Part shown: piece after piece, positions 1 to 64,000 of the stretch
How positions within the stretch are numbered: the stretch's first letter is position 1
Layout: every line of letters starts with the position of its first letter
Assembly: GCA_017744605.1 (NCBI GenBank)
Contig: JAGIAZ010000018.1
Span: 1-64,000 of the forward strand
Direction: 5' to 3'
Origin: Sphingobium sp.
GTDB lineage: Bacteria; Pseudomonadota; Alphaproteobacteria; Sphingomonadales; Sphingomonadaceae
DNA length: 64,000 bases
Made by a program: the position numbers and the translations under genes
The notes under the pieces: model-generated
What the model saw: the letters and a program-made list of their open reading frames with translations, nothing else
The model's database searches: none
What the model was told of the DNA's origin: nothing

Positions 1-129
1 CTCGCCGAGGACGCCCGAGCACATCGTCAGGTGCTGCCACTTGCCCTTGGGATCGGTGAAACGCAGATCGACCCACTCGATCTCCTTTTCCTCGATCATT
101 TTCAGAATGTCTTTGGGCGTGTTGGCCAT
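1..129 (-). CDS. glnA: Glutamine synthetase, N-terminal fragment
   Basis: Only the first 43 codons are in the window; the gene runs off the left edge. The translation starts MANTPKDILKMIEE and continues through VDLRFTDPKGKWQH, the characteristic start of type I glutamine synthetase, which makes glutamine from glutamate, ammonia and ATP in the cytoplasm. It lies 53 bases downstream of glnB on the same strand, the usual glnB-glnA order of alphaproteobacteria, so the two are probably co-transcribed and nitrogen regulated. Recognition is by sequence; the active-site region is outside the window. Confidence 0.95.
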   Translation of the reverse strand, partial: MANTPKDILKMIEEKEIEWVDLRFTDPKGKWQHLTMCSGVLGE

Positions 130-182
130 GATGTCGGTACCTTCCCGTTACTCTTGAGTTGTTGCGCCTGGATGCTGCCAGA

Positions 183-819
<637 letters not shown>

Positions 820-1644
820 TCAATAAGGCGGGCGGTGGAGGCCCTTGGGGCTCGCGGTGAAGATCTCGCAGCCGGTTTCCGTAATGCCGATCGAATGCTC
901 GAACTGCGCCGAGAGCGTACGGTCGCGGGTGACGGCCGTCCAGCCGTCGTCGAGCATGCGCACGCCCGGCTTGCCGGCGTTGATCATCGGCTCGATGGTG
1001 AAGATCATGCCGGGCCGCAGCTCCGGGCCCGTGCCCGGCCGGCCGACATGGATGACCTCGGGCGAATCATGGAATACGCGGCCCAGGCCATGGCCGCAAA
1101 AGTCCCGCACGACGCCGTAGCGGTGCTTCTCCGCATGGGTCTGGATGGCATGGCCGACATCGCCCAGCGTGTTGCCGGGCCGTGCCTGTTCGATGCCCAG
1201 CATCAGGCATTCATAGGTGACGTCGACCAGGCGCCGCGCCTTGATGGGCACATCGCCGACCAGGTACATACGACTGGTGTCGCCGTGCCAGCCATCGACC
1301 AGCGGCGTCACGTCGATGTTGAGGATATCGCCCTCGCGCAGCGCCTTGTCGCCCGGCATGCCATGGCAGATGACGTTGTTGAGGCTGATGCAGCAGCTGT
1401 ACTGATAGCCGTGATAGCCGAGCGTTGCCGGGACGGCGCCTGCTTCGAGCATCATGTTGCGGATGAAGTCGTCGATATCGCTCGTCACGGCGCCGGGCTG
1501 CACGAGCGGCACGACGGCATCGAGGATCTCGGCGGCGAGGCGTCCCGCCTTGCGCATGCCCGCAAAGCCATCCTCGCCATGGAGCTTGATGGCGGAAGTG
1601 CGGACGGTCGCGATCTCCGCGGTCGGTGTCACATAGGTGGTCAT
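820..1644 (-). CDS. map: Methionine aminopeptidase, type I
   Basis: A 274-residue cytosolic metalloprotease that removes the initiator methionine from nascent proteins. All five metal ligands of the pita-bread fold are present: Asp111 (NIDVT), Asp122 (GDTSRM), His185 (CGHGLG), Glu218 (TIEP) and Glu249 (FEHS). His94 (VICHG) matches the substrate-binding histidine. Length and motif spacing are those of bacterial type Ia enzymes. It is transcribed divergently from the GFA-family gene, with about 70 bases between the two starts. Confidence 0.96.
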   Translation of the reverse strand: MTTYVTPTAEIATVRTSAIKLHGEDGFAGMRKAGRLAAEILDAVVPLVQPGAVTSDIDDFIRNMMLEAGAVPATLGYHGYQYSCCISLNNVICHGMPGDKALREGDILNIDVTPLVDGWHGDTSRMYLVGDVPIKARRLVDVTYECLMLGIEQARPGNTLGDVGHAIQTHAEKHRYGVVRDFCGHGLGRVFHDSPEVIHVGRPGTGPELRPGMIFTIEPMINAGKPGVRMLDDGWTAVTRDRTLSAQFEHSIGITETGCEIFTASPKGLHRPPY

Positions 1645-1711
1645 GGCTTGCGATATAGGCGCAGCGGGTCCAAGTGGCGAGAGGCAAGTCGCGGGAAATT
1701 GGGAGATGGCG

Positions 1712-2221
1712 ATGGCGGAGGTCGATCCAAAGCTGAGCGGCGGCTGTGCGTGCGGCGCGGTGCGCTACGAGATCGGCGCCGCGCCGATCGTGGTCAACAA
1801 TTGCCATTGCACGCTCTGCCAGAAGCAGACCGGCTCGACCTCGGTCGTGAACCTCTTCATCGAAAGCGAGCATATCAGGCTGCTGTCCGGCGAAACCTCC
1901 GAGAATGTGGTCAAGACCGGGAGCGGCGGCGACCATGTGATCGTGCGCTGTGCGGCCTGCGGGACGGCCCTGTGGAGCTTCTATCCGCGCCTCGGCCGGC
2001 TGGCGGCGGGCGTACGCGTCGGGACGCTGGACACGCCGGGCGCTGCGCCGGCCGATGCGGCGATCTTCGTGGCCGACAAGATGCCCTGGGTTACGCTGCC
2101 CGAGGGCATTCCGCATTTCGAGACAGTCTACAATCCGGCCGAACTGCTGCCGCCCGCGCGTTTCGCGCGCATGAAGGCGCTGGCGGCGCTGCGCGAAGCG
2201 CAGAAGGCGGCGCAAGCATGA
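1712..2221 (+). CDS. GFA family zinc-binding protein
   Basis: A 169-residue protein of the glutathione-dependent formaldehyde-activating enzyme/CENP-V family. The zinc-binding cysteines are visible in GGCACGAVRYE, NNCHCTLCQK and RCAACGTALWS. Most bacterial members have no proven substrate, so enzyme function should not be assumed. The start at 1712 is chosen because GGGAG at 1701-1705 is spaced six bases from it; an ATG at 1706 is too close. The stop codon overlaps the next gene's start by four bases (ATGA), so the two genes are translationally coupled. Confidence 0.88.
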   Translation: MAEVDPKLSGGCACGAVRYEIGAAPIVVNNCHCTLCQKQTGSTSVVNLFIESEHIRLLSGETSENVVKTGSGGDHVIVRCAACGTALWSFYPRLGRLAAGVRVGTLDTPGAAPADAAIFVADKMPWVTLPEGIPHFETVYNPAELLPPARFARMKALAALREAQKAAQA

Positions 2222-2973
2222 CCGACCGCATCTGGACAGCGGCGCTCGCCATCATCGGCGACGAGATTCTCTCCGGCCGGACGCAGGACAAGAATGTCGC
2301 GCAGATTGCGACATGGCTGAACGTGCAGGGCATCCGCCTCAAGGAAGTGCGCATCGTGGCGGACGACATGGCGGCGATCGGCGCGGCGGTGCGGCAGCTC
2401 AACGCCAATCACGATTATCTGTTCACCACCGGCGGCATCGGACCTACGCATGACGACATTACGGTCGATGCGATCGCCGCGGCCTTCGGCTTGCCGGTCG
2501 TGGTCCATCCGGAAGCGCGGGCCATTCTCGAAGCCTATTACGAGACGCGCGGCGGGCTCAATGACGCCCGGCTGCGCATGGCGCGCGTGCCGCATGGCGC
2601 CGATCTCATCCCCAATCGCACTTCGGGCGCGCCCGGCATTCGGCTGGGGTCGATCTTCATCATGGCGGGGGTGCCGGCGATCGCGGCCGCCATGCTCGAG
2701 ACGCTGACCGGCGAGCTGGAAGGCGGCGCGCCGCTTGTCAGCCACAGCATCGGCGGCTGGGTGGCGGAGAGCGAAGTGGCGCCCATCCTCGAGGCGGTGG
2801 AGAAGGCCCACCAGGCCTGCCAGATCGGCAGCTATCCGTTCTTCCGTGAAGGCCGCACGGGCGCGAATTTCGTGATCCGCTCGGCGGACCCGGCCGCGCT
2901 GGCGACCTGCGCACAGGCGCTGATCGCGGCGCTCACCGACGCGGGTTTTGCGGTGACGGATGGGGGAATCTGA
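2218..2973 (+). CDS. CinA-like molybdopterin-binding protein
   Basis: A 251-residue protein with the MoaB/Mog-type fold. The family signature LFTTGGIGPTHDDIT lies near residues 65-80, and the N-terminus (ALAIIGDEILSGRTQDKN) matches the first domain of CinA (competence/damage-inducible protein A). The C-terminal CinA deamidase domain is absent, so this is the stand-alone form common in alphaproteobacteria. Its biochemical role is not established; a nucleotide-pyrophosphatase-like activity is known for some relatives. It overlaps the preceding GFA gene by four bases. Confidence 0.85.
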   Translation: MTDRIWTAALAIIGDEILSGRTQDKNVAQIATWLNVQGIRLKEVRIVADDMAAIGAAVRQLNANHDYLFTTGGIGPTHDDITVDAIAAAFGLPVVVHPEARAILEAYYETRGGLNDARLRMARVPHGADLIPNRTSGAPGIRLGSIFIMAGVPAIAAAMLETLTGELEGGAPLVSHSIGGWVAESEVAPILEAVEKAHQACQIGSYPFFREGRTGANFVIRSADPAALATCAQALIAALTDAGFAVTDGGI

Positions 2974-3101
2974 CCGGGCCGGTCCGGCGCTCGACGATCA
3001 TCCGGGCGTGGACGCCGCTGCGATGGGGATTCCCGCCGGATCGTGCCAACTGGCGCATCCCAAATCGTTCCTTATAGGCGATTGAAATATAAGAAAAATC
3101 A

Positions 3102-3175
3102 TGGAGCGGGTGAGGGGAATCGAACCCCCGTCGTCAGCTTGGGAAGCTGCTGCTCTACCATTGAGCTACACCCGC
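3102..3175 (-). tRNA. tRNA-Gly(CCC)
   Basis: The minus strand reads GCGGGTGTAGCTCAATGGTA and folds as a cloverleaf of 74 nt with an encoded CCA end. The acceptor stem GCGGGTG pairs with CACCCGC, the anticodon loop is TTCCCAA giving anticodon CCC, and the T arm has GGTTCGATTCC. The gene marks the left limit of the long accessory region. Confidence 0.96.
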
Positions 3176-3399
3176 ATCGCCACGCGGCGGCGATCTCGGC
3201 CTAGCGTGCCGTCGGCGGCCGGTCAACGGTGCGTTGCCAGCGGCGAAGCGTGACTGCAATGCGGCCGAAAAGAGGGGTTCCTCCGTTTGTCCCTGTTCGA
3301 GCCCGCGTCGCCGCATCGCCCCTATCGTACGGGGTTGCGTCTCGGCGAGAAGGAGATCGGAAGCGGCCTCAGGCCGCCGGGTTGCGGAGAATTTCCTAA

Positions 3400-3726
3400 G
3401 TGTTGTTGACTCGTGAAGTACCTGTTTTTCGGCGTGGCAAGCTGGATGTAAGCCTTCGCCCGCCGGCTCTTTGGTGGGGCGGGCAAATTCGTCATGGCTT
3501 CCGGCCCGCGACGATCAAGCTGATTGCATCCATCATGGCTGAACCCGTGGTCGAGACGGACGACCTGCTCGATGCCATGGGCTGGGACACGCTGAACACG
3601 CTGCGCACGAAGATCGGCGAGACGCGCTCGCTGCTGGCCTGCGCGGGCTTGCCTGTCCATATCGTCAGCGTCTCGAAGGATGGCGGTCGGGGGATCGCCG
3701 GTTTCCGGATCGACGTTCTGGAATGA
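3400..3726 (+). CDS. Small hypothetical protein, winged-helix-like
   Basis: A short reading frame of at most 108 residues; ATG 3535 is an alternative start. From about codon 30 onward the codons are strongly G/C-ended, like true genes nearby. The segment DLLDAMGWDTLNTLRTKIG followed by GGRGIAGFRI resembles a small winged-helix DNA-binding module of the DUF3489 kind. No convincing ribosome binding site precedes either start, and the first 30 codons look non-coding. It could be a real small regulator or a remnant. No function is assigned. Confidence 0.4.
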   Translation: MLLTREVPVFRRGKLDVSLRPPALWWGGQIRHGFRPATIKLIASIMAEPVVETDDLLDAMGWDTLNTLRTKIGETRSLLACAGLPVHIVSVSKDGGRGIAGFRIDVLE

Positions 3727-4059
3727 CCGCGGGCCGCCGCTCCTGCACGGAGCGGTGTTGGTCGTCGCGCAAAATGACGGACGCCTGTGCCGAATGGCAA
3801 CGGTGCCCGGCAAGCCTCCCGTGCCGGTGCGTCGGCGCGGCGGATGACATGCGGCCTTTCGTGTCTCGTTCCGCCCATCCCGGGGCTGTAGAGCGGCGCA
3901 CATTTCCGCTGCAGGTAAGTAGCATTCTATTTCTTGCGTTCATCGCTTGTCGGCACGTGACAAGCTGCGTGCGCTCGTCTTATGGTCCGCCGACTCCGCG
4001 AACCCGGCACCCAAGATCGGCGCGGCGTGACCGGCCCGGGAAACCGAGGGGGAGGATCA
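3727..4059. other. Upstream region of the exported-protein operon
   Basis: No gene is supported here. The region should hold the promoter of the operon that starts at 4060. The clearest structure is a perfect 7-bp inverted repeat, GCTTGTC-GGCACGT-GACAAGC at 3945-3965, about 95 bases before the first gene, which has the size of a repressor operator. The ribosome binding site GGGGGAGGA lies at 4048-4055. Confidence 0.4.
3945..3965. promoter_or_regulatory. Candidate operator dyad upstream of the operon
   Basis: A perfect inverted repeat of 7-bp arms with a 7-base spacer (GCTTGTC/GACAAGC). It lies between the accessory region's left edge and the first gene of the 4060-12187 operon. No regulator gene is adjacent, so any cognate protein would be encoded elsewhere. 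The reading as an operator is inference from symmetry and position alone. Confidence 0.3.
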
Positions 4060-5079
4060 GTGACGTCGCTTCTAAAGACTTTCACGCGGCACGCCATGCT
4101 GGCGGGCGCCGCCCTGCTGGGACTTGCGGCCATGCCCGCCAATGCCCAGCTTCCCGGCCAGCCGAGCGCCGTGCTCAAGATCGATTGCGACCGCGCCTGC
4201 CTGATCGGCTTCGTCCGGCAATATATGGGCGCGTTGGCCAAGCAGGATCCCAAGGCTGTGGCGATCGCGCCCAATGCGCGCTTTACCGAGAACAATGTGA
4301 TGATCCCGGTCGGCAAGGGCCTGTGGCGCTCGGTCAACAAGGTCGCCGACACAGGCCTCGAGGTCGCCGATCCGGAAACCGGCAATGCCGCCTGGTTCGG
4401 CGTGGTCTGGGAGCATGACCAGCCCGCTTATTATGCGATGCGCATCCATGTGACGCGCGGCCGCATCGACGAGATCGAGACCGTCGTCCATCGCAAGACC
4501 GGCCTGCCGGCGCCTTTCGGGCCGATCGACAAGGTGGCGCACGATCCTGAATTCCAGCAGGTGCTGGCGCCGACTGAGCGCCGCTCGCGCGAGCGGCTGA
4601 TCGCGGTCGCGCAGAGCTATTTCAACACGGTGGAGCGCAACGACGGTGCCGTCTTCGCGCCCTTCACCGAGGATTGCGCCCGGCTGGAGAACGGCATCAG
4701 CACGACCGCGCCGCCGCCCGGGGGCGGAGGAGGCAATGCCGCCGACATCGCCACGGGCTGCCGCAACCAGTTCCTGCTGGGGATCTATTATATCAACAAG
4801 CGGGTGCGCGAGCGCCGCTTTCCGATCGTCGATACCGAGCGCGGCGTGGTCGTTGCCTCGGGCTTCTTCGATCATGACAACAGCTTCGACCGCTATCCCA
4901 TCAACAATGGCGGCGAGATGAAGACGGCGCTCAAATGGCCGAACTCGATCACGCTGCTCGAAGCCTTCCGCGTGAAGGACAGCCAGATCCAGCGGATCGA
5001 GGTGGTGTTCACCTATGTGCCCTATGCGATGCACAATCCCTGGGCCGTCGGCCGCCAATATTCGGAGCTCGGCCAATGA
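4060..5079 (+). CDS. Exported DUF8021-like protein 1
   Basis: A 339-residue protein with a GTG start preceded by GGGGGAGGA. A signal peptide covers roughly residues 1-30 and ends ANAQ. The mature protein has two similar halves: the first begins IDCDRACLIGFVRQYM and contains FTENN; the second has LIAVAQSYFNTVE followed by EDCARLENG and later GCRNQF. This matches proteins I know as DUF8021, found in fungi and proteobacteria with no proven function. Export suggests a periplasmic role. It is the first gene of an operon and overlaps the next gene by four bases (ATGA). Confidence 0.82.
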   Translation: MTSLLKTFTRHAMLAGAALLGLAAMPANAQLPGQPSAVLKIDCDRACLIGFVRQYMGALAKQDPKAVAIAPNARFTENNVMIPVGKGLWRSVNKVADTGLEVADPETGNAAWFGVVWEHDQPAYYAMRIHVTRGRIDEIETVVHRKTGLPAPFGPIDKVAHDPEFQQVLAPTERRSRERLIAVAQSYFNTVERNDGAVFAPFTEDCARLENGISTTAPPPGGGGGNAADIATGCRNQFLLGIYYINKRVRERRFPIVDTERGVVVASGFFDHDNSFDRYPINNGGEMKTALKWPNSITLLEAFRVKDSQIQRIEVVFTYVPYAMHNPWAVGRQYSELGQ

Positions 5080-6098
5080 GGGCTCGTCTCGCAACGGCAT
5101 TGGGCGCCATTCTCGTCGCCACGGCCGGCAGCGCGCTCGCGCAGGCGCCGACGGCCGCCCCCGCTGGGCAGAAGCCGATCCTTCGTCCCTTCGGATCGGT
5201 GCCGCTCATGGTGCCGCCGTCTTCGGATGCGCCCCGGGATTGCGACGACGCCTGTCTCAAGGGGCTCGCGCAGCAATATATGGACGCGCTGGTCAAGCAG
5301 GATGGCTCGAAGCTGCCCTGGGCCGATCGGGTCCGTTATGCCGAGAATGGCGTCACCATCATGGTCTCGGACGGCACCTGGGCGACGGCGACCGCCAAAG
5401 GCGCATCGCCGCTGATCGTGGCGGATGCCAAGGCCGGCAAGGCGGTCTGGATCGGCTCGGTCGACGAGCATGGCCAGCCCGGCTTCTATGCCATCGAGCT
5501 GACGGCGCGGGGCGGCAGGATCGTCAGCGTGCAGGCAACCATCCGGCGCCAGCAAGGGCGGCCGCCTTTCGGCGACCCCATCGCCTTCACGCATGACCCG
5601 GCCTTTTCGGCCACGGTCGCCAAGGGCAAGGAGACGCCCCGTGCGATCATGTCCGGCCTCGTCCAGGCCTATTTCGAAGCGCAGGGCGGCAAGAGTAAGG
5701 CGCCTGCCTTCGGCAAGGGTTGCGTATTGATCGAAAATGGCGTGCCGATGACGGGCAACCTGCCCGCGGCCAAGGGCGAGAGCGGCGATTGCGCGACAAG
5801 CTTCTCGCGCGGTCTGTTCGGCGAGTTCGAAGCTATCCGCCGCCGTATCGTTGCCTATGACGACGCGCGCGGGTTGGTGGTGGTCAGCGGCGTGCGCGAC
5901 CTTCCCGGCGCGACCACCAGCTTCACGGGCAGCGACGGCAAGGGCTACAAGTCCGAGGCCGACTATCCGCGCAGCTTCGGCTTCGTGACCGTGTTCAAGA
6001 TCGAGGGCAACGCGATCGCGCGGGTCGAGAGCATCGCCACCGAATTGCCTTATCTCATGCCGCCGCCCTGGCAGGAGCCGAGAGGACCAAGACCATGA
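5076..6098 (+). CDS. Exported DUF8021-like protein 2
   Basis: A 340-residue paralogue of the preceding gene. A signal peptide (ends SALAQ, about residue 23) is followed by a proline-rich linker. The first half contains RDCDDACLKGLAQQYMDAL and YAENG; the second contains GLVQAYFEAQ, KGCVLIENG and DCATSF, then a VVVSGV strand equivalent to VVVASGF of its neighbour. Conserved Cys-Asp-x-x-Cys and ENG motifs define the family here. It is coupled by four-base overlaps to the genes on both sides. The function is unknown; a periplasmic location is inferred from the signal sequence. Confidence 0.82.
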   Translation: MRARLATALGAILVATAGSALAQAPTAAPAGQKPILRPFGSVPLMVPPSSDAPRDCDDACLKGLAQQYMDALVKQDGSKLPWADRVRYAENGVTIMVSDGTWATATAKGASPLIVADAKAGKAVWIGSVDEHGQPGFYAIELTARGGRIVSVQATIRRQQGRPPFGDPIAFTHDPAFSATVAKGKETPRAIMSGLVQAYFEAQGGKSKAPAFGKGCVLIENGVPMTGNLPAAKGESGDCATSFSRGLFGEFEAIRRRIVAYDDARGLVVVSGVRDLPGATTSFTGSDGKGYKSEADYPRSFGFVTVFKIEGNAIARVESIATELPYLMPPPWQEPRGPRP

Positions 6099-7036
6099 AC
6101 ATCAGGACCGTCGCCCTTGTCGGAACCGTAATCGCCCTCGGCCTCGCGAGCGCATCCGCCTTTGCCCGGGACGTGACCATCGACGACACGAAGGTTTTCA
6201 CCGAGAGCATCAGCGCCGATGCGGCGGGCAATCTCTATGCCGGCAGCACCAAGGGCATCGTCTTCCGCGCGACGCCGGGCAGCGACAAGGCGGTCGCCTG
6301 GATCAAGCCGGACGACAGCAACAAGATTAGGATGCTGCTCGGCGTGGTTGCGCATGATGCGTCCAACACGCTCTGGGTCTGCTCCATTCCCGGTTTCGGC
6401 GGGCCGCCGACGCCCGGCGCGGACTCCGCCGCCGTGGCCTTCGATCTCAAGACCGGCGCTTTCAAGGCGCGCTATGTGCTGCCCGGCCCGAATGCGACCT
6501 GCAACGACATCACCGTCAGCCAACAAGGCAAGGTCTACATCGCGGAGACATCGGGCGGCCGCATCTTCAGCATCGCGCCCGATGCCAGAGACGTGAAGCT
6601 CGAGGTGCAGGATGCGCAGCTCAACGGCATAGACGGCATCGCGTTTACGGCGGACAATATTCTTTATGCCAACAACACCCGCGCCAACACCTTCTTCCGG
6701 GTCAATCGCGACGGCAATGGCAATTATCAGAGCCTGACCAGGCTCAATGTCTCGATGGAGTTCAAGGGCCCGGATGGCCTCAGGCTCTACAAGGGCAACC
6801 AGCTGCTCCAGGCCGAGACCGGCAACAACCGCATCGCGCTGCTGACCATCAATGGCGACAATGTCGACGTGAAGCCCCTTGGCGGCAGCTTCCAGGGGCC
6901 GGCCGCGGTCACCCATATCGGCGACACCGCCTATTCGGTCAGCGGGATGATCAACTATATGTTCGATCCCAAGCTCAAGGACCAGGATCCCGGTCCCTTC
7001 ATCATGAAAGCCGTGCCGATCGGAGCCGCGAAATGA
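6095..7036 (+). CDS. Exported SMP-30/lactonase-like beta-propeller
   Basis: A 313-residue protein with a signal peptide (about residues 1-24, ending SAFA). Repeated strand patterns such as ISADAAGNLYAGSTKG, CNDITVSQQGKVYIAE and GIDGIAFTADNILYAN fit a six-bladed propeller of the SMP-30/gluconolactonase/LRE class, whose members are often calcium-dependent lactonases or esterases. The catalytic metal ligands cannot be fixed by eye, so activity is uncertain. The gene sits between the DUF8021-like and SnoaL-like genes with four-base overlaps on both sides, and probably acts in the periplasm on the same substrate as its neighbours. Confidence 0.78.
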   Translation: MNIRTVALVGTVIALGLASASAFARDVTIDDTKVFTESISADAAGNLYAGSTKGIVFRATPGSDKAVAWIKPDDSNKIRMLLGVVAHDASNTLWVCSIPGFGGPPTPGADSAAVAFDLKTGAFKARYVLPGPNATCNDITVSQQGKVYIAETSGGRIFSIAPDARDVKLEVQDAQLNGIDGIAFTADNILYANNTRANTFFRVNRDGNGNYQSLTRLNVSMEFKGPDGLRLYKGNQLLQAETGNNRIALLTINGDNVDVKPLGGSFQGPAAVTHIGDTAYSVSGMINYMFDPKLKDQDPGPFIMKAVPIGAAK

Positions 7037-7869
7037 GCGGCCGCCTCCTCTCCCGTCATCCCGGCGAAGGCCGGGCTCCACATGCAGGAGTCTCGGACAT
7101 GGCGCCCATGGCTTCCGGCTTTTGCCGGAATGACGGTGGGTTGTGGGGTCGCAGGGCGCGCTGCGTGGCCGGTGCCTTCGCCGCCGCATTGCTGCTGTCC
7201 GCCATGCCGGCGCCCGCCGCTGCGCCGGGCATCGACCAGGAGATCGACGCGCTCACCCGGCGCGTCGAGAAGCTGGAGGGCGCGCGCGCGGTCAAGAAGC
7301 TGCAGCGCGCCTTCGGTTTCTATGTCGACCGCGGCCTGTGGGACGAAGCGGCGGACCTCTTCGCCGACAATGGCACGATCGAGATCGGCATGGACGGCGT
7401 CTATGTCGGCAAGGTGCGCATCAAGGATTATCTCAAGCGCCTGCACGGCAACCAGGATGGCCTGATCTACGGCCAGCTCAACGAGTGGGTGACGCTCCAG
7501 CCGGTGGTCGATGTCGCGCCCGACGGGCTCAGCGCCAAGGGCCGCTGGCGCGATCTCGGCATGCTCGGCCAGTACAAGAAGCACGCCGAGTGGCGCGACG
7601 GCACCTATGAGAATGATTATGTGAAGGAAGGCGGCGTCTGGAAGATCAAGGCGCTCCATCTCTATGTCAATTTCGTGGCGCCCTATGAGAAGGGCTGGGC
7701 GCGGCTGAAGCCGGGCGAGGGGCTCGCCGCCAGCCAGACCTCCAAGGACTTCCCGCCCGACCGGCCGCCGACCGCGCCTTATGCGAGCTATCCCGATCCC
7801 GAGGTGGCGCCGTTCCATGGCCCCAATCCGGTGACCGGCAAACCGGTCGTGCTGGGAGGTGCGAAATGA
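7033..7869 (+). CDS. Exported SnoaL-like (NTF2-fold) protein 1
   Basis: A 278-residue protein. After an unusual N-terminal stretch (residues 1-43) comes a hydrophobic signal segment ending APAAA near residue 64. The mature part starts with a short coiled segment (DALTRRVEKLEG) and then has the SnoaL/NTF2 pattern AFGFYVDRGLWDEAADLFADNG. SnoaL-fold enzymes include cyclases, dehydratases, isomerases and C-C lyases, so the reaction cannot be named. The N-terminal stretch is encoded by a REP-type palindrome at 7053-7136. Four-base overlaps on both sides support the start at 7033. Confidence 0.8.
   Translation: MSGRLLSRHPGEGRAPHAGVSDMAPMASGFCRNDGGLWGRRARCVAGAFAAALLLSAMPAPAAAPGIDQEIDALTRRVEKLEGARAVKKLQRAFGFYVDRGLWDEAADLFADNGTIEIGMDGVYVGKVRIKDYLKRLHGNQDGLIYGQLNEWVTLQPVVDVAPDGLSAKGRWRDLGMLGQYKKHAEWRDGTYENDYVKEGGVWKIKALHLYVNFVAPYEKGWARLKPGEGLAASQTSKDFPPDRPPTAPYASYPDPEVAPFHGPNPVTGKPVVLGGAK
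7053..7136. repeat. REPIN-like repeat inside a signal-peptide region
   Basis: Two REP-like hairpins in inverted orientation: left arm 7053-7080 begins CCGTCATCCCGGCGAAGG and right arm 7109-7136 ends TTTTGCCGGAATGACGG. The arms are reverse complements with about seven mismatches in 28 bases. The pattern matches the widespread family whose ends read CGTCATTCCCGCGAAAGCGGG. It lies in frame inside the first codons of the SnoaL-like gene and is apparently translated. Confidence 0.75.
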
Positions 7870-8651
7870 TGCGAGATCTTGCCCCATCCACTTCCGTTCG
7901 GCCTGTTCGAGCTAGGCGTCTCGCTCGAACAGGGCGAACGGTGTTTTTGGGATTGGTGTTTGCCTTGCTGGCAACTTCCGCACCTTCATTCGCCCAAGCC
8001 GACCTCGCCGGCCGTGTCGCCGCCTACAAGCAGCGCGTGCAGCTGCTCGAGGACCAGGACGCGATCGAGAACCTCCAGGCCACCTACGGCTATTATTTCG
8101 ACAAGGGCCTCTGGGACCAGGCCGCCGGCCTGTTCACCAGGACCGGCAGCTTCGAATATGGCCAGCGCGGCGTCTATATCGGCCCGGCGCGCATCCAGAA
8201 GGCGATGCTGCTGTTCGGGCCGCAGGGGCTCGCCGCCGGCCATCTCAACACGCACATGATGCTGCAGCCCTATATCGTCGTCGCCAGGGACGGGAGAACG
8301 GCGACGGCGCGCTGGCAGGGCATGATGATGCTCGCCCAGCCGGGACAGAACGGCGTCTGGGGCGTCGGCATCACCAATGCCGATTATGTGAAGGAGGCGG
8401 GCGTCTGGAAGATTGCCAGCCTGCATTTCTTCGTGACCGCGCAGACCGACTATGATCTCGGCTTCACCAAGTCGGCGCTGCCGATCGAGGGTCCGAGCGC
8501 GGTCTTCCCGCCCGACAGGCCGCCGACGGTGCAATATCGCTCCTTCCCGGGCGCCTATATTCCGCCGTTCAATTTCGATCATCCGGTGACGGGCAAGCCC
8601 TTGAAGGACATTGCGCAGCCTGGCGACAGCGTCACGGGGAGGGGCAAGTGA
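7866..8651 (+). CDS. Exported SnoaL-like (NTF2-fold) protein 2
   Basis: A 261-residue protein. A basic N-terminal region containing RARRLARTGRT is followed by a hydrophobic signal core and cleavage near SFAQA (about residue 43). The mature protein has a coiled segment (YKQRVQLLEDQDAIENLQ) and the fold pattern TYGYYFDKGLWDQAAGLFTRTG, close to its neighbours. The basic n-region is encoded by a 19-bp inverted repeat (7894-7941). A GTG at 7941 just after the repeat is an alternative start, but ATG 7866 overlaps the upstream stop by four bases. The reaction is unknown; the protein is probably periplasmic. Confidence 0.8.
   Translation: MMRDLAPSTSVRPVRARRLARTGRTVFLGLVFALLATSAPSFAQADLAGRVAAYKQRVQLLEDQDAIENLQATYGYYFDKGLWDQAAGLFTRTGSFEYGQRGVYIGPARIQKAMLLFGPQGLAAGHLNTHMMLQPYIVVARDGRTATARWQGMMMLAQPGQNGVWGVGITNADYVKEAGVWKIASLHFFVTAQTDYDLGFTKSALPIEGPSAVFPPDRPPTVQYRSFPGAYIPPFNFDHPVTGKPLKDIAQPGDSVTGRGK
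7894..7941. repeat. Inverted repeat inside a signal-peptide region
   Basis: The left arm CCGTTCGGCCTGTTCGAGC (7894-7912) and right arm GCTCGAACAGGGCGAACGG (7923-7941) are reverse complements with one mismatch in 19 bases, separated by 10 bases. The sequence resembles the sphingomonad palindrome family with CCGTTCG...CGAACGG ends. It is in frame near the start of the second SnoaL-like gene. Confidence 0.8.
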
Positions 8652-8653
8652 TT

Positions 8654-9502
8654 ATGAAGACTCCCTTCAAATTCAAAACCGTTCGCCCTTCGACATTCGA
8701 GCGAGCCACGCGTCTCGCTCGCACAATACGAACGGCGTTTTTTGCAGCTGGGTTGGTCTTGAGTGCGCCCGCTGTCGCCCAACCGAGCGCCGCCGAGAAG
8801 CTCGATGCCCTCGACACCCGCATCACGCGGCTCGAGGACCAGAACCAGATCGAGCGCCTCCAGCGACTCTACGGCTATTTCGTCGACAAGGGCCAGTGGA
8901 CCCAGCTCTCCGAACTGTTCGCGGACGACGCCACGCTGGAGATCGGCGGCAAGGGGCTCTTCCTGGGCAAGAAGCGCGTGCTCGAATATATGCAGACCGC
9001 CTTCGGGCCGGACGGCGTCCGCGAGGGCGGCCTTGCCAACCACATGCAGTTCCAGCCGATCGCCGACGTCTCGCCGGACGGCAAGACCGGCTGGATTCGC
9101 TCGCGCGCCTGGGTGATGTCGAACGGCGGCTGGGGCCTGCCGCTCTATGAGGACGAGTTCGTCAAGGAGAACGGCACCTGGAAGTTCAAGCGCGAGTCCG
9201 GGCCCTTCACCATGTATTCGAGCTGGGAAGGCTGGGGGAAGAACGCCCTCAACAACACCTGGCCGGACAAGTTCAATCCGCCGCCGGACCTGCCGCCGTC
9301 GACCGTCTACCTGACCTATCCGGCCTATTACATCATCCCGTTCCACTATCCGAACCCGGTGACCGGCAAGGTATTCCAGCCGGATATGGACGAAGTGGGC
9401 GCCTATGCTGCGCCCCCGGGCACGCCGCTGCAGGAAAAGTGGCGTAAGACCGGCCGTCTCGTATACGGCTCCCAGCCGATCTACACGCCGCCAAAGGACT
9501 GA
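8654..9502 (+). CDS. Exported SnoaL-like (NTF2-fold) protein 3
   Basis: A 282-residue protein. ATG 8654 is chosen because GGGGAGGGGC lies 8-9 bases upstream; GTG 8648 is an alternative. The basic N-terminus has TVRPSTFERATRLARTIRT, encoded by an imperfect palindrome at 8679-8735, then a signal core ending AVAQP near residue 42. The mature part has TRITRLEDQNQIERLQ and LYGYFVDKGQWTQLSELFADD, as in the two preceding paralogues. It has an extra C-terminal 30-40 residues. It lies six bases before the PQQ dehydrogenase gene. The reaction is unknown. Confidence 0.8.
   Translation: MKTPFKFKTVRPSTFERATRLARTIRTAFFAAGLVLSAPAVAQPSAAEKLDALDTRITRLEDQNQIERLQRLYGYFVDKGQWTQLSELFADDATLEIGGKGLFLGKKRVLEYMQTAFGPDGVREGGLANHMQFQPIADVSPDGKTGWIRSRAWVMSNGGWGLPLYEDEFVKENGTWKFKRESGPFTMYSSWEGWGKNALNNTWPDKFNPPPDLPPSTVYLTYPAYYIIPFHYPNPVTGKVFQPDMDEVGAYAAPPGTPLQEKWRKTGRLVYGSQPIYTPPKD
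8679..8735. repeat. Degenerate inverted repeat inside a signal-peptide region
   Basis: Outer arms CCGTTCG (8679-8685) and CGAACGG (8729-8735) and inner arms CGAGCGAG (8698-8705) and CTCGCTCG (8714-8721) form an interrupted palindrome. It resembles the element at 7894-7941 in its ends and in the encoded peptide (VRP...RLART.RT). It lies in frame at the start of the third SnoaL-like gene. Confidence 0.65.
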
Positions 9503-9507
9503 AGCGA

Positions 9508-11643
9508 ATGAGAAACTGGTTGCGCCCTGTCGCGCTTGCGGCTGCCATCGTCACGTCGCTCGCGGGCCTCGGTCTTGCCAGCGCGGATGCCGGCAAGGGC
9601 CCGGCATGGATCGACGGCGCACGCATCGCCAAGCAGGCGACGGACGGCACGGACTGGTTGAGCGACGGGCGCGGCTATGATGCCCAGCGTTATTCACCGC
9701 TCACGCAGATCAACGCGGCGAACGTCAAGCAGCTGGGCATCGCCTGGTATGACGAGCTCGACACGATGCGGGGCGTGGAGGCGACGCCGCTCTATGCCGA
9801 CGGCGTGCTCTACAACACGCTGCCGTGGAACATCACCATGGCCTATGACGCGCGCACCGGTAAGCGCCTGTGGACCTACGACCCCAAGGTGCCGCGCGAA
9901 TATGGCCGCTATGCGTGCTGCGAGCCTGTGGCGCGAGGCCTGGCGCTGTGGAAGGGCAAGGTCATCATCGCGACGCTGGATGGCCGCGTCATCGCTCTGG
10001 ACGCCCGCACCGGCAAGGAGGTCTGGGTCCAGCAGGCTTTCACCCATGACATGCCCTATTCGATCACGGGCGCCCCAAGAGTCTATGACGGCAAGGTCGT
10101 GATCGGCAATTCGGGCGGCGATCTCGGCGTGCGCGGCTTCGTCATCGCTTATGATGCGGAGACCGGCAAGAAGGCGTGGAAATTCTTCCTGACGCCCAAT
10201 CCGCAGGACAAGCCGGACGGCGAGGCCTCGGACTCGATTCTGGCGACGATCCGCAAGACCTGGAACGACGACGGCCTGTGGAAGACCCTGGGCGGCGGCG
10301 CGAATCCATGGGATTCGATCAGCTACGATCCCAAGCTCAACCTCGTCTATATCGGCACCGGCAATGGCAGCTCCAACAGCTGGCACTATCGCTCGGGCAG
10401 CAAGGGCGACAATCTCTTCATCTGCTCCATCGTCGCCATCGATGCGACCACCGGCCAATATAAATGGCATTATCAGGAAGTGCCCGAGGAAGACTGGGAC
10501 TATACCTGCACCAGCTCGATCACGGTCGCGACGCTGCCGATCGACGGCAAGAACCGCCGCGTGGTCATGCATGCGCCCAAGAACGGCTATTTCTACGTGC
10601 TCGACGCGGCAACCGGCCAGTTCATCTCGGCCAAGCCCTATGTGCCGGTGAACTGGGGCACGGTCGATCCCAAGACGGGCAAGGCGACGGTCAATCCGGG
10701 CATGCACTATGGCACCGATCCAGTCCTGCTGATGCCAGGCCCCGGCGGCGGTCACAACTGGTTTCCCATGGGCTATTCGCCACGCACGAAGCTCGCTTAT
10801 TTCCCGACCTTCGAGAGCGGCTTCGCCTATGCCTATGATCCCAACTGGACGCCCAAGCCCTTCCGCTCGAACAGCGGCTGGGGCGGCTTCTCGGGTGACG
10901 CGCTCAAGAAGCGCGCCGAGATCCAGAAGCAGATCGATGCGATGGAGAAGACTTTCCTCGTCGCCTGGGATCCGGTGAAGCAGAAGGCTGCCTGGCGGGT
11001 GCAGCTGCCGCGCCATGGCAATGGCGGCGTGATGATCACCGGCAGCGACCTCGTCTTCGAGGGCACCACCAAGCAGACCTTCGCCGCGTTCGACGCGCGG
11101 ACCGGCAAGCTGCTCTGGGAGATGCCGGTGCAGAGCGCGCCGGTCGCCGGGCCGATCACCTATATGCTTGACGGCGTCCAATATATCGCGGTCAACGCCG
11201 GCTGGGGCGGCGGCGCGGCGCAGATCGAGCGCGGCTCGGGCATCGAACTGCCGCGCGCCTCGGCCCGGCTGCTCGTCTTCAAGCTCGGCGGCAAGCTGCA
11301 ACTGCCCCCGCTCAAGGCGGAGGAGAAGGCGCCCGATCCGCCGCCGGTGACGGCCAGCGAGGCGACCATCGCCAGGGGTGCGCAGCTCTTCGGCGACACC
11401 TGCTCGCGCTGCCACGGCCAGCAGGCCATTGGCGGGGTCAAGGACCTGCGCAAGATGACCCGCGAGACGCACGGCAAGTTCAACGACATCGTGCTGAAGG
11501 GCATCTACCAGGACAAGGGCATGGCGAGCTTCGCCGACCTGCTGAAGCCCGAGGATGCCGACGCGATCCACGGCTATCTCATCGCACGCGCCAACGAGGA
11601 TTGGGGGCGCTCGACGGAGAAGACCGAAGCGGGGCCGCATTAA
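9508..11643 (+). CDS. PQQ-dependent quinohaemoprotein alcohol dehydrogenase 1
   Basis: A 711-residue exported enzyme with a signal peptide (about residues 1-27), an eight-bladed PQQ propeller and a C-terminal cytochrome c domain (CSRCHG, Cys632-Cys635-His636). The adjacent cysteines of the active-site disulfide are Cys137-Cys138 (YACCEP). The catalytic aspartate is Asp331 in EEDWDYT; the residue two further on is Thr333, not Asp, which points to a calcium rather than lanthanide enzyme. It oxidises an alcohol in the periplasm and passes electrons to the respiratory chain. It is the last catalytic gene of the exported operon and is close to the second dehydrogenase at 12820-14949. Confidence 0.93.
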   Translation: MRNWLRPVALAAAIVTSLAGLGLASADAGKGPAWIDGARIAKQATDGTDWLSDGRGYDAQRYSPLTQINAANVKQLGIAWYDELDTMRGVEATPLYADGVLYNTLPWNITMAYDARTGKRLWTYDPKVPREYGRYACCEPVARGLALWKGKVIIATLDGRVIALDARTGKEVWVQQAFTHDMPYSITGAPRVYDGKVVIGNSGGDLGVRGFVIAYDAETGKKAWKFFLTPNPQDKPDGEASDSILATIRKTWNDDGLWKTLGGGANPWDSISYDPKLNLVYIGTGNGSSNSWHYRSGSKGDNLFICSIVAIDATTGQYKWHYQEVPEEDWDYTCTSSITVATLPIDGKNRRVVMHAPKNGYFYVLDAATGQFISAKPYVPVNWGTVDPKTGKATVNPGMHYGTDPVLLMPGPGGGHNWFPMGYSPRTKLAYFPTFESGFAYAYDPNWTPKPFRSNSGWGGFSGDALKKRAEIQKQIDAMEKTFLVAWDPVKQKAAWRVQLPRHGNGGVMITGSDLVFEGTTKQTFAAFDARTGKLLWEMPVQSAPVAGPITYMLDGVQYIAVNAGWGGGAAQIERGSGIELPRASARLLVFKLGGKLQLPPLKAEEKAPDPPPVTASEATIARGAQLFGDTCSRCHGQQAIGGVKDLRKMTRETHGKFNDIVLKGIYQDKGMASFADLLKPEDADAIHGYLIARANEDWGRSTEKTEAGPH

Positions 11644-11644
11644 C

Positions 11645-12187
11645 ATGGACGGGTGCGTCGTCTCTGTTTCACGCGACGGCGCGCATCGTTTCTCCAAGCA
11701 GCCGGTCGAGGCGATCAGCCTGATCGAAGGGCTGGGCGTCGAGGGTGACGCCCATTTCGGCAAGACCGTGCAGCATCGCTCGCGCGTGGCGGTCGATGCA
11801 AGCCAGCCCAATCTGCGGCAGGTTCACCTGATCGCCGCCGAGTTGCTAGACGAGCTGGTCGAGCAGGGCTTCGATGTGAAGCCCGCCAATCTTGGCGAGA
11901 ATGTCACGACGCGTAGCATCGATCTCATCGGCTTGCCGCGCGGCACGTTGCTGCATCTCGGCCGAGAGGCGGTGGTCGAGGTAACGGGCCTGCGCAATCC
12001 CTGCGGCCAGATCGACGCCTTCGCGCCGGGCATGCTGAAGGCCATGCTCGGTAAGAGGCCGGATGGCGAGATCGTTCGCAAGGCGGGCATCATGGGCATC
12101 GTCCTGCGCGGTGGCGAAGTGAGGGTTGGCGACGCCATCGGTGTGGAGAGGCCGCCAGAGCCCTATCTGCCGCTCGAGCGCGTCTAG
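11645..12187 (+). CDS. MOSC domain protein
   Basis: A 180-residue protein matching stand-alone MOSC domains, relatives of the molybdenum cofactor sulfurase C-terminal domain. Visible features are the N-terminal GVEGDAHFGKTVQHRS, the segment NLGENVTTRSIDL and the cysteine-containing TGLRNPCGQIDAF. There is no signal peptide, so it is cytosolic, unlike the rest of the operon. It begins one base after the dehydrogenase stop codon. Its substrate is unknown; relatives bind molybdopterin, and some take part in detoxification by N-hydroxylated-compound reduction. Confidence 0.82.
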   Translation: MDGCVVSVSRDGAHRFSKQPVEAISLIEGLGVEGDAHFGKTVQHRSRVAVDASQPNLRQVHLIAAELLDELVEQGFDVKPANLGENVTTRSIDLIGLPRGTLLHLGREAVVEVTGLRNPCGQIDAFAPGMLKAMLGKRPDGEIVRKAGIMGIVLRGGEVRVGDAIGVERPPEPYLPLERV

Positions 12188-12213
12188 AGGCTGATCCATC
12201 GATGTTGAATCGC

Positions 12214-12309
12214 TCGTCATTGCGAGCCCGGCTTGAGCCGGGCGAAGCAATCCAGGGGCGGGTAAGATCGGCCTGGATTGCCGCGCGACTGCGTCGCTCG
12301 CAATGACGA
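12214..12309. repeat. REPIN-type palindromic repeat
   Basis: The outer ends CGTCATTGCGAG (12215-12226) and CTCGCAATGACG (12297-12308) are perfect reverse complements, and inside them AGCAATCCAG (about 12246-12255) faces CTGGATTG (about 12273-12280). This is the common alphaproteobacterial CGTCATTGCGAG...AAGCAATCCAG element, here intact between two convergent genes. Confidence 0.8.
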
Positions 12310-12782
12310 TTCAGCTCTGCTGGATCGGAGTCTAGCTCTTTGCTGCCTTAGTGGGCTGCGGGCGGAGACGCATCTGTGGTCCGAACAACTGGGTGATAAA
12401 GGAGTCGAAGTCGCCAATCCCTACGGGTCGCGGTCATTTTGCCGGGAATGCGGGCGAGTGATTCAGCGGCTGGCGTCGCCTGTCATCCGCGATCCAATTG
12501 TCTTACCGGCTGGCTGGGGCATCTGCGGATAATGACTGGACGAGGGGAATCGTGTTCCGGCTTTCCGGCGCAATCACGAAGCGGACGAGAACGCACGGCC
12601 GTCGCGGCTCGACCGAGGCGCTTCCCGAACAAGGCCGCCTTGCGATTCATGCGCATCGACGTCTCTGTCCTACACTCGTTCCTTCATGTCATGCGGGACC
12701 ATGCGCTCGTTTCCCTCCCCCCAATCATGCGCCTTGCGCGGCTAACCGCGCGCGCTGGGAGCAGAGAATTTTTATCTCCCAG

Positions 12783-12808
12783 GGACCCGGAACCTTCAGA
12801 ACCTTTCG
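12783..12808 (-). repeat. Dispersed 26-base element after a stop codon, copy 1
   Basis: The minus strand reads CGAAAGGTTCTGAAGGTTCC and then GGGTCC, starting 11 bases after the stop codon of the dehydrogenase. An identical 26-base copy in the same sense lies 13 bases after the stop at 61434. On the minus strand it is followed by a CTGGGAG...CTCCCAG hairpin with an A/T-rich loop, which may contribute to termination. Confidence 0.6.
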
Positions 12809-12819
12809 CGGTGCCTCGC

Positions 12820-14949
12820 CTACCAGTCGTCCTGCGCCCGTTGCGCCAGATAGCCGTATATATCCTTGGCCTGCGCCTCGCTGACCTGACCGGCGAAGCT
12901 CGGCATGCCCTTGTCCTCGCGCGTGCCCTTGAGGACGATGTCGGTGAAGGCGGCGCGGGTCCTGGCGCTCATCTTGCGCAGGTCCTTGACCCCGCCGACG
13001 GCGCTGTCGCCATGGCATTTCGAGCAATTCTCGCCATAGAGCGTCGCGCCGCGCGTCGCGACATCGGCCGCCACGCGGTCGTTGGGCTGCACCGGATCGT
13101 CGTCCGCGGCCGGCATGGGCGGGAGCTTGGCGGTGCCGCCGAGCTTGAAGACCAGCAGCTTGGCCGTGGCGAGGCGGAAGGGGCCGTCCTTGGTCAGGTT
13201 CATCACCGGCGAGCCGCCCCAGCCGACGTTGAGCGCGATATATTGCTCGCCGTCGATCGTATAGGTGATCGGCCCGGCGACGCCGGCCTGGTCGACATTC
13301 ATCTCCCAGAGCTTCTTGCCGTTATCGGCGCGGTAGATGGCGACGGTCTTGTTGATCGTCGGCTGGATGAGCAGGTTGCCCGCCGTGCTCAGCACGCCGC
13401 CAGAGCCGGGATGCGGGTAGGGGACGCGCCAGGCTTCCTTCTGGGTGCGCGGATCCCAGGCGAGGAGGTAGCCCTTCTCGGTCGCGGCAGCCTCGGCGTT
13501 CAGCTTCTTGCGCAGCTCCGGCTCGTTCGCATAGCCTTGGCCGCTGTTGGTGCGGCCCATGCCGGGCGTGTACTTATACTGGCCGTCCTCGGCGCGGGCA
13601 TAGACCGAGCCCTGCTCCTGTGCCGGGAGGTACACGAGGCCGGTGTTCGGATTGTAGCTCATGGGATGCCAGGTGTGGCCCGCCATCCAGCTCGGCGACA
13701 TGAGGTGCGGCATGGTCGTGTTGTGCGCCGTCGGCAGCACGTTCGGGCGGCCGGTCTTCATGTCGATGTCGGTCGCCCAACTGTTGACCGAGACGTAGCT
13801 CTTGCCCGAGATCAGCTTGCCCGTCACGCGGTCGATCACGTAGAAGAAGCCGTTCTTCGGCGCCTGCATGGCGACCTTGCGCATTACGCCGCCGATCTTC
13901 ATGTCGGCGAGCACGATGGGCTGGGTGCAGGTGTAATCCCAATCCTCCTCGGGCACCATCTGATAGTGCCACTTATACTTGCCGGTGGTGGCATCGACCG
14001 CCACCATCGAGCAGAGGAACAGATTGTCGCCTTTCCCCTCGCTGCGGAAGTGCCACATGTGCGGCGCGCCGTTGCCGGTGCCGATATAGACGGTGTTGAG
14101 CTTGGGGTCGTAGGCGAAGCTGTCCCAGGCATTGCCGCCGCCGCCCGCTTCCCAGAATTTGCCGAACCAGGTCGGCTGGGCGATCTTCATCGCGCTGTCG
14201 GAGGCTTCGCCGTCCGGACCCCGGGCGGGATCGGTGGGGACGATGAAGAATTTCCAGAGCTTCTTGCCGGTCTCGGCATCCCAGGCGGTGACGAAGCCGC
14301 GCGAGCCATAGTCGGCGCCGCCATTGCCGATGATCACCTTGCCGTCATAGACTCTTGGGGCACCCGTGATCGAATAGGGGTCCTTGTTGGGCTCGAAAGT
14401 CTGCGAAACCCAGACTTCCTTGCCGGTCCTGGCGTCGATGGCGATCAGCCGGCCGTCGAGCGCGCCGATGATGATCTTGCCCTTCCAGGCGGCGATGCCG
14501 CGCGCCGAGGGGCCGCAACAGGCCCAGCGTGCCCAGATCTTGTCGACCTTGGGATCATAGGTCCACAGCTTGCGGCCGGTCTTCCCGTCATAGGCGGTGA
14601 CGACGTTGTAGATGCTCTCATTGTAGAGGACGCCATCGATCACCAGCGGGCTCGCCTGCACGCCGCGCATCGTCTGCAGATCGTCATACCAGGCAAGGCC
14701 CAGTTTGCTCACATTCGCGTCGTTGATCTGCTTGAGCGGCGAATAGCGTTGCTCGTCCCAGGTGCGGCTGTAGCTCTGCCAGTCGCCGACATTGGCGGGC
14801 GCATCGGCATTCAGGAGCGTGGCGTTGGTGACCGCGGCGGGACCGGTGAGCGCCTGCGAGCGGGCCGCCGACAGCGCTCCAAAGATTGCGAGAAGGCTTC
14901 CCGCGATCGTCAGCGCCAAGGCCGCCGCTTTCCTGCGCTTGTCGGTCAT
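12820..14949 (-). CDS. PQQ-dependent quinohaemoprotein alcohol dehydrogenase 2
   Basis: A 709-residue homologue of the enzyme at 9508-11643. The start MTDKRRKAAA at 14949 follows a GGGGAGAGGA ribosome binding site. Signal peptide about residues 1-35; propeller with vicinal cysteines (WACCGP); catalytic aspartate in EEDWDYT with Thr two residues on (calcium type); C-terminal cytochrome c with CSKCHG at residue 642. It should oxidise an alcohol in the periplasm. It is transcribed toward the first operon and is separated from it by a REPIN-containing gap. Its promoter must lie in 14950-15162. Confidence 0.93.
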   Translation of the reverse strand: MTDKRRKAAALALTIAGSLLAIFGALSAARSQALTGPAAVTNATLLNADAPANVGDWQSYSRTWDEQRYSPLKQINDANVSKLGLAWYDDLQTMRGVQASPLVIDGVLYNESIYNVVTAYDGKTGRKLWTYDPKVDKIWARWACCGPSARGIAAWKGKIIIGALDGRLIAIDARTGKEVWVSQTFEPNKDPYSITGAPRVYDGKVIIGNGGADYGSRGFVTAWDAETGKKLWKFFIVPTDPARGPDGEASDSAMKIAQPTWFGKFWEAGGGGNAWDSFAYDPKLNTVYIGTGNGAPHMWHFRSEGKGDNLFLCSMVAVDATTGKYKWHYQMVPEEDWDYTCTQPIVLADMKIGGVMRKVAMQAPKNGFFYVIDRVTGKLISGKSYVSVNSWATDIDMKTGRPNVLPTAHNTTMPHLMSPSWMAGHTWHPMSYNPNTGLVYLPAQEQGSVYARAEDGQYKYTPGMGRTNSGQGYANEPELRKKLNAEAAATEKGYLLAWDPRTQKEAWRVPYPHPGSGGVLSTAGNLLIQPTINKTVAIYRADNGKKLWEMNVDQAGVAGPITYTIDGEQYIALNVGWGGSPVMNLTKDGPFRLATAKLLVFKLGGTAKLPPMPAADDDPVQPNDRVAADVATRGATLYGENCSKCHGDSAVGGVKDLRKMSARTRAAFTDIVLKGTREDKGMPSFAGQVSEAQAKDIYGYLAQRAQDDW

Positions 14950-15162
14950 GCTTGTCCTCTCCCCGTGGCGCCGGCTCTTCGCCGATCCGCCTGCTAACAT
15001 CGAACAGGAGGTGTCGCCAGAGCCAAGGAGACTGACGATGAAAGGCATGTCCTGAAGGGGGCCATCCGTTCAGGCGCCGAACGAAGAGCGCCGGGCTATT
15101 CGTCTCGTATCAGATGTCGTTTGGCGAGAACGCGGAAGACGCCTCTCGGGCGGAAAAGCATG

Positions 15163-16224
15163 TCATTTGCGGGCGCCGTCCTGGGTGTCCGCCGGCCGAA
15201 CGACCGCCAGCCGGCCGGATTGGAAGGAGCCCAGCCAGAGCTCTCCATTGGCGATGGCCGCTGCGGATAGCCCGTTAAATTCCGCTTCTGGCCGGCCATA
15301 TGCAACGGTCGAAATATGATTGGCCGTCGGGTCCAATTCACCCACGATCCAACCGCGATGACAGAGCATGGGGTCGGCAACGCCATCGACCACCTTGCGG
15401 AGGCCACCGCAGGCGGGCTCGTCGAGCCTCATTCCCGCGAGCAAGAGCCGCCCATCCGTCCAATGGATATTGTCGGGCATGAAGTCGGGCGCCTCGATCC
15501 GCGCGACCGGCTGGGCCGTCCGGTTTCGATCGAACTTGATCACCGCATGCCATCCAAAAGCGACGACATAGAAATGCGTCTCGTCAGCATCGGTCTCGAG
15601 GCCGTTATTACCGGGCAGCTCCGTGCCCGGCAGCAGGGCCGCATTCTGCTCCCCCGGGCGCCACTGCCAGACACCGCCTGTCGCGCGGCCCTGAACGAAG
15701 TCGGCGATCGACGTGCCGGGGCGAGTGAGAACGGTTGCCAGGATCGTCCCGTCGGCGAAGCTCGCGACGCTGTTGGCGACCTGGCCCTCCGGCATGAGGA
15801 GGCAGCCGCGCCAGCGCAGACCGGGCGTAGCTTGGCTGGCCGCGATGTCGAAGACCTCGATCGATTGACGGCCGCCATGGTTGACGACCAACAGTCTCCA
15901 GCCATCGCCCGTTTTCCGGATCGAAAGCCCGCGCGCGTTAAAGAGAGTCGCGTCGACCGGGCCGGGACATGCGGGAAAAGCGCGCCGATCCCAGGCGATC
16001 TGATCCCCTTTTCCCGAATACCACCGCGCAAAGGTTCGGCTTCTCGTGTCGACCAGCTTCAGACCGGCACCGGGCGCGAAACCACTCGCGATCAGCCAGG
16101 ACGTGCCGGGCAAAGCCAGCACGTCTTCGGGTTTTTCAGGACCGCACACATAATCCAGCGCCTCGCCCCGCGGACAGTCGGTCGCGGCGGCGGCGAGCAT
16201 CAATGCGGCGAGCAGCATGCCCAT
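15163..16224 (-). CDS. Exported paraoxonase/SMP-30-like beta-propeller
   Basis: A 353-residue protein; start 16224 (MGMLLAALML) gives a short signal peptide. The segments FNARGLSIR, NSVASFADG, PGNNGLETDADE and MPDNIHWTDG have the spacing of the calcium-binding loops of paraoxonase and strictosidine-synthase-like propellers, which act as lactonases or aryl esterases. Several cysteines suggest disulfides, in keeping with export. It starts seven bases after the stop of the carboxylesterase gene and belongs to a three-gene esterase operon. Substrate unknown. Confidence 0.75.
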   Translation of the reverse strand: MGMLLAALMLAAAATDCPRGEALDYVCGPEKPEDVLALPGTSWLIASGFAPGAGLKLVDTRSRTFARWYSGKGDQIAWDRRAFPACPGPVDATLFNARGLSIRKTGDGWRLLVVNHGGRQSIEVFDIAASQATPGLRWRGCLLMPEGQVANSVASFADGTILATVLTRPGTSIADFVQGRATGGVWQWRPGEQNAALLPGTELPGNNGLETDADETHFYVVAFGWHAVIKFDRNRTAQPVARIEAPDFMPDNIHWTDGRLLLAGMRLDEPACGGLRKVVDGVADPMLCHRGWIVGELDPTANHISTVAYGRPEAEFNGLSAAAIANGELWLGSFQSGRLAVVRPADTQDGARK

Positions 16225-16231
16225 ATCGCAC

Positions 16232-17806
16232 CTAGTCGCGTGGACGCGTGTTGGGGTTGCGCTCGATCGGCGGACCGCTCGCAAACAAGGGCATGTCGGC
16301 AAAATGCGGCCAGGCGATCGCCTTGCTCTCCAGCCCCAGCCACATCAGGCGGGGAGCCGCGGGATCGAACGCGGGCCATGCACCCAGGGTCTTGCTCACC
16401 GGCTTGCCGGTCCGTGCGAAGCTGAGCAGCGCCTGCGACATGTCGGTGGCGAGCGAGCGGTCGCCCGGCTCCCAAATGCGTGTCGGCCGGAACAGGTTGA
16501 AGGCGTCCTGCGTCTTCAGCCAATAGGGAATGTCGCCGCTATGATAGGCCCCTGCGGTCGCCGGATCATGATCGCTGAACTGGATGCCGGGCGCATAGGG
16601 CTGCCTGCGCGTGAAGAGAAACGCATAAGCAGGCTCCTTGCCGAAATTATGCTGGAAGCGCGCCCAGTCGGCCATCTGCAGGCCGACCGTCGAGTCCCGC
16701 GCTATATCGGCAGCGGCGCGAGCAGGGTCGGAGAGGCCATAGCTCGCAAGGATGCCATCAGCCTGTCCCGCAAATCGCTCTCTTACGGCCTTTTCCTCAT
16801 CGGCTGCGGAACGGATAGGGCCAAGTGGGCGGAAAGTTTCGTCGCGCGTGTAGCCGATCAGGACCGGCACATCGTTCTGGCGCTTCGCCGTGAACACGTC
16901 CTCGGCTGTGCCGGTCATGACGCGGCCGTCGATCGTGATTGCCGTGCGCTGCGTCATTGCCGCCGTGATTTTGTCCCCGGGAAGACCCCGAAGCTCGGCG
17001 AGGGACGTGGCGCCCATCTCCTTCTGCAGGGCAAGCCCATCCGCTTCCGCCTTTGCCAATGGCGCAGGGCCGATCTGACCGCCAAAGGCGCTGCCGCTCA
17101 TGCCGACAGCCCGATGGAACAGACCTTTCGCTGCAGGGCTTATCTGCAGCGATGAAACCGACATCGATCCCGCCGACTGGCCGACGATTGTCACATTGTC
17201 GGGATCGCCACCGAACTTGGCGATGTTCCGCTTGACCCATTGCAGCGCGGCGATCTGATCCATCAGGCCATAATTGCCGGAGCCGCCATAGCCCGATTCT
17301 TTGGATAGCTCCGGCAGAGCGAGGAAGCCGAGCGGCCCGACGCGATAGGCAAGATTGACGCGCACCACGCCATCGCGGGCCAGCGGTTCACCGGAGTAGT
17401 TGGCCATGCTGGCCGATCCGATGTTGAAGCCGCCGCCATAGATCCAGACAATGACGGGCGCCTTCCTGGCTGTCTTCGGCGCCCAGATGTTGAGATAGAG
17501 GCAGTCCTCGCTGGTCGCTTCTTCGCCGAAATAGTGGTTCTGGCTCGATCCGCGCAGAGGCTGCAGGCATTCGGGCGCGAAGCGGTCGGCATGGCGGACG
17601 CCCTGCCAGGGAGTGACGGGCTGAGGCGGTTTCCAGCGCAAGGCTCGCAGTGGAGGCGCGGCAAAGGGCACGCCCAGCCAAGCTGCGACACCGGAGTTGA
17701 GCGTGATGCCATCGATCTGCCCCCCATCGACCATGAGGGGCTTTGCCTGGGCGGGCGCCGCAACCGTCAGGGTCGCGACCGCCAAAGTGCTGAAAAATCT
17801 TTTCAT
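16232..17806 (-). CDS. Exported type B carboxylesterase
   Basis: A 524-residue alpha/beta hydrolase with a signal peptide (about residues 1-21, ending AQA). The family signature GQSAGS gives nucleophile Ser211; the oxyanion hole is in IYGGGFNIG; SEDCLYLN is the second family signature; the acid is probably the Glu of GYTRDE and the base the His of GAYHSGDIPYW. It hydrolyses carboxylic esters, presumably in the periplasm. It overlaps the upstream esterase gene by four bases. Given the adjacent shikimate/quinate genes, a hydroxycinnamoyl ester is an attractive but unproven substrate. Confidence 0.9.
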   Translation of the reverse strand: MKRFFSTLAVATLTVAAPAQAKPLMVDGGQIDGITLNSGVAAWLGVPFAAPPLRALRWKPPQPVTPWQGVRHADRFAPECLQPLRGSSQNHYFGEEATSEDCLYLNIWAPKTARKAPVIVWIYGGGFNIGSASMANYSGEPLARDGVVRVNLAYRVGPLGFLALPELSKESGYGGSGNYGLMDQIAALQWVKRNIAKFGGDPDNVTIVGQSAGSMSVSSLQISPAAKGLFHRAVGMSGSAFGGQIGPAPLAKAEADGLALQKEMGATSLAELRGLPGDKITAAMTQRTAITIDGRVMTGTAEDVFTAKRQNDVPVLIGYTRDETFRPLGPIRSAADEEKAVRERFAGQADGILASYGLSDPARAAADIARDSTVGLQMADWARFQHNFGKEPAYAFLFTRRQPYAPGIQFSDHDPATAGAYHSGDIPYWLKTQDAFNLFRPTRIWEPGDRSLATDMSQALLSFARTGKPVSKTLGAWPAFDPAAPRLMWLGLESKAIAWPHFADMPLFASGPPIERNPNTRPRD

Positions 17807-18795
17807 TTCTGCGGGGCACCGAGCTTCTGATGGAAGAAATCGAACGTCGCGTTTGTCGCCTTCAATGTGGCAGCGCGCGTCACCTGCGGCGTCTTTCCGA
17901 TAAAGCTGTGATCGACGGCGGGAATATAGATTGCCTCGACCGGTACGCCGGCCTTGCGAAACGCAGCTTCCGCGATGTGGGATTGTTCGACCGGAACAGT
18001 CTTGTCGTCATCGCCATGGATCAACAGGAACGGCGGGTCTTTGGCGTCGATGTACGTGACTGGACTGGCGGCGTCGATCTTCTCTGCCGGGCACGGGCCG
18101 GCGCAATCGAGCAATGTCGCGACCGGCGACTGGGCCTCCTTTGAAGCGGCGATCTTGCCGAAATCGAAAACCCCATACCAGGTGACGGCGGCCGTCGGGC
18201 ACAGGTCCTTCGCCGCGTTCGGATCGAGCCTGGTATCGTGGCAAGTGAGGGCGGTGAGGGCGGTCAGATGGCCGCCGGCCGATCCGCCCCAGATGCCGAC
18301 GCGCGTCGGATCGATCTTATATTGCGCGGCATGATCCTTGAGGAAGCGGAGCGCGGCTTTCGAATCCTGGAGCTGGGCGGGAAACTTCGCTTCGCTGGAC
18401 AGCCGATACTCGAGGCTGGCGACCGTGAAGCCCTCCGCGGCGAGAGACGCCAGGACCTTGGGGAAGTCGCCCAGAGCGCCAGAATGACGTGTATGCCCGC
18501 CGACCCATCCGCCGCCGTGAATATAGAGAATGAGCGGATGATTGCCGGGCGCCGCAGGCACGTAGATGTCGATGATCTGGGGGCGATAACCGGGCAGCGA
18601 CTGGTAGACGACATCCCGCCAGGCTTTCACGCCGCCCGGGAAGGCGACGGGGACGGAGGGAAACCGGTCGTCCAGCACGGGTTGGGCCTCGACCGGGAAG
18701 ACGCGCTCCTTGGCGATCGCGGTTTGCGCAGCCAACACCGTCAGCGTGATGCCGCCGCATGCCGCGGCGAGGCGCATCGCCTTCGATCGTCCCAT
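17803..18795 (-). CDS. Exported alpha/beta hydrolase (esterase/lipase family)
   Basis: A 330-residue protein with a signal peptide (about residues 1-28, ending AIAK). Catalytic features are YIHGGGWVGG (oxyanion hole), WGGSAGGH (nucleophile Ser), HGDDDKTVP (Asp) and VDHSFIG (His), the pattern of the hormone-sensitive lipase/BD-FAE group. It is the first gene of an operon with the carboxylesterase and the paraoxonase-like gene, and it lies 15 bases downstream of the QuiC-type gene on the same strand, so it may be transcribed with it. Feruloyl or other hydroxycinnamoyl esterase activity is plausible but unproven. Confidence 0.88.
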   Translation of the reverse strand: MGRSKAMRLAAACGGITLTVLAAQTAIAKERVFPVEAQPVLDDRFPSVPVAFPGGVKAWRDVVYQSLPGYRPQIIDIYVPAAPGNHPLILYIHGGGWVGGHTRHSGALGDFPKVLASLAAEGFTVASLEYRLSSEAKFPAQLQDSKAALRFLKDHAAQYKIDPTRVGIWGGSAGGHLTALTALTCHDTRLDPNAAKDLCPTAAVTWYGVFDFGKIAASKEAQSPVATLLDCAGPCPAEKIDAASPVTYIDAKDPPFLLIHGDDDKTVPVEQSHIAEAAFRKAGVPVEAIYIPAVDHSFIGKTPQVTRAATLKATNATFDFFHQKLGAPQK

Positions 18796-18809
18796 CGTTC
18801 CTTCTCCCT

Positions 18810-20669
18810 TCAGTCTATGATTTCTGGTTTGTGGCGCGCCTGGGCGGCGAGGCGGATCGGCGCATTCGCAGCGCCGTAACCGTCATATCCCCGTCGCTCG
18901 ACGAGCTCGAAAAAGACGCGCCGGGCAAAGGCGCGACTGTAGAACTGGAAATATTCCGCCTCGCCGTCGCGGTCGTAGAGGATATTCAGCTCTGCCATCC
19001 GGTCGATCAGGTTGGGATCGAGATCCCACTTGGCCTCGAGATCGTCATAATAGTTTCTGGGGATTTCGAGCGGCGCAAGGCCAAGCGACTGGGCCGCCTC
19101 TGCCAGTGCGAAGACATTCTCGGTCGCCAAGGCGATATGCTGCACGCCGGCGCCGAAATAATTCTGGATGAAACGCGACGAGAGAGATTGCGAGGCCAGC
19201 GAGCCGTTGAGCGTGAAGCGCAAGGAGCGATCGGGTGACTCGACCGCCTGGCTCTGCACGAGGCCCATGGGGTCGGCGATCTCGAGCTGCGGCGTCTTCT
19301 GCACGTCGAACAGGCCGACATAGAAGAGCAGCCAGCTCAGGAATTCCTCATATTGCATCGTCTGGGCGATATGATCGATACCCGTCAGAAAGCCTGCCGA
19401 GGGTGCCTCCAGCGGGACCGGGAACTCATGCGCCCACATCGCGTCGCGCGTGGCGGCATCGACAAAATAGATCAGACTTCCGCCAACCCCGCGTACGCTC
19501 GGAATGGGCCATTCATCTGGTGCAACGGCCTGTTCGAAGCGCGGAATATGCAAGGCGTCAGCGCGCCCCAATGCGCCGGCCACGTCCTGGACGGCGATAC
19601 CGATGGCGCAGACCGAGGCGCCATGGACGCTATCGAAGCTGTGTGCGAGGCCTTCGGGCTCGCAGTTGACGACGATGTTGATCGGGCCGGCGGTCCAGCG
19701 CGTGACGTCCTTGTGGCGATGGCGCGCTGTGGGCCTGAAGCCCAGGGGCCGCAACATGCCGCCGAGCGTCTCGGCCTCTTCATGGCTGGCGGCGAATTCG
19801 ATGAACTCGACGCCTTGCGTCGAGACGCGCGGCGGCATGTCGGTCTTCACTTCGGATCGTCGCGAAATGCCGCCTTCGAGAATTTTGAGCGACCGGTATC
19901 CATCGACCGCGACGCCGCTCGCCGAGCCCGCGCGAAAGCGGTCGTTGAAAATCTCGAGGCTCCAATAGCCCTCATAGCCGATGCGGCGTATCGCGGCCGC
20001 CCAGTCGTCCAAGGGAAATTCGCCCTGGCCTGGCATGGACCGGAAATGCCTGCTCCATCCAAGATAGTCCATGTCGAGGATGGGCGCGTCAGCAACCTGG
20101 ACGATGAACAGCTTTTCGGGGCGGATGTCGCCAATGCTGCTGGACGGGATGCGGCGCGCGAGCGAGTGGAAGCTGTCGAGCACGAGACCGATCGACGGAT
20201 GGTCGGCATCTCGCACCAGCGCCCATGCATCGCGATGGTCATTGACATGCCGCCCCCAGGCGAGCGCCTCATAGCCGATGCGCAGGCCTCGCTTTGCGGC
20301 ACGCTCGCCCGCTTCCTGGAGGTCTGCGACCATCCGCTCGCGATCGCCATCAGCCAGAGGCGAGCAACTCGAGCAAACGAGCAACAGGTCCGTGCCAAGC
20401 TCCGCCATGACGTCGAACTTCCGCTCGAGCCGGTCAAATGCGCGCGTGCGCTGCGGCTCCGGCAAGCCCTCGAGGTCACGGAAGGGCTGGAACATCGTGC
20501 AGGCGATGCCGAGGTCCGCCATCAATGACGCGACATCGCGCGCGCTCAAATTCGTCGAGAGAAGATCGTTCTCGAAGATTTCGGCGCCCGCGAAACCCGC
20601 TGCCGCAATCGCACGAAGCTTGGCATCGAGCGTGCCACTGATCGAGACTGTGGCGATCGAGGTTTTCAT
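18810..20669 (-). CDS. quiC: 3-dehydroshikimate dehydratase (QuiC type, fused to HPPD-like domain)
   Basis: A 619-residue two-domain enzyme. Residues 1-280 are a TIM barrel of the sugar-phosphate isomerase type with metal ligands at Glu134, Asp165, Gln191 and Glu239, the same positions as in characterised QuiC1. Residues 285-600 are a 4-hydroxyphenylpyruvate-dioxygenase-like module keeping its likely iron ligands (GIDHIAQ, GVQHIAL, FFELVERR). The enzyme turns 3-dehydroshikimate into protocatechuate in quinate and shikimate catabolism. It is transcribed divergently from a TetR gene, with a shared operator between them. Confidence 0.9.
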   Translation of the reverse strand: MKTSIATVSISGTLDAKLRAIAAAGFAGAEIFENDLLSTNLSARDVASLMADLGIACTMFQPFRDLEGLPEPQRTRAFDRLERKFDVMAELGTDLLLVCSSCSPLADGDRERMVADLQEAGERAAKRGLRIGYEALAWGRHVNDHRDAWALVRDADHPSIGLVLDSFHSLARRIPSSSIGDIRPEKLFIVQVADAPILDMDYLGWSRHFRSMPGQGEFPLDDWAAAIRRIGYEGYWSLEIFNDRFRAGSASGVAVDGYRSLKILEGGISRRSEVKTDMPPRVSTQGVEFIEFAASHEEAETLGGMLRPLGFRPTARHRHKDVTRWTAGPINIVVNCEPEGLAHSFDSVHGASVCAIGIAVQDVAGALGRADALHIPRFEQAVAPDEWPIPSVRGVGGSLIYFVDAATRDAMWAHEFPVPLEAPSAGFLTGIDHIAQTMQYEEFLSWLLFYVGLFDVQKTPQLEIADPMGLVQSQAVESPDRSLRFTLNGSLASQSLSSRFIQNYFGAGVQHIALATENVFALAEAAQSLGLAPLEIPRNYYDDLEAKWDLDPNLIDRMAELNILYDRDGEAEYFQFYSRAFARRVFFELVERRGYDGYGAANAPIRLAAQARHKPEIID

Positions 20670-20970
20670 ATCGTGGCCCGCATCCTCTTCCGCATACCGC
20701 CTTCGTTGGGCAGCGAATGGGGCGTATCACGATCCTTGCATTGACAAAAGCAAAAATGATAGGAACTAGTTCGTCACATTAATGAGAGGATGTTTCGCGG
20801 CATATTTCTTCAGCCCCGGAAGGGGCGATGAAGCTGGGCGACATGCTGCGATTTGGCGGGCCTATTGATCATGAAGACCCTTGTATGGTTTCAGGCTAAC
20901 GGAGCGGACATTCTGCCTGCGGGCGGATTGTCGCCGGCCGATTAGCATGGGACGAAACGAGGGAGATTTG
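20670..20970. other. Divergent promoter region quiC/tetR
   Basis: A 300-base gap between two divergent starts. It holds TTGACA at 20741-20746 and the operator AGGAACTAGTTCGT at 20761-20774. The regulator's ribosome binding site GGGAG is at 20961-20965. No other gene is supported; an in-frame extension of the regulator to 20881 lacks a ribosome binding site. Confidence 0.5.
20761..20784. promoter_or_regulatory. Operator for the TetR regulator, copy 1
   Basis: AGGAACTAGTTCGT with palindromic core GAACTAGTTC (20763-20772), followed by CACATTAATG. A second copy at 22929-22952 agrees at 22 of 24 bases. Both lie upstream of genes of the shikimate/quinate cluster, so they are most simply read as binding sites of the TetR-family regulator encoded at 20971-21618. 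Confidence 0.7.
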
Positions 20971-21618
20971 ATGACGCAGACCAAGAAGGCGCCGCGTCGT
21001 TCCCACGCGGAAACGCGTGAGCAGACCGTCAACGAGATCATCGACATCGCGACCCAGGAATTCGTCGAGAAAGGCCTGGCGGGCGCGCGCATCGACGAGA
21101 TTGCCGGCCGATCCACCAAGCGGAAGATCTACTATTATTTCGAGGGCAAGGATGAGCTTTACCGGGCTGTTCTCGAACGGGCCTACAAGCGCGTCCGCGA
21201 GAGCGAAAGCCATGTCGATATCGAGAAGGGCTCCGCCATCGAGGCGCTGCGTCGCCTGATCGAGCACGACGTCAACTATCATCAGGAGCATCAGGAACTC
21301 GTCCGGCTGGTGATGAACGAGAACATCCATCGTGCCGAGCATCTCAAGCAGATCGAGGGGCTGCCCCAGGGCAACCGGAGGGTCATCGCGCTGCTCGAGC
21401 GGATTATCGAGCGGGGCGAGGCCGAGGGGACGTTTCGCAAGGGCATCGATCCCATCGAGCTCCACATGAACATCTCGGCGCTCAGTTTCTACAACGTCTC
21501 CAACCAGTTCACTTTCTCCCACAATTTCGAGATCGACATGTCGAGTGCGGCAGCAATCGAACGCAGGGCAAAGCAGGTTGCGGACATCATTCTGGCGTGG
21601 GTGACCAAGATCGATTGA
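20971..21618 (+). CDS. TetR family regulator of the shikimate/quinate cluster
   Basis: A 215-residue protein. The N-terminal helix-turn-helix is clear: EIIDIATQEFVEKGLAGARI, then DEIAGRSTKRKIYYYFEGKDELY. The C-terminal two thirds is helical and should bind an effector. Start 20971 is preferred because GGGAG lies six bases upstream. The gene is divergent from quiC and upstream of the MFS and TonB receptor genes. It probably represses them until quinate, shikimate or a downstream product is present. Two copies of a GAACTAGTTC operator support this. Confidence 0.9.
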   Translation: MTQTKKAPRRSHAETREQTVNEIIDIATQEFVEKGLAGARIDEIAGRSTKRKIYYYFEGKDELYRAVLERAYKRVRESESHVDIEKGSAIEALRRLIEHDVNYHQEHQELVRLVMNENIHRAEHLKQIEGLPQGNRRVIALLERIIERGEAEGTFRKGIDPIELHMNISALSFYNVSNQFTFSHNFEIDMSSAAAIERRAKQVADIILAWVTKID

Positions 21619-21695
21619 GCGGCGCGCCCGGCAAATGCCCGGCGCTCCTCTCCGGTCGGCGTTGCTGAACGTCAGCGGACAAAGAAGGAGGGGAT

Positions 21696-22937
21696 ATGGC
21701 TGTCGCCACGGTCAGCACTGCCGCGAGTGAAAACGCGCATTGGACGTCACGCACGCTCGCGATCGTCCTGCTGTGTTTTGCCATCAACATGGCGGACGGC
21801 ATCGACGTCACAATCCTGTCCTTCATCGCACCTCGGCTACAGGCCGAGTGGCAAATCGGCGCGGATGCGATGGGCAATCTGTTCAGCGCAGGCCTGCTTG
21901 GCATGGCGATCGGGGGCATCTTCATTGCGCCGCTGGCCGACAGGTTCGGTCGCCGGCGGATCATTCTTGCGGCGCTTGCCCTGATGTCGACGGGCATGGT
22001 CGCGAGCGGTCTGGTCACTGGCGTCGTCGAGTTCTTCTTCATGCGCGTGATCGTTGGCGCGGGCATCGGGACGGTCCTGGCGGCCATGGCAGCGCTCGCT
22101 TCCGAATGCGCGCCGGCCAACCAGCGCAATCTCGCGGTCGGCATGGTCCAGGCCGGTTATCCCTTCGCGGCGGTCTTTACGGGCCTTCTGGTCGCCCATC
22201 TCCTGCCGACCCATGGCTGGGAAGTCCTGCTCATCGGGGCAGGTATCATCACAGTCATTCTGTTTCCCGCCGCGTGGCTGCTGTTGCCGTTGGCCAATGC
22301 CCGCGCCGGCGGAGAGGGGGCGGCGCGACGCGTCAACGCACTTTTCAGTCCCGATTTTCGCTCGCGCACTCTGTTCCTGTGGGCAGCGGTCTTTTTCGGG
22401 CTCATGGTGCTCTATTTCATCGTCAGCTGGATTCCCAAGCTGTCGATCGAAGCCGGGCTTTCGGAAACCAACGGCATTTACGCGGGCGCACTCTACAATC
22501 TCGGCGCTTTCGTCGGCACATTTCTCATGAGCGTGCTGGCCGTACGAATGCCGCTGGGCCGCCTTGTCCCCGTCATGCTCGGCTCGGCGACCATTGCGAT
22601 GCTCATCTTCGGCACAATGTCGATGACCGTCGAGCTGACGTTGCTCGTTGCCTTCCTCATCGGGGTGCTTCTGCAGGGTGGATATAATGGCGTTTGGCCG
22701 ATTGCCGCGTCGGCTTATCCGCCGGAATTTCGCGCGACCGGCATCGGCTGGGCGATCGGCATCGGCCGTAGCGGCGCGATCATCGGGCCGATGCTGGGCG
22801 GCTATCTCATGGCCGCCAAGGTTTCGCTGGGCATGCTTTTCTTGAGCTACTGCGCCCCCCTTCTCGTGTGTGGCTTTTGCGCATGGCGCGTCTGGCGATC
22901 GTCCAATGGCACTATGCGCCAAATTGACAGGAACTAG
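21696..22937 (+). CDS. MFS transporter, aromatic/alicyclic acid:H+ symporter type
   Basis: A 413-residue inner-membrane protein with twelve predicted membrane segments. The features LADRFGRRRIILAAL (loop 2-3) and an Asp in the first membrane segment (NMADGIDVTIL) are typical of the AAHS family (4-hydroxybenzoate, shikimate, benzoate importers). In this locus it most likely imports quinate or shikimate. A GAAGGAGGGG ribosome binding site precedes the start. Its 3' end contains the promoter and operator of the next gene: the stop codon TAG is part of the GAACTAGTTC core. Confidence 0.88.
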   Translation: MAVATVSTAASENAHWTSRTLAIVLLCFAINMADGIDVTILSFIAPRLQAEWQIGADAMGNLFSAGLLGMAIGGIFIAPLADRFGRRRIILAALALMSTGMVASGLVTGVVEFFFMRVIVGAGIGTVLAAMAALASECAPANQRNLAVGMVQAGYPFAAVFTGLLVAHLLPTHGWEVLLIGAGIITVILFPAAWLLLPLANARAGGEGAARRVNALFSPDFRSRTLFLWAAVFFGLMVLYFIVSWIPKLSIEAGLSETNGIYAGALYNLGAFVGTFLMSVLAVRMPLGRLVPVMLGSATIAMLIFGTMSMTVELTLLVAFLIGVLLQGGYNGVWPIAASAYPPEFRATGIGWAIGIGRSGAIIGPMLGGYLMAAKVSLGMLFLSYCAPLLVCGFCAWRVWRSSNGTMRQIDRN

Positions 22938-22952
22938 TTCGTAACATAAATG
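22924..22952 (+). promoter_or_regulatory. Promoter and operator copy 2 of the TonB receptor gene
   Basis: TTGACA (22924-22929) is a good -35 box and runs straight into AGGAACTAGTTCGT (22929-22942), then AACATAAATG. The -10 box would fall around TAACAT or TAAATG, so the palindrome sits in the promoter spacer, the classic repressor position. It matches the site at 20761-20784. Confidence 0.65.
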
Positions 22953-22998
22953 CAGCCCCATAAACCGGTGATGGGACCGGCCCTGGGGAGTGATGATC

Positions 22999-25959
22999 AT
23001 GAAACTGAATCGCCCGCGCTTGACGCTTTCCGCCTCTTTTCTGACCGTCGTTTCGATGATGGCTGCGCCCGCATTTGCGCAGACCGATTCGCCTGCGGCC
23101 GGGGAGGCTCAGTCCGACGTCATTGTCGTGACCGGGTCGCTCATTCAGCGCCCCAACAATACCGCGGTGAGCCCGATCGTTACGGTTGGCGAGAATGCGA
23201 TCAAGGAAGCCGGTACGCCGACGCTGCAAGATGCGCTCAACCAGGTTCCGAGCTTCACGACGGGCGGCAATTCGGCAACCGGCGGCCAGGGCAGCGGTGG
23301 TCGCGCCACCATCAACCTGCACGGCCTGGGCACGAACCGCAACCTGGTCCTCCTCGACGGCAAGCGCCTGCCTGTCTCCGACATCAACGGCAATGTCGAC
23401 ATCAACATCCTGCCGGACGCGATCATTTCGAGCGTGGACGCGATCACGGGCGGCGCTTCGGCGGTATACGGTTCGGACGCCATGTCCGGCGTCGTCAACT
23501 TCAGGACGCTGCGTCGCTTCGATGGCGTGAAGCTGGACGTGCTCAACTCGATCAGCGAGCATGGCGATGCCTATCGGTTCAATGCCTCTCTCGCTTTTGG
23601 CGCCAACTTCGCTGACGGGCGTGGCAATGTGGTCGGCGCATTCAGCTTCGCGAAGCAGAACCCGCTCCACGGTGCCGACCGCGCGTCCTTCTTCTTCGAC
23701 AAGACCCCATCGTCCTTCATCGGAACGGGCACCTATGTGCCAAGCGCCACCAATGCGCCAAATGGGGCTGTGCTGACGGCCCTGTTCAACGGATATGGTG
23801 TTGCCGGCGCGCGCAATCCGCTCGCGTCGAACCTCGGTTTCAATGACGACGGCACGCTGTTCACCCAAACCGGCGCGCTCAACTACAAGGGCGCCAACGG
23901 CACCAACGGTTACGCCGTGATCGGCGGCAATGTCCGCATGCCCGTTGGCCTCCAGGGCGTGCTGCTCAATGCGGTCAACCGCAAGACCAGCTTCATCAAG
24001 GCGGACTACGAAATCCTGCCCGACCTGACCCTCTATGGTCAGTTCATGTATGTCGATCTGTCGGTCAACACGAACAGCGGCGGCAGCCTCACGCAGTTCC
24101 CGACGCTGACGACCATTCCCGTCACCAACCCGTTCATTCCGAACGACCTCAGGACGGTCCTGGCTTCCCGTCCCAACGCGACGGCGCCCTTCAATTGGAG
24201 CGCGCGCTATGTCGGCGTGCCGTGGAAGAACTGGGACGAGAATTATGCGGTCCAGCAGTATATGGCGGGCATCAAGGGCAAGATCACGGACGGTTGGAGC
24301 TTCGATCTCTTCACCGCTTATGATCGCTCGGACCACAATCAGATCATGCACAACGCGGTGCTCAAGAGCCGCGTTCAGACTCTGCTCAATGCGGCTGACG
24401 GTGGCGCCTCGATCTGCGCCGGCGGTTTCAATCCGTTCGGCGACACGCATGCGCGTGGTCTGTCGGCGGCTTGTGCTGCTTACATCTCCAAGGATGCCCT
24501 GAGCCGCGAACGCCTTACCCAGACCCAGGTCCAGGGGCAGATCAACGGCGAGCTTTTCGACCTGGGCGCCGGCGCCGCGCAGATTGCTGTCGTCGCCGAC
24601 TGGCGCAAGAACACGTACGAATATTCGCCCGACAGCGATTTGACGGCACTGAGCGGCTGGGCGCCAGGCGCCAATGTCGAGGCATTCACCGCGACGATCC
24701 CCATTCCGCGCAAGTCCGTTTCCGTGAAGGAGCTGGCCGGTCAGCTGGACATCCCGCTGATTGCCGACAAGCCGTTTGCCAAGGAACTCGCGATCGGTGC
24801 TGCGGCTCGCGTATCCGACTATTCGGTTTCCGGCTCGGTCTGGAGCTATGAAGCGGATGCGCGCTGGCGCCCGGCGGACAATCTCCTGTTCCGTGGCTCC
24901 TATCAGCGCGCCGTTCGCGCCCCGAATATCGGCGAGCTGTTCTCACCGCCCTCGGGTTCGCAGCTCGTCATTGGTACGCCGCCGGCGTCCCTTGGCGATC
25001 CGTGCGACTCCCGGTCGGCGGCGCGTTCCGGCGCGAACGCGTCCCAGATCGCTACATTGTGCGTCGCCCAGGGCGTCCCGAGCGCGGCGATCGGCACCTA
25101 CCAGTTCCCGACGACGGCGACCGGACAGACGGTTGCCGGCAACCTCGCGCTGACGCCGGAAAAGGCCAATACATTCAACGTCGGCCTGGTATTCAATTCG
25201 CCGATGAAGAGCGGCATTCTCGCGGACTTCTCGCTGTCTCTCGACTATTACCGCATCAAGATCAGCAACGTGATCTCATCCGTGCCGGGCCTTACCGTGC
25301 TGTCCAAATGCTATAATCTGGATGGGTCGAACCCGAGCTACTCGACCTCCAATTCCTATTGCCAGCTGATCCAGCGCGATCCGACCACCGGTCAGATCCT
25401 GCAGGTGTCGACACCCTATCTCAATCTGGGCGGGCTCAAGACGGACGGCATCGAGGCGCAGGTGCACTGGGGGATCGGCGCGCCGTTCCTGGGCCAGTCA
25501 GGCAAGCTCTATGTCGACTCCGCGATCGGCTATCTGAACAGCTATCGGGTGCAGATCCTGCCCGGCGCGGCCTTCGTCGATTATACCGGCGTCAGCGTCG
25601 GCGGCACCAACCCCGGATCCGTGCCGCCGCGTGCTGCTCCCCGCTGGAAGGCGCTGACCACGTTCGGCTACAAGTCCGCCGTGCTGACGGCGGGCCTGCG
25701 CTGGCGCTATCAGAGCTCGATGAACGATGTGAGCGCCGTGCTCACGCCAACCAACGTTTCGGCTGGCGTGCCGGCTTATGCGCTTTGGGACCTGTTCGGA
25801 TCGTTCAAGGTCGCCAAGGCGTTCGAGCTGCGAGCCGGCGTCAATAACCTGTTCAACAAGGGATTGCCGGTTGTCTCGAGCTCGCAAAATGGCACGGACA
25901 CAGCGCTCTATGACGCCGTTGGCCGCTCGTTCTACATTGGCGCAAAGCTGAGCTTCTAA
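22999..25959 (+). CDS. TonB-dependent receptor of the shikimate/quinate cluster
   Basis: A 986-residue outer-membrane receptor. Signal peptide about residues 1-28 (ends PAFAQ); TonB box region DVIVVTGSLIQ; plug domain with LQDALNQVPSF, LVLLDGKRLP and GGASAVYGSDAMSGVVNF; C-terminal barrel ending in aromatic Phe (FYIGAKLSF). Start 22999 is spaced eight bases from GGGGAG. Operator control and neighbours suggest uptake of quinate, shikimate or their larger esters. GTG 22990 and ATG 22993 are alternative starts. A strong hairpin follows the gene. Confidence 0.92.
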   Translation: MKLNRPRLTLSASFLTVVSMMAAPAFAQTDSPAAGEAQSDVIVVTGSLIQRPNNTAVSPIVTVGENAIKEAGTPTLQDALNQVPSFTTGGNSATGGQGSGGRATINLHGLGTNRNLVLLDGKRLPVSDINGNVDINILPDAIISSVDAITGGASAVYGSDAMSGVVNFRTLRRFDGVKLDVLNSISEHGDAYRFNASLAFGANFADGRGNVVGAFSFAKQNPLHGADRASFFFDKTPSSFIGTGTYVPSATNAPNGAVLTALFNGYGVAGARNPLASNLGFNDDGTLFTQTGALNYKGANGTNGYAVIGGNVRMPVGLQGVLLNAVNRKTSFIKADYEILPDLTLYGQFMYVDLSVNTNSGGSLTQFPTLTTIPVTNPFIPNDLRTVLASRPNATAPFNWSARYVGVPWKNWDENYAVQQYMAGIKGKITDGWSFDLFTAYDRSDHNQIMHNAVLKSRVQTLLNAADGGASICAGGFNPFGDTHARGLSAACAAYISKDALSRERLTQTQVQGQINGELFDLGAGAAQIAVVADWRKNTYEYSPDSDLTALSGWAPGANVEAFTATIPIPRKSVSVKELAGQLDIPLIADKPFAKELAIGAAARVSDYSVSGSVWSYEADARWRPADNLLFRGSYQRAVRAPNIGELFSPPSGSQLVIGTPPASLGDPCDSRSAARSGANASQIATLCVAQGVPSAAIGTYQFPTTATGQTVAGNLALTPEKANTFNVGLVFNSPMKSGILADFSLSLDYYRIKISNVISSVPGLTVLSKCYNLDGSNPSYSTSNSYCQLIQRDPTTGQILQVSTPYLNLGGLKTDGIEAQVHWGIGAPFLGQSGKLYVDSAIGYLNSYRVQILPGAAFVDYTGVSVGGTNPGSVPPRAAPRWKALTTFGYKSAVLTAGLRWRYQSSMNDVSAVLTPTNVSAGVPAYALWDLFGSFKVAKAFELRAGVNNLFNKGLPVVSSSQNGTDTALYDAVGRSFYIGAKLSF

Positions 25960-25968
25960 TTCTCCCGG

Positions 25969-26000
25969 GGCCCGGCGTCTAGCGGCGCCGGGCCTAATTT
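25969..26000 (+). terminator. Hairpin after the TonB receptor gene
   Basis: GGCCCGGCG (25969-25977) pairs perfectly with CGCCGGGCC (25986-25994) around an 8-base loop and is followed by TAATTT. This looks like an intrinsic terminator or attenuator between the receptor gene and the shikimate dehydrogenase gene that starts 15 bases later. Confidence 0.6.
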
Positions 26001-26014
26001 GGCAGTAGAGAACC

Positions 26015-26854
26015 ATGATCCGCTCCGGCCTTATCGGTCGCTCCATCCTGTCATCCAAGTCGCCCTGGCTCCACGAACAGGAAGCCCGGGCGCAGGGACT
26101 GGCGCTGACCTACGAGCTGTTCGATTTTACGGATCGACATCTCGACGACGATGCGCTGGACGGCTTCGTCAAGGATCGGGCCCGCGAAGGCTTTGCCGGC
26201 CTTAACATCACTTATCCCTTCAAGCAGCGCGTCATCCCGGTGCTGGACGATCTTTCGCGCAACGCCGCCATGGTGGGCGCAGTCAATACAATCGCCATGC
26301 GCGACGGGCGGTTGATCGGCCACAATACGGATATGGAAGGGTTCCGCGACAGCTTCGCTGCAGGATTGCCTGACGTCGCGATGAACAGAGCTCTCTTGCT
26401 TGGCGCCGGTGGCGCCGGTGCCGCTGTGGCCAGTGCGCTCCTGCTGCTCGGAGTCAAATGCCTGGACGTGGCGGATGCAGACTTCGGCCGAGCCGAGGCA
26501 CTGGCGGCCCGGCTGAACGCCCTTGTCGGATCCGATCGCGTTCGCGCTTTCGATCTGAAAGACCTATCGACCGACATGGTGGACGGGATCGTCAATGCCA
26601 CACCCATGGGTATGATAGCCCAGCCGGGATTGCCCATTGCGCCGGACCTGATCCACGCGCGGCATTGGGTCGCGGACATTGTCTATTTTCCGGTCGAGAC
26701 CGAGTTGTTGCGGACCGCGAGAGCCAAAGGCTGTGCGACATTGGATGGCACTGGCATGGTGATTGCGCAGGCTGCCTTGGCATTTGAAATCATCACCGGC
26801 CACGCTGCGGATCAGCAGCGCATGCGACGCAGTTTCGCTTCCGGACAATCCTGA
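26015..26854 (+). CDS. aroE: Shikimate (quinate/shikimate) dehydrogenase
   Basis: A 279-residue cytosolic NAD(P)-dependent enzyme interconverting shikimate and 3-dehydroshikimate, or quinate and 3-dehydroquinate. The catalytic lysine is Lys70 in NITYPFKQ; the partner aspartate is Asp106 in HNTDMEGF; GAVNTI is at residues 88-93; the Rossmann loop is GAGGAG at 130-135. The position beside quiC, an importer and a TonB receptor points to catabolism (a YdiB/QuiB-like role) rather than aromatic amino acid synthesis. Cofactor preference cannot be read with confidence. Confidence 0.9.
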   Translation: MIRSGLIGRSILSSKSPWLHEQEARAQGLALTYELFDFTDRHLDDDALDGFVKDRAREGFAGLNITYPFKQRVIPVLDDLSRNAAMVGAVNTIAMRDGRLIGHNTDMEGFRDSFAAGLPDVAMNRALLLGAGGAGAAVASALLLLGVKCLDVADADFGRAEALAARLNALVGSDRVRAFDLKDLSTDMVDGIVNATPMGMIAQPGLPIAPDLIHARHWVADIVYFPVETELLRTARAKGCATLDGTGMVIAQAALAFEIITGHAADQQRMRRSFASGQS

Positions 26855-27010
26855 TCGCATCGCCGCCAAGAGGAATTCGCTTGGGGCACAAGAATCGGTC
26901 TCATGTTGAGTGACCGGCGGCGGCCGCGTGCCAGCCGGACGATGGGGATTGCCCTCTCTCGCGATATCATTAAACACGGCCATTATTGATCACTGATAAG
27001 AAGCGGTTCA

Positions 27011-27646
27011 TTGGCAGAGAGTGCCCCTCAAAGACTGCCCGGACGCCCGTCCGGCAGCGAAAGCGTTCTCGATATCCGGCGGATCGTGGAGACCGCCTGG
27101 TCGATCGTCGATGAAGCGGGACTAAGTCGTCTTTCGACCCGGACGCTTGCCGCCGCGCTCGATGTGAAAAGTCCAGCGCTATACTGGCACGTGCGCAGCA
27201 AGGAAGAATTGCTGAGCTTGATGATGGAGCATCTGCTGCTCGATAGTCTGGATGGCATACCGCAGAATCTGGACTGGAAGGAATGGTTGAAGGCGGTCGC
27301 CAGAAACCAGCACCGGCTGCTGCTTTCACACCGGGACAGCGGGCTGATTGCATCGCTTGCCCCGCCCTCGGACCGGTTACGCACCCACGTGTTCGAGCGG
27401 ATGCTCGCGCCGCTTCTCGAGAGTCGCTTGCCGGCGGAGATCGCAAGCGCGGCCGCAGGCGGCGTGGCATCGTTCCTGCTCGGTTGGATCATTTACGAAC
27501 AGCGACCTGCTACTCGTAAATTCGTCGAGGCCTACCATGATCCAGACGTTGCCTTTGAAATGCTCCTCACATCGTTCGTGAATGGAATTGCGGAGACCGT
27601 CGCCGCGATGGGGAAGGATGCAGATTCGGGGCCGCGCGAGAACTGA
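27011..27646 (+). CDS. TetR/AcrR regulator with TetR_C-like domain
   Basis: A 211-residue protein with a TTG start. The N-terminal helix-turn-helix reads IVETAWSIVDEAGLSRLSTR, then TLAAALDVKSPALYWHVRSKEEL, whose YWHV form is typical of the tetracycline-repressor subgroup. The remainder fits a TetR_C effector domain. It is divergent from nothing close by and faces the SDR gene tail to tail. It may control the minus-strand cluster 27704-33575. The weak dyad TTAT...ATAA at 26983-26999 just upstream could be an autoregulatory site. Confidence 0.85.
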   Translation: MAESAPQRLPGRPSGSESVLDIRRIVETAWSIVDEAGLSRLSTRTLAAALDVKSPALYWHVRSKEELLSLMMEHLLLDSLDGIPQNLDWKEWLKAVARNQHRLLLSHRDSGLIASLAPPSDRLRTHVFERMLAPLLESRLPAEIASAAAGGVASFLLGWIIYEQRPATRKFVEAYHDPDVAFEMLLTSFVNGIAETVAAMGKDADSGPREN

Positions 27647-27703
27647 GCGGAGAGCGGCCGATGCAGCGCTCCTGTTGTTTCATCCGATAGCGAGCGGGTC
27701 GGT

Positions 27704-28498
27704 TCAAGCGCCGGCAAGGTCTTCCATGAAGGTGACCGGACTGCTCGAAACCACGCCCCCGTCAACCGACAAGGCATGCCGCGTTACATAGGACGCCGCG
27801 TCGGAGCAAAGCCATAACACCGGGAGGGCCATTTCCTCGGCCGTTCCCAGGCGGCGCATCGGAACGCCGAACATCAGTCGCTCGCGCATGGCTTGCGGCA
27901 TCTGCGCAATGAAGGCGGTATCGATTGGACCAGGGCAAAGCGCATTGACGCGGATGCCGTGTCGCGCGCAATCCGCGGCGGCCGCTCTCGTGAGGCCGAC
28001 GACGCCATGTTTCGCGGCCGTGTAGCTCGCCAGTTGATAGCCGCCGATCAGACCGCTTGCCGAGGCGGTGTTGACGATCGCGCCGCCGCCGCGCTTGGCC
28101 ATTTCGGGGATTTGCGACTTCATGCAGTAGAAGACGGAGCTCAGATCGACGTCCATCACTCGCTGCCAGTCGTCCTGAGAAACCTGATCAACCGGAACGT
28201 GAGCTCCTTCGATCCCGGCATTATTGTGGGCGAAGTCGAGCCCGCCGAAGCGTTCGACCACGCTTGCGACGAGGGCGGCGACTGAAGCTTCGTCCCCCAC
28301 ATCAACATGGAAGAATTCGGCGACGCCGCCTTCCGTGCGAATCTGCTCTGCCACGTCCTCACCGGCCTGGCGATTGAGATCGGCGACGGCAACCTGAGCG
28401 CCGGCCTTCGCAAATGCTTTTGCTGTCGCTCGGCCGACCCCTGAGGCAGCCCCGGTTACGAGTGCCACCTTGCCGGAGAACTCGAAGATAACGTTCAT
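27704..28498 (-). CDS. Short-chain dehydrogenase/reductase
   Basis: A 264-residue classical SDR. Cofactor motif TGAASGVG near residues 15-22, acidic residue after the second strand (ADLNRQ, suggesting NAD preference), NNAGIEG, catalytic Ser in NTASASG and Tyr-x-x-x-Lys in SYTAAKHG. The C-terminal LSVDGG is usual. It is the last gene of the minus-strand group receptor, DUF8021-like, Old Yellow Enzyme, SnoaL-like, SDR. It would oxidise or reduce a hydroxyl/keto group of the pathway intermediate; the substrate is unknown. Confidence 0.9.
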   Translation of the reverse strand: MNVIFEFSGKVALVTGAASGVGRATAKAFAKAGAQVAVADLNRQAGEDVAEQIRTEGGVAEFFHVDVGDEASVAALVASVVERFGGLDFAHNNAGIEGAHVPVDQVSQDDWQRVMDVDLSSVFYCMKSQIPEMAKRGGGAIVNTASASGLIGGYQLASYTAAKHGVVGLTRAAAADCARHGIRVNALCPGPIDTAFIAQMPQAMRERLMFGVPMRRLGTAEEMALPVLWLCSDAASYVTRHALSVDGGVVSSSPVTFMEDLAGA

Positions 28499-28516
28499 TA
28501 AAACATCCTCATTTGC

Positions 28517-28954
28517 TCATTTTTGGTGCGCTTGAACGCGTTTGCGGTCCACCGAGAATGTGCGACGTGCGATCAGCCACTCGCCGTGCAGACGCTGCAC
28601 TTCCGTTACATAGCGTCCCTGTCCCAGCACGTGACTTTCGCCCGAGATGTTGGTGCTCACCACCATCCAATAGCTCCGAATGCGCACCCGGTCCGGACCG
28701 ACTTCGAACAAATGCTGGTCGTTATAGTGGCGCCAAAGGTCGCTTCCGCGCTGATCGATGAACAGCTTTAGAGCTTGCTTGATCTCGTCCCGACCCGTGC
28801 CGAGAATGCTGAACTCGTCGGCCAATATGCCATCGGGGGTAAAGACGGCGGCATAGGCCTCAGCATTTCCATCGTCATAGGCCCACGAATAACGAGCCAT
28901 CAGATCCAGAATCGCAAGCCGATCTTCGGCGGTCAGATCATGGTTGGACGTCAT
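28517..28954 (-). CDS. Cytosolic SnoaL-like (NTF2-fold) protein
   Basis: A 145-residue single-domain protein starting MTSNHDLTAEDRLAILDLMA. It has the pattern YSWAYDDGNAEAYAAVFTPDG typical of SnoaL_4 proteins. There is no signal peptide, unlike the three SnoaL-like proteins at 7033-9502. Members of the fold act as dehydratases, isomerases, cyclases or lyases, so the reaction is open. The start at 28954 overlaps the end of the Old Yellow Enzyme gene by 17 bases, indicating coupled expression. Confidence 0.82.
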   Translation of the reverse strand: MTSNHDLTAEDRLAILDLMARYSWAYDDGNAEAYAAVFTPDGILADEFSILGTGRDEIKQALKLFIDQRGSDLWRHYNDQHLFEVGPDRVRIRSYWMVVSTNISGESHVLGQGRYVTEVQRLHGEWLIARRTFSVDRKRVQAHQK

Positions 28955-30074
28955 GTGCTTCCTCGACGATCGAGCTGTCCCATTCAAGCTGACCAAGGTC
29001 CGAGCGGGAAAAGGGCCGTATCTCGTTCATTCGATTTTCCCGCACCTTGTGGACGAAGTCGGGGTCGCCGATCAGCGCGCGTCCCACGGCCACCAGGTCG
29101 AATTCGCCCCCCGCGACGCGTTTCTCCAGTTCGTCCATCGCCTCGGGCACTTGCAGCTTGGGATCGGCCTGCTCGATGAAGGTGGTCATGATATCGATGT
29201 CGAGGCCAACGCTGCCCACGGCAATGACGGGCACGGTGGAGAAGGATTTGACCCAGCCAGCCAGGCCGCGCGGATCGCCGATCCATTCCGGCTCCCAGAA
29301 ACGGCGCGTCGACGCGTGGAAGAGATCGACGCCGGCGCGCTCGAGGGTGCGCACAAAGACTTCAAGCTCGGCCGGTGTCCTTGCGATCTTTGCCGCATAG
29401 TCGACTTCTTTCCATTGCGAGAAGCGCACCGAAATCAGAAACTCGGGACCGCAGGCCGCGCGGATGCTGGAGACGATCTCGGCATGAAGCCGAGCTCGAT
29501 CCGCTATTTGCTCACCGCCGTAGCCGTCGTCGCGGAGGTTGGTGGCAGACCAGAGGAACTGGTCGAGCAGATATCCGTGCGCGGAATGAATTTCGACGCC
29601 CTCGGCGCCGATCGCTTGGGCGTCAAGCGCGGCCATCAGATAGGCCTCGCGCAGCTCGGCAAGTTCGGCAAGGCTGGCAGCACGGCCATTTTGCTGACCT
29701 GGTCGCACAAGCCCCGATGGGCTGATCGTGCGGCCGTCATCCGCGTTTCGGAGTGCCCCCTCGTGCCAGAGCTGGATCAACATTCGCCCGCCGGCGGCAT
29801 GGACTTCTTCCACGCATCGCGCCCACCCGTCACGGGTTGCCGGATTCATTCGTGCGGCCGCGGGCTGGCGGGTCGCTGACGGATGATCGATCGCACAAGA
29901 CTCGCCGATAATCAGAGCGACGCCGCCTTCGGCCCTGCGTCGATAATAGTCCGCAAGTGCCTCCAGCGGTCGGCCGTCCGCGCAATAGCCCCGCTGCATC
30001 GCGGGCATGACGAACCGATTGGGCAGGATGATATTGCCGACCTGCAAGGGCGTGAACAGGAGAGATTGGTTCAC
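28938..30074 (-). CDS. NADH:flavin oxidoreductase (Old Yellow Enzyme family)
   Basis: A 378-residue FMN-dependent enzyme starting VNQSLLFTPLQVGNI with GTG 30074, whose GTG overlaps the stop of the upstream gene (GTGA). The TIM-barrel features are NRFVMPAMQRGY, the active-site HSAHGYLLDQF, and VAVGRALIGDPDF near the C-terminus for phosphate binding. It resembles the large-subunit type of 2,4-dienoyl-CoA/ester reductases without the C-terminal Fe-S and FAD domains. It should reduce an activated C=C bond. It works in the cytosol together with the adjacent SDR and SnoaL-like proteins. Confidence 0.9.
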   Translation of the reverse strand: MNQSLLFTPLQVGNIILPNRFVMPAMQRGYCADGRPLEALADYYRRRAEGGVALIIGESCAIDHPSATRQPAAARMNPATRDGWARCVEEVHAAGGRMLIQLWHEGALRNADDGRTISPSGLVRPGQQNGRAASLAELAELREAYLMAALDAQAIGAEGVEIHSAHGYLLDQFLWSATNLRDDGYGGEQIADRARLHAEIVSSIRAACGPEFLISVRFSQWKEVDYAAKIARTPAELEVFVRTLERAGVDLFHASTRRFWEPEWIGDPRGLAGWVKSFSTVPVIAVGSVGLDIDIMTTFIEQADPKLQVPEAMDELEKRVAGGEFDLVAVGRALIGDPDFVHKVRENRMNEIRPFSRSDLGQLEWDSSIVEEAHDVQP

Positions 30075-31033
30075 CAGCCGACTCCCTGGTGTTGGGGCAG
30101 CACTGTCCAGACGGATTCCATTTCGTGAATCTTTCCGCTCCTGACGTGGAACCACTCGACCAGATCCAGATCATAGCGCCCGGTCGGATGGGACGGGCAG
30201 ACCGCGCCAACACCTTTGACGTTTGCGCAATTGCCCTTCGCATGACCACGATAGCGCGTGAACGCGACGACGACGCCTCTCTCCGTGTCGACCACGGGAA
30301 AGCGCTTGTCCGCGACGCTGTCCGTGCTCCAGAAGCCGGTGTCAAATTGCTGTCGACAGCCCATCGCCGCGAAATTGGGTAGCTCGCGTCCCGTCGGCGA
30401 GACGACGTCGAAATGGTAATCAGGATTGTTGACCAGTGGCACGCCATTCTCGATACGATGGCAGTCGTCGGCGAAGGCAACGACCTTTCCCGTGCCCAAT
30501 TCGATCCCACGATAATATGAGTCCGCTGCGGCCAACATTTCTGCGCGGGAACCGCGATCCCTCGGTGGAACGGTTTCCGAGAAACCCGGGCGGGCGCTTT
30601 TCAGTGTCTCAGCCGCTTGGCCTTCCTTGCCAGGAAGCCCGACCCGCGCGATCACTGTCTCGACCTCGCCGATCTGCCGATCATCGACTTTGAGGCGAAG
30701 GGCGAACATCGTGGACTTTCCGGCCTCCTTCAGGACACCAATATATGCGGCCTGGCCCGTCACGGGGTCGAATGCGCGCATGCGGTAGGTGCCGAGACCT
30801 GAGACAGTCTGCCATGCCCCGCCGCCAACCCGGATAGGGGCTCCGTTTTCAGTAATTTTTAGTCCTGTGCCAAATGGCGCGCGTTGCGGCTGGTGCGAAA
30901 TAAAAGCCGCAAGGTAACGATCGAGCAGGTCGCTGAGGCAGGCGCGATCGCATGCGGCTTTTTCATCGTGCGGTGCGCTTGCCGTGCACAACATCGCGAA
31001 TGCGAGGGCGCCCCAGCGTCGACCGCCGGCCAT
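30071..31033 (-). CDS. Exported DUF8021-like protein 3
   Basis: A 320-residue paralogue of the proteins at 4060 and 5076. A short signal region (residues 1-20) is followed by KAACDRACLSDLLDRYLAAF and ITENG in the first half, and by AAADSYYRGIE, DDCHRIENG, GCRQQF and VVDTERGVVVAF in the second. The Cys-Asp-x-x-Cys and ENG motifs are kept. It lies between the TonB receptor (gap of one base) and the Old Yellow Enzyme gene (four-base overlap). Association with a different enzyme set than the first two paralogues suggests a general role for the family in periplasmic substrate handling. Confidence 0.8.
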   Translation of the reverse strand: MAGGRRWGALAFAMLCTASAPHDEKAACDRACLSDLLDRYLAAFISHQPQRAPFGTGLKITENGAPIRVGGGAWQTVSGLGTYRMRAFDPVTGQAAYIGVLKEAGKSTMFALRLKVDDRQIGEVETVIARVGLPGKEGQAAETLKSARPGFSETVPPRDRGSRAEMLAAADSYYRGIELGTGKVVAFADDCHRIENGVPLVNNPDYHFDVVSPTGRELPNFAAMGCRQQFDTGFWSTDSVADKRFPVVDTERGVVVAFTRYRGHAKGNCANVKGVGAVCPSHPTGRYDLDLVEWFHVRSGKIHEMESVWTVLPQHQGVGW

Positions 31034-31034
31034 A

Positions 31035-33575
31035 TTAGAATTTGCGCCGCACGCTCAGCGACCATTCGCGTGGCCGACCCAGCACCGTGTTGGAATTGCC
31101 GAGGCCCGCAATATTCTCCCCAACGCCGACTTCATAGAATTTGTCGAACAGGTTTGTGACAGCTGCGCTGACGCTCCACGCTCCATCCCCGGTTTCATAA
31201 GTGAGCCGGGCATTGAACAGGTCCCTTCCCGGCACCTTGTTCTCGGGGCGGTTCTGGGCATTGTAGAAGAAGTCCGACAAGTAGCTCCAGTCGGCGCGTG
31301 GCGTCAGCCGGCCTCCCACCAGATCGAAACTATATTGGATACCGGCGCTGGCTTGCCATTCGCTGGCGAACGGCGGAGCCATGCCGAGGGTGATGCCCGC
31401 GCTGGCATCCTTGATCTTGGTGTACTCGGCGTGGATGTACGTCAGCGAGCCGTCAAAGGTCAGCCCGTCCAGAGGACGCACCGTCGTTTCAAGCTCGATA
31501 CCCTTGTATCGGGCGTCGGCGATGTTCTTGGTCTGCGCGCACTGCGTGCTTGTGCTCTCAGGACAGAAGAAGACCGTACGTTGGATGTCGCTGTAGTTCG
31601 ACAGGAATGCGGCGCCGTTCAGGCGAACGCGCCGATCGAACAGGTCGGATTTGAAACCCGCCTCGTAGGTCGTCAACTTCTCCGGGCTGAACGGCTGTAC
31701 CTGATCCAGGACGAACGGCTGCGAATTGATGCCGCCGCCCTTGTAGCCAGTCGACATCTGCGCATAGGCCATCAGCGCGTCGCTGAAGCGGTAGTTGATG
31801 CCGGCGCGGTAATCGACTCGCTGATCCTTGGCGGTCGATGCCGCACCGTTCAGGCCGGCGACAAGTCCATTGAGCGCATTCAAAGGAAACACCGGCACCG
31901 GCGACGGCACCGAGATGATTTCCTCGCCCGGCCGGAAGCCGATCGGAACGCCATCCGGGTTCAAACGATGGAAGGTGTAGGTCTTTTTGTCGTCCGTATA
32001 GCGCAGGCCGGCGATCAGATTGAGCCGTTCAGTCGCATGAAGCTCGAGATGGCCGAAAGCTGCGATGCTGCGATTGCTCACGGGATCGTCGGTGAGGAAG
32101 TCGAAGAGGTCGATCGGAATCTGAATGCGATAGCGCGCCAGGTCGTTCGCCTTGTAGTAGAAACCGCCAATGGTCAGGTCGGCGATCGAGCCTATTTTGC
32201 CGCTGATGCGCAGCTCTTCGGTAAACTGCTTATGAGTGTTGTCGAGGCGCTGCTTGAGAACGTTGACGGGCGTGCCATCGCTGTCGGTGACCGAGGTGCC
32301 CCACGCCTTGCGGTAGGCGGTAATCGACTTGATGCTGAAGCCGCCACCAAGATCATAATCCACGGTGCCGGCGATGCCCCATGAATTCGCACTATTCTCC
32401 GGCCGATCCGTGAACGTGCCCGGCGCGACCTGATAAGGCGTCCCGAACACGGTCGTATAATTGCCCGAGGCCGAATAATTGGCGAAATTGGTGTAGCTTC
32501 GCGCACCGGTGATGAAGCGGTTATCGAACGGAATGCCCCCGGCCGGGTTGGCGGCAAAATAACTGCGCGAGTTGGCGAGGCTGAGCGGATTGGTGGCGAC
32601 CGCCAGCTTGGTGGCGACTTGCTCTGAATCGTCGCGCGAATGGTCGATGGTGACATTCACTTCCAACGGCGAGCCCGTGGGCGCGTATCGCAGCGAGGCG
32701 CGTAGCGCGAATAAATTGCCCCCGCCTTCGCGACCGACCACGCAATTGTCGGTCGCAGTCCCCGCTGGGATGCCACCTTGGGCGAGGGGTGGATTTACCG
32801 GTCGGCTCACGCCGCCTGCATCGACGAACGTTGCCGTGCCGCCGGCTGGATAGACACAGCCGAAGTCGAGTTGTTTGACAAAGCCATCCCGGCGGCGTGC
32901 GACGCCCGAAACGCGCGCATACAGGCCAGGCGCGATGGTGAAGTTGCCGCTCGCGCGAACTTCCATTCGGTTGTACGAGCCGTAGGTCGCCTCGGCGAAG
33001 CCGCCGCCATTCCCATCGGGTTTCTTTGAGAAAAGTTTGATGGCGCCGCCCAGGGAGTTCTTGCCGGCCAATGTGCCCTGGGGGCCACGCAGCACCTCAA
33101 CGCGATCAAGGTCGGTCAAATCGAGCGCCGCGCCGAACGTGGTGCCGTAATAGACGTCGTCGATATAGATTCCGACACCCGGCTCGAAGGCGAAGCTCGC
33201 CTGCTCCTGACCAATGCCGCGAATGAAGGCAGCCACGGCATTGCCGTTGAACGAGGCCGCGTTCGACAGGTTCACGCTGGGGGCAAATTGACCGATGTCG
33301 ACGATGTTCGTCTGACTGCGCGCCTGGAGGGTCGCGCTGTTCATCGCGGTAATGGCGATCGGCGTGTCTTGAAGACGCTGGGTGCGAAACTGCGCGGTAA
33401 CGACGATGTCCGCGGCATCGGTGCTGGATGAGTCTTCGCTCTGGGTGTTTCCAGTCTGGGCTGTGGTCTGGGCATCGCTCGATTGTGCGAGCGCCGGCAC
33501 CCCGCCAACGATCATCGTCGAAACAGCCAGCAATGCAGCGCTATGACGCAGGCGCACCGAGGTCTTCGTCCTCAT
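31035..33575 (-). CDS. TonB-dependent receptor
   Basis: An 846-residue outer-membrane receptor with signal peptide (about 1-31, ends PALAQ), TonB box region ADIVVTAQFRTQ, plug domain with VGIYIDDVYYG and VEVLRGPQGTLAGKNSLGGAI, and a beta-barrel ending WSLSVRRKF. The plug pattern is that of the large sphingomonad receptor family often tied to aromatic catabolic clusters. It is the first gene of the minus-strand group down to 27704. Two TTATCG-type dyads lie in its promoter region (33617-33649). Confidence 0.92.
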   Translation of the reverse strand: MRTKTSVRLRHSAALLAVSTMIVGGVPALAQSSDAQTTAQTGNTQSEDSSSTDAADIVVTAQFRTQRLQDTPIAITAMNSATLQARSQTNIVDIGQFAPSVNLSNAASFNGNAVAAFIRGIGQEQASFAFEPGVGIYIDDVYYGTTFGAALDLTDLDRVEVLRGPQGTLAGKNSLGGAIKLFSKKPDGNGGGFAEATYGSYNRMEVRASGNFTIAPGLYARVSGVARRRDGFVKQLDFGCVYPAGGTATFVDAGGVSRPVNPPLAQGGIPAGTATDNCVVGREGGGNLFALRASLRYAPTGSPLEVNVTIDHSRDDSEQVATKLAVATNPLSLANSRSYFAANPAGGIPFDNRFITGARSYTNFANYSASGNYTTVFGTPYQVAPGTFTDRPENSANSWGIAGTVDYDLGGGFSIKSITAYRKAWGTSVTDSDGTPVNVLKQRLDNTHKQFTEELRISGKIGSIADLTIGGFYYKANDLARYRIQIPIDLFDFLTDDPVSNRSIAAFGHLELHATERLNLIAGLRYTDDKKTYTFHRLNPDGVPIGFRPGEEIISVPSPVPVFPLNALNGLVAGLNGAASTAKDQRVDYRAGINYRFSDALMAYAQMSTGYKGGGINSQPFVLDQVQPFSPEKLTTYEAGFKSDLFDRRVRLNGAAFLSNYSDIQRTVFFCPESTSTQCAQTKNIADARYKGIELETTVRPLDGLTFDGSLTYIHAEYTKIKDASAGITLGMAPPFASEWQASAGIQYSFDLVGGRLTPRADWSYLSDFFYNAQNRPENKVPGRDLFNARLTYETGDGAWSVSAAVTNLFDKFYEVGVGENIAGLGNSNTVLGRPREWSLSVRRKF

Positions 33576-33616
33576 ACCATTCCTCCCCTTGGTCGGCGCT
33601 GCGCAAGCAGTCCAAT

Positions 33617-33649
33617 TTATCGCCGATACATTCTTCCTTATCGATGATA
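33617..33649. promoter_or_regulatory. Tandem TTATCG dyads upstream of the TonB receptor
   Basis: TTATCGCCGATA (33617-33628) and TTATCGATGATA (33638-33649) start 21 bases apart, two helical turns. A perfect version, TTATCG-T-CGATAA, lies at 38362-38374 upstream of the lactonase gene. They are probably sites for one regulator, whose gene is not evident here. Confidence 0.5.
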
Positions 33650-33815
33650 TATATATTCATCGCAAGGGGTAAACGCACTGGCGCCGCTGCCGAGTTCAAG
33701 ATTTGCGGTACGGCTGTCCATGCCGTTCGTCTCAGTGCGGCTGCCGGCCCCCACGCGATGATTGGCGGGCTTGCGCTGCGGACATCGACGGTCGGTGGGT
33801 GCTAGACCAAGCTGA

Positions 33816-34187
33816 CTAGCCGATTTCGGAGTGGAACAGCGAGCGTCCGATTCGCCGCTGACGTATGGACAGGCCGGCTTCCCGCGCCAGGCCCTTGAGG
33901 ATTATTGCCTTGTCCCATCGCGTCACCGCAAACGCCCCACGATCGGCAACGATGGTGCCGAGGCCATCGCGCCAGTCGCGGACGATGTCGGCCGCGAGCA
34001 GATGAGGAGGAGTGGTGCAGGCGCAGACCGATTGCGCGACCGACCGTTCGGCCGGCGACAGCGCGGGATCGAGCAGCAACCGCCGCTGGCTGGGCGGCGA
34101 TGCCGCGCGCGCCTCGGCCGAAATAGCGATGCTCGCCAACCCAAGTCCCACGAGCAACTGACGCCTCGAAGCTGCGATCTCGATCAT
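33816..34187 (-). CDS. Small exported protein of unknown function
   Basis: A 123-residue protein not recognised as any family. The N-terminus has SRRQLLVGLGLASIAI, a twin-arginine-like signal ending near ARAAS (about residue 29). The mature part is short and basic with a Cys-x-Cys pair (SVCACTTPP). It overlaps the cytochrome c gene by four bases, which in turn overlaps the flavoprotein gene by four bases. This coupling suggests it is a third partner of that oxidoreductase: an assembly factor, small subunit or electron-transfer adaptor. No function is assigned. Confidence 0.65.
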   Translation of the reverse strand: MIEIAASRRQLLVGLGLASIAISAEARAASPPSQRRLLLDPALSPAERSVAQSVCACTTPPHLLAADIVRDWRDGLGTIVADRGAFAVTRWDKAIILKGLAREAGLSIRQRRIGRSLFHSEIG

Positions 34188-34561
34188 TTGGAACCTTTCG
34201 AAAGATAGGCGGCGATCACCTTGAGCTCTGCATCGCTGACTTCACCGCGGCTGATACGCGGCATGTTGCCGATGCCTGTGCGGGCGGCCTGGATCACATA
34301 GTCTTGCATGAGGTCTTTGCGCTGCTCGAGCATCGCCACCGCGGGATCCATGCGCCGGGCGAGGATCACAGTGCCCATTCCCATCTGGCGATGGCACATG
34401 CCGCATTTCTCGACGAACAAGGCTTCGGGCGGCGTATGTGAAGATCGGTCCTGCATCACACCCCCCGTGGCATTCTTGATTTCGGTGCCGGCGGGCTTGC
34501 TTTGGCCATAAGCGATACTGGCGGCGAACATCGAAGCCGCGATGAAGAGTATGGCTCTCAT
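34184..34561 (-). CDS. Cytochrome c partner subunit
   Basis: A 125-residue protein with signal peptide (about 1-20) and a single haem site CGMCHR (Cys53, Cys56, His57); Met100 in GNMPRI is the likely sixth ligand. It is a class I cytochrome c of the size of PchC, the cytochrome subunit of p-cresol methylhydroxylase. The genes on both sides overlap it by four bases. It should accept electrons from the flavoprotein encoded immediately upstream and pass them to the respiratory chain. Confidence 0.88.
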   Translation of the reverse strand: MRAILFIAASMFAASIAYGQSKPAGTEIKNATGGVMQDRSSHTPPEALFVEKCGMCHRQMGMGTVILARRMDPAVAMLEQRKDLMQDYVIQAARTGIGNMPRISRGEVSDAELKVIAAYLSKGSK

Positions 34562-36108
34562 TTCTTGGTCTCCCGCTGACGGCCCGGCCAGATGCCGCTC
34601 TTCCCCGGCGCGAGGATGCCGTTCGGATCCAGCGCATCCTTGACGCGCTCGTTGAGCCGCCGCAGCGCGCCGTCGCCGAAATCATATGTCGAAGCGACGA
34701 GGTCCATATAGTCGATGTGCGTGCGATATTCGCCGTACCCGTGCGCACGGGCATCGCCGACCAGCGCGTGGAAGAACCCATCGACGCGCTTCATCATCTC
34801 TGGATTGTCCTTGTCGAACAGGACCTGGTTGACATTGGTAAGCGAGCGTTCGCCCATCGCGAAGCTGGCATGATAGTCGATGCCGTATTGCCGGTAGAGC
34901 TCGTAGGTCCTCTTGAACTGGTCCATCGCCAGATCGCCCTTCGGCGGCAGCACCGGTGAGTAACCGATATGGCCGCCGCGACCGCCATACCAGTTGGCGT
35001 TGGCGAGCGGGAAGCTGACCGGGACGCCGCTGAACGGCGAGCCCTCGGGGGGATCGCCCTTGACCCAGCGGGCTGGCTTGATTGCCAGTACCGGCTTGCC
35101 GTTGAAGGCGTGTTTGAGACGGTCGAGCGATGCCTCGGCGATCTCGAGCGGGCCGTAGAACCGGATCTGCACGCTCCACCAGCCGATGTTGAAGCGCTTT
35201 CGGATCGCGTTGACGACATCCTCGCCAAGCGGCCCCTTATCCTGGGTCCATTGGTCCCGTGTCGTCATCACCGCTGCCGAGCGCAACCAGTTGCCAAGCG
35301 AAGGCGACTGCCTGATCAGGCCTTCGCGGCGTAAGGGCATGATCGTGTCGATCACCCAGCCGAGGTCCTCCGGCTTGTCAAACTCGAAATCGGCGCCGAT
35401 CACCGCTTCCGGCTCCGGCATCAGCCACAGTCCGAGCTTGGTGACGATGCCGAAATTGGACTGGCAGAACATCTGGTCCCACCCCGGCCCGAAACCATTG
35501 CGGTAGAGCTGCCAGTTGGGCGAGCCCTGCATGGCGCCCATTCCGGTCCGCACGATCTCGCCGGTCGGCAGCACCACCTCAAGGCCGCAGATCTGCGCGC
35601 TGTGATCGCCATATGGGGTGTAGCCGACGCCGCGGTCGAGCGCGTTGCCTGCGACCGAACCCCAGCTGTTGCCCGGCACCGACAGCCACAATGGAAGCTT
35701 GTGGCGCTGGAGATAGTCGTGGAGGTCGAAGAAGCCGACGCCCGGCTCCACCAGCACTGTGCCATTGTCCGGATCGACCTCGATGGCCTTCATCCGCGAC
35801 AGGTCGAGCACCACCGACCCCTTGAGCACCGGGGCGGAGCCGCCATAGCCGAAATTCTTGCCGCGGCTGATCGGCCAGAGCGGCACCTTATACTGGTTGG
35901 CGATCCGAACGATCGCCTGGACTTCCTGGACCGTCTTGGGCGCCAACGCGGCAGACGGCAGGTGCCGGCTCTCGTCCGCGGCGAAATGATCGCCGTAATC
36001 GGTGCGGTCCTCGTCGGTCGAGAACACATTGGCGGCTCCGATTGCGCCGGCGAAGGCCTTGAGAGCCGCGGCGAGCTGTGCGGTGCTGATTTCAGGCGGG
36101 GTCATCAT
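34558..36108 (-). CDS. Vanillyl-alcohol-oxidase/p-cresol methylhydroxylase-type flavoprotein
   Basis: A 516-residue FAD protein. FAD-binding SRGKNFGYGG is at 81-90; YTPYGDH has Asp168, matching the catalytic Asp170 of vanillyl-alcohol oxidase; the phenolate-binding pair is Tyr461-Arg462 (EYRTH). These enzymes oxidise 4-alkyl- or 4-hydroxyalkyl-phenols through a quinone methide. The adjacent cytochrome c implies a dehydrogenase of the p-cresol methylhydroxylase or eugenol hydroxylase kind rather than an oxidase. In the stretch aligning with the covalent-FAD residue (MGERSLTNVNQ, about 418-428) I see no His or Tyr, so flavin linkage is uncertain. Confidence 0.88.
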   Translation of the reverse strand: MMTPPEISTAQLAAALKAFAGAIGAANVFSTDEDRTDYGDHFAADESRHLPSAALAPKTVQEVQAIVRIANQYKVPLWPISRGKNFGYGGSAPVLKGSVVLDLSRMKAIEVDPDNGTVLVEPGVGFFDLHDYLQRHKLPLWLSVPGNSWGSVAGNALDRGVGYTPYGDHSAQICGLEVVLPTGEIVRTGMGAMQGSPNWQLYRNGFGPGWDQMFCQSNFGIVTKLGLWLMPEPEAVIGADFEFDKPEDLGWVIDTIMPLRREGLIRQSPSLGNWLRSAAVMTTRDQWTQDKGPLGEDVVNAIRKRFNIGWWSVQIRFYGPLEIAEASLDRLKHAFNGKPVLAIKPARWVKGDPPEGSPFSGVPVSFPLANANWYGGRGGHIGYSPVLPPKGDLAMDQFKRTYELYRQYGIDYHASFAMGERSLTNVNQVLFDKDNPEMMKRVDGFFHALVGDARAHGYGEYRTHIDYMDLVASTYDFGDGALRRLNERVKDALDPNGILAPGKSGIWPGRQRETKK

Positions 36109-36240
36109 GGGCTGTCCAACCTCAAGTCTCGTAAACTGCTAGGGCGTGAATCTCGATGCTGCTGCGCGGTACGGCATTGGCCGGCGTCAGCGCGCCCGCG
36201 CGACCGTCGCGGCCCATGGGATGATTGAGCGTCGCGCGCA

Positions 36241-37449
36241 TCAGATGCTCCGGTCCCGGATCCGCACGACCTGCAGTCCGAACGCGATCGCGACCCCCAC
36301 CAGGGCGGTGCCGACGAAATAGGGAAAATCCGGTCCCCCCACGGCATAGATCATGCCGAAAGCGGGCGGGATCAGGATGCGGCCGACGGCATTGGTGGCC
36401 ATCAGCAGGCCATTGATGCTGCCCTGGATCTCCCCGCCGATCGAGCGCGAGATCAGCGCCCCGGCGGTTGGAAAGGCGATGCTGTGCCCGCCCATCAGCA
36501 TCGACATCAGCACCACCGCCATCACCGGGTTCCTCAGCACGGGCTGGAGCAGCATGCTGAGCGCGATCACCGCCAAGCCGCCCACGATCACCCGCGCCTC
36601 GCCGAATCTGCGGGTGGCGCGGCCGATCAGCAGGATCTGGACCGCGAAGCCGGTCAGCCCGACGGCGATGAAGGTGAGGCCGACCTCGTGGGTCGACCAG
36701 CCGAAATTGCGCGCGGTCCAGAGCCCGAACACGGCCTCCATCGAGGCGAAGGCGCCGATTCCGATGAAGGCGATGGCGAACAGCCGCACCAGCAGCTGAT
36801 TGCCGGCAACGAAACCCATCGCCTCGCCCCATTTGGGAAGCGGACGCGCTGCGCCGGGCTTGTGGCTCTCAGCCAGCACCAGGCCGCTCCACAGGGCGGC
36901 CAGGCCTGCGACGGCGGCCGCGGCGAGGATCGGCAGACGGAAGCCCGCCAGGCCCTGATCGGGCGAGGCGAGGAGCCCGCCGATCGCGGGACCGACCGCG
37001 AATCCGAGATTGAGCGCGGCGCCCAGCAGGCCGATGCTCCGCGCCCGCTCCTCGGGACGCGTCACGTCGGCGATGTAGCTCTGGCAGACGCCGACCGTTC
37101 CGCTGAAGAAGCCGGTGAGGACGCGGATGACCAGCGCCGCGACAAGGTTCGGCACGAACGCGAAGGCGACATAGCTGAGCGCGGTGCAGGCGGTCGTCAC
37201 GATCAGCACCTTGCGCCGGCCGACCCGGTCCGAGGTGCGCCCCCACCAGATTTCGCCGAAGATGCCGCCGAACGAATAAGCCGCGAACAGGAGGGTGACC
37301 TCCACCGGACTGGCGTGAAGCTCGCGCCCGTAAAAGGGCAGGAGCGGGATCACCAGACTGAACCCGGCGAAGTTGACGAACACGATGACCAGGATCAGCA
37401 GCAGCGCCTTGAGCGGCAGGGCCGGCGCTGAGGCCGCGTCAGCCGGCAT
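36241..37449 (-). CDS. MFS transporter
   Basis: A 402-residue inner-membrane protein with about twelve membrane segments. The loop GRTSDRVGRRKVLIV between segments 2 and 3 is the MFS signature, and the overall pattern is that of the DHA1/TetA-like group, often drug or metabolite exporters. Start 37449 (MPADAASAP) is chosen because it overlaps the lactonase stop by 11 bases, although an upstream start at 37479 exists. Being paired with a lactonase, it may instead move a lactone or sugar-acid. The 130 bases between it and the flavoprotein gene hold no gene. Confidence 0.85.
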   Translation of the reverse strand: MPADAASAPALPLKALLLILVIVFVNFAGFSLVIPLLPFYGRELHASPVEVTLLFAAYSFGGIFGEIWWGRTSDRVGRRKVLIVTTACTALSYVAFAFVPNLVAALVIRVLTGFFSGTVGVCQSYIADVTRPEERARSIGLLGAALNLGFAVGPAIGGLLASPDQGLAGFRLPILAAAAVAGLAALWSGLVLAESHKPGAARPLPKWGEAMGFVAGNQLLVRLFAIAFIGIGAFASMEAVFGLWTARNFGWSTHEVGLTFIAVGLTGFAVQILLIGRATRRFGEARVIVGGLAVIALSMLLQPVLRNPVMAVVLMSMLMGGHSIAFPTAGALISRSIGGEIQGSINGLLMATNAVGRILIPPAFGMIYAVGGPDFPYFVGTALVGVAIAFGLQVVRIRDRSI

Positions 37450-38308
37450 AGCGGGCTTCCGCGATGCCGCGCGCACCAAGGCCGCTGATCACGAAGGTGT
37501 CGCCGCCGCCATCCGGTTCGCGTCCGACAAGTTGCGGATTTATCGAGGTGACGTAGAGCAGGTCGAGATTCGGGCCGCCAAACATCACGCTGGCGGGAAG
37601 CTTGACCGGCATGTCGACAATTCGCTCGACTTTTCCGTCCGGACGGAACGCGACCACTTTCGCGCCCTCGCAGATCGCCATCCACATCAGGCCGTCGGTG
37701 TCGACGGTGGCGCCGTCGGGAATGCCTCCAAGCTCTCTCGTGTCGGCAAACAGCCGGCGGTTGGCGACGGCACCGGTGTCGATGTCATAATCATAGGCAT
37801 AAATGCGGTACGGCAGGCTGTCGGAGAAATAGAGGGTACGGTTGTCGGGCGACCAGCAAGGGCCGTTGCTGATCGCGATTTGATGGTCGAGCTCGTGAAG
37901 GCTGTGATCGGGGTCCAGCCGGTAGAGCGTGCCATAGGGTTGGCAGTCGCGAATGTCGGAATCGCCCGAGCCGACGATGAAGCGTCCGCGCCGGTCGGTC
38001 TTGCCGTCGTTAAGCTGCGCCCGCGGATGCAGGTGGCGGGCATGGGCAAGCAACTCGATCACGCCGCTGTCGAGATCGAGCGTGAAGATGCCGTCCTTGA
38101 GCGCGACGATCGCGCCGCCCTGTTCGCGGAGGGCCATCGAGCCGATGATCTGGCCGACATCCCAACTGCGGCTTTCCTCGGTCGCGGGGTCGAAGCGGTG
38201 GACCGCCTTGCCGACGATGTCGATGAAATAGAGCGCCTGCTCGGCGACGTCCCAGATCGGGCCTTCGCCGACCATGCATTTCGGGGCATTAACACGCTGA
38301 ATCTTCAC
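37439..38308 (-). CDS. SMP-30/gluconolactonase family lactonase
   Basis: A 289-residue cytosolic six-bladed propeller. The metal ligands of the family are visible: Glu15 in VGEGPIWD, Asn in AISNGPCWS, and Asp in GIPDGATVD, plus LNDGKTDRRG for substrate binding. Such enzymes open sugar or alicyclic lactones. It is the first gene of an operon with the MFS gene and is divergent from the TonB receptor gene at 38552. A perfect TTATCG-T-CGATAA dyad lies about 55 bases before its start. Confidence 0.9.
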   Translation of the reverse strand: MKIQRVNAPKCMVGEGPIWDVAEQALYFIDIVGKAVHRFDPATEESRSWDVGQIIGSMALREQGGAIVALKDGIFTLDLDSGVIELLAHARHLHPRAQLNDGKTDRRGRFIVGSGDSDIRDCQPYGTLYRLDPDHSLHELDHQIAISNGPCWSPDNRTLYFSDSLPYRIYAYDYDIDTGAVANRRLFADTRELGGIPDGATVDTDGLMWMAICEGAKVVAFRPDGKVERIVDMPVKLPASVMFGGPNLDLLYVTSINPQLVGREPDGGGDTFVISGLGARGIAEARYAG

Positions 38309-38361
38309 GTGCCCTCCTCTCCTCGGCCTGCAGCGCCACGTCGAATCGCAGCGTCATTTAT

Positions 38362-38374
38362 TTATCGTCGATAA
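38362..38374. promoter_or_regulatory. TTATCG dyad between lactonase and TonB receptor genes
   Basis: TTATCG-T-CGATAA is a perfect 6-bp inverted repeat in the divergent promoter region. It matches the two imperfect dyads at 33617-33649, suggesting one regulator for both promoters. The gene for that regulator is not identified; the MarR gene at 41963 is a possible candidate. Confidence 0.5.
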
Positions 38375-38551
38375 GGTAGGTGTCCAATGACGTCAACGGG
38401 ATCACTGGATCCATGCATGTTGCGAGGTGCGTGGGGGTGTCGACGAGATCCCCATGGGGGAGGCGAGAGGGAAAAAGATAGCTTGCAATGTAACTGCGAT
38501 AATAAGTAGATTTCTACATAAAAGAAATCCGAGACTCGGAGGGAGAGGGAA

Positions 38552-41494
38552 ATGCTGAAAGTCATTGTCGGATTGCGTCAGTCTGCCTGCATGATCGCGA
38601 TCGCCGCAGTGGCACTTGGAGCCGGTTCCCAGGGCGCACGAGCCCAGGCGCCACAGAATCCGACGGGTGTGTCCGCGACTGCCGAGGACGGAAGCACCGA
38701 ACGCGACCGGGCCATCGTTGTCACGGGTTCGCGTATCGCGTCCGGCTTCGATCGGCCGACGCCGGTCACCGTGCTGGGCGCACAGCGCCTCGAGCAGCGC
38801 GGCACCACCAATCTCGGCGACGCCCTCAACGAACTGCCCGCCTTCCGCCCCACACAGACACCTGCCTCATCCGGTCTCGGCGCAGCTGCCGGCTATGTCG
38901 GCGGCCGTATCCTCGACCTGCGCGGATTGGGCTCGGTCCGCACGCTGACGCTGGTCGACGGCAAGCGCTTCGTTCCCTCGACCACACAGGCGACGGTCGA
39001 CACCAACATGCTTCCGAGCATCCTGCTGTCCCGCGCGGAGGTGGTGACGGGCGGCGCTTCCGCCGTCTACGGCTCGGACGCGGTATCGGGTGTCGCGAAC
39101 CTCATCCTCGACAAGAAGTTCACCGGGTACAAGGGGAACGCCGAACTTGGCTTCTCCCAATATGGCGACAACTTCACACGCCATGCCGGAGCAGCCGCGG
39201 GCTGGCAATTGTCTCAGACCCTGCACCTCGTCGTCGGCGGCGAATTCGAAAAGTCGGAGGGCGTCGAGGCCTGCCGGGTGCGCGCCTGGTGCGCGAATGG
39301 CCTCATCAATATCAGCCGTAATCCGGGCGTCACCGCGATCCCGGCGAACAACATTCTCGCGGGCGTCTACCCGTGGACCGCGCCCTATAATGGCATCACC
39401 ACGCCGCCTTCATCGGCCTATACCGGTAAGCTCCTCCCGACGCTGCGGGCCATCGACGGTATTGCCTTCACCGCCAACGGCACGCCGTTTCGCGCCACGC
39501 AGGGCGTCCTTGCCAACACACTTTACCAGCAGGGCGGGACCAATGACGGCCCGGGCGAGAACATCTATTTCGATTTCCCCATCGTCTCGCCCACCGAACG
39601 CTACAATGCGATGGGTTATCTGACGTGGGACGCGACGCCCGCGCTCACCTTCGAGCTCGGCTTCAACTATGGCCATGGCGAAGGTTATCACCGCGCGGTC
39701 GCCTACCGGAACACGGCGATCACCATCCGCAATGATAATCCCTTCCTCCCGCGATCGTCGGACCCGACTCTCGATATCCCGACAATCCTTGCGGCGAACA
39801 ATCTCACCAGCTTCACGCTTGGCAAAGGCTTTAACGATGTCGGCCCGGGCGACCTCGTCGTGAAGAACAATGTTTATCGCGCTGTCCTCTCGGCCGCCTA
39901 CGATATCGGCAATGGCTGGAAGGCGGATATCTATTACCAGTTCGGTCGCAACGAATTTCGCAGCGACATCTTCGGCGGCACGGTCACCTCGCGTATTCTG
40001 AAGGCTCTCGATGCCGTGGCCGGGACGGGCGGCACGCCGGTCTGCCGCGTCAATGCCAATGCGATCACCACCGATGACGATCCGGCCTGTGTCGCACTCA
40101 ATCCGTTCGGCTCGGGGCAGGGATCGACCTTCGCGGCCGCCAAGGCGTATATCAAGGCCAACGCCTTCCAGACCAATAACACGACCGAGCATGTCGTCGC
40201 GGCCAACGTCACAGGCGGCCTCGTCGATCTCCCCGCAGGTAAGCTTAGCATCGCAATCGGCGGCGAATATCGCAGCGATTCCGTGAGCGGCGATGCCGAT
40301 GCCCTCTCGAAGACGCTTCAATTCTTCACCGGCAACGGCTCTGTCATCTCGGGCAAGATCGAAGTGGCGGAAATCTATGGCGAAACCGAGATACCCATCC
40401 TGCGCGACGTGACCCTGTTCAAGGAGCTCGGCCTCAACGGAGCGATCCGTCGCACGCATTACCGCCGCTCGAGCGCGCTCTTCCCGAGCAGCACGGTCGA
40501 CGTGACGACCTGGAAGGTCGGCGGGGTGTGGGCGCCGGTCGACGCGCTGCGCTTCCGTGTCACGCGCTCGCGCGACATTCGCGCACCTAACGTCGCGGAG
40601 CTGTTCGGCCCGATCACCAGCGGTTCGGGCATCCTTAACGATCCGCAGCGTGGCGGCATCCAGACCGTCGTCGGCGTGACCAGCGGTTCGAACCCCAATC
40701 TGCGGCCGGAGCGGGCCGATACGCTGACCGTCGGTGTCGTGCTGCAGCCACGCGAGGGCTTTCTTGGCCGGTTCCGGGCCTCGGTCGACTATTATGACAT
40801 CAGCATAAAGGACGCGATCAGCACCCTCGGCCAGCAGAACATCGTGACGCGCTGCTCCCAGGGCGACGCGCTGAGCTGCGCCCTCGTCACCCGTGACGGC
40901 TCGGGCGTCATCACCAATGTCTCGGACACGGTGCAGAACGTGAACAGGCTGATCGCGCGCGGTGTGGACTATGAACTGGCCTATCGCCAGCCGATCGGGG
41001 CCGAGAGCGCGCTCAATCTCACGGTGTTGGCCAGCAACATGCGTGACCTCATCACCATCGACGCCGTGGGGCCGACGCAGCGAGCCGGGCAAACCGGCCT
41101 GCGTGGCGGTACGCCTCCTGGTATTCCCGACTGGACGATCGATGCGACCGCTGTGTTTGAACTCGGCAAGATCTTCTCCTTCTCGACCCATGTTCGCTGG
41201 ATCAACAAGGGTTTCTACAACGCCGCGTTCGTCGGACCCGAACAGGCCGGCTACACGATCACGCGGACTGACAGCTCGAGCACCAACGCCATGCCGTCGC
41301 GCACCTATGTCGACATCCTCGGCACCGTGAAAATGCCACTTAATGGCGGTCACCCGCTCAGCGTTTTCGCCGGCATCGACAACCTGTTCAACGTCGACCC
41401 GCCGAATTTTCCCGGCGCAAACGGGAGCGGCAACAATGTGCTCTTCAATCCTGTCGGGCGGATGTACAAATTTGGTGTTCGTGCCGCCTTCTGA
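38552..41494 (+). CDS. TonB-dependent receptor
   Basis: A 980-residue outer-membrane receptor starting MLKVIVGLRQSACMIAIAA with a signal peptide ending ARAQ near residue 32. The TonB box region is AIVVTGSRIASG; the plug has LGDALNELPAF, LTLVDGKRFVPS and GGASAVYGSDAVSGVANLIL; the barrel ends YKFGVRAAF. GGAGGGAGAGGG precedes the start. It is the same class as the receptors at 22999 and 50536. It is divergent from the lactonase gene and upstream of the dehydratase remnant, MarR and aconitase X genes. Substrate unknown. Confidence 0.92.
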   Translation: MLKVIVGLRQSACMIAIAAVALGAGSQGARAQAPQNPTGVSATAEDGSTERDRAIVVTGSRIASGFDRPTPVTVLGAQRLEQRGTTNLGDALNELPAFRPTQTPASSGLGAAAGYVGGRILDLRGLGSVRTLTLVDGKRFVPSTTQATVDTNMLPSILLSRAEVVTGGASAVYGSDAVSGVANLILDKKFTGYKGNAELGFSQYGDNFTRHAGAAAGWQLSQTLHLVVGGEFEKSEGVEACRVRAWCANGLINISRNPGVTAIPANNILAGVYPWTAPYNGITTPPSSAYTGKLLPTLRAIDGIAFTANGTPFRATQGVLANTLYQQGGTNDGPGENIYFDFPIVSPTERYNAMGYLTWDATPALTFELGFNYGHGEGYHRAVAYRNTAITIRNDNPFLPRSSDPTLDIPTILAANNLTSFTLGKGFNDVGPGDLVVKNNVYRAVLSAAYDIGNGWKADIYYQFGRNEFRSDIFGGTVTSRILKALDAVAGTGGTPVCRVNANAITTDDDPACVALNPFGSGQGSTFAAAKAYIKANAFQTNNTTEHVVAANVTGGLVDLPAGKLSIAIGGEYRSDSVSGDADALSKTLQFFTGNGSVISGKIEVAEIYGETEIPILRDVTLFKELGLNGAIRRTHYRRSSALFPSSTVDVTTWKVGGVWAPVDALRFRVTRSRDIRAPNVAELFGPITSGSGILNDPQRGGIQTVVGVTSGSNPNLRPERADTLTVGVVLQPREGFLGRFRASVDYYDISIKDAISTLGQQNIVTRCSQGDALSCALVTRDGSGVITNVSDTVQNVNRLIARGVDYELAYRQPIGAESALNLTVLASNMRDLITIDAVGPTQRAGQTGLRGGTPPGIPDWTIDATAVFELGKIFSFSTHVRWINKGFYNAAFVGPEQAGYTITRTDSSSTNAMPSRTYVDILGTVKMPLNGGHPLSVFAGIDNLFNVDPPNFPGANGSGNNVLFNPVGRMYKFGVRAAF

Positions 41495-41528
41495 AACCTC
41501 GCCGGCATCCGATTGGTCCGTGCCGATC

Positions 41529-41966
41529 ATGGCTGCCCCTGTCATGTTCGAGCGACCCTTCGACCCTGAGACGCGCATGGTATCGCGCGGCAAAGCGCCA
41601 CGCGGGCAGGGGCTGACAGGCGGTCCGGCCATCGGCGGCGGCGCCTCCATCATGCTCTTCGCCATCAATGCGGCGGGGCTCGCCAAGGACGTCGCTTTCA
41701 TCACGGACGGCCAACTGTCCGGTCTGTGCCTCAAGGGGCGGACCATCGCGGAGGTGGCGCCGGAAGGGGCGGTCGGAAGGGGCCGCGATGGCGACCGTAT
41801 CGATGTCGCGGCCCGACGCATCGACGTGCTGGTTCCGGTCGAGGAACTGGCGCGCCGCCCTGGCCCGCCCAACGCCGTCCCGGTCCCGGCGGACGGCTGG
41901 CTGGGCATATATCGCCGCGATGTCCACCCGATGGCGACCGGCGCCGTGCTCACGGATATGGGATGA
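41529..41966 (+). pseudogene. Truncated IlvD/Edd family dehydratase (C-terminal remnant)
   Basis: A 145-residue reading frame that matches only the last quarter of dihydroxy-acid/sugar-acid dehydratases: GKAPRGQGLTGGPAIGG, then LAKDVAFITDGQLSGLCLKG (compare the GKDVALITDGRFSG motif), RTIAEVAPEGAVG and RIDVAARRIDVLV. The N-terminal 400 or so residues with the Fe-S cysteines are absent, so it cannot be an active enzyme. Upstream bases are the end of the TonB receptor gene, so the loss was probably by deletion or rearrangement. Its stop overlaps the MarR start (ATGA). Confidence 0.75.
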
Positions 41967-42604
41967 CGACCAAGGCTTCCCACGACAGAGAATCGGCCGG
42001 CGAAAAGAAAACGTCGTCCCGGAGCGATCGTCGTCGCGGGCCGAAGAAAGCGCCGCCTCGGCCGATCCGAGCACCGTCGCGCGCCGTCGCGGCGCCCTAT
42101 GGCGGGTTTCCGCTGGACGATGCCGAGCGTCATCTGGTCAACTACTGCAAGGACGGCAGCATCGAAGGTAGAAACGAGGCTTTTTTTCGTCTCACGCGCG
42201 CGCTGGTCGTCGCTGCGCGCCGTTGGCGCAAGCTCGCCAATGACCGCATCAAACCGCTCAAGCAGACCATGGCGCGCTGGGAGACGCTTTACCTCGTCGC
42301 ATATTCCGGGGAAGAGCTTACGCAAGGCGAACTGGCCCGATTGATTTCGATCGAAGGGCCGAGCATGGTTCACATGCTCGATGCGCTGGCAAGAGATGGC
42401 CTTATCGAACGCCAGCAGCATCTGGCGGACCGCCGCGTGACGACCAACCGGATAACGGACACAGGGCGGCAAACCGTCCGTGACATCATGGGTATCACCA
42501 ACGAATTGCGCGCGAACCTGCTCGAAAATATCGACCCGCAAAAACTGGACATCGCAATGGAGGTGCTGGGCGACATTCTCAAGCGGCTCGATGAAATGCA
42601 ATGA
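41963..42604 (+). CDS. MarR family regulator
   Basis: A 213-residue protein. A basic, probably disordered N-terminus (residues 1-40, rich in Lys, Arg and Pro) precedes a winged helix: ELTQGELARLISIEGPSMVH, then MLDALARDGLIERQQ and the wing DRRVTTNRITDTG. MarR proteins usually repress aromatic catabolic or efflux genes and release DNA on binding a phenolic or CoA-linked ligand. ATG 41963 overlaps the stop of the dehydratase remnant. It likely controls the aconitase X genes just downstream or the receptor upstream. Confidence 0.88.
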   Translation: MTTKASHDRESAGEKKTSSRSDRRRGPKKAPPRPIRAPSRAVAAPYGGFPLDDAERHLVNYCKDGSIEGRNEAFFRLTRALVVAARRWRKLANDRIKPLKQTMARWETLYLVAYSGEELTQGELARLISIEGPSMVHMLDALARDGLIERQQHLADRRVTTNRITDTGRQTVRDIMGITNELRANLLENIDPQKLDIAMEVLGDILKRLDEMQ

Positions 42605-42655
42605 ACGGTCCGGGGATCTTTTAGGCCCAAGCGGCAGGAGGAAAAGGACGAGACG

Positions 42656-43945
42656 ATGGTTGCTCTTACCGATGTCGAACGGGCGATGCTGGACGGCGAG
42701 TCAGGCGCGGCGATCGCCAAGGCGATGGACCTGCTGATCCGCTATGCCGATGCGCTCGGTGCCGACCGCTTCGTCGAGACCGACAACGTGGCGGGCGTGC
42801 CGGGCTCCTCGCCGCAATGGGTGAAGGATTATTACGCGGCCGATGGCGGCGACTATCGGGCGGTCTTCTCGCGCTTCGATCTCGATTCGGACGAGGTGGT
42901 CGACGTGCCGCGCATGAACGCCTTTTCGTGCCATCTGCAGGGTGGCATGGATCCCGAGCTGTGGCGCGAGCAGGGCATGAGCGAAGCGGCGCATGGCAAT
43001 TTCGTTTCGGACAGCGCGCAGGTCGAGGCGCACGGCATCCAGCTGCTCAAGACCTGCACGCCCTATCTGGCCGGTAACATGCCTGTGATGGGCGAGCATT
43101 GCGCGTGGATGGAATCGAGCGCCGTGGTCTTCGCCAATTCGGTGGTCGGTGCCCGCACGAACTGCGAGGGCCGGGAATCGACCAGCGCCGCGATGCTGGC
43201 GAAACGTATCCCCGACTGGGGCTTCCATCGCGACGACTTCCGCAAGGGACATCATTCGATATCGGTCGAAGTGCCGGTCGATTCGATCTTCGAATGGGGC
43301 ATGCTGGGCTATTATGTCGGCGATGCCGTGCAGGATACGATCCCGGTGATCACCGGCGCGATCAGCGACGCCAACCTCATCCGCCACAAGCATTTCGGCG
43401 CGGCGGCGGCCAGCTCAGGCGGGGTCGAGATGTATCATATGGTCGGCATCACGCCAGAGGCGCCGAGCGTCGAAGCGGCATTCGGTGGAGCTCCGCGCGG
43501 CGAGCGCTTCGTCTATGACGCGGCGGCGCGGCGGCGCATCTACGATACGCTGAACAGCGTGGGGCGCAGCACCGACGTCGACTACGTCATGCTCGGCTGC
43601 CCGCATGCCTCGATCGAGCAGGTGGCGGAGATCGCGGCGCTGATCGAAGGGCGCAAGGTGCATGTGAACTCCGCGCTCTGGGTGTTCACCAGCCGGGCGG
43701 TGAAGGCGAATGCGGACGCGAGCGGCTATACGAAAATCCTCCGCGATGCTGGTGCCTATCTCATGACCGACACCTGCTCGGCGATCAGCCAGGCCGTGCC
43801 CAAGGGCACGAAGGTCGCCGCGCTCGATAGCGCCAAGCAGGTCCATTACCTTCCCGCGATGATGGGCATTGAGGGCTGGTACGGCACGACCGCCGAATGC
43901 ATCGATGCCGCCTGTACCGGCAAATGGCAGGGGAGACTGGCGTGA
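42656..43945 (+). CDS. Aconitase X large (catalytic) subunit
   Basis: A 429-residue protein of the AcnX/DUF521 family. Typical segments are AFSCHLQGGMD, VGARTNCEGRES and VMLGCPHASIEQV, with cysteines suited to bind an iron-sulfur cluster. Characterised members are cis-3-hydroxy-L-proline dehydratases in bacteria and mevalonate-5-phosphate dehydratase in archaea. The small subunit is the next gene, so this is the two-subunit form. CAGGAGGAAAAGGA precedes the start. The neighbourhood gives no hydroxyproline genes, so another hydroxy-acid substrate is possible. Confidence 0.88.
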   Translation: MVALTDVERAMLDGESGAAIAKAMDLLIRYADALGADRFVETDNVAGVPGSSPQWVKDYYAADGGDYRAVFSRFDLDSDEVVDVPRMNAFSCHLQGGMDPELWREQGMSEAAHGNFVSDSAQVEAHGIQLLKTCTPYLAGNMPVMGEHCAWMESSAVVFANSVVGARTNCEGRESTSAAMLAKRIPDWGFHRDDFRKGHHSISVEVPVDSIFEWGMLGYYVGDAVQDTIPVITGAISDANLIRHKHFGAAAASSGGVEMYHMVGITPEAPSVEAAFGGAPRGERFVYDAAARRRIYDTLNSVGRSTDVDYVMLGCPHASIEQVAEIAALIEGRKVHVNSALWVFTSRAVKANADASGYTKILRDAGAYLMTDTCSAISQAVPKGTKVAALDSAKQVHYLPAMMGIEGWYGTTAECIDAACTGKWQGRLA

Positions 43946-44382
43946 TCGATATGCGCATGGAGCCGCGCTTGGTGATCCGTGGCCGCAAGGTCGTTGGCGG
44001 CGTTGCCGAGGGTGAAGCGTTGGTGACGCGCGAGACGATCTCCGGCTGGGGCGGCATCGATTCGACGACGGGCACGGTGATCGAAAGCCGGCACGAACTG
44101 AGGGGCGTGAGCTTCGCGGGCAAGGTCCTCGTCTTTCCCGGCGCCAAGGGTTCGTCCGGCTGGTCCGGCGCCTTTCACCTCGCGCGGCTGCGCGGCACGG
44201 CGCCGCGGGCGATGATCTTCACGGTCATGACGACCAAGATCGCCCTGGGCGCGGTGGTGATGCGAATCCCGACGGTGACGGATTGCGATGCCGACCCGCT
44301 CGACATGATCCGCACCGGCGACTGGGTCCGCGTCGATGGCGATGCCGGCACGATCAGTATCTGGGACAAGCGGCCGGATTGA
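43942..44382 (+). CDS. Aconitase X small (swivelling-domain) subunit
   Basis: A 146-residue protein of the DUF126 family, the mobile domain that completes the active site of aconitase X. The conserved KGSSGWSGAF loop carries the serine seen in characterised enzymes, and IPTVTDCDAD is at the C-terminal side. GTG 43942 overlaps the stop of the large subunit gene (GTGA). Together the two subunits should dehydrate a hydroxy acid in the cytosol. Confidence 0.88.
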   Translation: MIDMRMEPRLVIRGRKVVGGVAEGEALVTRETISGWGGIDSTTGTVIESRHELRGVSFAGKVLVFPGAKGSSGWSGAFHLARLRGTAPRAMIFTVMTTKIALGAVVMRIPTVTDCDADPLDMIRTGDWVRVDGDAGTISIWDKRPD

Positions 44383-44466
44383 AGCGCCAACGCCGTCATT
44401 CCCGCGCAGTCCGGCTATCTCAGCACCAAGAAGATCCTCTCCCCAAATTGTTCTGTGACGGTGCCG

Positions 44467-45075
44467 TCATGCAAAGCGGATCGTCCTCACCCGGAACACC
44501 GCAGTTTGCAGCCCCGTTTTCGTGGTCAATGCAGCGAGAGCGCGTGCCGTATTCCGGGCTTCCTCCGCGTTGCTGAAGAACAGGTGCAAGAAGCATTTTA
44601 CGGGTTGTGGCGGCGCCATCGCGGCTTTTGCGATCAGGGCCGTGACTTCGTCGCGGATCAGGGCCTGGGAAGGCAGGGTCGCGATGGCAGCTTCCAGTTG
44701 CGCGGCATCGCCTTGCTCCACCGCCACGATGAGCTTGTTGCCCTCTTCCGCGTCTCTCAGCCCGGTGTATCCTGCAAGCGAATAGCCTGATCCATGGCCG
44801 AGGAAATTCGGCTCATCCTGCGCCATGGCGACCGCTGCGGAGCTCTGGAATGCCTCCGCCATGGCTTCGGGACTGTCGAAACAGAGTTCGACGAAGCCAT
44901 CCGCGCGCAGGAACGCGCCGCCTGGAGGCGCGAATTCCTCCTCGACATGGTTCTGGACATAGCCACGAAGGCCTGGGAGCTGGGTGATGAACTCGCCATG
45001 GTGCAGCCATCCTTGCGAAAACTGCGCCTGGCTGTCGCCATCGCGCCGGACCAGAACGGACATCCGCTTGAACAT
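44467..45075 (-). CDS. EthD-domain protein 1
   Basis: A 202-residue cytosolic protein. The N-terminus MFKRMSVLVRRDGDSQAQFS followed by WLHHGEFITQLPGLRGYVQN is the ferredoxin-like alpha/beta barrel pattern of EthD, a family named for an accessory protein of ethyl tert-butyl ether degradation and including small cyclases and decarboxylases. The C-terminal half appears to be a second, diverged copy. It lies 12 bases after the SDR-like gene on the same strand. Function in the pathway unknown. Confidence 0.75.
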   Translation of the reverse strand: MFKRMSVLVRRDGDSQAQFSQGWLHHGEFITQLPGLRGYVQNHVEEEFAPPGGAFLRADGFVELCFDSPEAMAEAFQSSAAVAMAQDEPNFLGHGSGYSLAGYTGLRDAEEGNKLIVAVEQGDAAQLEAAIATLPSQALIRDEVTALIAKAAMAPPQPVKCFLHLFFSNAEEARNTARALAALTTKTGLQTAVFRVRTIRFA

Positions 45076-45087
45076 GGAAGCCTTTCC

Positions 45088-45801
45088 TCAGGCGATGGAG
45101 GCGCCGCCATCGAGCGTGACGATCGTACCCGTGGCATAACCGGTGGCGGCAAGGAGCAGCAGCTGGCGGGCGATTTCCTCGCCTGTGCCGACACGTCCTG
45201 CCGGATAGTTCGCCCCCACTGTGGCATACATGGCGGCCTGTTCCTCTGCGCTAAGGTGCGACCACATTCCCCCCGCGACCATGGCCGGCGAAACTGCGTT
45301 GACCCGCACCGGCTTCAATTCCAGCGCGAGGCCTTGGACCAGACTTTCGAGCGCGCCGTTGATCGCCCCCATCAGCGCGCGCCCTGCGACCGGGCGGGTT
45401 GCCAGAAACCCGGCGACGACCGAGAGCGAGCCGCCAGGCGCGATCCGGGCCGAGCGAGCAACGTGGTAGAAGCCCCAGAACTTGCTCTCGAACGCCTGCC
45501 GCGCATCGCTCAGCGGCAACTGGCGCACGGGCGCGATCTTCACCTCTGATCCGGTGACGACCACATGGTCCCACGCGCCGGACTCGGCAAAGTATGCGGC
45601 CACGTCTTCGTCGCTGATCAGGTCGAGCATGGCTGACTGCGCGCCCTTCCCGATCTGCGCCACTGCCGCTTCCAGCCGCGCAGCCGACCGCGACGCAATG
45701 GTCACCGATGCGCCGTATTCGGCGGCCAGGGCTGCGGTCGCCAGTCCGATTCCGGAACTGCCGCCAGCGACGAGAATACGCTGGCCATTGAAGTCGAGCA
45801 T
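45088..45801 (-). CDS. Atypical SDR-fold protein lacking the usual Tyr-Lys pair
   Basis: A 237-residue Rossmann-fold protein. The cofactor loop GGSSGIG is intact at residues 12-18, and the C-terminal TIVTLDGGASIA is typical of SDRs. Where classical enzymes have Tyr-x-x-x-Lys, this protein reads LMGAINGALESL, so Tyr and Lys appear replaced by Met and Asn; the NNAG segment is also missing (VVVTGSEVK). A known side branch of SDRs has this appearance. It may use another catalytic arrangement or have a binding role. It is divergent from the VOC gene. Confidence 0.82.
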   Translation of the reverse strand: MLDFNGQRILVAGGSSGIGLATAALAAEYGASVTIASRSAARLEAAVAQIGKGAQSAMLDLISDEDVAAYFAESGAWDHVVVTGSEVKIAPVRQLPLSDARQAFESKFWGFYHVARSARIAPGGSLSVVAGFLATRPVAGRALMGAINGALESLVQGLALELKPVRVNAVSPAMVAGGMWSHLSAEEQAAMYATVGANYPAGRVGTGEEIARQLLLLAATGYATGTIVTLDGGASIA

Positions 45802-46035
45802 GCCATTTCCCCTCTCGGAAGCCGGAGCCTCTCGCATTCGCTGGACCAATTGGCGATGGCTGGGACTGCACTGCGCGATGTGCGCCCACTCTCGCTTCGG
45901 CTTGGGCAAAGCCGCAATTGCGGCCGGAGCGATCCAGACGGAGAGTGCCCTTTCTCTTGGACAGGACCGCACAGCCATTTGCCAAACGGGGCGCAGGCGA
46001 TAGGCTCGCGTGACTACATCTGCCGGGGAGCGAAG

Positions 46036-47100
46036 ATGCCTGCACAAGTCGTTGCCATCCGTTTCCCGCTGCGCCGAATGCTCATGAACGTGATGGCGTT
46101 CAGCATCGGACTCGGCGCAATTTCCGGCGCGGTGATCGCCAGGAGCGAAGACCTGAAACAGGCATCTCCTGCCTCCGCACCGGTAACTCCGGCACTCTCC
46201 GAACGCCCGCTTGCCGGCATCGCCCAGATTACGATCCGCGTGAGCGATTTGCGCCGGGCCGCCAGCTATTATGAAGGTGTCCTCGGCTTTCATCATGCAT
46301 TTGACGTCGGGGAGGGCGGGCAGCACTCATCCTACTACAAGGTCAACGATTCCCAGTTTCTGGAGTTGGTGCCCAGCCTGAAGCCCGGCGAAATCGACCG
46401 GCAGGCGCGGATCGTCTTCGAGACCTCCGATATCGAAGAACTCCGTGGCAAGTTCGCCGCGCTCGATGCAGCGCCGGGCGCGATCCGGCGTGAGGCGGAT
46501 GGCAATCGCGTCTTCCAGATTGTCGCGCCCAACGGCTTTCCATTCGACTTCAAGCAATATGATCCCGGCTCGCGGCAGGTCCGTCTGCGCGGCAGGCTGC
46601 TCGGAAAGGGGCGCATCGCCACCCACCTGATCCACGCCGGCACGCTGGTGACCGACGAGGCTACCCGCGCCTTCCTCAAGCGGCTCGGCCTTACCGGTGT
46701 GGTCTTCGGCGAGAGGCGGGACTATCTCGAAACCCCGGAGACCGACCGCAACCTCGAAACCAAAAACCCGCCGCTGGACCCAGATAACCCGGCCACGCGC
46801 GCGCAATATCTGCGCGAGTTGCACGGGGCGACCAATCACTTCGCGCTTGAAGTCGCCGACATGCACGCGGTGCGTGAGGAGCTGAAGCGGCGCGGCGGTT
46901 ATGACGATGTGCGGCTGCGCACTGCGGTCGGGAACAACCGCCATTGGCTCATCCACCTGTTCGATCCCGACGGCTCGCGCACCGAATTCATGAGCCGCGA
47001 CGTGGTGGCGGACGACGTGCCTTCGTTTTCGGTCATGCCGCCAGGGCCTCCCGCGCCGCCGATCAGGGCGACGCAGAAGGGCGTCTATCCCTGGCCCTGA
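46036..47100 (+). CDS. Exported VOC (glyoxalase/dioxygenase-fold) protein
   Basis: A 354-residue protein with GGGGAG eight bases before the start. The N-terminus has a basic stretch and hydrophobic segment (about residues 12-37), a signal peptide or membrane anchor. Two VOC modules follow: IAQITIRVSDLRRAASYYEG with VLGF, and THLIHAGTLVTD and NHFALEVADMHAVREELKRR, ending with DPDGSRTEFM, whose Glu could be a metal ligand. The fold occurs in extradiol dioxygenases, isomerases and glyoxalases. An exported member beside a PQQ dehydrogenase is unusual. The reaction is unknown. Confidence 0.8.
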   Translation: MPAQVVAIRFPLRRMLMNVMAFSIGLGAISGAVIARSEDLKQASPASAPVTPALSERPLAGIAQITIRVSDLRRAASYYEGVLGFHHAFDVGEGGQHSSYYKVNDSQFLELVPSLKPGEIDRQARIVFETSDIEELRGKFAALDAAPGAIRREADGNRVFQIVAPNGFPFDFKQYDPGSRQVRLRGRLLGKGRIATHLIHAGTLVTDEATRAFLKRLGLTGVVFGERRDYLETPETDRNLETKNPPLDPDNPATRAQYLRELHGATNHFALEVADMHAVREELKRRGGYDDVRLRTAVGNNRHWLIHLFDPDGSRTEFMSRDVVADDVPSFSVMPPGPPAPPIRATQKGVYPWP

Positions 47101-47212
47101 GCTGGTGTGGCTGGCCTATGCGCTCTCGGCACAGCGAAGGTGCGGCGGCGGCAAGTGTTGACAGGCTGCCTGCAGGCTAGGGACCTTGCATCATAGCGTG
47201 GGGAGTATGCCG

Positions 47213-49492
47213 ATGAAGGTCCGCCAGTTTGCCGGTGCGGCGCGCAAGACAATCGCCGACCATCCGGCGCGGACGGCTCTGGCGCTCGCCAGCCTTGCGC
47301 TTTCGGCGGGCCTCGTCGCGCAGGTGCTGCCGGCCCCGCCGGTGAAGCTCGCCGAGGGTCCGGGCAAGCTTGAGGTCTCGCGCTATTGTGCGCGGTGCCA
47401 CGGCCTCGGCAACGTCATCTCGAAGCGGCGCTCGGCGGATGAGTGGCGCCAGCTGCTCGCCAAGATGAAGACGCTCGGCCTGCTGATGCCTGAGGCCGAC
47501 TATGCCAAGGCGCAGGAGTATCTGATCGCCAACTACGGCGAACTGCCCGGCACCGGTGCGGTCGCCAGCGCGGTTGCGGCGCCCACCAACCAGGTTGCCG
47601 CCAACCACCCGCGGCCGAGCGGTCCGAACCAGTGGCCGGCCTATGGCGGCGGGGGTGCGAACATCAACTATTCGCCTCTCACCCAGATTAACACGCGTAA
47701 CGTGCGCCGGCTGGCTCCTTCATGGACCTATCACTATGGCACCGGGCCGTCGACGGCGGGCGACCAGGGCCTCGACTTCCGCTTCGAAGGCACACCGTTG
47801 CTGATCGGCGGGGTGATGTACATTTCGACCCCGTCCTCCCCGCTCAAGCCGGACCTCAAGGCGGCCGTCGTCGCACTACGGCCCGAGACCGGCGAGGTGC
47901 TATGGAAGTACGAAAGCCCGCTCAACATTCACGGCCGCGGGCTCGCTTATTGGCCCGGTGACGACAAGACCGCGCCACGCCTGATCTTCGCGACCGACAA
48001 GGGCTACCTCGTCGCCCTCGACATGGTCACCGGGCAGCCGGCCAAGGGCTTTGGCCGCGATGGCTCGATCGATGCCTATATCGGCGTGGCGTCCGAGATC
48101 GTCGGGGAATCGCGGCGGAATTCATTCACGATCCCCAACCCGGTGACGATCTATAAGAACCTAATCATCACCGGCGCCCGCCCGGGCGAGGCGGGACCTC
48201 CGGGGCCACGTGGCGATATCCGCGCCTTCGATGCAGTGACCGGCCGCCTGGTCTGGACCTTCCACGTCATCCCACAGCCGGGCGAGCCGGGGCATGAGGC
48301 GTGGCAGGGCGACGAATGGCGCGATGTCAGCGGCGGCAACGTCTGGTCGACCATGGCGCTCGACGAGGAACGGGGTATCCTGTTCGCGCCCACCGGCGAT
48401 GCCAATTCAGACGCCAAGGGCAGCCAGCTCTACTCCAGCTCGATCGTCGCGCTCGACGCCAATACCGGCAAGCTCATCTGGTACCATCAGCTCAGCCATC
48501 GCGACATCTGGGACTGGGACGCCCCGGTGCCGCCGGCGCTCGCCGACCTCACCATCAACGGCAAGAAAGTCCCCGCCGTGATGGTCGCAGGCAAGCACAG
48601 CCTGTTTTACATGTTCGACCGCACCACGGGTGAACCGCTCAACGGCTTCACCGAAAAGGAGACCCCGCATCCGGACGGCCCCGATCCCGACATCTGGCCC
48701 ACCCAGCCGTTCCCCGATGCTCCCGGACCGCTCGCGCGCACCAAGATGACGCGCGACGAGATTCCCGACCTCGTCCCGGGCATGAAGGCGGCCTGCCAGA
48801 AATACTGGGACGACAACGGCATCGTCAGCGGCGATCTCTATGCCCCGCGCAAGAGCACCAAGAGCGCGACGGTGACCTATCCGGGGCCGACCGGCGGTCC
48901 GAACTGGGGTGGCGGCTCCTATGATCCCAACACCGGCTATTACATGATCAACGTCCAGAACCGCCCGACCTACCTGCCGAAGGCGGCGCCGGGGTCGGGG
49001 CCGGGCATGATGAACCGCAGCGCCGGTGCGGGTGGTCCTCCGCCGCCGCGCCCGGCCGGCCCGCGCCCGCCGCAGGCCTTCAGCTATACCACGCCGACCG
49101 GTCTCACCCTGACCTGCGGGCCGACCCCCTGGGGCGAGTTAGTGGCAGTGGACGTCAATGCCCGCAAGATCGCCTGGCGGGTGCCGCTCGGTACCACTCC
49201 GGCGCTGGGCAAGGCCGGGCTTAACACCGGTGCGCCCAACCTTGGCGGCAATATCGTCACGGCCGGCGGGCTGGTATTCATCGGCGCCGCCAACGACCGC
49301 AAACTGCGTGCCTTTGACGTGAAGACCGGCAAGGTCCTGTGGGAAGGCCAGCTCGAGGCGAGCGCTCACTCGACGCCGGTCACCTATATGGGTGCTGACG
49401 GCAAGCAGTACGTAGCCGTAGCGGCCGGCGGCGGTACGACCGCGGGTGGACGGGAAATGTCAGACACGCTGGTGGCATTCCGCCTGCCTTGA
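47213..49492 (+). CDS. Cytochrome c-PQQ dehydrogenase fusion
   Basis: A 759-residue exported quinoprotein. Signal or anchor at about residues 15-45; cytochrome c haem site CARCHG at Cys59-Cys62-His63 in the N-terminal domain; then a PQQ propeller from about residue 145 (WPAYGGGGANINYSPLTQIN). The active-site region reads HRDIWDWDAP with Asp434 and Asp436. This arrangement resembles membrane glucose/quinate-type quinoproteins more than alcohol dehydrogenases with a C-terminal haem. A Pro/Gly-rich insert is near residues 585-625. It should oxidise a polyol, cyclitol or alcohol in the periplasm. Confidence 0.9.
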   Translation: MKVRQFAGAARKTIADHPARTALALASLALSAGLVAQVLPAPPVKLAEGPGKLEVSRYCARCHGLGNVISKRRSADEWRQLLAKMKTLGLLMPEADYAKAQEYLIANYGELPGTGAVASAVAAPTNQVAANHPRPSGPNQWPAYGGGGANINYSPLTQINTRNVRRLAPSWTYHYGTGPSTAGDQGLDFRFEGTPLLIGGVMYISTPSSPLKPDLKAAVVALRPETGEVLWKYESPLNIHGRGLAYWPGDDKTAPRLIFATDKGYLVALDMVTGQPAKGFGRDGSIDAYIGVASEIVGESRRNSFTIPNPVTIYKNLIITGARPGEAGPPGPRGDIRAFDAVTGRLVWTFHVIPQPGEPGHEAWQGDEWRDVSGGNVWSTMALDEERGILFAPTGDANSDAKGSQLYSSSIVALDANTGKLIWYHQLSHRDIWDWDAPVPPALADLTINGKKVPAVMVAGKHSLFYMFDRTTGEPLNGFTEKETPHPDGPDPDIWPTQPFPDAPGPLARTKMTRDEIPDLVPGMKAACQKYWDDNGIVSGDLYAPRKSTKSATVTYPGPTGGPNWGGGSYDPNTGYYMINVQNRPTYLPKAAPGSGPGMMNRSAGAGGPPPPRPAGPRPPQAFSYTTPTGLTLTCGPTPWGELVAVDVNARKIAWRVPLGTTPALGKAGLNTGAPNLGGNIVTAGGLVFIGAANDRKLRAFDVKTGKVLWEGQLEASAHSTPVTYMGADGKQYVAVAAGGGTTAGGREMSDTLVAFRLP

Positions 49493-49517
49493 TCGAGCCT
49501 TGAGAAGGAGAGACACG

Positions 49518-50423
49518 ATGCGACTTCGCCTGGGCGGTCTTGCCGCGATGCTCCTGCTTTCGGCCTCATGTGCGGGGGCGCAGGCGCCGCCTGCCGAGCC
49601 CGCCGGCCCGCCTCCGGGCCCGCCGATCAACCCGGCCGATCCCTGGCCGGGGATGAAGCGCCTGCTCATCGTAGCCGACGTGCAGACCGGCTTCCACCAT
49701 GACTCGATCAACCACGCAATAGGTGTGATCGAGCAGATGGGCCGCGAGAAGCATGAGTGGGCGACCGTGATCCGCACCGATTCCCAGCTGCTGACCAAGC
49801 AGCCGATCGTCGGGCAGGGCAGCCGCTATGCCGGGCGGCCGATCAACGCCCGCAACCTCGGCCAGTTCGACGCGGTGTTCTTCCTCGGCAGCGGGGCGGG
49901 GACGCTGACCGACCAGCAGAAGGCCGACCTGCTCTCCTTCGTCAAGGAGGATGGCAAAGGCTTCATCGCCGGCCACGCCGCAACCGTCGCCAACTACGAA
50001 TGGCCGGCCTTCATCGACATGATCGGCGGCTTCATGGACTATGAATACCGCCCGGCCGACATGGCGCTGCTTAATGAGGACCCGAAGTTTCCGGGCGCGA
50101 AAGTCTTTCCAAAGGCGTTCAAGTTCAACGACCAGTTTCCGGTCATGCGCGCGCCGTTCACGAGCAAGGATGTCCACGTCATCCTCCGGCTCGACGCAAG
50201 CAAGCTCACGCCCGAGCAGCGCGCGCACCGGCCGGATGGCGACATCCCGGTGGTCTGGGCCAAGCAGTATGGCAAGGGCCGAGTCTACAACTTGACTATC
50301 GGACATCGCGAGGAAGTCTGGGACGATCCCAAGTTCCGCGAACTGGCGCGCGGCGGCATTCGCTGGGCGCTTGGGCTGGTTCCAGCTGACGCTTCTCCAA
50401 GTGCGCCACCAGCCAATCGATAG
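49518..50423 (+). CDS. Exported ThuA-like protein
   Basis: A 301-residue protein with a signal peptide (residues 1-22, ending AGAQA) and a Pro-rich linker, then a ThuA-type class I glutamine-amidotransferase-like fold: KRLLIVADVQTGFHHDS, FDAVFFLGSG, GKGFIAGHAAT and VVWAKQYGKGRVYNLTIGH. ThuA proteins are linked to sugar metabolism but most have no proven reaction. It starts 25 bases after the PQQ fusion gene and should be in the same transcript. Confidence 0.85.
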   Translation: MRLRLGGLAAMLLLSASCAGAQAPPAEPAGPPPGPPINPADPWPGMKRLLIVADVQTGFHHDSINHAIGVIEQMGREKHEWATVIRTDSQLLTKQPIVGQGSRYAGRPINARNLGQFDAVFFLGSGAGTLTDQQKADLLSFVKEDGKGFIAGHAATVANYEWPAFIDMIGGFMDYEYRPADMALLNEDPKFPGAKVFPKAFKFNDQFPVMRAPFTSKDVHVILRLDASKLTPEQRAHRPDGDIPVVWAKQYGKGRVYNLTIGHREEVWDDPKFRELARGGIRWALGLVPADASPSAPPANR

Positions 50424-50476
50424 GGCTGCGCTGGCTAGACCCTGGAGAACCCACGTCGCCTAATCCCCAAGTGAAC

Positions 50477-50518
50477 TTGCCGGAATCGCATCTCCGGCAA
50501 TCCCCGCGAAAGGCGGGG
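50477..50518 (+). repeat. Two hairpins in the leader of the TonB receptor gene
   Basis: TTGCCGGA (50477-50484) pairs with TCCGGCAA (50493-50500), and CCCCGC (50502-50507) pairs with GCGGGG (50513-50518). The second resembles a REP half-element (CCCCGCGAAAGGCGGGG). They end five bases before the ribosome binding site GGGGGAGG (50523-50530), so they may affect translation or be a relic of a REP element. Confidence 0.45.
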
Positions 50519-50535
50519 CACAGGGGGAGGGCGTT

Positions 50536-53382
50536 GTGAAGACTATCCGCAAGACTGCCATGCTTAGCGTTTCGCTGACCGGCCTGCTCGGCACAGTATT
50601 TTCGACTGGCGCGCTGGCGCAGACCGCGGCTCCGAAGGACGAAGAGGCAACGCAGGAAATCGTGGTCACCGGCACGGCGATCAAGGGCGTAGCCCCCGTC
50701 GGTTCGGCAACCGTCACGCTGGACCGCGCCGCAATCGTCGACAGCGGAATCCGTGATGTCAGCCAGCTGATCGCCACGCTGCCACAGGGATCGAGCCTCG
50801 GCACAAGCCAGAACGCGAATGGCGGCCGCCAGCAGGGCGTCAACCTGCGCGGGCTTGGCAACAACGCCACGTTGCTGCTGTTCGACGGCCGTCGCTGGGT
50901 CAACCAGGGCGTGGTCGACCAGATTCCCGATCCCACGGTGATCCCTTTCGCTGCGATCGAGCGCGTCGAAGTGGTGACCGACGGCGCGTCGGCCGTCTAT
51001 GGCTCGGACGCGGTTGCCGGCGTGGTCAACTATGTCCTGCGCAAGGATTATGACGGGGTCGAACTGACCGCCCGCATGACCTCGACGCTTTACAAGCAGT
51101 ACCAGTTCGAAGGCGTGGCGGGCCGCAAGTGGGATACCGGCGGCATAATGATCGGCCTCTCGTACATCAACCGCCCTAACACCGTCGTGCGCAATGCGCG
51201 TCCATACCTGATGCAGGACCTGCGGCCATATGGCGGCAACGATTTACGGCTGGTCGGGACGACGGTCATCCCCGGCGTGGTCGGCGCGATCGTGGTCGGC
51301 AGCTCGGTTTATGGCTTGCCTGTTACCAACGGCACAATCCCGACGGCATCGCAGGCCGTGCTTCTGAACTCGGCGCTCGCCGCGAGCGATCCGGCGAAGT
51401 ACAACTCGTTCCTGTTCGATACCGGCAATTTCTATGACTACTTCGCGACGCGCAAGCAGATCAGCGGGCTGTTCAAGGCGCACCAGTCCATCGGCGAAAG
51501 TGTCGAGGCCAAGCTGACGGTTAACTACAACCGACGCGAAGGCAGCGCCCGGGCGACCGACGTCCTGCAAAACATGCAGATCCGCCTGCTGCCGACCAGC
51601 CCCTACTACATTGCCGGACTTGGCGCACCAGGCGCAACCCAGACTTTCATCTACAATCTCGGCGCCAATTTCGCGAGCAATCGTCGTCTGACGATCGATA
51701 ACAAGGAAGACACGTTCAACAGCACGCTCGACGTCGATGCGCGGGTGTTCGGCGACTTCTCTCTCGATAGCTATGTCTCCTACGGCCAGAGCACCGGTTG
51801 CAATGTCTGCCAGGCGCAGGGCAACGTGTTCATCGGCCCGAACATCGCCAATCCCGGGCTGGCGGGCTATAATGCCAGCTTCAACCCCTATCTCCAGGGC
51901 GCGCAGCCGGGGGCGGAGACCCTGATCGCGGGCTTCCTGCAGGAAGGCAATTTCCGCACGCTGGATCTGGGCACCAAGCTGTCGGGAACCTTGTTCGACT
52001 TGCCGGGCGGCGGCGTGAAGATTGCCGTGGGCGGCGAATACAGCCAGACCTGGTTCAACCTTACGGCGCAGAACAAGCTCAACGCCACCAACACCTGGCA
52101 GATCGCCCGCAATACCGACAGTGGACGCAAGGCCAAGTCGGCCTATGCCGAATTGTTCGTGCCCCTGTTCGGCGCGGGCAACGCCACCACGCTGCTGCAG
52201 CGGCTCGATTTATCGGCGGCCGTTCGGTACGATGATTACGACGATTACAACCAGTCGTTATTGATTTCCGGGGCAGCCCCCACCCACACCAAAGCCCATA
52301 CTGTCAACCCGAAGTTCGGCATCACCTGGCAACCCGCCGACGGCCTGAAACTTCGCGGCAGCTGGGGCACCAGCTTCCGCATGCCGACGCTGATCGAATC
52401 CAACCCTGGTACTCTTGGGCAAACCAATCGCATCTATATCGCCAACGGCGCCAACGATCCGCTGGTGCCCGTTTCGCTTCCCGCGACCGGCCAGAGCGCG
52501 GTGCTGGATCGCAGTGGCAACTCGTCCGGCCTGCGCCCCGAATCAGCCAAAGTCTGGTCGCTCGGTCTCGATTACCAGCCGGAATTCGCGCCCAATCTGC
52601 GGCTTGGCATGACTTACTATAACGTCGACTACAAGGATCGCATCGAGGTGCTGCCTAATCAGGCACTGGTGCTATCGAGCCCGACCAACCGGGCGCTCTA
52701 TACCGATTACTTCATTGTAGCGCCGCAGCCGACGACCTGCGTCAACGGCAATTACAGCACCTACAATCCGCTGTACCTGCCGTTCCTCAACAACCCCAAC
52801 ACGGTGTTCGCGCTGCAAAACGCGCCGGACTGCACGCTCACCGGCATCGTCAACGGCGGCAAGGCCAATCTTGGCAACGTCAAGCAGAGCGGCCTCGATT
52901 TCACGCTCAACTACAAGCACGACATCGGGATCGGCACCCTCTCGTTCGATGGGAGCTTTTCGAAGATCCTCAATCTGCAGAAGAGCCTGACCCGCACCGG
53001 GCCCCTGTTTGATGCACTGGATACTATCGGCTTTCAGGTCAGTTCGCGGGCCAACGCGGCGATCGGGCTGAAGAGCGGCGGCTTCACCGGGCGGCTGACC
53101 ATGAATTACGTGGGGTCGTACCTCAACAACGCGACACTCACCGTCAATGGCGTGAAGCTGCCGAACACGCAGATCCCGTCGTGGACCACCTTCGACGCCA
53201 ACATTGCCTATCAGTTTGAAGAGGATAGCGGCGTGCTCAACGGCCTGCGCGCAGCGATTGGGCTCCAGAACCTGACCGACAAGCAGCCGCCGATCGTGCT
53301 GTCGGGCAACAATGCCGTGGATACCAACAACCATAACGTCTGGGGCCGCATCTGGACGTTCGAGGTCAGCAAGAAGTTCTGA
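50536..53382 (+). CDS. TonB-dependent receptor
   Basis: A 948-residue outer-membrane receptor with a GTG start after GGGGGAGG. Signal peptide about residues 1-29 (ends GALAQ); TonB box region EIVVTGTAIKG; plug domain with VSQLIATLPQGSSLG, LLLFDGRRWVNQG and VTDGASAVYGSDAVAGVVNYVL; barrel ending TFEVSKKF. It lies after the PQQ fusion and ThuA-like genes and before an AraC regulator. It probably imports the substrate of that dehydrogenase. A strong terminator-like hairpin follows. Confidence 0.92.
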   Translation: MKTIRKTAMLSVSLTGLLGTVFSTGALAQTAAPKDEEATQEIVVTGTAIKGVAPVGSATVTLDRAAIVDSGIRDVSQLIATLPQGSSLGTSQNANGGRQQGVNLRGLGNNATLLLFDGRRWVNQGVVDQIPDPTVIPFAAIERVEVVTDGASAVYGSDAVAGVVNYVLRKDYDGVELTARMTSTLYKQYQFEGVAGRKWDTGGIMIGLSYINRPNTVVRNARPYLMQDLRPYGGNDLRLVGTTVIPGVVGAIVVGSSVYGLPVTNGTIPTASQAVLLNSALAASDPAKYNSFLFDTGNFYDYFATRKQISGLFKAHQSIGESVEAKLTVNYNRREGSARATDVLQNMQIRLLPTSPYYIAGLGAPGATQTFIYNLGANFASNRRLTIDNKEDTFNSTLDVDARVFGDFSLDSYVSYGQSTGCNVCQAQGNVFIGPNIANPGLAGYNASFNPYLQGAQPGAETLIAGFLQEGNFRTLDLGTKLSGTLFDLPGGGVKIAVGGEYSQTWFNLTAQNKLNATNTWQIARNTDSGRKAKSAYAELFVPLFGAGNATTLLQRLDLSAAVRYDDYDDYNQSLLISGAAPTHTKAHTVNPKFGITWQPADGLKLRGSWGTSFRMPTLIESNPGTLGQTNRIYIANGANDPLVPVSLPATGQSAVLDRSGNSSGLRPESAKVWSLGLDYQPEFAPNLRLGMTYYNVDYKDRIEVLPNQALVLSSPTNRALYTDYFIVAPQPTTCVNGNYSTYNPLYLPFLNNPNTVFALQNAPDCTLTGIVNGGKANLGNVKQSGLDFTLNYKHDIGIGTLSFDGSFSKILNLQKSLTRTGPLFDALDTIGFQVSSRANAAIGLKSGGFTGRLTMNYVGSYLNNATLTVNGVKLPNTQIPSWTTFDANIAYQFEEDSGVLNGLRAAIGLQNLTDKQPPIVLSGNNAVDTNNHNVWGRIWTFEVSKKF

Positions 53383-53390
53383 TCATCGAG

Positions 53391-53425
53391 TTCCGGCATC
53401 GCTCCCTCCCAAGCCGATGCCGGAA
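53391..53425 (+). terminator. 11-bp hairpin after the TonB receptor gene
   Basis: TTCCGGCATCG (53391-53401) pairs perfectly with CGATGCCGGAA (53415-53425) around a 13-base loop, starting eight bases after the receptor stop codon. There is no T-run, so it may act as a mRNA-stabilising 3' hairpin or a Rho-assisted terminator. Confidence 0.6.
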
Positions 53426-53501
53426 ACCCGCAAAGACGACCCCCGCGCGATCAGCGTCGCGCAGGGGTCGATCACTTTATTAACCGGTTCGCGCACTATT
53501 C

Positions 53502-53529
53502 TTGATTCCCCCGGACGCGGCGCTAGTCT
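53502..53529 (+). promoter_or_regulatory. Candidate promoter of the AraC regulator gene
   Basis: TTGATT (53502-53507) and TAGTCT (53524-53529) are spaced 16 bases apart, 55 bases before the regulator start. A palindrome AACCGGTT lies just upstream at 53482-53489. This is a fit by eye to sigma-70 consensus. Confidence 0.35.
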
Positions 53530-53583
53530 GTCCCCATAAAGGCACGCGGGACGACCTGCGGCCATGTGGGCAGGGGATTTGGA

Positions 53584-54540
53584 ATGCGTTCCTGGTCAAC
53601 GGCTACCTCCGAGGGAACCGATCGCGTCGACTACTGGCGCGAAGCGATCTGCGAAGCGATTTTCGAGCTCGATTTCCAGTCCAGCGACCGCGGCATCAGC
53701 GCACAATTGAACCAGCATGACCTTGGCATCGTGAAGCTCAGCGACGTAGCGATCAGCTCGGCGCACACCGTCGTCCGATCGCGGCAGGCAGCCGCGCGCG
53801 ACAAGTCGGGCCGCTTCAACCTCAACTATGTGCGCGAAGGCCGCTGGCTGGTGAATCACTACGGTCGCGAGGTTGAGGTGGCGGCGGGTGAACTGATCCT
53901 CGTCGACAATCGCCAGCCCTACAGTGTCACCGCCGATGTCGGCACCGTCCACGTCTGCGCGCAGCTGCCGATCGACTGGCTCAGGACCTGGCTGCCAAGC
54001 CCGGAGGACGCGGTTGCTCTGTCAATCCGGCCGGGAACGCCTTGGCATGGCCTGCTGACGGCGACGCTTGGTGAGATCGTCCAACTCCGCCCGGAGGAGA
54101 CCGCCACCCGCTCGATGTGTGTCCAACAGATCGGTGGCGCGTTGGCGTTGAGCCTCGGCAATTTCGCGACCAAGCCGGCCACGCCCTCGCACGGCCTGTG
54201 CCGGCGCATCCTCGCCCATATTCGCGAGCGGTACTGCGAACACGGTCTCGATGCGACTACCGTCGCTGCGGGCATGCAGATTTCCCAGCGCTACCTGCAC
54301 AAGGTCCTCGCCCAAGCCGGCACGACCTTCGTCCGCGAGCTTTACGCCGTCCGCCTCGAACGTGCTCAAGAGATGCTGGTCAATCCGCAGTTCGCCAGCC
54401 TCTCCGTTGCGGAAATCGGGTGGCGTTGCGGGTTCTGCGACCCCAGCCATTTCTCGCGCAAGTTCAAGGCCCATTTCGACTGTTCACCGGGAGCGTTCCG
54501 ATCTGGAGACGCCGAGGTCATCGCCGCCAACGTCCATTGA
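53584..54540 (+). CDS. AraC family regulator
   Basis: A 318-residue protein. The first 190 residues resemble the AraC-binding-like ligand domain (FNLNYVREGRWLVNHYGREV, LILVDNRQPYSV). The C-terminal HTH_18 pair is clear: LDATTVAAGMQISQRYLHKV, LAQAGTTFVRELYAVRLERA, and SVAEIGWRCGFCDPSHFSRK. Such proteins usually activate neighbouring catabolic genes in response to substrate. Likely targets are the receptor upstream and the EthD-like and MFS genes downstream. Confidence 0.9.
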   Translation: MRSWSTATSEGTDRVDYWREAICEAIFELDFQSSDRGISAQLNQHDLGIVKLSDVAISSAHTVVRSRQAAARDKSGRFNLNYVREGRWLVNHYGREVEVAAGELILVDNRQPYSVTADVGTVHVCAQLPIDWLRTWLPSPEDAVALSIRPGTPWHGLLTATLGEIVQLRPEETATRSMCVQQIGGALALSLGNFATKPATPSHGLCRRILAHIRERYCEHGLDATTVAAGMQISQRYLHKVLAQAGTTFVRELYAVRLERAQEMLVNPQFASLSVAEIGWRCGFCDPSHFSRKFKAHFDCSPGAFRSGDAEVIAANVH

Positions 54541-54660
54541 CGCGCTCAATGCGCGCTCAGCCACGCGATTGTGCGCGGCGGGACAGCACTGCATGCCCTG
54601 TGCCTGTTATCTACCGTGGCGGAAGCCGGTGCACGACCGAGCGGTGAAGAGGAGTTTGAA

Positions 54661-55347
54661 GTGGCGCTCAAGGGTTCGGCCTTCCTGATCATGTGGCACG
54701 ATATCGCCGCGCCTGCCGATGCCGAATATAATCTTTGGCATACCCGTCAGCACATGCCCGAGCGGCTGGACCATCCGGGCTTCCTGCGCTCGCGCCGCGG
54801 GGTCAATCGCGGCCTGGAGAGCCAAGTCTACTTCACCTGCTATGAGGGCGAGTCGCTTTCGACCTTCCTCTCACCGGAATATTCGCACAGCCTCAACAAC
54901 CCGACCGATTGGACCCGCCAGGTCGCGCCCAGCTTTCGCAATTTCCTGCGTATGGCCTGCCAGGTGCTGCGTACCGGCGGACGCGGCGAGGGCGGCGGAC
55001 TCGTGACCTCCCGCTTCGACCTGCCCGAGGGGATGAGCGAGGAGGATGCGATGGCAGCGCTTGCTCCGGTCCTCGACCAACTCGAACAGTCTGCCGACGT
55101 GACCGCCGTTCACCTCGCCGCCGCACGCCCGGGCTTCTCCGATCAGAAAACCGCCGAAACCGAGCTGCGTCCGGCCATGCGGGAAAAATCGTTCGACCTC
55201 GTAGTCTTCGCGGAGACCATAGGGCTGGGTGAGGCGACCCGTCTCGCACCCCGGATGCAGGAGGCCATCTCCGCTAAGGGGTTCGGCCAGCAGATCGTGC
55301 AGCCTTACGACGTCGCCTACAGCCTGCACCGGCGGGACGAGCGGTGA
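54661..55347 (+). CDS. EthD-like dimeric alpha-beta barrel protein 2
   Basis: A 228-residue cytosolic protein starting at GTG 54661 with GAGGAG about six bases upstream. Two similar halves are visible: FLIMWHDIAAPADAEYNLWH, TRQHMPERLDHPGFLRSRRG, and later VTAVHLAAARPGF. The WHxxxHMPER pattern is that of EthD and related small barrels. Longer upstream in-frame starts lack a ribosome binding site. The stop overlaps the MFS start by four bases (GTGA). Exact function unknown; small barrel proteins of this kind catalyse isomerisation, cyclisation or decarboxylation. Confidence 0.75.
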   Translation: MALKGSAFLIMWHDIAAPADAEYNLWHTRQHMPERLDHPGFLRSRRGVNRGLESQVYFTCYEGESLSTFLSPEYSHSLNNPTDWTRQVAPSFRNFLRMACQVLRTGGRGEGGGLVTSRFDLPEGMSEEDAMAALAPVLDQLEQSADVTAVHLAAARPGFSDQKTAETELRPAMREKSFDLVVFAETIGLGEATRLAPRMQEAISAKGFGQQIVQPYDVAYSLHRRDER

Positions 55348-56645
55348 GCGGGGGCGCGTCCATCCGCCCGACTCGGGCACGCTTCGGCGTGCTCGCGCTG
55401 ATCGCCACCGCGACCGCGCTCAACTACCTCGACCGGACCCTGCTCGGCGTTGCGGCTCCGACAATGACCAAGGAACTGGGTTTCAGCCCCGAACTGATGG
55501 GTGTGGTCTTCGCCGTCTTTTCGTGGAGCTATGCCCTCGCGCAGGTCCCGGGCGGGGCCTTCCTTGACCGGTTCGGCACCCGGCTGACCTATGGCCTGTC
55601 GCTGGTGATCTGGTCGAGCTTCACGGTCATGCAGGGGCTGATCCGTTCGAGCACCGCATTGATCCTCGTACGGTTGGGCCTTGGCGTCGCCGAAGCGCCG
55701 TGCTTCCCTGCCAACAGCCGCGTCCTCATCTCGTGGTTCCCGCAAAGCGAACGGGCGCGGGCGAACAGTGTCTATTCGGTCGGCATGTATTTCGGCATCG
55801 GCTTCTGCAGCCCGCTGCTGTTCTGGATGGTGAGCCACTGGGGCTGGCGCTCGCTGTTCTGGATCGTCGGCAGCCTCGGCGTGCTGTTCGGGCTCGCCTG
55901 GTTCCGGCTCTATCGTGACCCCTCCGACCACCCTCGCGTCAACAAGGCCGAGCTTGACTTGATCCGCGCCGACGGCGGTATCACCGAAAGGCAGGCGCCG
56001 CGGCCGTTCAGCTGGAGCGATGTCGGCTACCTCGCGAGCCAGCGCAGCATTATCGGCGCCTCGATTGGCCAGTTCGCGACTAATTCGACGCTGGTCTTCT
56101 TCCTCACCTGGTTTCCGACCTACCTCGCCACCGAGCGGCACATGGACTGGATCAAGGCCGGTTTCCTCGCGATGGTCCCGTTCATCGCCGCCTCGGTCGG
56201 CGTGCTTGCCGGCGGGCAGGTCTCAGATCGCCTGCTCGCCAGCGGAAAATCGCTGCAATTCGCACGCAAGCTGCCGGTGATCACCGGGCTGTTGCTTTCG
56301 ACGGTGATCGTCTCCGCGATTTGGCTCCCCAGCGATGCCGCTGTTATCGCGGCAATGTCGGTCGCCTTCTTCGGCCAGGGCATGTCCAACCTCGGCTGGA
56401 CTCTGATCTCCGAAATCGCGCCAGCTAAACTCGCAGGGCTGACCGGAGGGCTGTTCAATCTGTGCACCAACCTTGCCGGGATCGTGACGCCCATCGTGAT
56501 CGGGGTAGCGGTCGGGCGGACGGGTTCGTTCTTTGCGGGGCTCGCCTACATCGCGGTCATGGCCGCACTGGGCGCACTGTCCTACGCCTTTATCGTCGAT
56601 CGCGTGGTGCGGATCGCGGATCCGACCGACAGAGGACGCCCTTGA
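55344..56645 (+). CDS. MFS transporter, anion:cation symporter type
   Basis: A 433-residue inner-membrane protein with about twelve membrane segments. NYLDRTLLGVAAPTM in segment 1, GGAFLDRFGTRLTYG in loop 2-3 and GLGVAEAPCFPANSRVLISW in segment 4-5 are typical of the ACS family (phthalate, glucarate, hexuronate and other organic anion importers). It is coupled to the EthD-like gene by a four-base overlap. It likely imports the periplasmic oxidation product of this cassette. Confidence 0.88.
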   Translation: MSGGASIRPTRARFGVLALIATATALNYLDRTLLGVAAPTMTKELGFSPELMGVVFAVFSWSYALAQVPGGAFLDRFGTRLTYGLSLVIWSSFTVMQGLIRSSTALILVRLGLGVAEAPCFPANSRVLISWFPQSERARANSVYSVGMYFGIGFCSPLLFWMVSHWGWRSLFWIVGSLGVLFGLAWFRLYRDPSDHPRVNKAELDLIRADGGITERQAPRPFSWSDVGYLASQRSIIGASIGQFATNSTLVFFLTWFPTYLATERHMDWIKAGFLAMVPFIAASVGVLAGGQVSDRLLASGKSLQFARKLPVITGLLLSTVIVSAIWLPSDAAVIAAMSVAFFGQGMSNLGWTLISEIAPAKLAGLTGGLFNLCTNLAGIVTPIVIGVAVGRTGSFFAGLAYIAVMAALGALSYAFIVDRVVRIADPTDRGRP

Positions 56646-56994
56646 TCCATATGGATGACGATTAGCGGATTGCTGAACGTTTGATCATGACAGCGTTGCG
56701 ACCTTTCTGAAGCAGTCGCACTTATCGGCAGACATTCCGGGGCGTCGGACTAAGCCGACGCCCGGCCAGAACCTCGGGCAACATGAGATTCTTGAAATGC
56801 CCAGCAGCCCGGATTGTCCGTGCTTCAGCCGCTTAACGCGGGCAAGCGCATCGCAGACGCAGTGCAGTCACCGAGGCGTCAGAAATCGAGAAAATCGTTC
56901 AAGCCAGTCCGAGGTTATCCAGACCGCACGGTGGAGAACTGAGTGACAATTTGCCATTTGCCACCGATTTCACGACGTAGGTCATTGATTTTAT
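56646..56994. other. Right boundary of the accessory region
   Basis: A 350-base gap between the MFS gene and tRNA-Glu. It contains an 8-bp perfect hairpin GGCGTCGG-ACTAAG-CCGACGCC at 56741-56762, without a T-run. I find no integrase fragment, no duplicated tRNA end and no reading frame with coding character. Confidence 0.5.
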
Positions 56995-57069
56995 TGGTGA
57001 CCCCTACGGGAATCGAACCCGTGTTTCAGCCGTGAGAGGGCCGCGTCCTGACCGCTAGACGAAGGGGCC
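56995..57069 (-). tRNA. tRNA-Glu(CTC)
   Basis: The minus strand reads GGCCCCTTCGTCTAGCGGTC and folds as a 75-nt cloverleaf with encoded CCA. The acceptor stem GGCCCCT pairs with AGGGGTC (one G-T pair), the anticodon loop contains CTC within CCCTCTCACG, and the T arm has GGTTCGATTCC. Its 3' end faces the accessory region. Confidence 0.95.
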
Positions 57070-57155
57070 GCATGCCGGGCGCGCCCGGTGGCAGGACGGC
57101 GCCTATGCCGAAGCCCGGCGGCGGACGCAAGTCCTAAGTTGTTGCCTGAAATCCC

Positions 57156-57231
<76 letters not shown>

Positions 57232-57311
57232 CAGCCAGGGAGCGCAGCCTATAAGCGGCGCTTCGGGCCAATGCAATCATGATTCTGGCGGGCGCGTGAC
57301 CCGCAGGGCGG

Positions 57312-58757
57312 CTATTCGCCTGTATCGAAGCCGAAGTTGAGGAAGGTCGGCATCGGGCCGTTCCAGCCGTCGTCCGGGCCGTCATCATCCTGGTGGTTGC
57401 GTGGCTGTCGATCTGGGCGATCGCCCTGACGTTCATGACGTGGAGCTGATTTGGACTGAGACTCGGCGGGGTGACGCTCCGCGCGTTCCGGCCGGGACTC
57501 GGCCTTATGCTCGGTCTTCCTGGCGCGCTCTTCGGTCTTGCGCTCCGGCTTTTCGCCGCGTGGCTCGTTCTTGCCGCGACCACGGCCGCGACCCTCGCGC
57601 TTGGCGGGCGCCTCGTCCGTGTCGCCGGCATCCGGCGTGCCGCTGCCGAGCTTCACGCGCTCGATCTTGGTGCCGATCAGCTTCTCGATATTCGCGACAG
57701 CCTCGGCATCGCTCTTGGTGACGAAGGTGAAGGCCCGGCCGGTCGCGCCGGCGCGGCCCGTGCGGCCGATGCGGTGGACATAATCATCCGGATGCCAGGG
57801 CGCGTCGAAATTGAAGACGTGGCTGACGCCCTTGATGTCGAGGCCGCGCGCCGCGACGTCCGACGCGACGAGCAGGTTGATCTCGCCGGTCTTGAACTTC
57901 TCCAACTCGGCGAGACGCGACGCCTGGTCGATGTCGCCGTGGATTTCGCCGGACTTGAGGCCATGGCGCTGGAGGCTCTTGTTGAGCTCGCGGACCATGG
58001 TCTTGCGGTTGCAAAAAATGATCGCGCTCTCGACGCCTTCGTTCTTCAGCAGGTCGCGCAGGATCTGGCGCTTGTTCCGCTCCTCGACCGGGACCAGAAA
58101 CTGCGCGATGTTGGCGCTGGCCGTGGCCGGCCTGGCAACCTCGATCGACTTGGGATTGGACAGGAACTTGTCCGCCAGCTTCTTGATCGGCGGCGGCATG
58201 GTCGCCGAGAAGAGCAGGGTCTGCCGCTGGGCGGGCAGCTTGGTGCAGATATTCTCGATGTCCGGGATGAAGCCCATGTCGAGCATGCGGTCGGCTTCGT
58301 CGATGACGAGCAGCGAGCAACCGGTCAGCAGGATCTTGCCGCGCTCGAACAGGTCCATGAGGCGACCCGGAGTCGCGATCAGCACGTCGACGCCGTCGGA
58401 GAGCGCCTTGACCTGGTCGCCCATCTGCACGCCGCCGATGAGCAATGCCATCTTGAGATCGTGGTTCTTGCCGTATTTGTCGAAATTCTCGGCGACCTGG
58501 GCGGCGAGTTCGCGCGTCGGTTCGAGGATGAGCGAGCGCGGCATCAAGGCGCGGCGGCGGCCGTGGGCGAGGATGTCGATCATGGGCAGCACGAAACTGG
58601 CGGTCTTGCCGGTGCCGGTTTGCGCGATGCCGATGATGTCGCGCATCATCAACACGGACGGGATCGCCTGCGCCTGAATCGGCGTGGGTTCGGAATAGCC
58701 GGCTGCTTCGACGGCTTTCAGCAATTCATCGGACAGGCCGAGATCGGCAAAGGGCAT
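57312..58757 (-). CDS. DEAD-box RNA helicase, RhlE-like
   Basis: A 481-residue helicase. Start 58757 (MPFADLGLSDELLKAVEAAG) matches the family N-terminus; upstream in-frame residues do not. Motifs in order: Q motif (PTPIQAQAIP), AQTGTGKT, PTRELAAQ, TPGRLMD, DEAD, SAT, ARGLDIKGV and HRIGRTGRAG. A 90-residue basic, Arg/Glu/Lys-rich disordered tail (RGRGRGK...PERK) should bind RNA. It unwinds RNA using ATP in ribosome assembly or mRNA decay, often at low temperature. Confidence 0.95.
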   Translation of the reverse strand: MPFADLGLSDELLKAVEAAGYSEPTPIQAQAIPSVLMMRDIIGIAQTGTGKTASFVLPMIDILAHGRRRALMPRSLILEPTRELAAQVAENFDKYGKNHDLKMALLIGGVQMGDQVKALSDGVDVLIATPGRLMDLFERGKILLTGCSLLVIDEADRMLDMGFIPDIENICTKLPAQRQTLLFSATMPPPIKKLADKFLSNPKSIEVARPATASANIAQFLVPVEERNKRQILRDLLKNEGVESAIIFCNRKTMVRELNKSLQRHGLKSGEIHGDIDQASRLAELEKFKTGEINLLVASDVAARGLDIKGVSHVFNFDAPWHPDDYVHRIGRTGRAGATGRAFTFVTKSDAEAVANIEKLIGTKIERVKLGSGTPDAGDTDEAPAKREGRGRGRGKNEPRGEKPERKTEERARKTEHKAESRPERAERHPAESQSKSAPRHERQGDRPDRQPRNHQDDDGPDDGWNGPMPTFLNFGFDTGE

Positions 58758-58902
58758 CAGGATTCCAGAGCGTGGAGATGGACCGGACAGGAACGCGCAT
58801 CTCCTCACGCGGTTCACCGTCGCGCGCGGCATGATGAAAAGCCGCTCGCCTGTCAAGATATTCGCGGGAACCCTGCCTCGCCTTCAGTGGCGAGGGAAGG
58901 CG

Positions 58903-59355
58903 TCAATCGCTGACTGTCGCCTTCAGGATCTTGCCGGGATTGGCCGGCGGCTCGCCCTTGGGCAGGGCGTCGACATGCTCCATGCCTTCGACGACCTGAC
59001 CCCAGACCGTATACTGGCGATCGAGGAAAGTGGCGTCGTCGAAGCAGATGAAGAACTGGCTGTTCGCGCTGTGCGGATAGTTGGTCCGCGCCATCGAGCA
59101 GACGCCGCGCACATGCGGCTCGCTGTTGAACTCGGCCTGGAGGTCGGGAAGATCGGAACCGCCCGATCCGGTGCCGGTCGGGTCGCCGCCCTGCGCCATG
59201 AAGCCGGGGATCACGCGGTGGAACACGACGCCGTCATAGAAGCCGCTCTTCGCAAGGCTCGTGATGCGCTCGACATGGCCCGGCGCGAGATCCGGCCGGA
59301 GCTTGATGACGACATCGCCCGTCTCGAGCGTCAGGGTGAGGGTCTGGTCTGCCAT
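58903..59355 (-). CDS. Cyclophilin-type peptidyl-prolyl cis-trans isomerase
   Basis: A 150-residue cytosolic enzyme that speeds proline isomerisation during protein folding. The active-site segments are FYDGVVFHRVIPGFMAQGGD (with the catalytic Arg) and NSQFFICFDDATFLDRQYTV. There is no signal peptide, matching the PpiB-type cytoplasmic form. It is divergent from mgtE, with 200 bases between. Confidence 0.94.
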   Translation of the reverse strand: MADQTLTLTLETGDVVIKLRPDLAPGHVERITSLAKSGFYDGVVFHRVIPGFMAQGGDPTGTGSGGSDLPDLQAEFNSEPHVRGVCSMARTNYPHSANSQFFICFDDATFLDRQYTVWGQVVEGMEHVDALPKGEPPANPGKILKATVSD

Positions 59356-59555
59356 TGCGGCTTTCTCCTTCGGCGCGGCGCCTGTGCGGAACCGCTGAAA
59401 CATATGGTCGAGTTCCCTATAAGCACTTGCCGCCCCGTGGGAAGGCCCCGTGATGTTGCAATCGCGAAGCCGATGCGCAAAAGAGGCCGGGCGGAGGCGA
59501 TTGAGCAGCAAGGCACTGGGGCCCCACGCGAGACAAGGCGGAAAGGAGCGTTCCC

Positions 59556-61004
59556 ATGAGCGAGATCGACACCGCCGCCAAGCGTGATGTGCTCCCGGTC
59601 GATGCGGATGGCATCCAGGACGCCGCCCCCCAGGCACCCGAAACGAATCTCGACGAGGATGACCGGCTGAAACCGGCATTCGTCTCGGCCGTGCTCGAAG
59701 CGGTCGAGAAGGGTGAGCCCGAGGCGGCGCGCGCGCTGGTCGAGCCGCTCCATGCCGCCGACGTCGCCGACCTGCTCGAACTGACGCCGGCCGAGAGCCG
59801 CGCGGCCCTCGTCGAGGCGCTGGGCGACCTGCTGAGCGCCGAGGTGCTCTCCGAGCTCAACGACTATGTGCGCGACGATGTGGTCGAGGCGATCCCCAAT
59901 GAGCAGATCGCCGAACTCGCGTCGGAGCTCGACACCGATGACGCCGTCGCGATCATCGAGGACCTGGACGAGGACGACAAGCAGGAGGTCCTCGAGGCGA
60001 TGGAGCCCGAGGATCGCGCGGCGATCGAAAGCGCGCTGGCTTATCCGGAAGAGACCGCCGGCCGCCTCATGCAGCGCGACCTGGTCGCGGTTCCCGAGCA
60101 TTGGACCGTCGGCCAGACCATCGACTTCCTGCGCGACACGCCGGATCTCACCTCCGACTTCTGGGAAATCTTCGTCGTCGATCCGGGGCACAAGCCGGTG
60201 GGCACCTGCCAGCTGAGCTGGGTGATGCGCTGCCCGCGCGACATCGCGATGACGGATGTCATGAAGCGCGAGCAGACATTGATCCCGGTCGATATGGACC
60301 AGGAAGAGGTCGCGCTGCGCTTCCAGAAATATGCGCTCATCTCGGCGGCCGTCGTCGATGAAGGCGGGCGGCTCGTCGGCATGATCACCGTCGACGATAT
60401 CGTCCACATCATCCAGGAAGAAGCGGGCGAGGACATTCTCCGCCTGTCGGGTGCCGGCGACGGCGACATCAACCAGCCGATCCTGATGACGGTGCGCACG
60501 CGCCTGTTCTGGCTGCTAGTTAACCTGCCCACGGCAATGCTCGCAGCGACGGTGGTCGGCCTGTTCGACAGCGAGATTGCGCGCTATGCGGTGCTCGCGT
60601 CGCTGATGGGCATCGTGTCGGGCATGGGCGGCAATGCCGGGACGCAGACATTGGCCGTCGTCGTGCGAGCCATCGCCACCAACCAGCTGACCAGCTCGAA
60701 CACGCGGCGCGTCATCTTTCGCGAGTTCCGCATCGCGTCCGCCAATGGCATCGCCCTCGGCCTGCTCGTCGGCATCGGCAGTTTCCTCTACTGGCATAAC
60801 CCTACGCTCGCATTCGTGTTCGGCACGGCGATCCTCACCAATAATCTCGTCGCGGGCCTTGCCGGCGTGCTGGTGCCGGTGACGCTGGACCGGCTGAATA
60901 TCGACCCGGCGACCTCCTCGGCGGTGTTCGTCACCACCTGCACCGATTCCCTCGGTTTCCTCTCGTTCCTCGGCCTCGCGACGCTGGCCGGGCTTGGGAC
61001 CTGA
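59556..61004 (+). CDS. mgtE: Magnesium transporter MgtE
   Basis: A 482-residue protein. Order: acidic N domain (about 40-170, with AADVADLLELTPAESRAALV repeats), two CBS domains (about 170-300, containing VTMPRD-like MRCPRDIAMTDVM and VGMITVDDIVHII), and five membrane segments at the C-terminus with the signature SLMGIVSGMGGNAGTQTLAV. MgtE is a Mg2+ channel closed by Mg2+ binding to the cytosolic domains. AAGGAG lies upstream of the start. Confidence 0.94.
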   Translation: MSEIDTAAKRDVLPVDADGIQDAAPQAPETNLDEDDRLKPAFVSAVLEAVEKGEPEAARALVEPLHAADVADLLELTPAESRAALVEALGDLLSAEVLSELNDYVRDDVVEAIPNEQIAELASELDTDDAVAIIEDLDEDDKQEVLEAMEPEDRAAIESALAYPEETAGRLMQRDLVAVPEHWTVGQTIDFLRDTPDLTSDFWEIFVVDPGHKPVGTCQLSWVMRCPRDIAMTDVMKREQTLIPVDMDQEEVALRFQKYALISAAVVDEGGRLVGMITVDDIVHIIQEEAGEDILRLSGAGDGDINQPILMTVRTRLFWLLVNLPTAMLAATVVGLFDSEIARYAVLASLMGIVSGMGGNAGTQTLAVVVRAIATNQLTSSNTRRVIFREFRIASANGIALGLLVGIGSFLYWHNPTLAFVFGTAILTNNLVAGLAGVLVPVTLDRLNIDPATSSAVFVTTCTDSLGFLSFLGLATLAGLGT

Positions 61005-61041
61005 GCGTGGCGCTCCTATCTGCCGCCCCTATCTGCCGCCG

Positions 61042-61434
61042 ATGCCGCTCAACCTGACCAAAGTCGCCTATGGCGCCACCAGCCTCGATGATTTGATGGG
61101 CTGGTTCGCCACGCGTGGCGAGGAGGCCAAGCTCACCACGCGCTACCTGCCCAAGCGCCACGCCGAGATGGTCGGCGGATCGGTGTTCTGGATCCTGAAG
61201 CACCAGCTTGTCGCGCGCTCGGAAATCCTGCGTTTCGAGGATGCCGAGAATGGCAAGACCCATATCGTCATCGATCCCAGGCTGCACCTGGTGAGCCCCG
61301 TGCCGCGCCGCGCGCATCAGGGCTGGCGCTATCTTGAGGAGAAAGACGCGCCGCCTGATCTGGGCGGGGAAAGCGAGGGCGATGTCCTGCCGGGCGGCCT
61401 GGCGATGGAACTGGGGAAGCTGGGGCTGATTTAG
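61042..61434 (+). CDS. DUF1489 family protein
   Basis: A 130-residue cytosolic protein starting MPLNLTKVAYGATSLDDLMG. It matches the DUF1489 family, widespread in alphaproteobacteria and of unknown function; typical segments are MVGGSVFWILKHQLVARSEI and HLVSPVPRRAHQGWRYL. It starts 37 bases after mgtE and is probably co-transcribed with it. An in-frame start at 60994 would overlap mgtE and is less likely. Confidence 0.85.
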   Translation: MPLNLTKVAYGATSLDDLMGWFATRGEEAKLTTRYLPKRHAEMVGGSVFWILKHQLVARSEILRFEDAENGKTHIVIDPRLHLVSPVPRRAHQGWRYLEEKDAPPDLGGESEGDVLPGGLAMELGKLGLI

Positions 61435-61447
61435 GCCGTCAGACCGT

Positions 61448-61473
61448 CGAAAGGTTCTGAAGGTTCCGGGTCC
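61448..61473 (+). repeat. Dispersed 26-base element after a stop codon, copy 2
   Basis: CGAAAGGTTCTGAAGGTTCC followed by GGGTCC, starting 13 bases after the DUF1489 stop codon and in the sense direction of that gene. It is identical to the element at 12783-12808, which sits 11 bases past another stop. A small hairpin with an A-rich loop follows within 20 bases in both places. Confidence 0.6.
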
Positions 61474-61736
61474 AGAGGGCAAAAAATGCCTTCCCGGCGG
61501 CTGGAGGCCGGGCGCCAATAGTCGAGCCGGCGCAAGCCTTGCGTCCGGCGTTGGATTTTCGACATGAGAAAGAGCTTTGGCCATGGTCATGCCAAGGTCG
61601 GCGGGCTGTAGGACAGGGGAAAAGAGGTGCGTCGTTGGCGGCTAACCGGGCCGTCCGGGCGCGACGCCCTTCCCGGCATTGCTTCTTCGTCACCCTGAAC
61701 TTGTTTGGCGATTATACCTTTAAGACAAGGAATAGG

Positions 61737-61834
61737 CAGTTCCCCGGCGCAGGCCGGGGTCCAGACTGAACGCGTGCAATGGCGGGCATTCGACGCTTCG
61801 CGTCGAGACTGGGCGGGCCTGCGCCGGGGAACTG
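61737..61834. repeat. REPIN-type palindromic repeat
   Basis: CAGTTCCCCGGCGCAGGCC at 61737-61755 is the perfect reverse complement of GGCCTGCGCCGGGGAACTG at 61816-61834, a 19-base match. Each arm is itself part of a GC hairpin. The central 60 bases contain GACGCTTCGCGTC, another short palindrome. It is of the same general type as the elements at 7053 and 12214. Confidence 0.75.
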
Positions 61835-61935
61835 CTATCTGCTCGAACGGGATAATCACCAACAAGTTCACCACGACGATTTTGGGATTGTCCGCTTCTC
61901 CACCCCACAGTGGACGCAGAACCGGCCGCGTCTCA

Positions 61936-62964
61936 TCACGGCAGCAGCAGGCTCGAATCCCCATAGCTGTAGAACCGATAGCCGTTTTCGATCGCGTGGC
62001 CATAGACCGCCTGCATCCGCTCCAGCCCCATCAGCGCGCTCACCAGCATGAAGAGCGTGGAGCGGGGCAGGTGAAAGTTGGTCATGAGGCCGTCGACGGC
62101 CCTGAACCGATAGCCCGGTGTGATGAAGATGCGCGTCTCGTCCTCGAAGGGGCGGATGAGGCCGTCCTCGCCCGCTGCGCTTTCGAGCAGCCGCAATGAG
62201 GTGGTGCCGACCGCGATCAGGCGGCTGCCCCGGGCGCGCACGGCGTTGAGGCGCTCGGCCGTGGCAGCGTCGATGCGGCCCCATTCGGCGTGCATGCGAT
62301 GGTCGTCGGTGTTGTCCGCCTTGACCGGCAGGAACGTGCCGGCGCCGACATGGAGCGTCAGCGTCTCATGACCGATGCCGGCGGCATGAAGCGCCGCGAT
62401 CAGCTCCGGCGTGAAGTGCAGTGCGGCCGTCGGTGCGGCAACCGCGCCGGGATCGCGCGCGAACATCGTCTGATAGTCGTCGCGGTCCTTGGCGTCGGTG
62501 GCGCGCTTGCTGGCGATATAGGGCGGCAGTGGCATTTGCCCGGCGCGCTCCAGCAGGATCTCGACCGGCTCGTCGCCGAGAAAGCGGATCGCCATGCCGC
62601 CATCCTCGTCGCGCGGTCCTGCTTGCGCCTGCACGCCCGCCGCGAAGTCGATGACGTCGCCTTCGCGCACTCGCCTGGTGTTGCGCATGAAGACCTGCCA
62701 GTCGCGCGGACCAAGGCGCTTGTGCAGCGTTACGCCGATCCTGGCGTCGCCGCGCCGCCCTTCGAGCTGCGCGGGGATGACGCGGGTGTCGTTGAAGACG
62801 AGACAATCGCCGGCGCGCAGCAGCGACGGGAGGTCGCGCACGATCCGATCGTGCATGCTGCCGCCCGCATCGACGACCAGCATCCGCGCCGCATCGCGCG
62901 GGGAGGCCGGACGCAGGGCGATCCGCTCGGGCGGCAGCTCGAAATCGAAAAGGTCGACGCGCAT
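61936..62964 (-). CDS. queA: S-adenosylmethionine:tRNA ribosyltransferase-isomerase
   Basis: A 342-residue cytosolic enzyme that transfers the ribosyl group of S-adenosylmethionine to preQ1 in tRNA, making epoxyqueuosine. It starts [19 protein letters not shown], and has [32 protein letters not shown] and [18 protein letters not shown], all hallmarks of QueA. The length is normal. It converges with the DUF1489 gene and is divergent from the hydrolase lipoprotein gene. Confidence 0.96.
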
Positions 62965-63067
62965 GGCGCTGCGCTTAGCCGCCCGCGCGGTGCGAAAGAA
63001 GGGGGTGCATCATTTACCGTCAGTTGTTGACATGCCATGCCGCAGCTGACGGCGGCTGGAGTTCCGA

Positions 63068-63910
63068 ATGAAACGCACGCGTGACCTGGCAATGCTCTTC
63101 ATGATTGCTTCGCTTGCCGGCTGCACCGTCACGGTCGGCGAACGCGATTTCCTGCCACAGGGGCTGACGTCCCCCACCGCCCACCTCATGGCGCCCGCGG
63201 GCTATGAGATGAGTGAGGCGATGATCGATTTGCCCGGCCTCGGGCATGTCCACAGCGTGCGGCTCGACAACCCGGCCAGCGACGCGGTCATCGTCTATTC
63301 CGGCGGCAACGGTTCGTTCGTCGCGGAGCAGACGAAGCGCGCGGCGGTTCTCGCAGAAGCCACCCGCGCCGATATCATTCTCTACGATTATCCGGGCCGG
63401 GGCGGAACGGATGTGGCGCCGACGGCCGATGCGCTTAGTGCATTCGGGCCCGCTTTCGTGGCGGCTCTTCGCCAGCGCGGCTGGATCGCGAGCGGGCCGC
63501 TCTTCTTCCATGGAATGTCGCTGGGAGGCAGCCTGGCGGCGTCGCTTGCGCGCGGCGCTGGCGCCAACGGCGTCATCATCGAGAATAGCGCCGACGACAT
63601 TCCCCGTGTCGCGCGCAGTCTGGTTCCTGTGCTGGCGCGCCCGTTCGTGCGTCTCAAGGTTTCGCCGGCGCTCGCCCATTTCACCTACACCGACTATGTG
63701 GTGGAGGCGAAGGCGCCTGTCCTTCTCATCCTCTCGCGTGGCGACAAGCTCGTCAGGCCGTCGATCATCCGGCGCTTCTACGCAACGCTGCGAAAAAGAG
63801 GCGTCGCCGTGACGATGGTGGATGTGCCGGGTGGCCATGGCCGCGCAATTGGCGAACCGGAGACGCGCGACGCGATCAGCACGTTTTTCCGGAACAACAG
63901 GCCGCGATAG
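63068..63910 (+). CDS. Alpha/beta hydrolase lipoprotein
   Basis: A 280-residue protein with a lipoprotein signal: hydrophobic segment and lipobox SLAGC with Cys19. The hydrolase features are DYPGRGGTDV, nucleophile Ser in HGMSLGGSLA, Asp in LSRGDKLV and His in VPGGHGRA. It should be anchored to a membrane facing the periplasm. The fold is like that of BEM46/FrsA-type hydrolases; the substrate is unknown. Confidence 0.85.
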   Translation: MKRTRDLAMLFMIASLAGCTVTVGERDFLPQGLTSPTAHLMAPAGYEMSEAMIDLPGLGHVHSVRLDNPASDAVIVYSGGNGSFVAEQTKRAAVLAEATRADIILYDYPGRGGTDVAPTADALSAFGPAFVAALRQRGWIASGPLFFHGMSLGGSLAASLARGAGANGVIIENSADDIPRVARSLVPVLARPFVRLKVSPALAHFTYTDYVVEAKAPVLLILSRGDKLVRPSIIRRFYATLRKRGVAVTMVDVPGGHGRAIGEPETRDAISTFFRNNRPR

Positions 63911-63922
63911 CGCGAACCGTCC

Positions 63923-64000
63923 TCAGTCCTCAGGGACGAGTCTGGTGAACTTCTGGATGTCGCAGGTCGAGCCGTTGCGGGCGTGCACCGCGTCACGCCC
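63923..64000 (-). CDS. C-terminal end of an unidentified protein
   Basis: The last 25 codons of a minus-strand gene that enters from the right edge, ending NGSTCDIQKFTRLVPED before a TGA at 63923-63925. The frame is open to the window edge with G/C-ended codons. Too little is present to name the protein; it converges with the hydrolase gene, 12 bases away. Confidence 0.45.
   Translation of the reverse strand, partial: GRDAVHARNGSTCDIQKFTRLVPED

Follow-up and report, generated by a model that had tools for sequence, protein, structure and literature searches.

Repetitive extragenic palindromes (REP) and REPINs are short, dispersed palindromes that lie mostly outside genes and are associated with RAYT transposases, and REPs are usually regarded as extragenic sequence. 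A different situation was reportedly described by Ogata et al. in 2000 and 2002 for Rickettsia, where palindromic elements (RPE) are said to reside in protein-coding genes. The locus analyzed here carries REP-type palindromes within the signal-peptide coding regions of three consecutive, translationally coupled genes of a sphingomonad. We explain them, with high confidence, as insertions that lie behind the three start codons, have kept the frame and are tolerated there, the locus being a local case of a wider sphingomonad process.

The host genome is a Sphingobium-type MAG (3.37 Mb, 86 contigs, 81% complete, 5.3% contamination), and the window, i.e. the whole stretch of 64,000 nucleotides that was analyzed, forms the start of its contig C9. 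The operon, encoded entirely on the + strand, has the order SGL - S1 - S2 - S3 - PQQ dehydrogenase: its upstream member is an SMP-30/gluconolactonase-like gene (SGL, 6095..7036; Pfam SGL, 1.7e-8), followed by three genes for exported proteins (S1, 7033..7869; S2, 7866..8651; S3, 8648..9502) and, next in the 3' direction, by a PQQ-dependent dehydrogenase with a cytochrome c domain (9508..11643; Pfam PQQ, 1.4e-77). The preliminary description of this DNA had addressed S1 to S3 as tandem SnoaL-like paralogues, and all three indeed match Pfam SnoaL_4 (PF13577) with 85.9, 98, and 76.9 bits versus a cut-off of 24 (E-values of 3e-24, 5.4e-28, and 1.7e-21). Judged by eye from the translations, their putative Sec signal peptides appear to have a hydrophobic core and an AXA-type end after the n-region. 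The S1 start overlaps the SGL stop and the S2 start the S1 stop in an ATGA, and the S3 start overlaps the S2 stop in a GTGA at 8648, with a second S3 start (ATG) at 8654. In named records, the S2 gene is found mostly in Sphingobium plus other sphingomonads. At G000:C66:134514-136436 (L047, L059), three SnoaL-like matches lie within one open frame of 731 aa, which looks as if a tandem trio of the S1-S3 type had been fused into a single protein; long frames holding several SnoaL-like matches are also present in other genomes listed.

The palindromes reported for S1 (7053..7136), S2 (7894..7941), and S3 (8679..8735) are present at these positions, each in the n-region of its gene. Scored against 200 dinucleotide shuffles, they fold with z values of -5.5 (S1; 0/200 shuffles as good), -7.0 (S2; 0/200), and -3.2 (S3; 2/200). 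The repeat search found the S2 palindrome alone, as a gapless repeat with 22-nt arms (91%), and a single mismatch interrupts the pairing of its outermost 19 nt, in agreement with the 19-bp arms assigned to it before. The S3 palindrome is weak as a hairpin but nevertheless a family copy, since its core CGAGCCACGCGTCTCG occurs at six other places of the genome with 0 mismatches and the element shares a longer identity with a copy at C16; its hairpin has decayed while the frame stayed open (-20 versus -36 kcal/mol for S2). We also concur that the S1 palindrome is of another family than those of S2 and S3: it belongs to the dispersed family A (GTCATCCCGGCGAAGGCCGG), the other two to the likewise dispersed family B, read as VRPVRARRLARTGRT in S2 and as VRPSTFERATRLARTIRT in S3. 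In our own reading, the latter two represent two family B subtypes, S2 resembling the symmetric C4 copies and S3 being longer and asymmetric, with CCTTCGACATTCGAGCGAGCC and a decayed right end. This difference favors separate insertions, and gene conversion as a shared source of the repeats in S2 and S3 was dropped because the subtypes look different. The hairpins of all three genes start 20-31 nt 3' of the start codon, clear of the Shine-Dalgarno (SD) sequence. A terminator-like site at 7921-7937 carries no signal for a terminator role, as three such sites were found where shuffled versions of the region give 1.4 (sd 1.2). Elsewhere in the window, at 44395-44414, there is a half site resembling family A with two mismatches.

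A comparison with palindrome-free versions of the operon had been proposed as a check, and such versions turned out to prevail: 60 of the 65 orthologous gene copies compared (22 genomes, window included) are devoid of such an element. The only two filled copies outside the window, S2 of L072 and S3 of L249, carry other REPs (family C by sequence) in the same place. The distinction between empty and filled sites was based on leader length and reading of the sequence, the leader up to the first conserved motif measuring 30-54 aa without a REP (65 aa in L070 S1) and 60-80 aa with one; for S1 of L067, L070, and L247, the script had picked a start too far upstream. The fold score over the 65 copies does not separate the window genes (z of -1.8, -2.4, and -1.1) from REP-free ones, L039 S1 reaching -5.0 with a short ordinary leader. 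The first in-frame start and the upstream stop overlap by -4 in 54 of 57 measured cases and by -1 in three, with eight S1 rows unmeasurable; by gene, the -4 overlap applies to 14/14 measurable S1 rows (of 22), 19/22 S2 rows (-1 in three), and 21/21 S3 rows. The early starts of S1 and S2, for which the four-base overlaps had been invoked, are thus backed by conservation in orthologues, and so is that of S3. From empty sites combined with a conserved overlapping start it follows that the repeats entered between the start codon and the hydrophobic core; on the strength of these sequence comparisons, the repeats in S1-S3 evidently arose by insertion, and did so repeatedly.

Pattern searches of the host genome revealed families A, B, and C as palindromes dispersed in many copies, in the order of tens. 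Our census comprises 56 rows, namely 41 places of families A, A', and B plus 15 clear family C palindromes; it is partial and pattern-based, with some weak matches unopened, one C2 composite element occupying two rows and C3:13064 being a chance match within a gene. Another 16 family C pattern matches came without a clear palindrome. Only five rows are clearly coding (S1, S2, S3, the GlyS beta subunit, and DnaE), and five more are ambiguous N-terminal extensions (C8:16553, C27:20179, C66:165493, C10:12171, and C77:42496), in keeping with the earlier remark that elements of this kind usually lie between genes. Dispersal and a mostly extragenic location, as expected of the REP type, were both found, families A and B occurring between genes as well. 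An automatic 'coding' label for L019, L084, L029, and L141 was discarded, the interval merely touching the start codon (the first three by reading, L141 by coordinates). Three of the five coding REPs of the host genome sit in one operon, and tolerance alone does not explain this clustering. A search for Y1_Tnp gave no match in the 81% complete MAG and a match in 10 of 20 relatives searched; the means by which the palindromes are mobilized is something we infer. On plasmids, 13 Sphingobium records match family C; the best-matching place in each is free of annotated features in a gene table that is incomplete. No match was obtained for the S3 element.

The most extensive record of REP uptake comes from GlyS. 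The beta subunit of the host contains an in-frame family A REP at a site where a solved chain (7yse_C) has five residues (378 to 384), as opposed to 371 to 411 in the host protein; the insert folds with a z of -4.8 as a whole and of -1.75 for the piece holding one arm. For the best 30 Sphingobium GlyS loci, inserts reached z <= -2.4 in 25/30, versus 0/30 for a second variable region of the gene. This second region, located after residue 515 (L176-L205), lacks strong folding and differs considerably from species to species, both in length and in sequence. The REP site could be read in 93 of 94 Sphingobium genomes, i.e. in all with a match, and was REP-derived in 50 (34 called by z <= -2.5, 10 by motif with weaker folding, and six by eye, two of them cut by a contig end), short and empty in 35 (29 by length, six by eye), and of some other kind in eight. 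In genus g12, 39 genomes had a match, of which the best 30 were read: 11 sites contained a REP (nine by folding, two by motif), 18 were empty, and one was of another kind. Another 27 loci were the best-scoring ones among 196 genomes of the order; a REP peptide pattern applies to 25 of them and to the other two none does, these assignments using peptide patterns alone and a score ranking that, with a filled query, favors filled sites. A one-contig genome, G072, likewise has a REP in frame in GlyS. A quick GlyS tree was built from 78 rows, with 27 of its 75 inner branches open, our own peptide patterns as labels, and nine empty-site rows left out for want of excised flanks. On it, the nine labels need 50 changes versus a shuffled mean of 50.8 (as low in 84/200), and solely the empty state is clustered, with six changes versus 8.6 (as low in 1/500). 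Judging from this tree, the REP family at the GlyS site does not follow the gene tree, and sister rows often differ. In L205, a palindrome with a GAGTCACGCGCCTC core is found at the DNA level inside another REP of the GlyS site, which is a nested insertion keeping the frame; L322 has the same peptide.

Coding REPs were encountered in further genes. An in-frame REP of 28 bp is present in host DnaE; L217 shares a decayed copy, and L233 holds another REP at this site. Of 30 DnaE loci read, the other 27 carry either no insert at all or one that is not a REP. Scanning the 94 genomes of the genus for the succession of SD, ATG, and REP yielded 227 matches versus 12 for the reversed pattern (table summed). 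In 25 of 30 loci opened, the frame stops within or near the REP; the ATG frame runs through in 5/30, no more often than the two shifted frames (13/60). Three of these five are real, namely L347, an N-terminal REP in a SufS-like protein (named by reading), and L350 and L372, which represent one gene. Of the other two, L355 by reading contains no REP, and L367 scores as non-coding. Among 20 more regions, chosen for recurring upstream sequence, three stop after 44-53 codons (L418-L420) and 17 run through. The latter, picked from the pattern listing, are an exported protein with a REP leader in nine genomes (L401-L409) and the type II secretion pseudopilin GspG (T2SSG), whose leader is largely REP-derived in eight Sphingobium genomes (L410-L417). 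The exported protein reads like an amidohydrolase, with no Pfam match over the 230 aa read. Its leader in L402 and L403 contains, in our own reading, a family B-like palindrome nested in a family C element.

We envisage that three translationally coupled genes each received a short dispersed palindrome of the REP type a few codons 3' of the start codon. Most likely this happened three times independently, given two families and two subtypes of family B. REPs would land, or persist, in the neighborhood of gene boundaries, and in an operon without intergenic space the least harmful place there would be the signal n-region, a variable segment that is cut off following export. Copies with an open frame would survive and be translated as long n-regions, selection on the downstream protein keeping the frame. 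The same process may operate more widely, REPs repeatedly entering coding sequence in frame at tolerant places, such as cleaved leaders and the internal GlyS loop, where they would be replaced and decay while the frame stays.

The notion that signal n-regions tolerate insertion, put forward in the preliminary description, is supported by the other REPs in L072 S2 and L249 S3 and by the REP-derived leaders in other genes. The same description had gone further, suggesting that the palindromes may have been co-opted as signal sequence or as mRNA hairpins tuning translation of each coupled gene. In this view, they would have been recruited as basic n-regions, or the hairpins would act by retarding elongation at an early stage. 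Regarding charge, S2 uses its most basic frame (net +6), S3 its most basic forward frame (+4), and L072 S2 its most basic stop-free frame (+7), whereas S1 (net 0) and L249 S3 (net +2) are each read in the stop-free frame that is least basic. Selection for a basic frame hence fits three of the five n-region elements, fails for two and was rejected. Regarding a hairpin function, the decay of the S3 hairpin with its frame intact argues against it, and 60 of 65 orthologous copies manage without any element. Persistence of the REP leader in the exported protein (nine genomes) and GspG (eight genomes) would be more in favor of a benefit: dN/dS values of the leaders, which include non-REP residues, amount to 0.57 and 0.61, respectively, versus 0.16 and 0.03 in the remainder of the sequence read. 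Being below 1, they make some function possible; being near 0.6, they point to tolerance under weak constraint, with frames kept. Taken together, we consider co-option unlikely and prefer tolerance.

That the repeats are translated had been called probable before. We find this firm for S2 and S3 and less so for S1, and regard translation of all three as very probable. The early starts of S2 and S3 are preceded by SD sequences, both 5' of the REP (GGGAGG at 7854..7859 and GGGGAGGGG at 8636..8644), with duplex energies of -11.5 kcal/mol each, in comparison with -6.1 or weaker for the listed later in-frame starts, and peptides starting 3' of the repeat would lack the basic n-region. For S1, the duplex is -5.8 at 7033 versus -6.9 at ATG 7099, which lies inside the element behind an SD-like sequence, and an in-frame TTG at 7141 would be followed by a normal-looking signal peptide. 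Codon scoring, moreover, places the coding start 3' of each repeat, as would be expected if every gene started downstream and the elements were effectively intergenic. This reading is nonetheless very unlikely in view of the overlapping starts kept in orthologues, the poor SD sequences at later S2 and S3 starts, and the internal in-frame REPs of GlyS and DnaE, which must be translated. Finally, an assembly error or chance palindromes, conceivable in a MAG with the above contamination level, can practically be dismissed, since the palindromes belong to two dispersed families and keep open frames, and since in-frame REPs also exist in other genomes, including the one-contig genome.

Insertion into S1-S3 behind their start codons, with translation and tolerance, thus remains our preferred reading, and the wider picture it fits into appears reasonably probable to us: among sphingomonads, REPs of several families would enter coding sequence in frame in a group-wide, ongoing manner and supply new peptide, as cleaved leaders (SnoaL trio, exported protein, GspG prepilin) and as a loop of GlyS beta, where one REP would be swapped for another faster than species diverge. 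If true, REPs would be a standing source of protein sequence outside the Rickettsiales. In the genomes studied here, they have been turned into protein time and again, at particular positions that are empty in some relatives and filled in others. GlyS lends itself, as a natural experiment, to studying the uptake, retention, and exchange of foreign palindromes by a protein, and the cleavage of leaders offers a simple explanation for their accommodation in exported proteins. Compared with REP/REPIN systems, the elements are similarly short, dispersed, and mostly extragenic, with tens of copies in the host genome, but differ in that several copies are translated and that no Y1 transposase was found in the host MAG. 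A likeness may also exist to Neisseria dRS3-type and alphaproteobacterial intergenic repeats, in that family A appears to resemble the GTCATTCCCGCGAAAGCGGGAATGAC type. The closer parallel is with the RPE, which likewise are dispersed palindromes, some of them intergenic and others inserted in frame into genes unrelated to one another, whose products tolerate the additional peptide. We observed in-frame insertion in unrelated genes with intact proteins (S1-S3, GlyS, and DnaE, each with empty-site orthologues) and intergenic copies of the same family, and the nested palindrome in the GlyS insert of L205 is a further point in common. Unlike the RPE, the present elements occur in sphingomonads rather than Rickettsiales, belong to several families, turn over by family at the GlyS site, and make use of cleaved leaders; the likeness proposed is one in the way of working.
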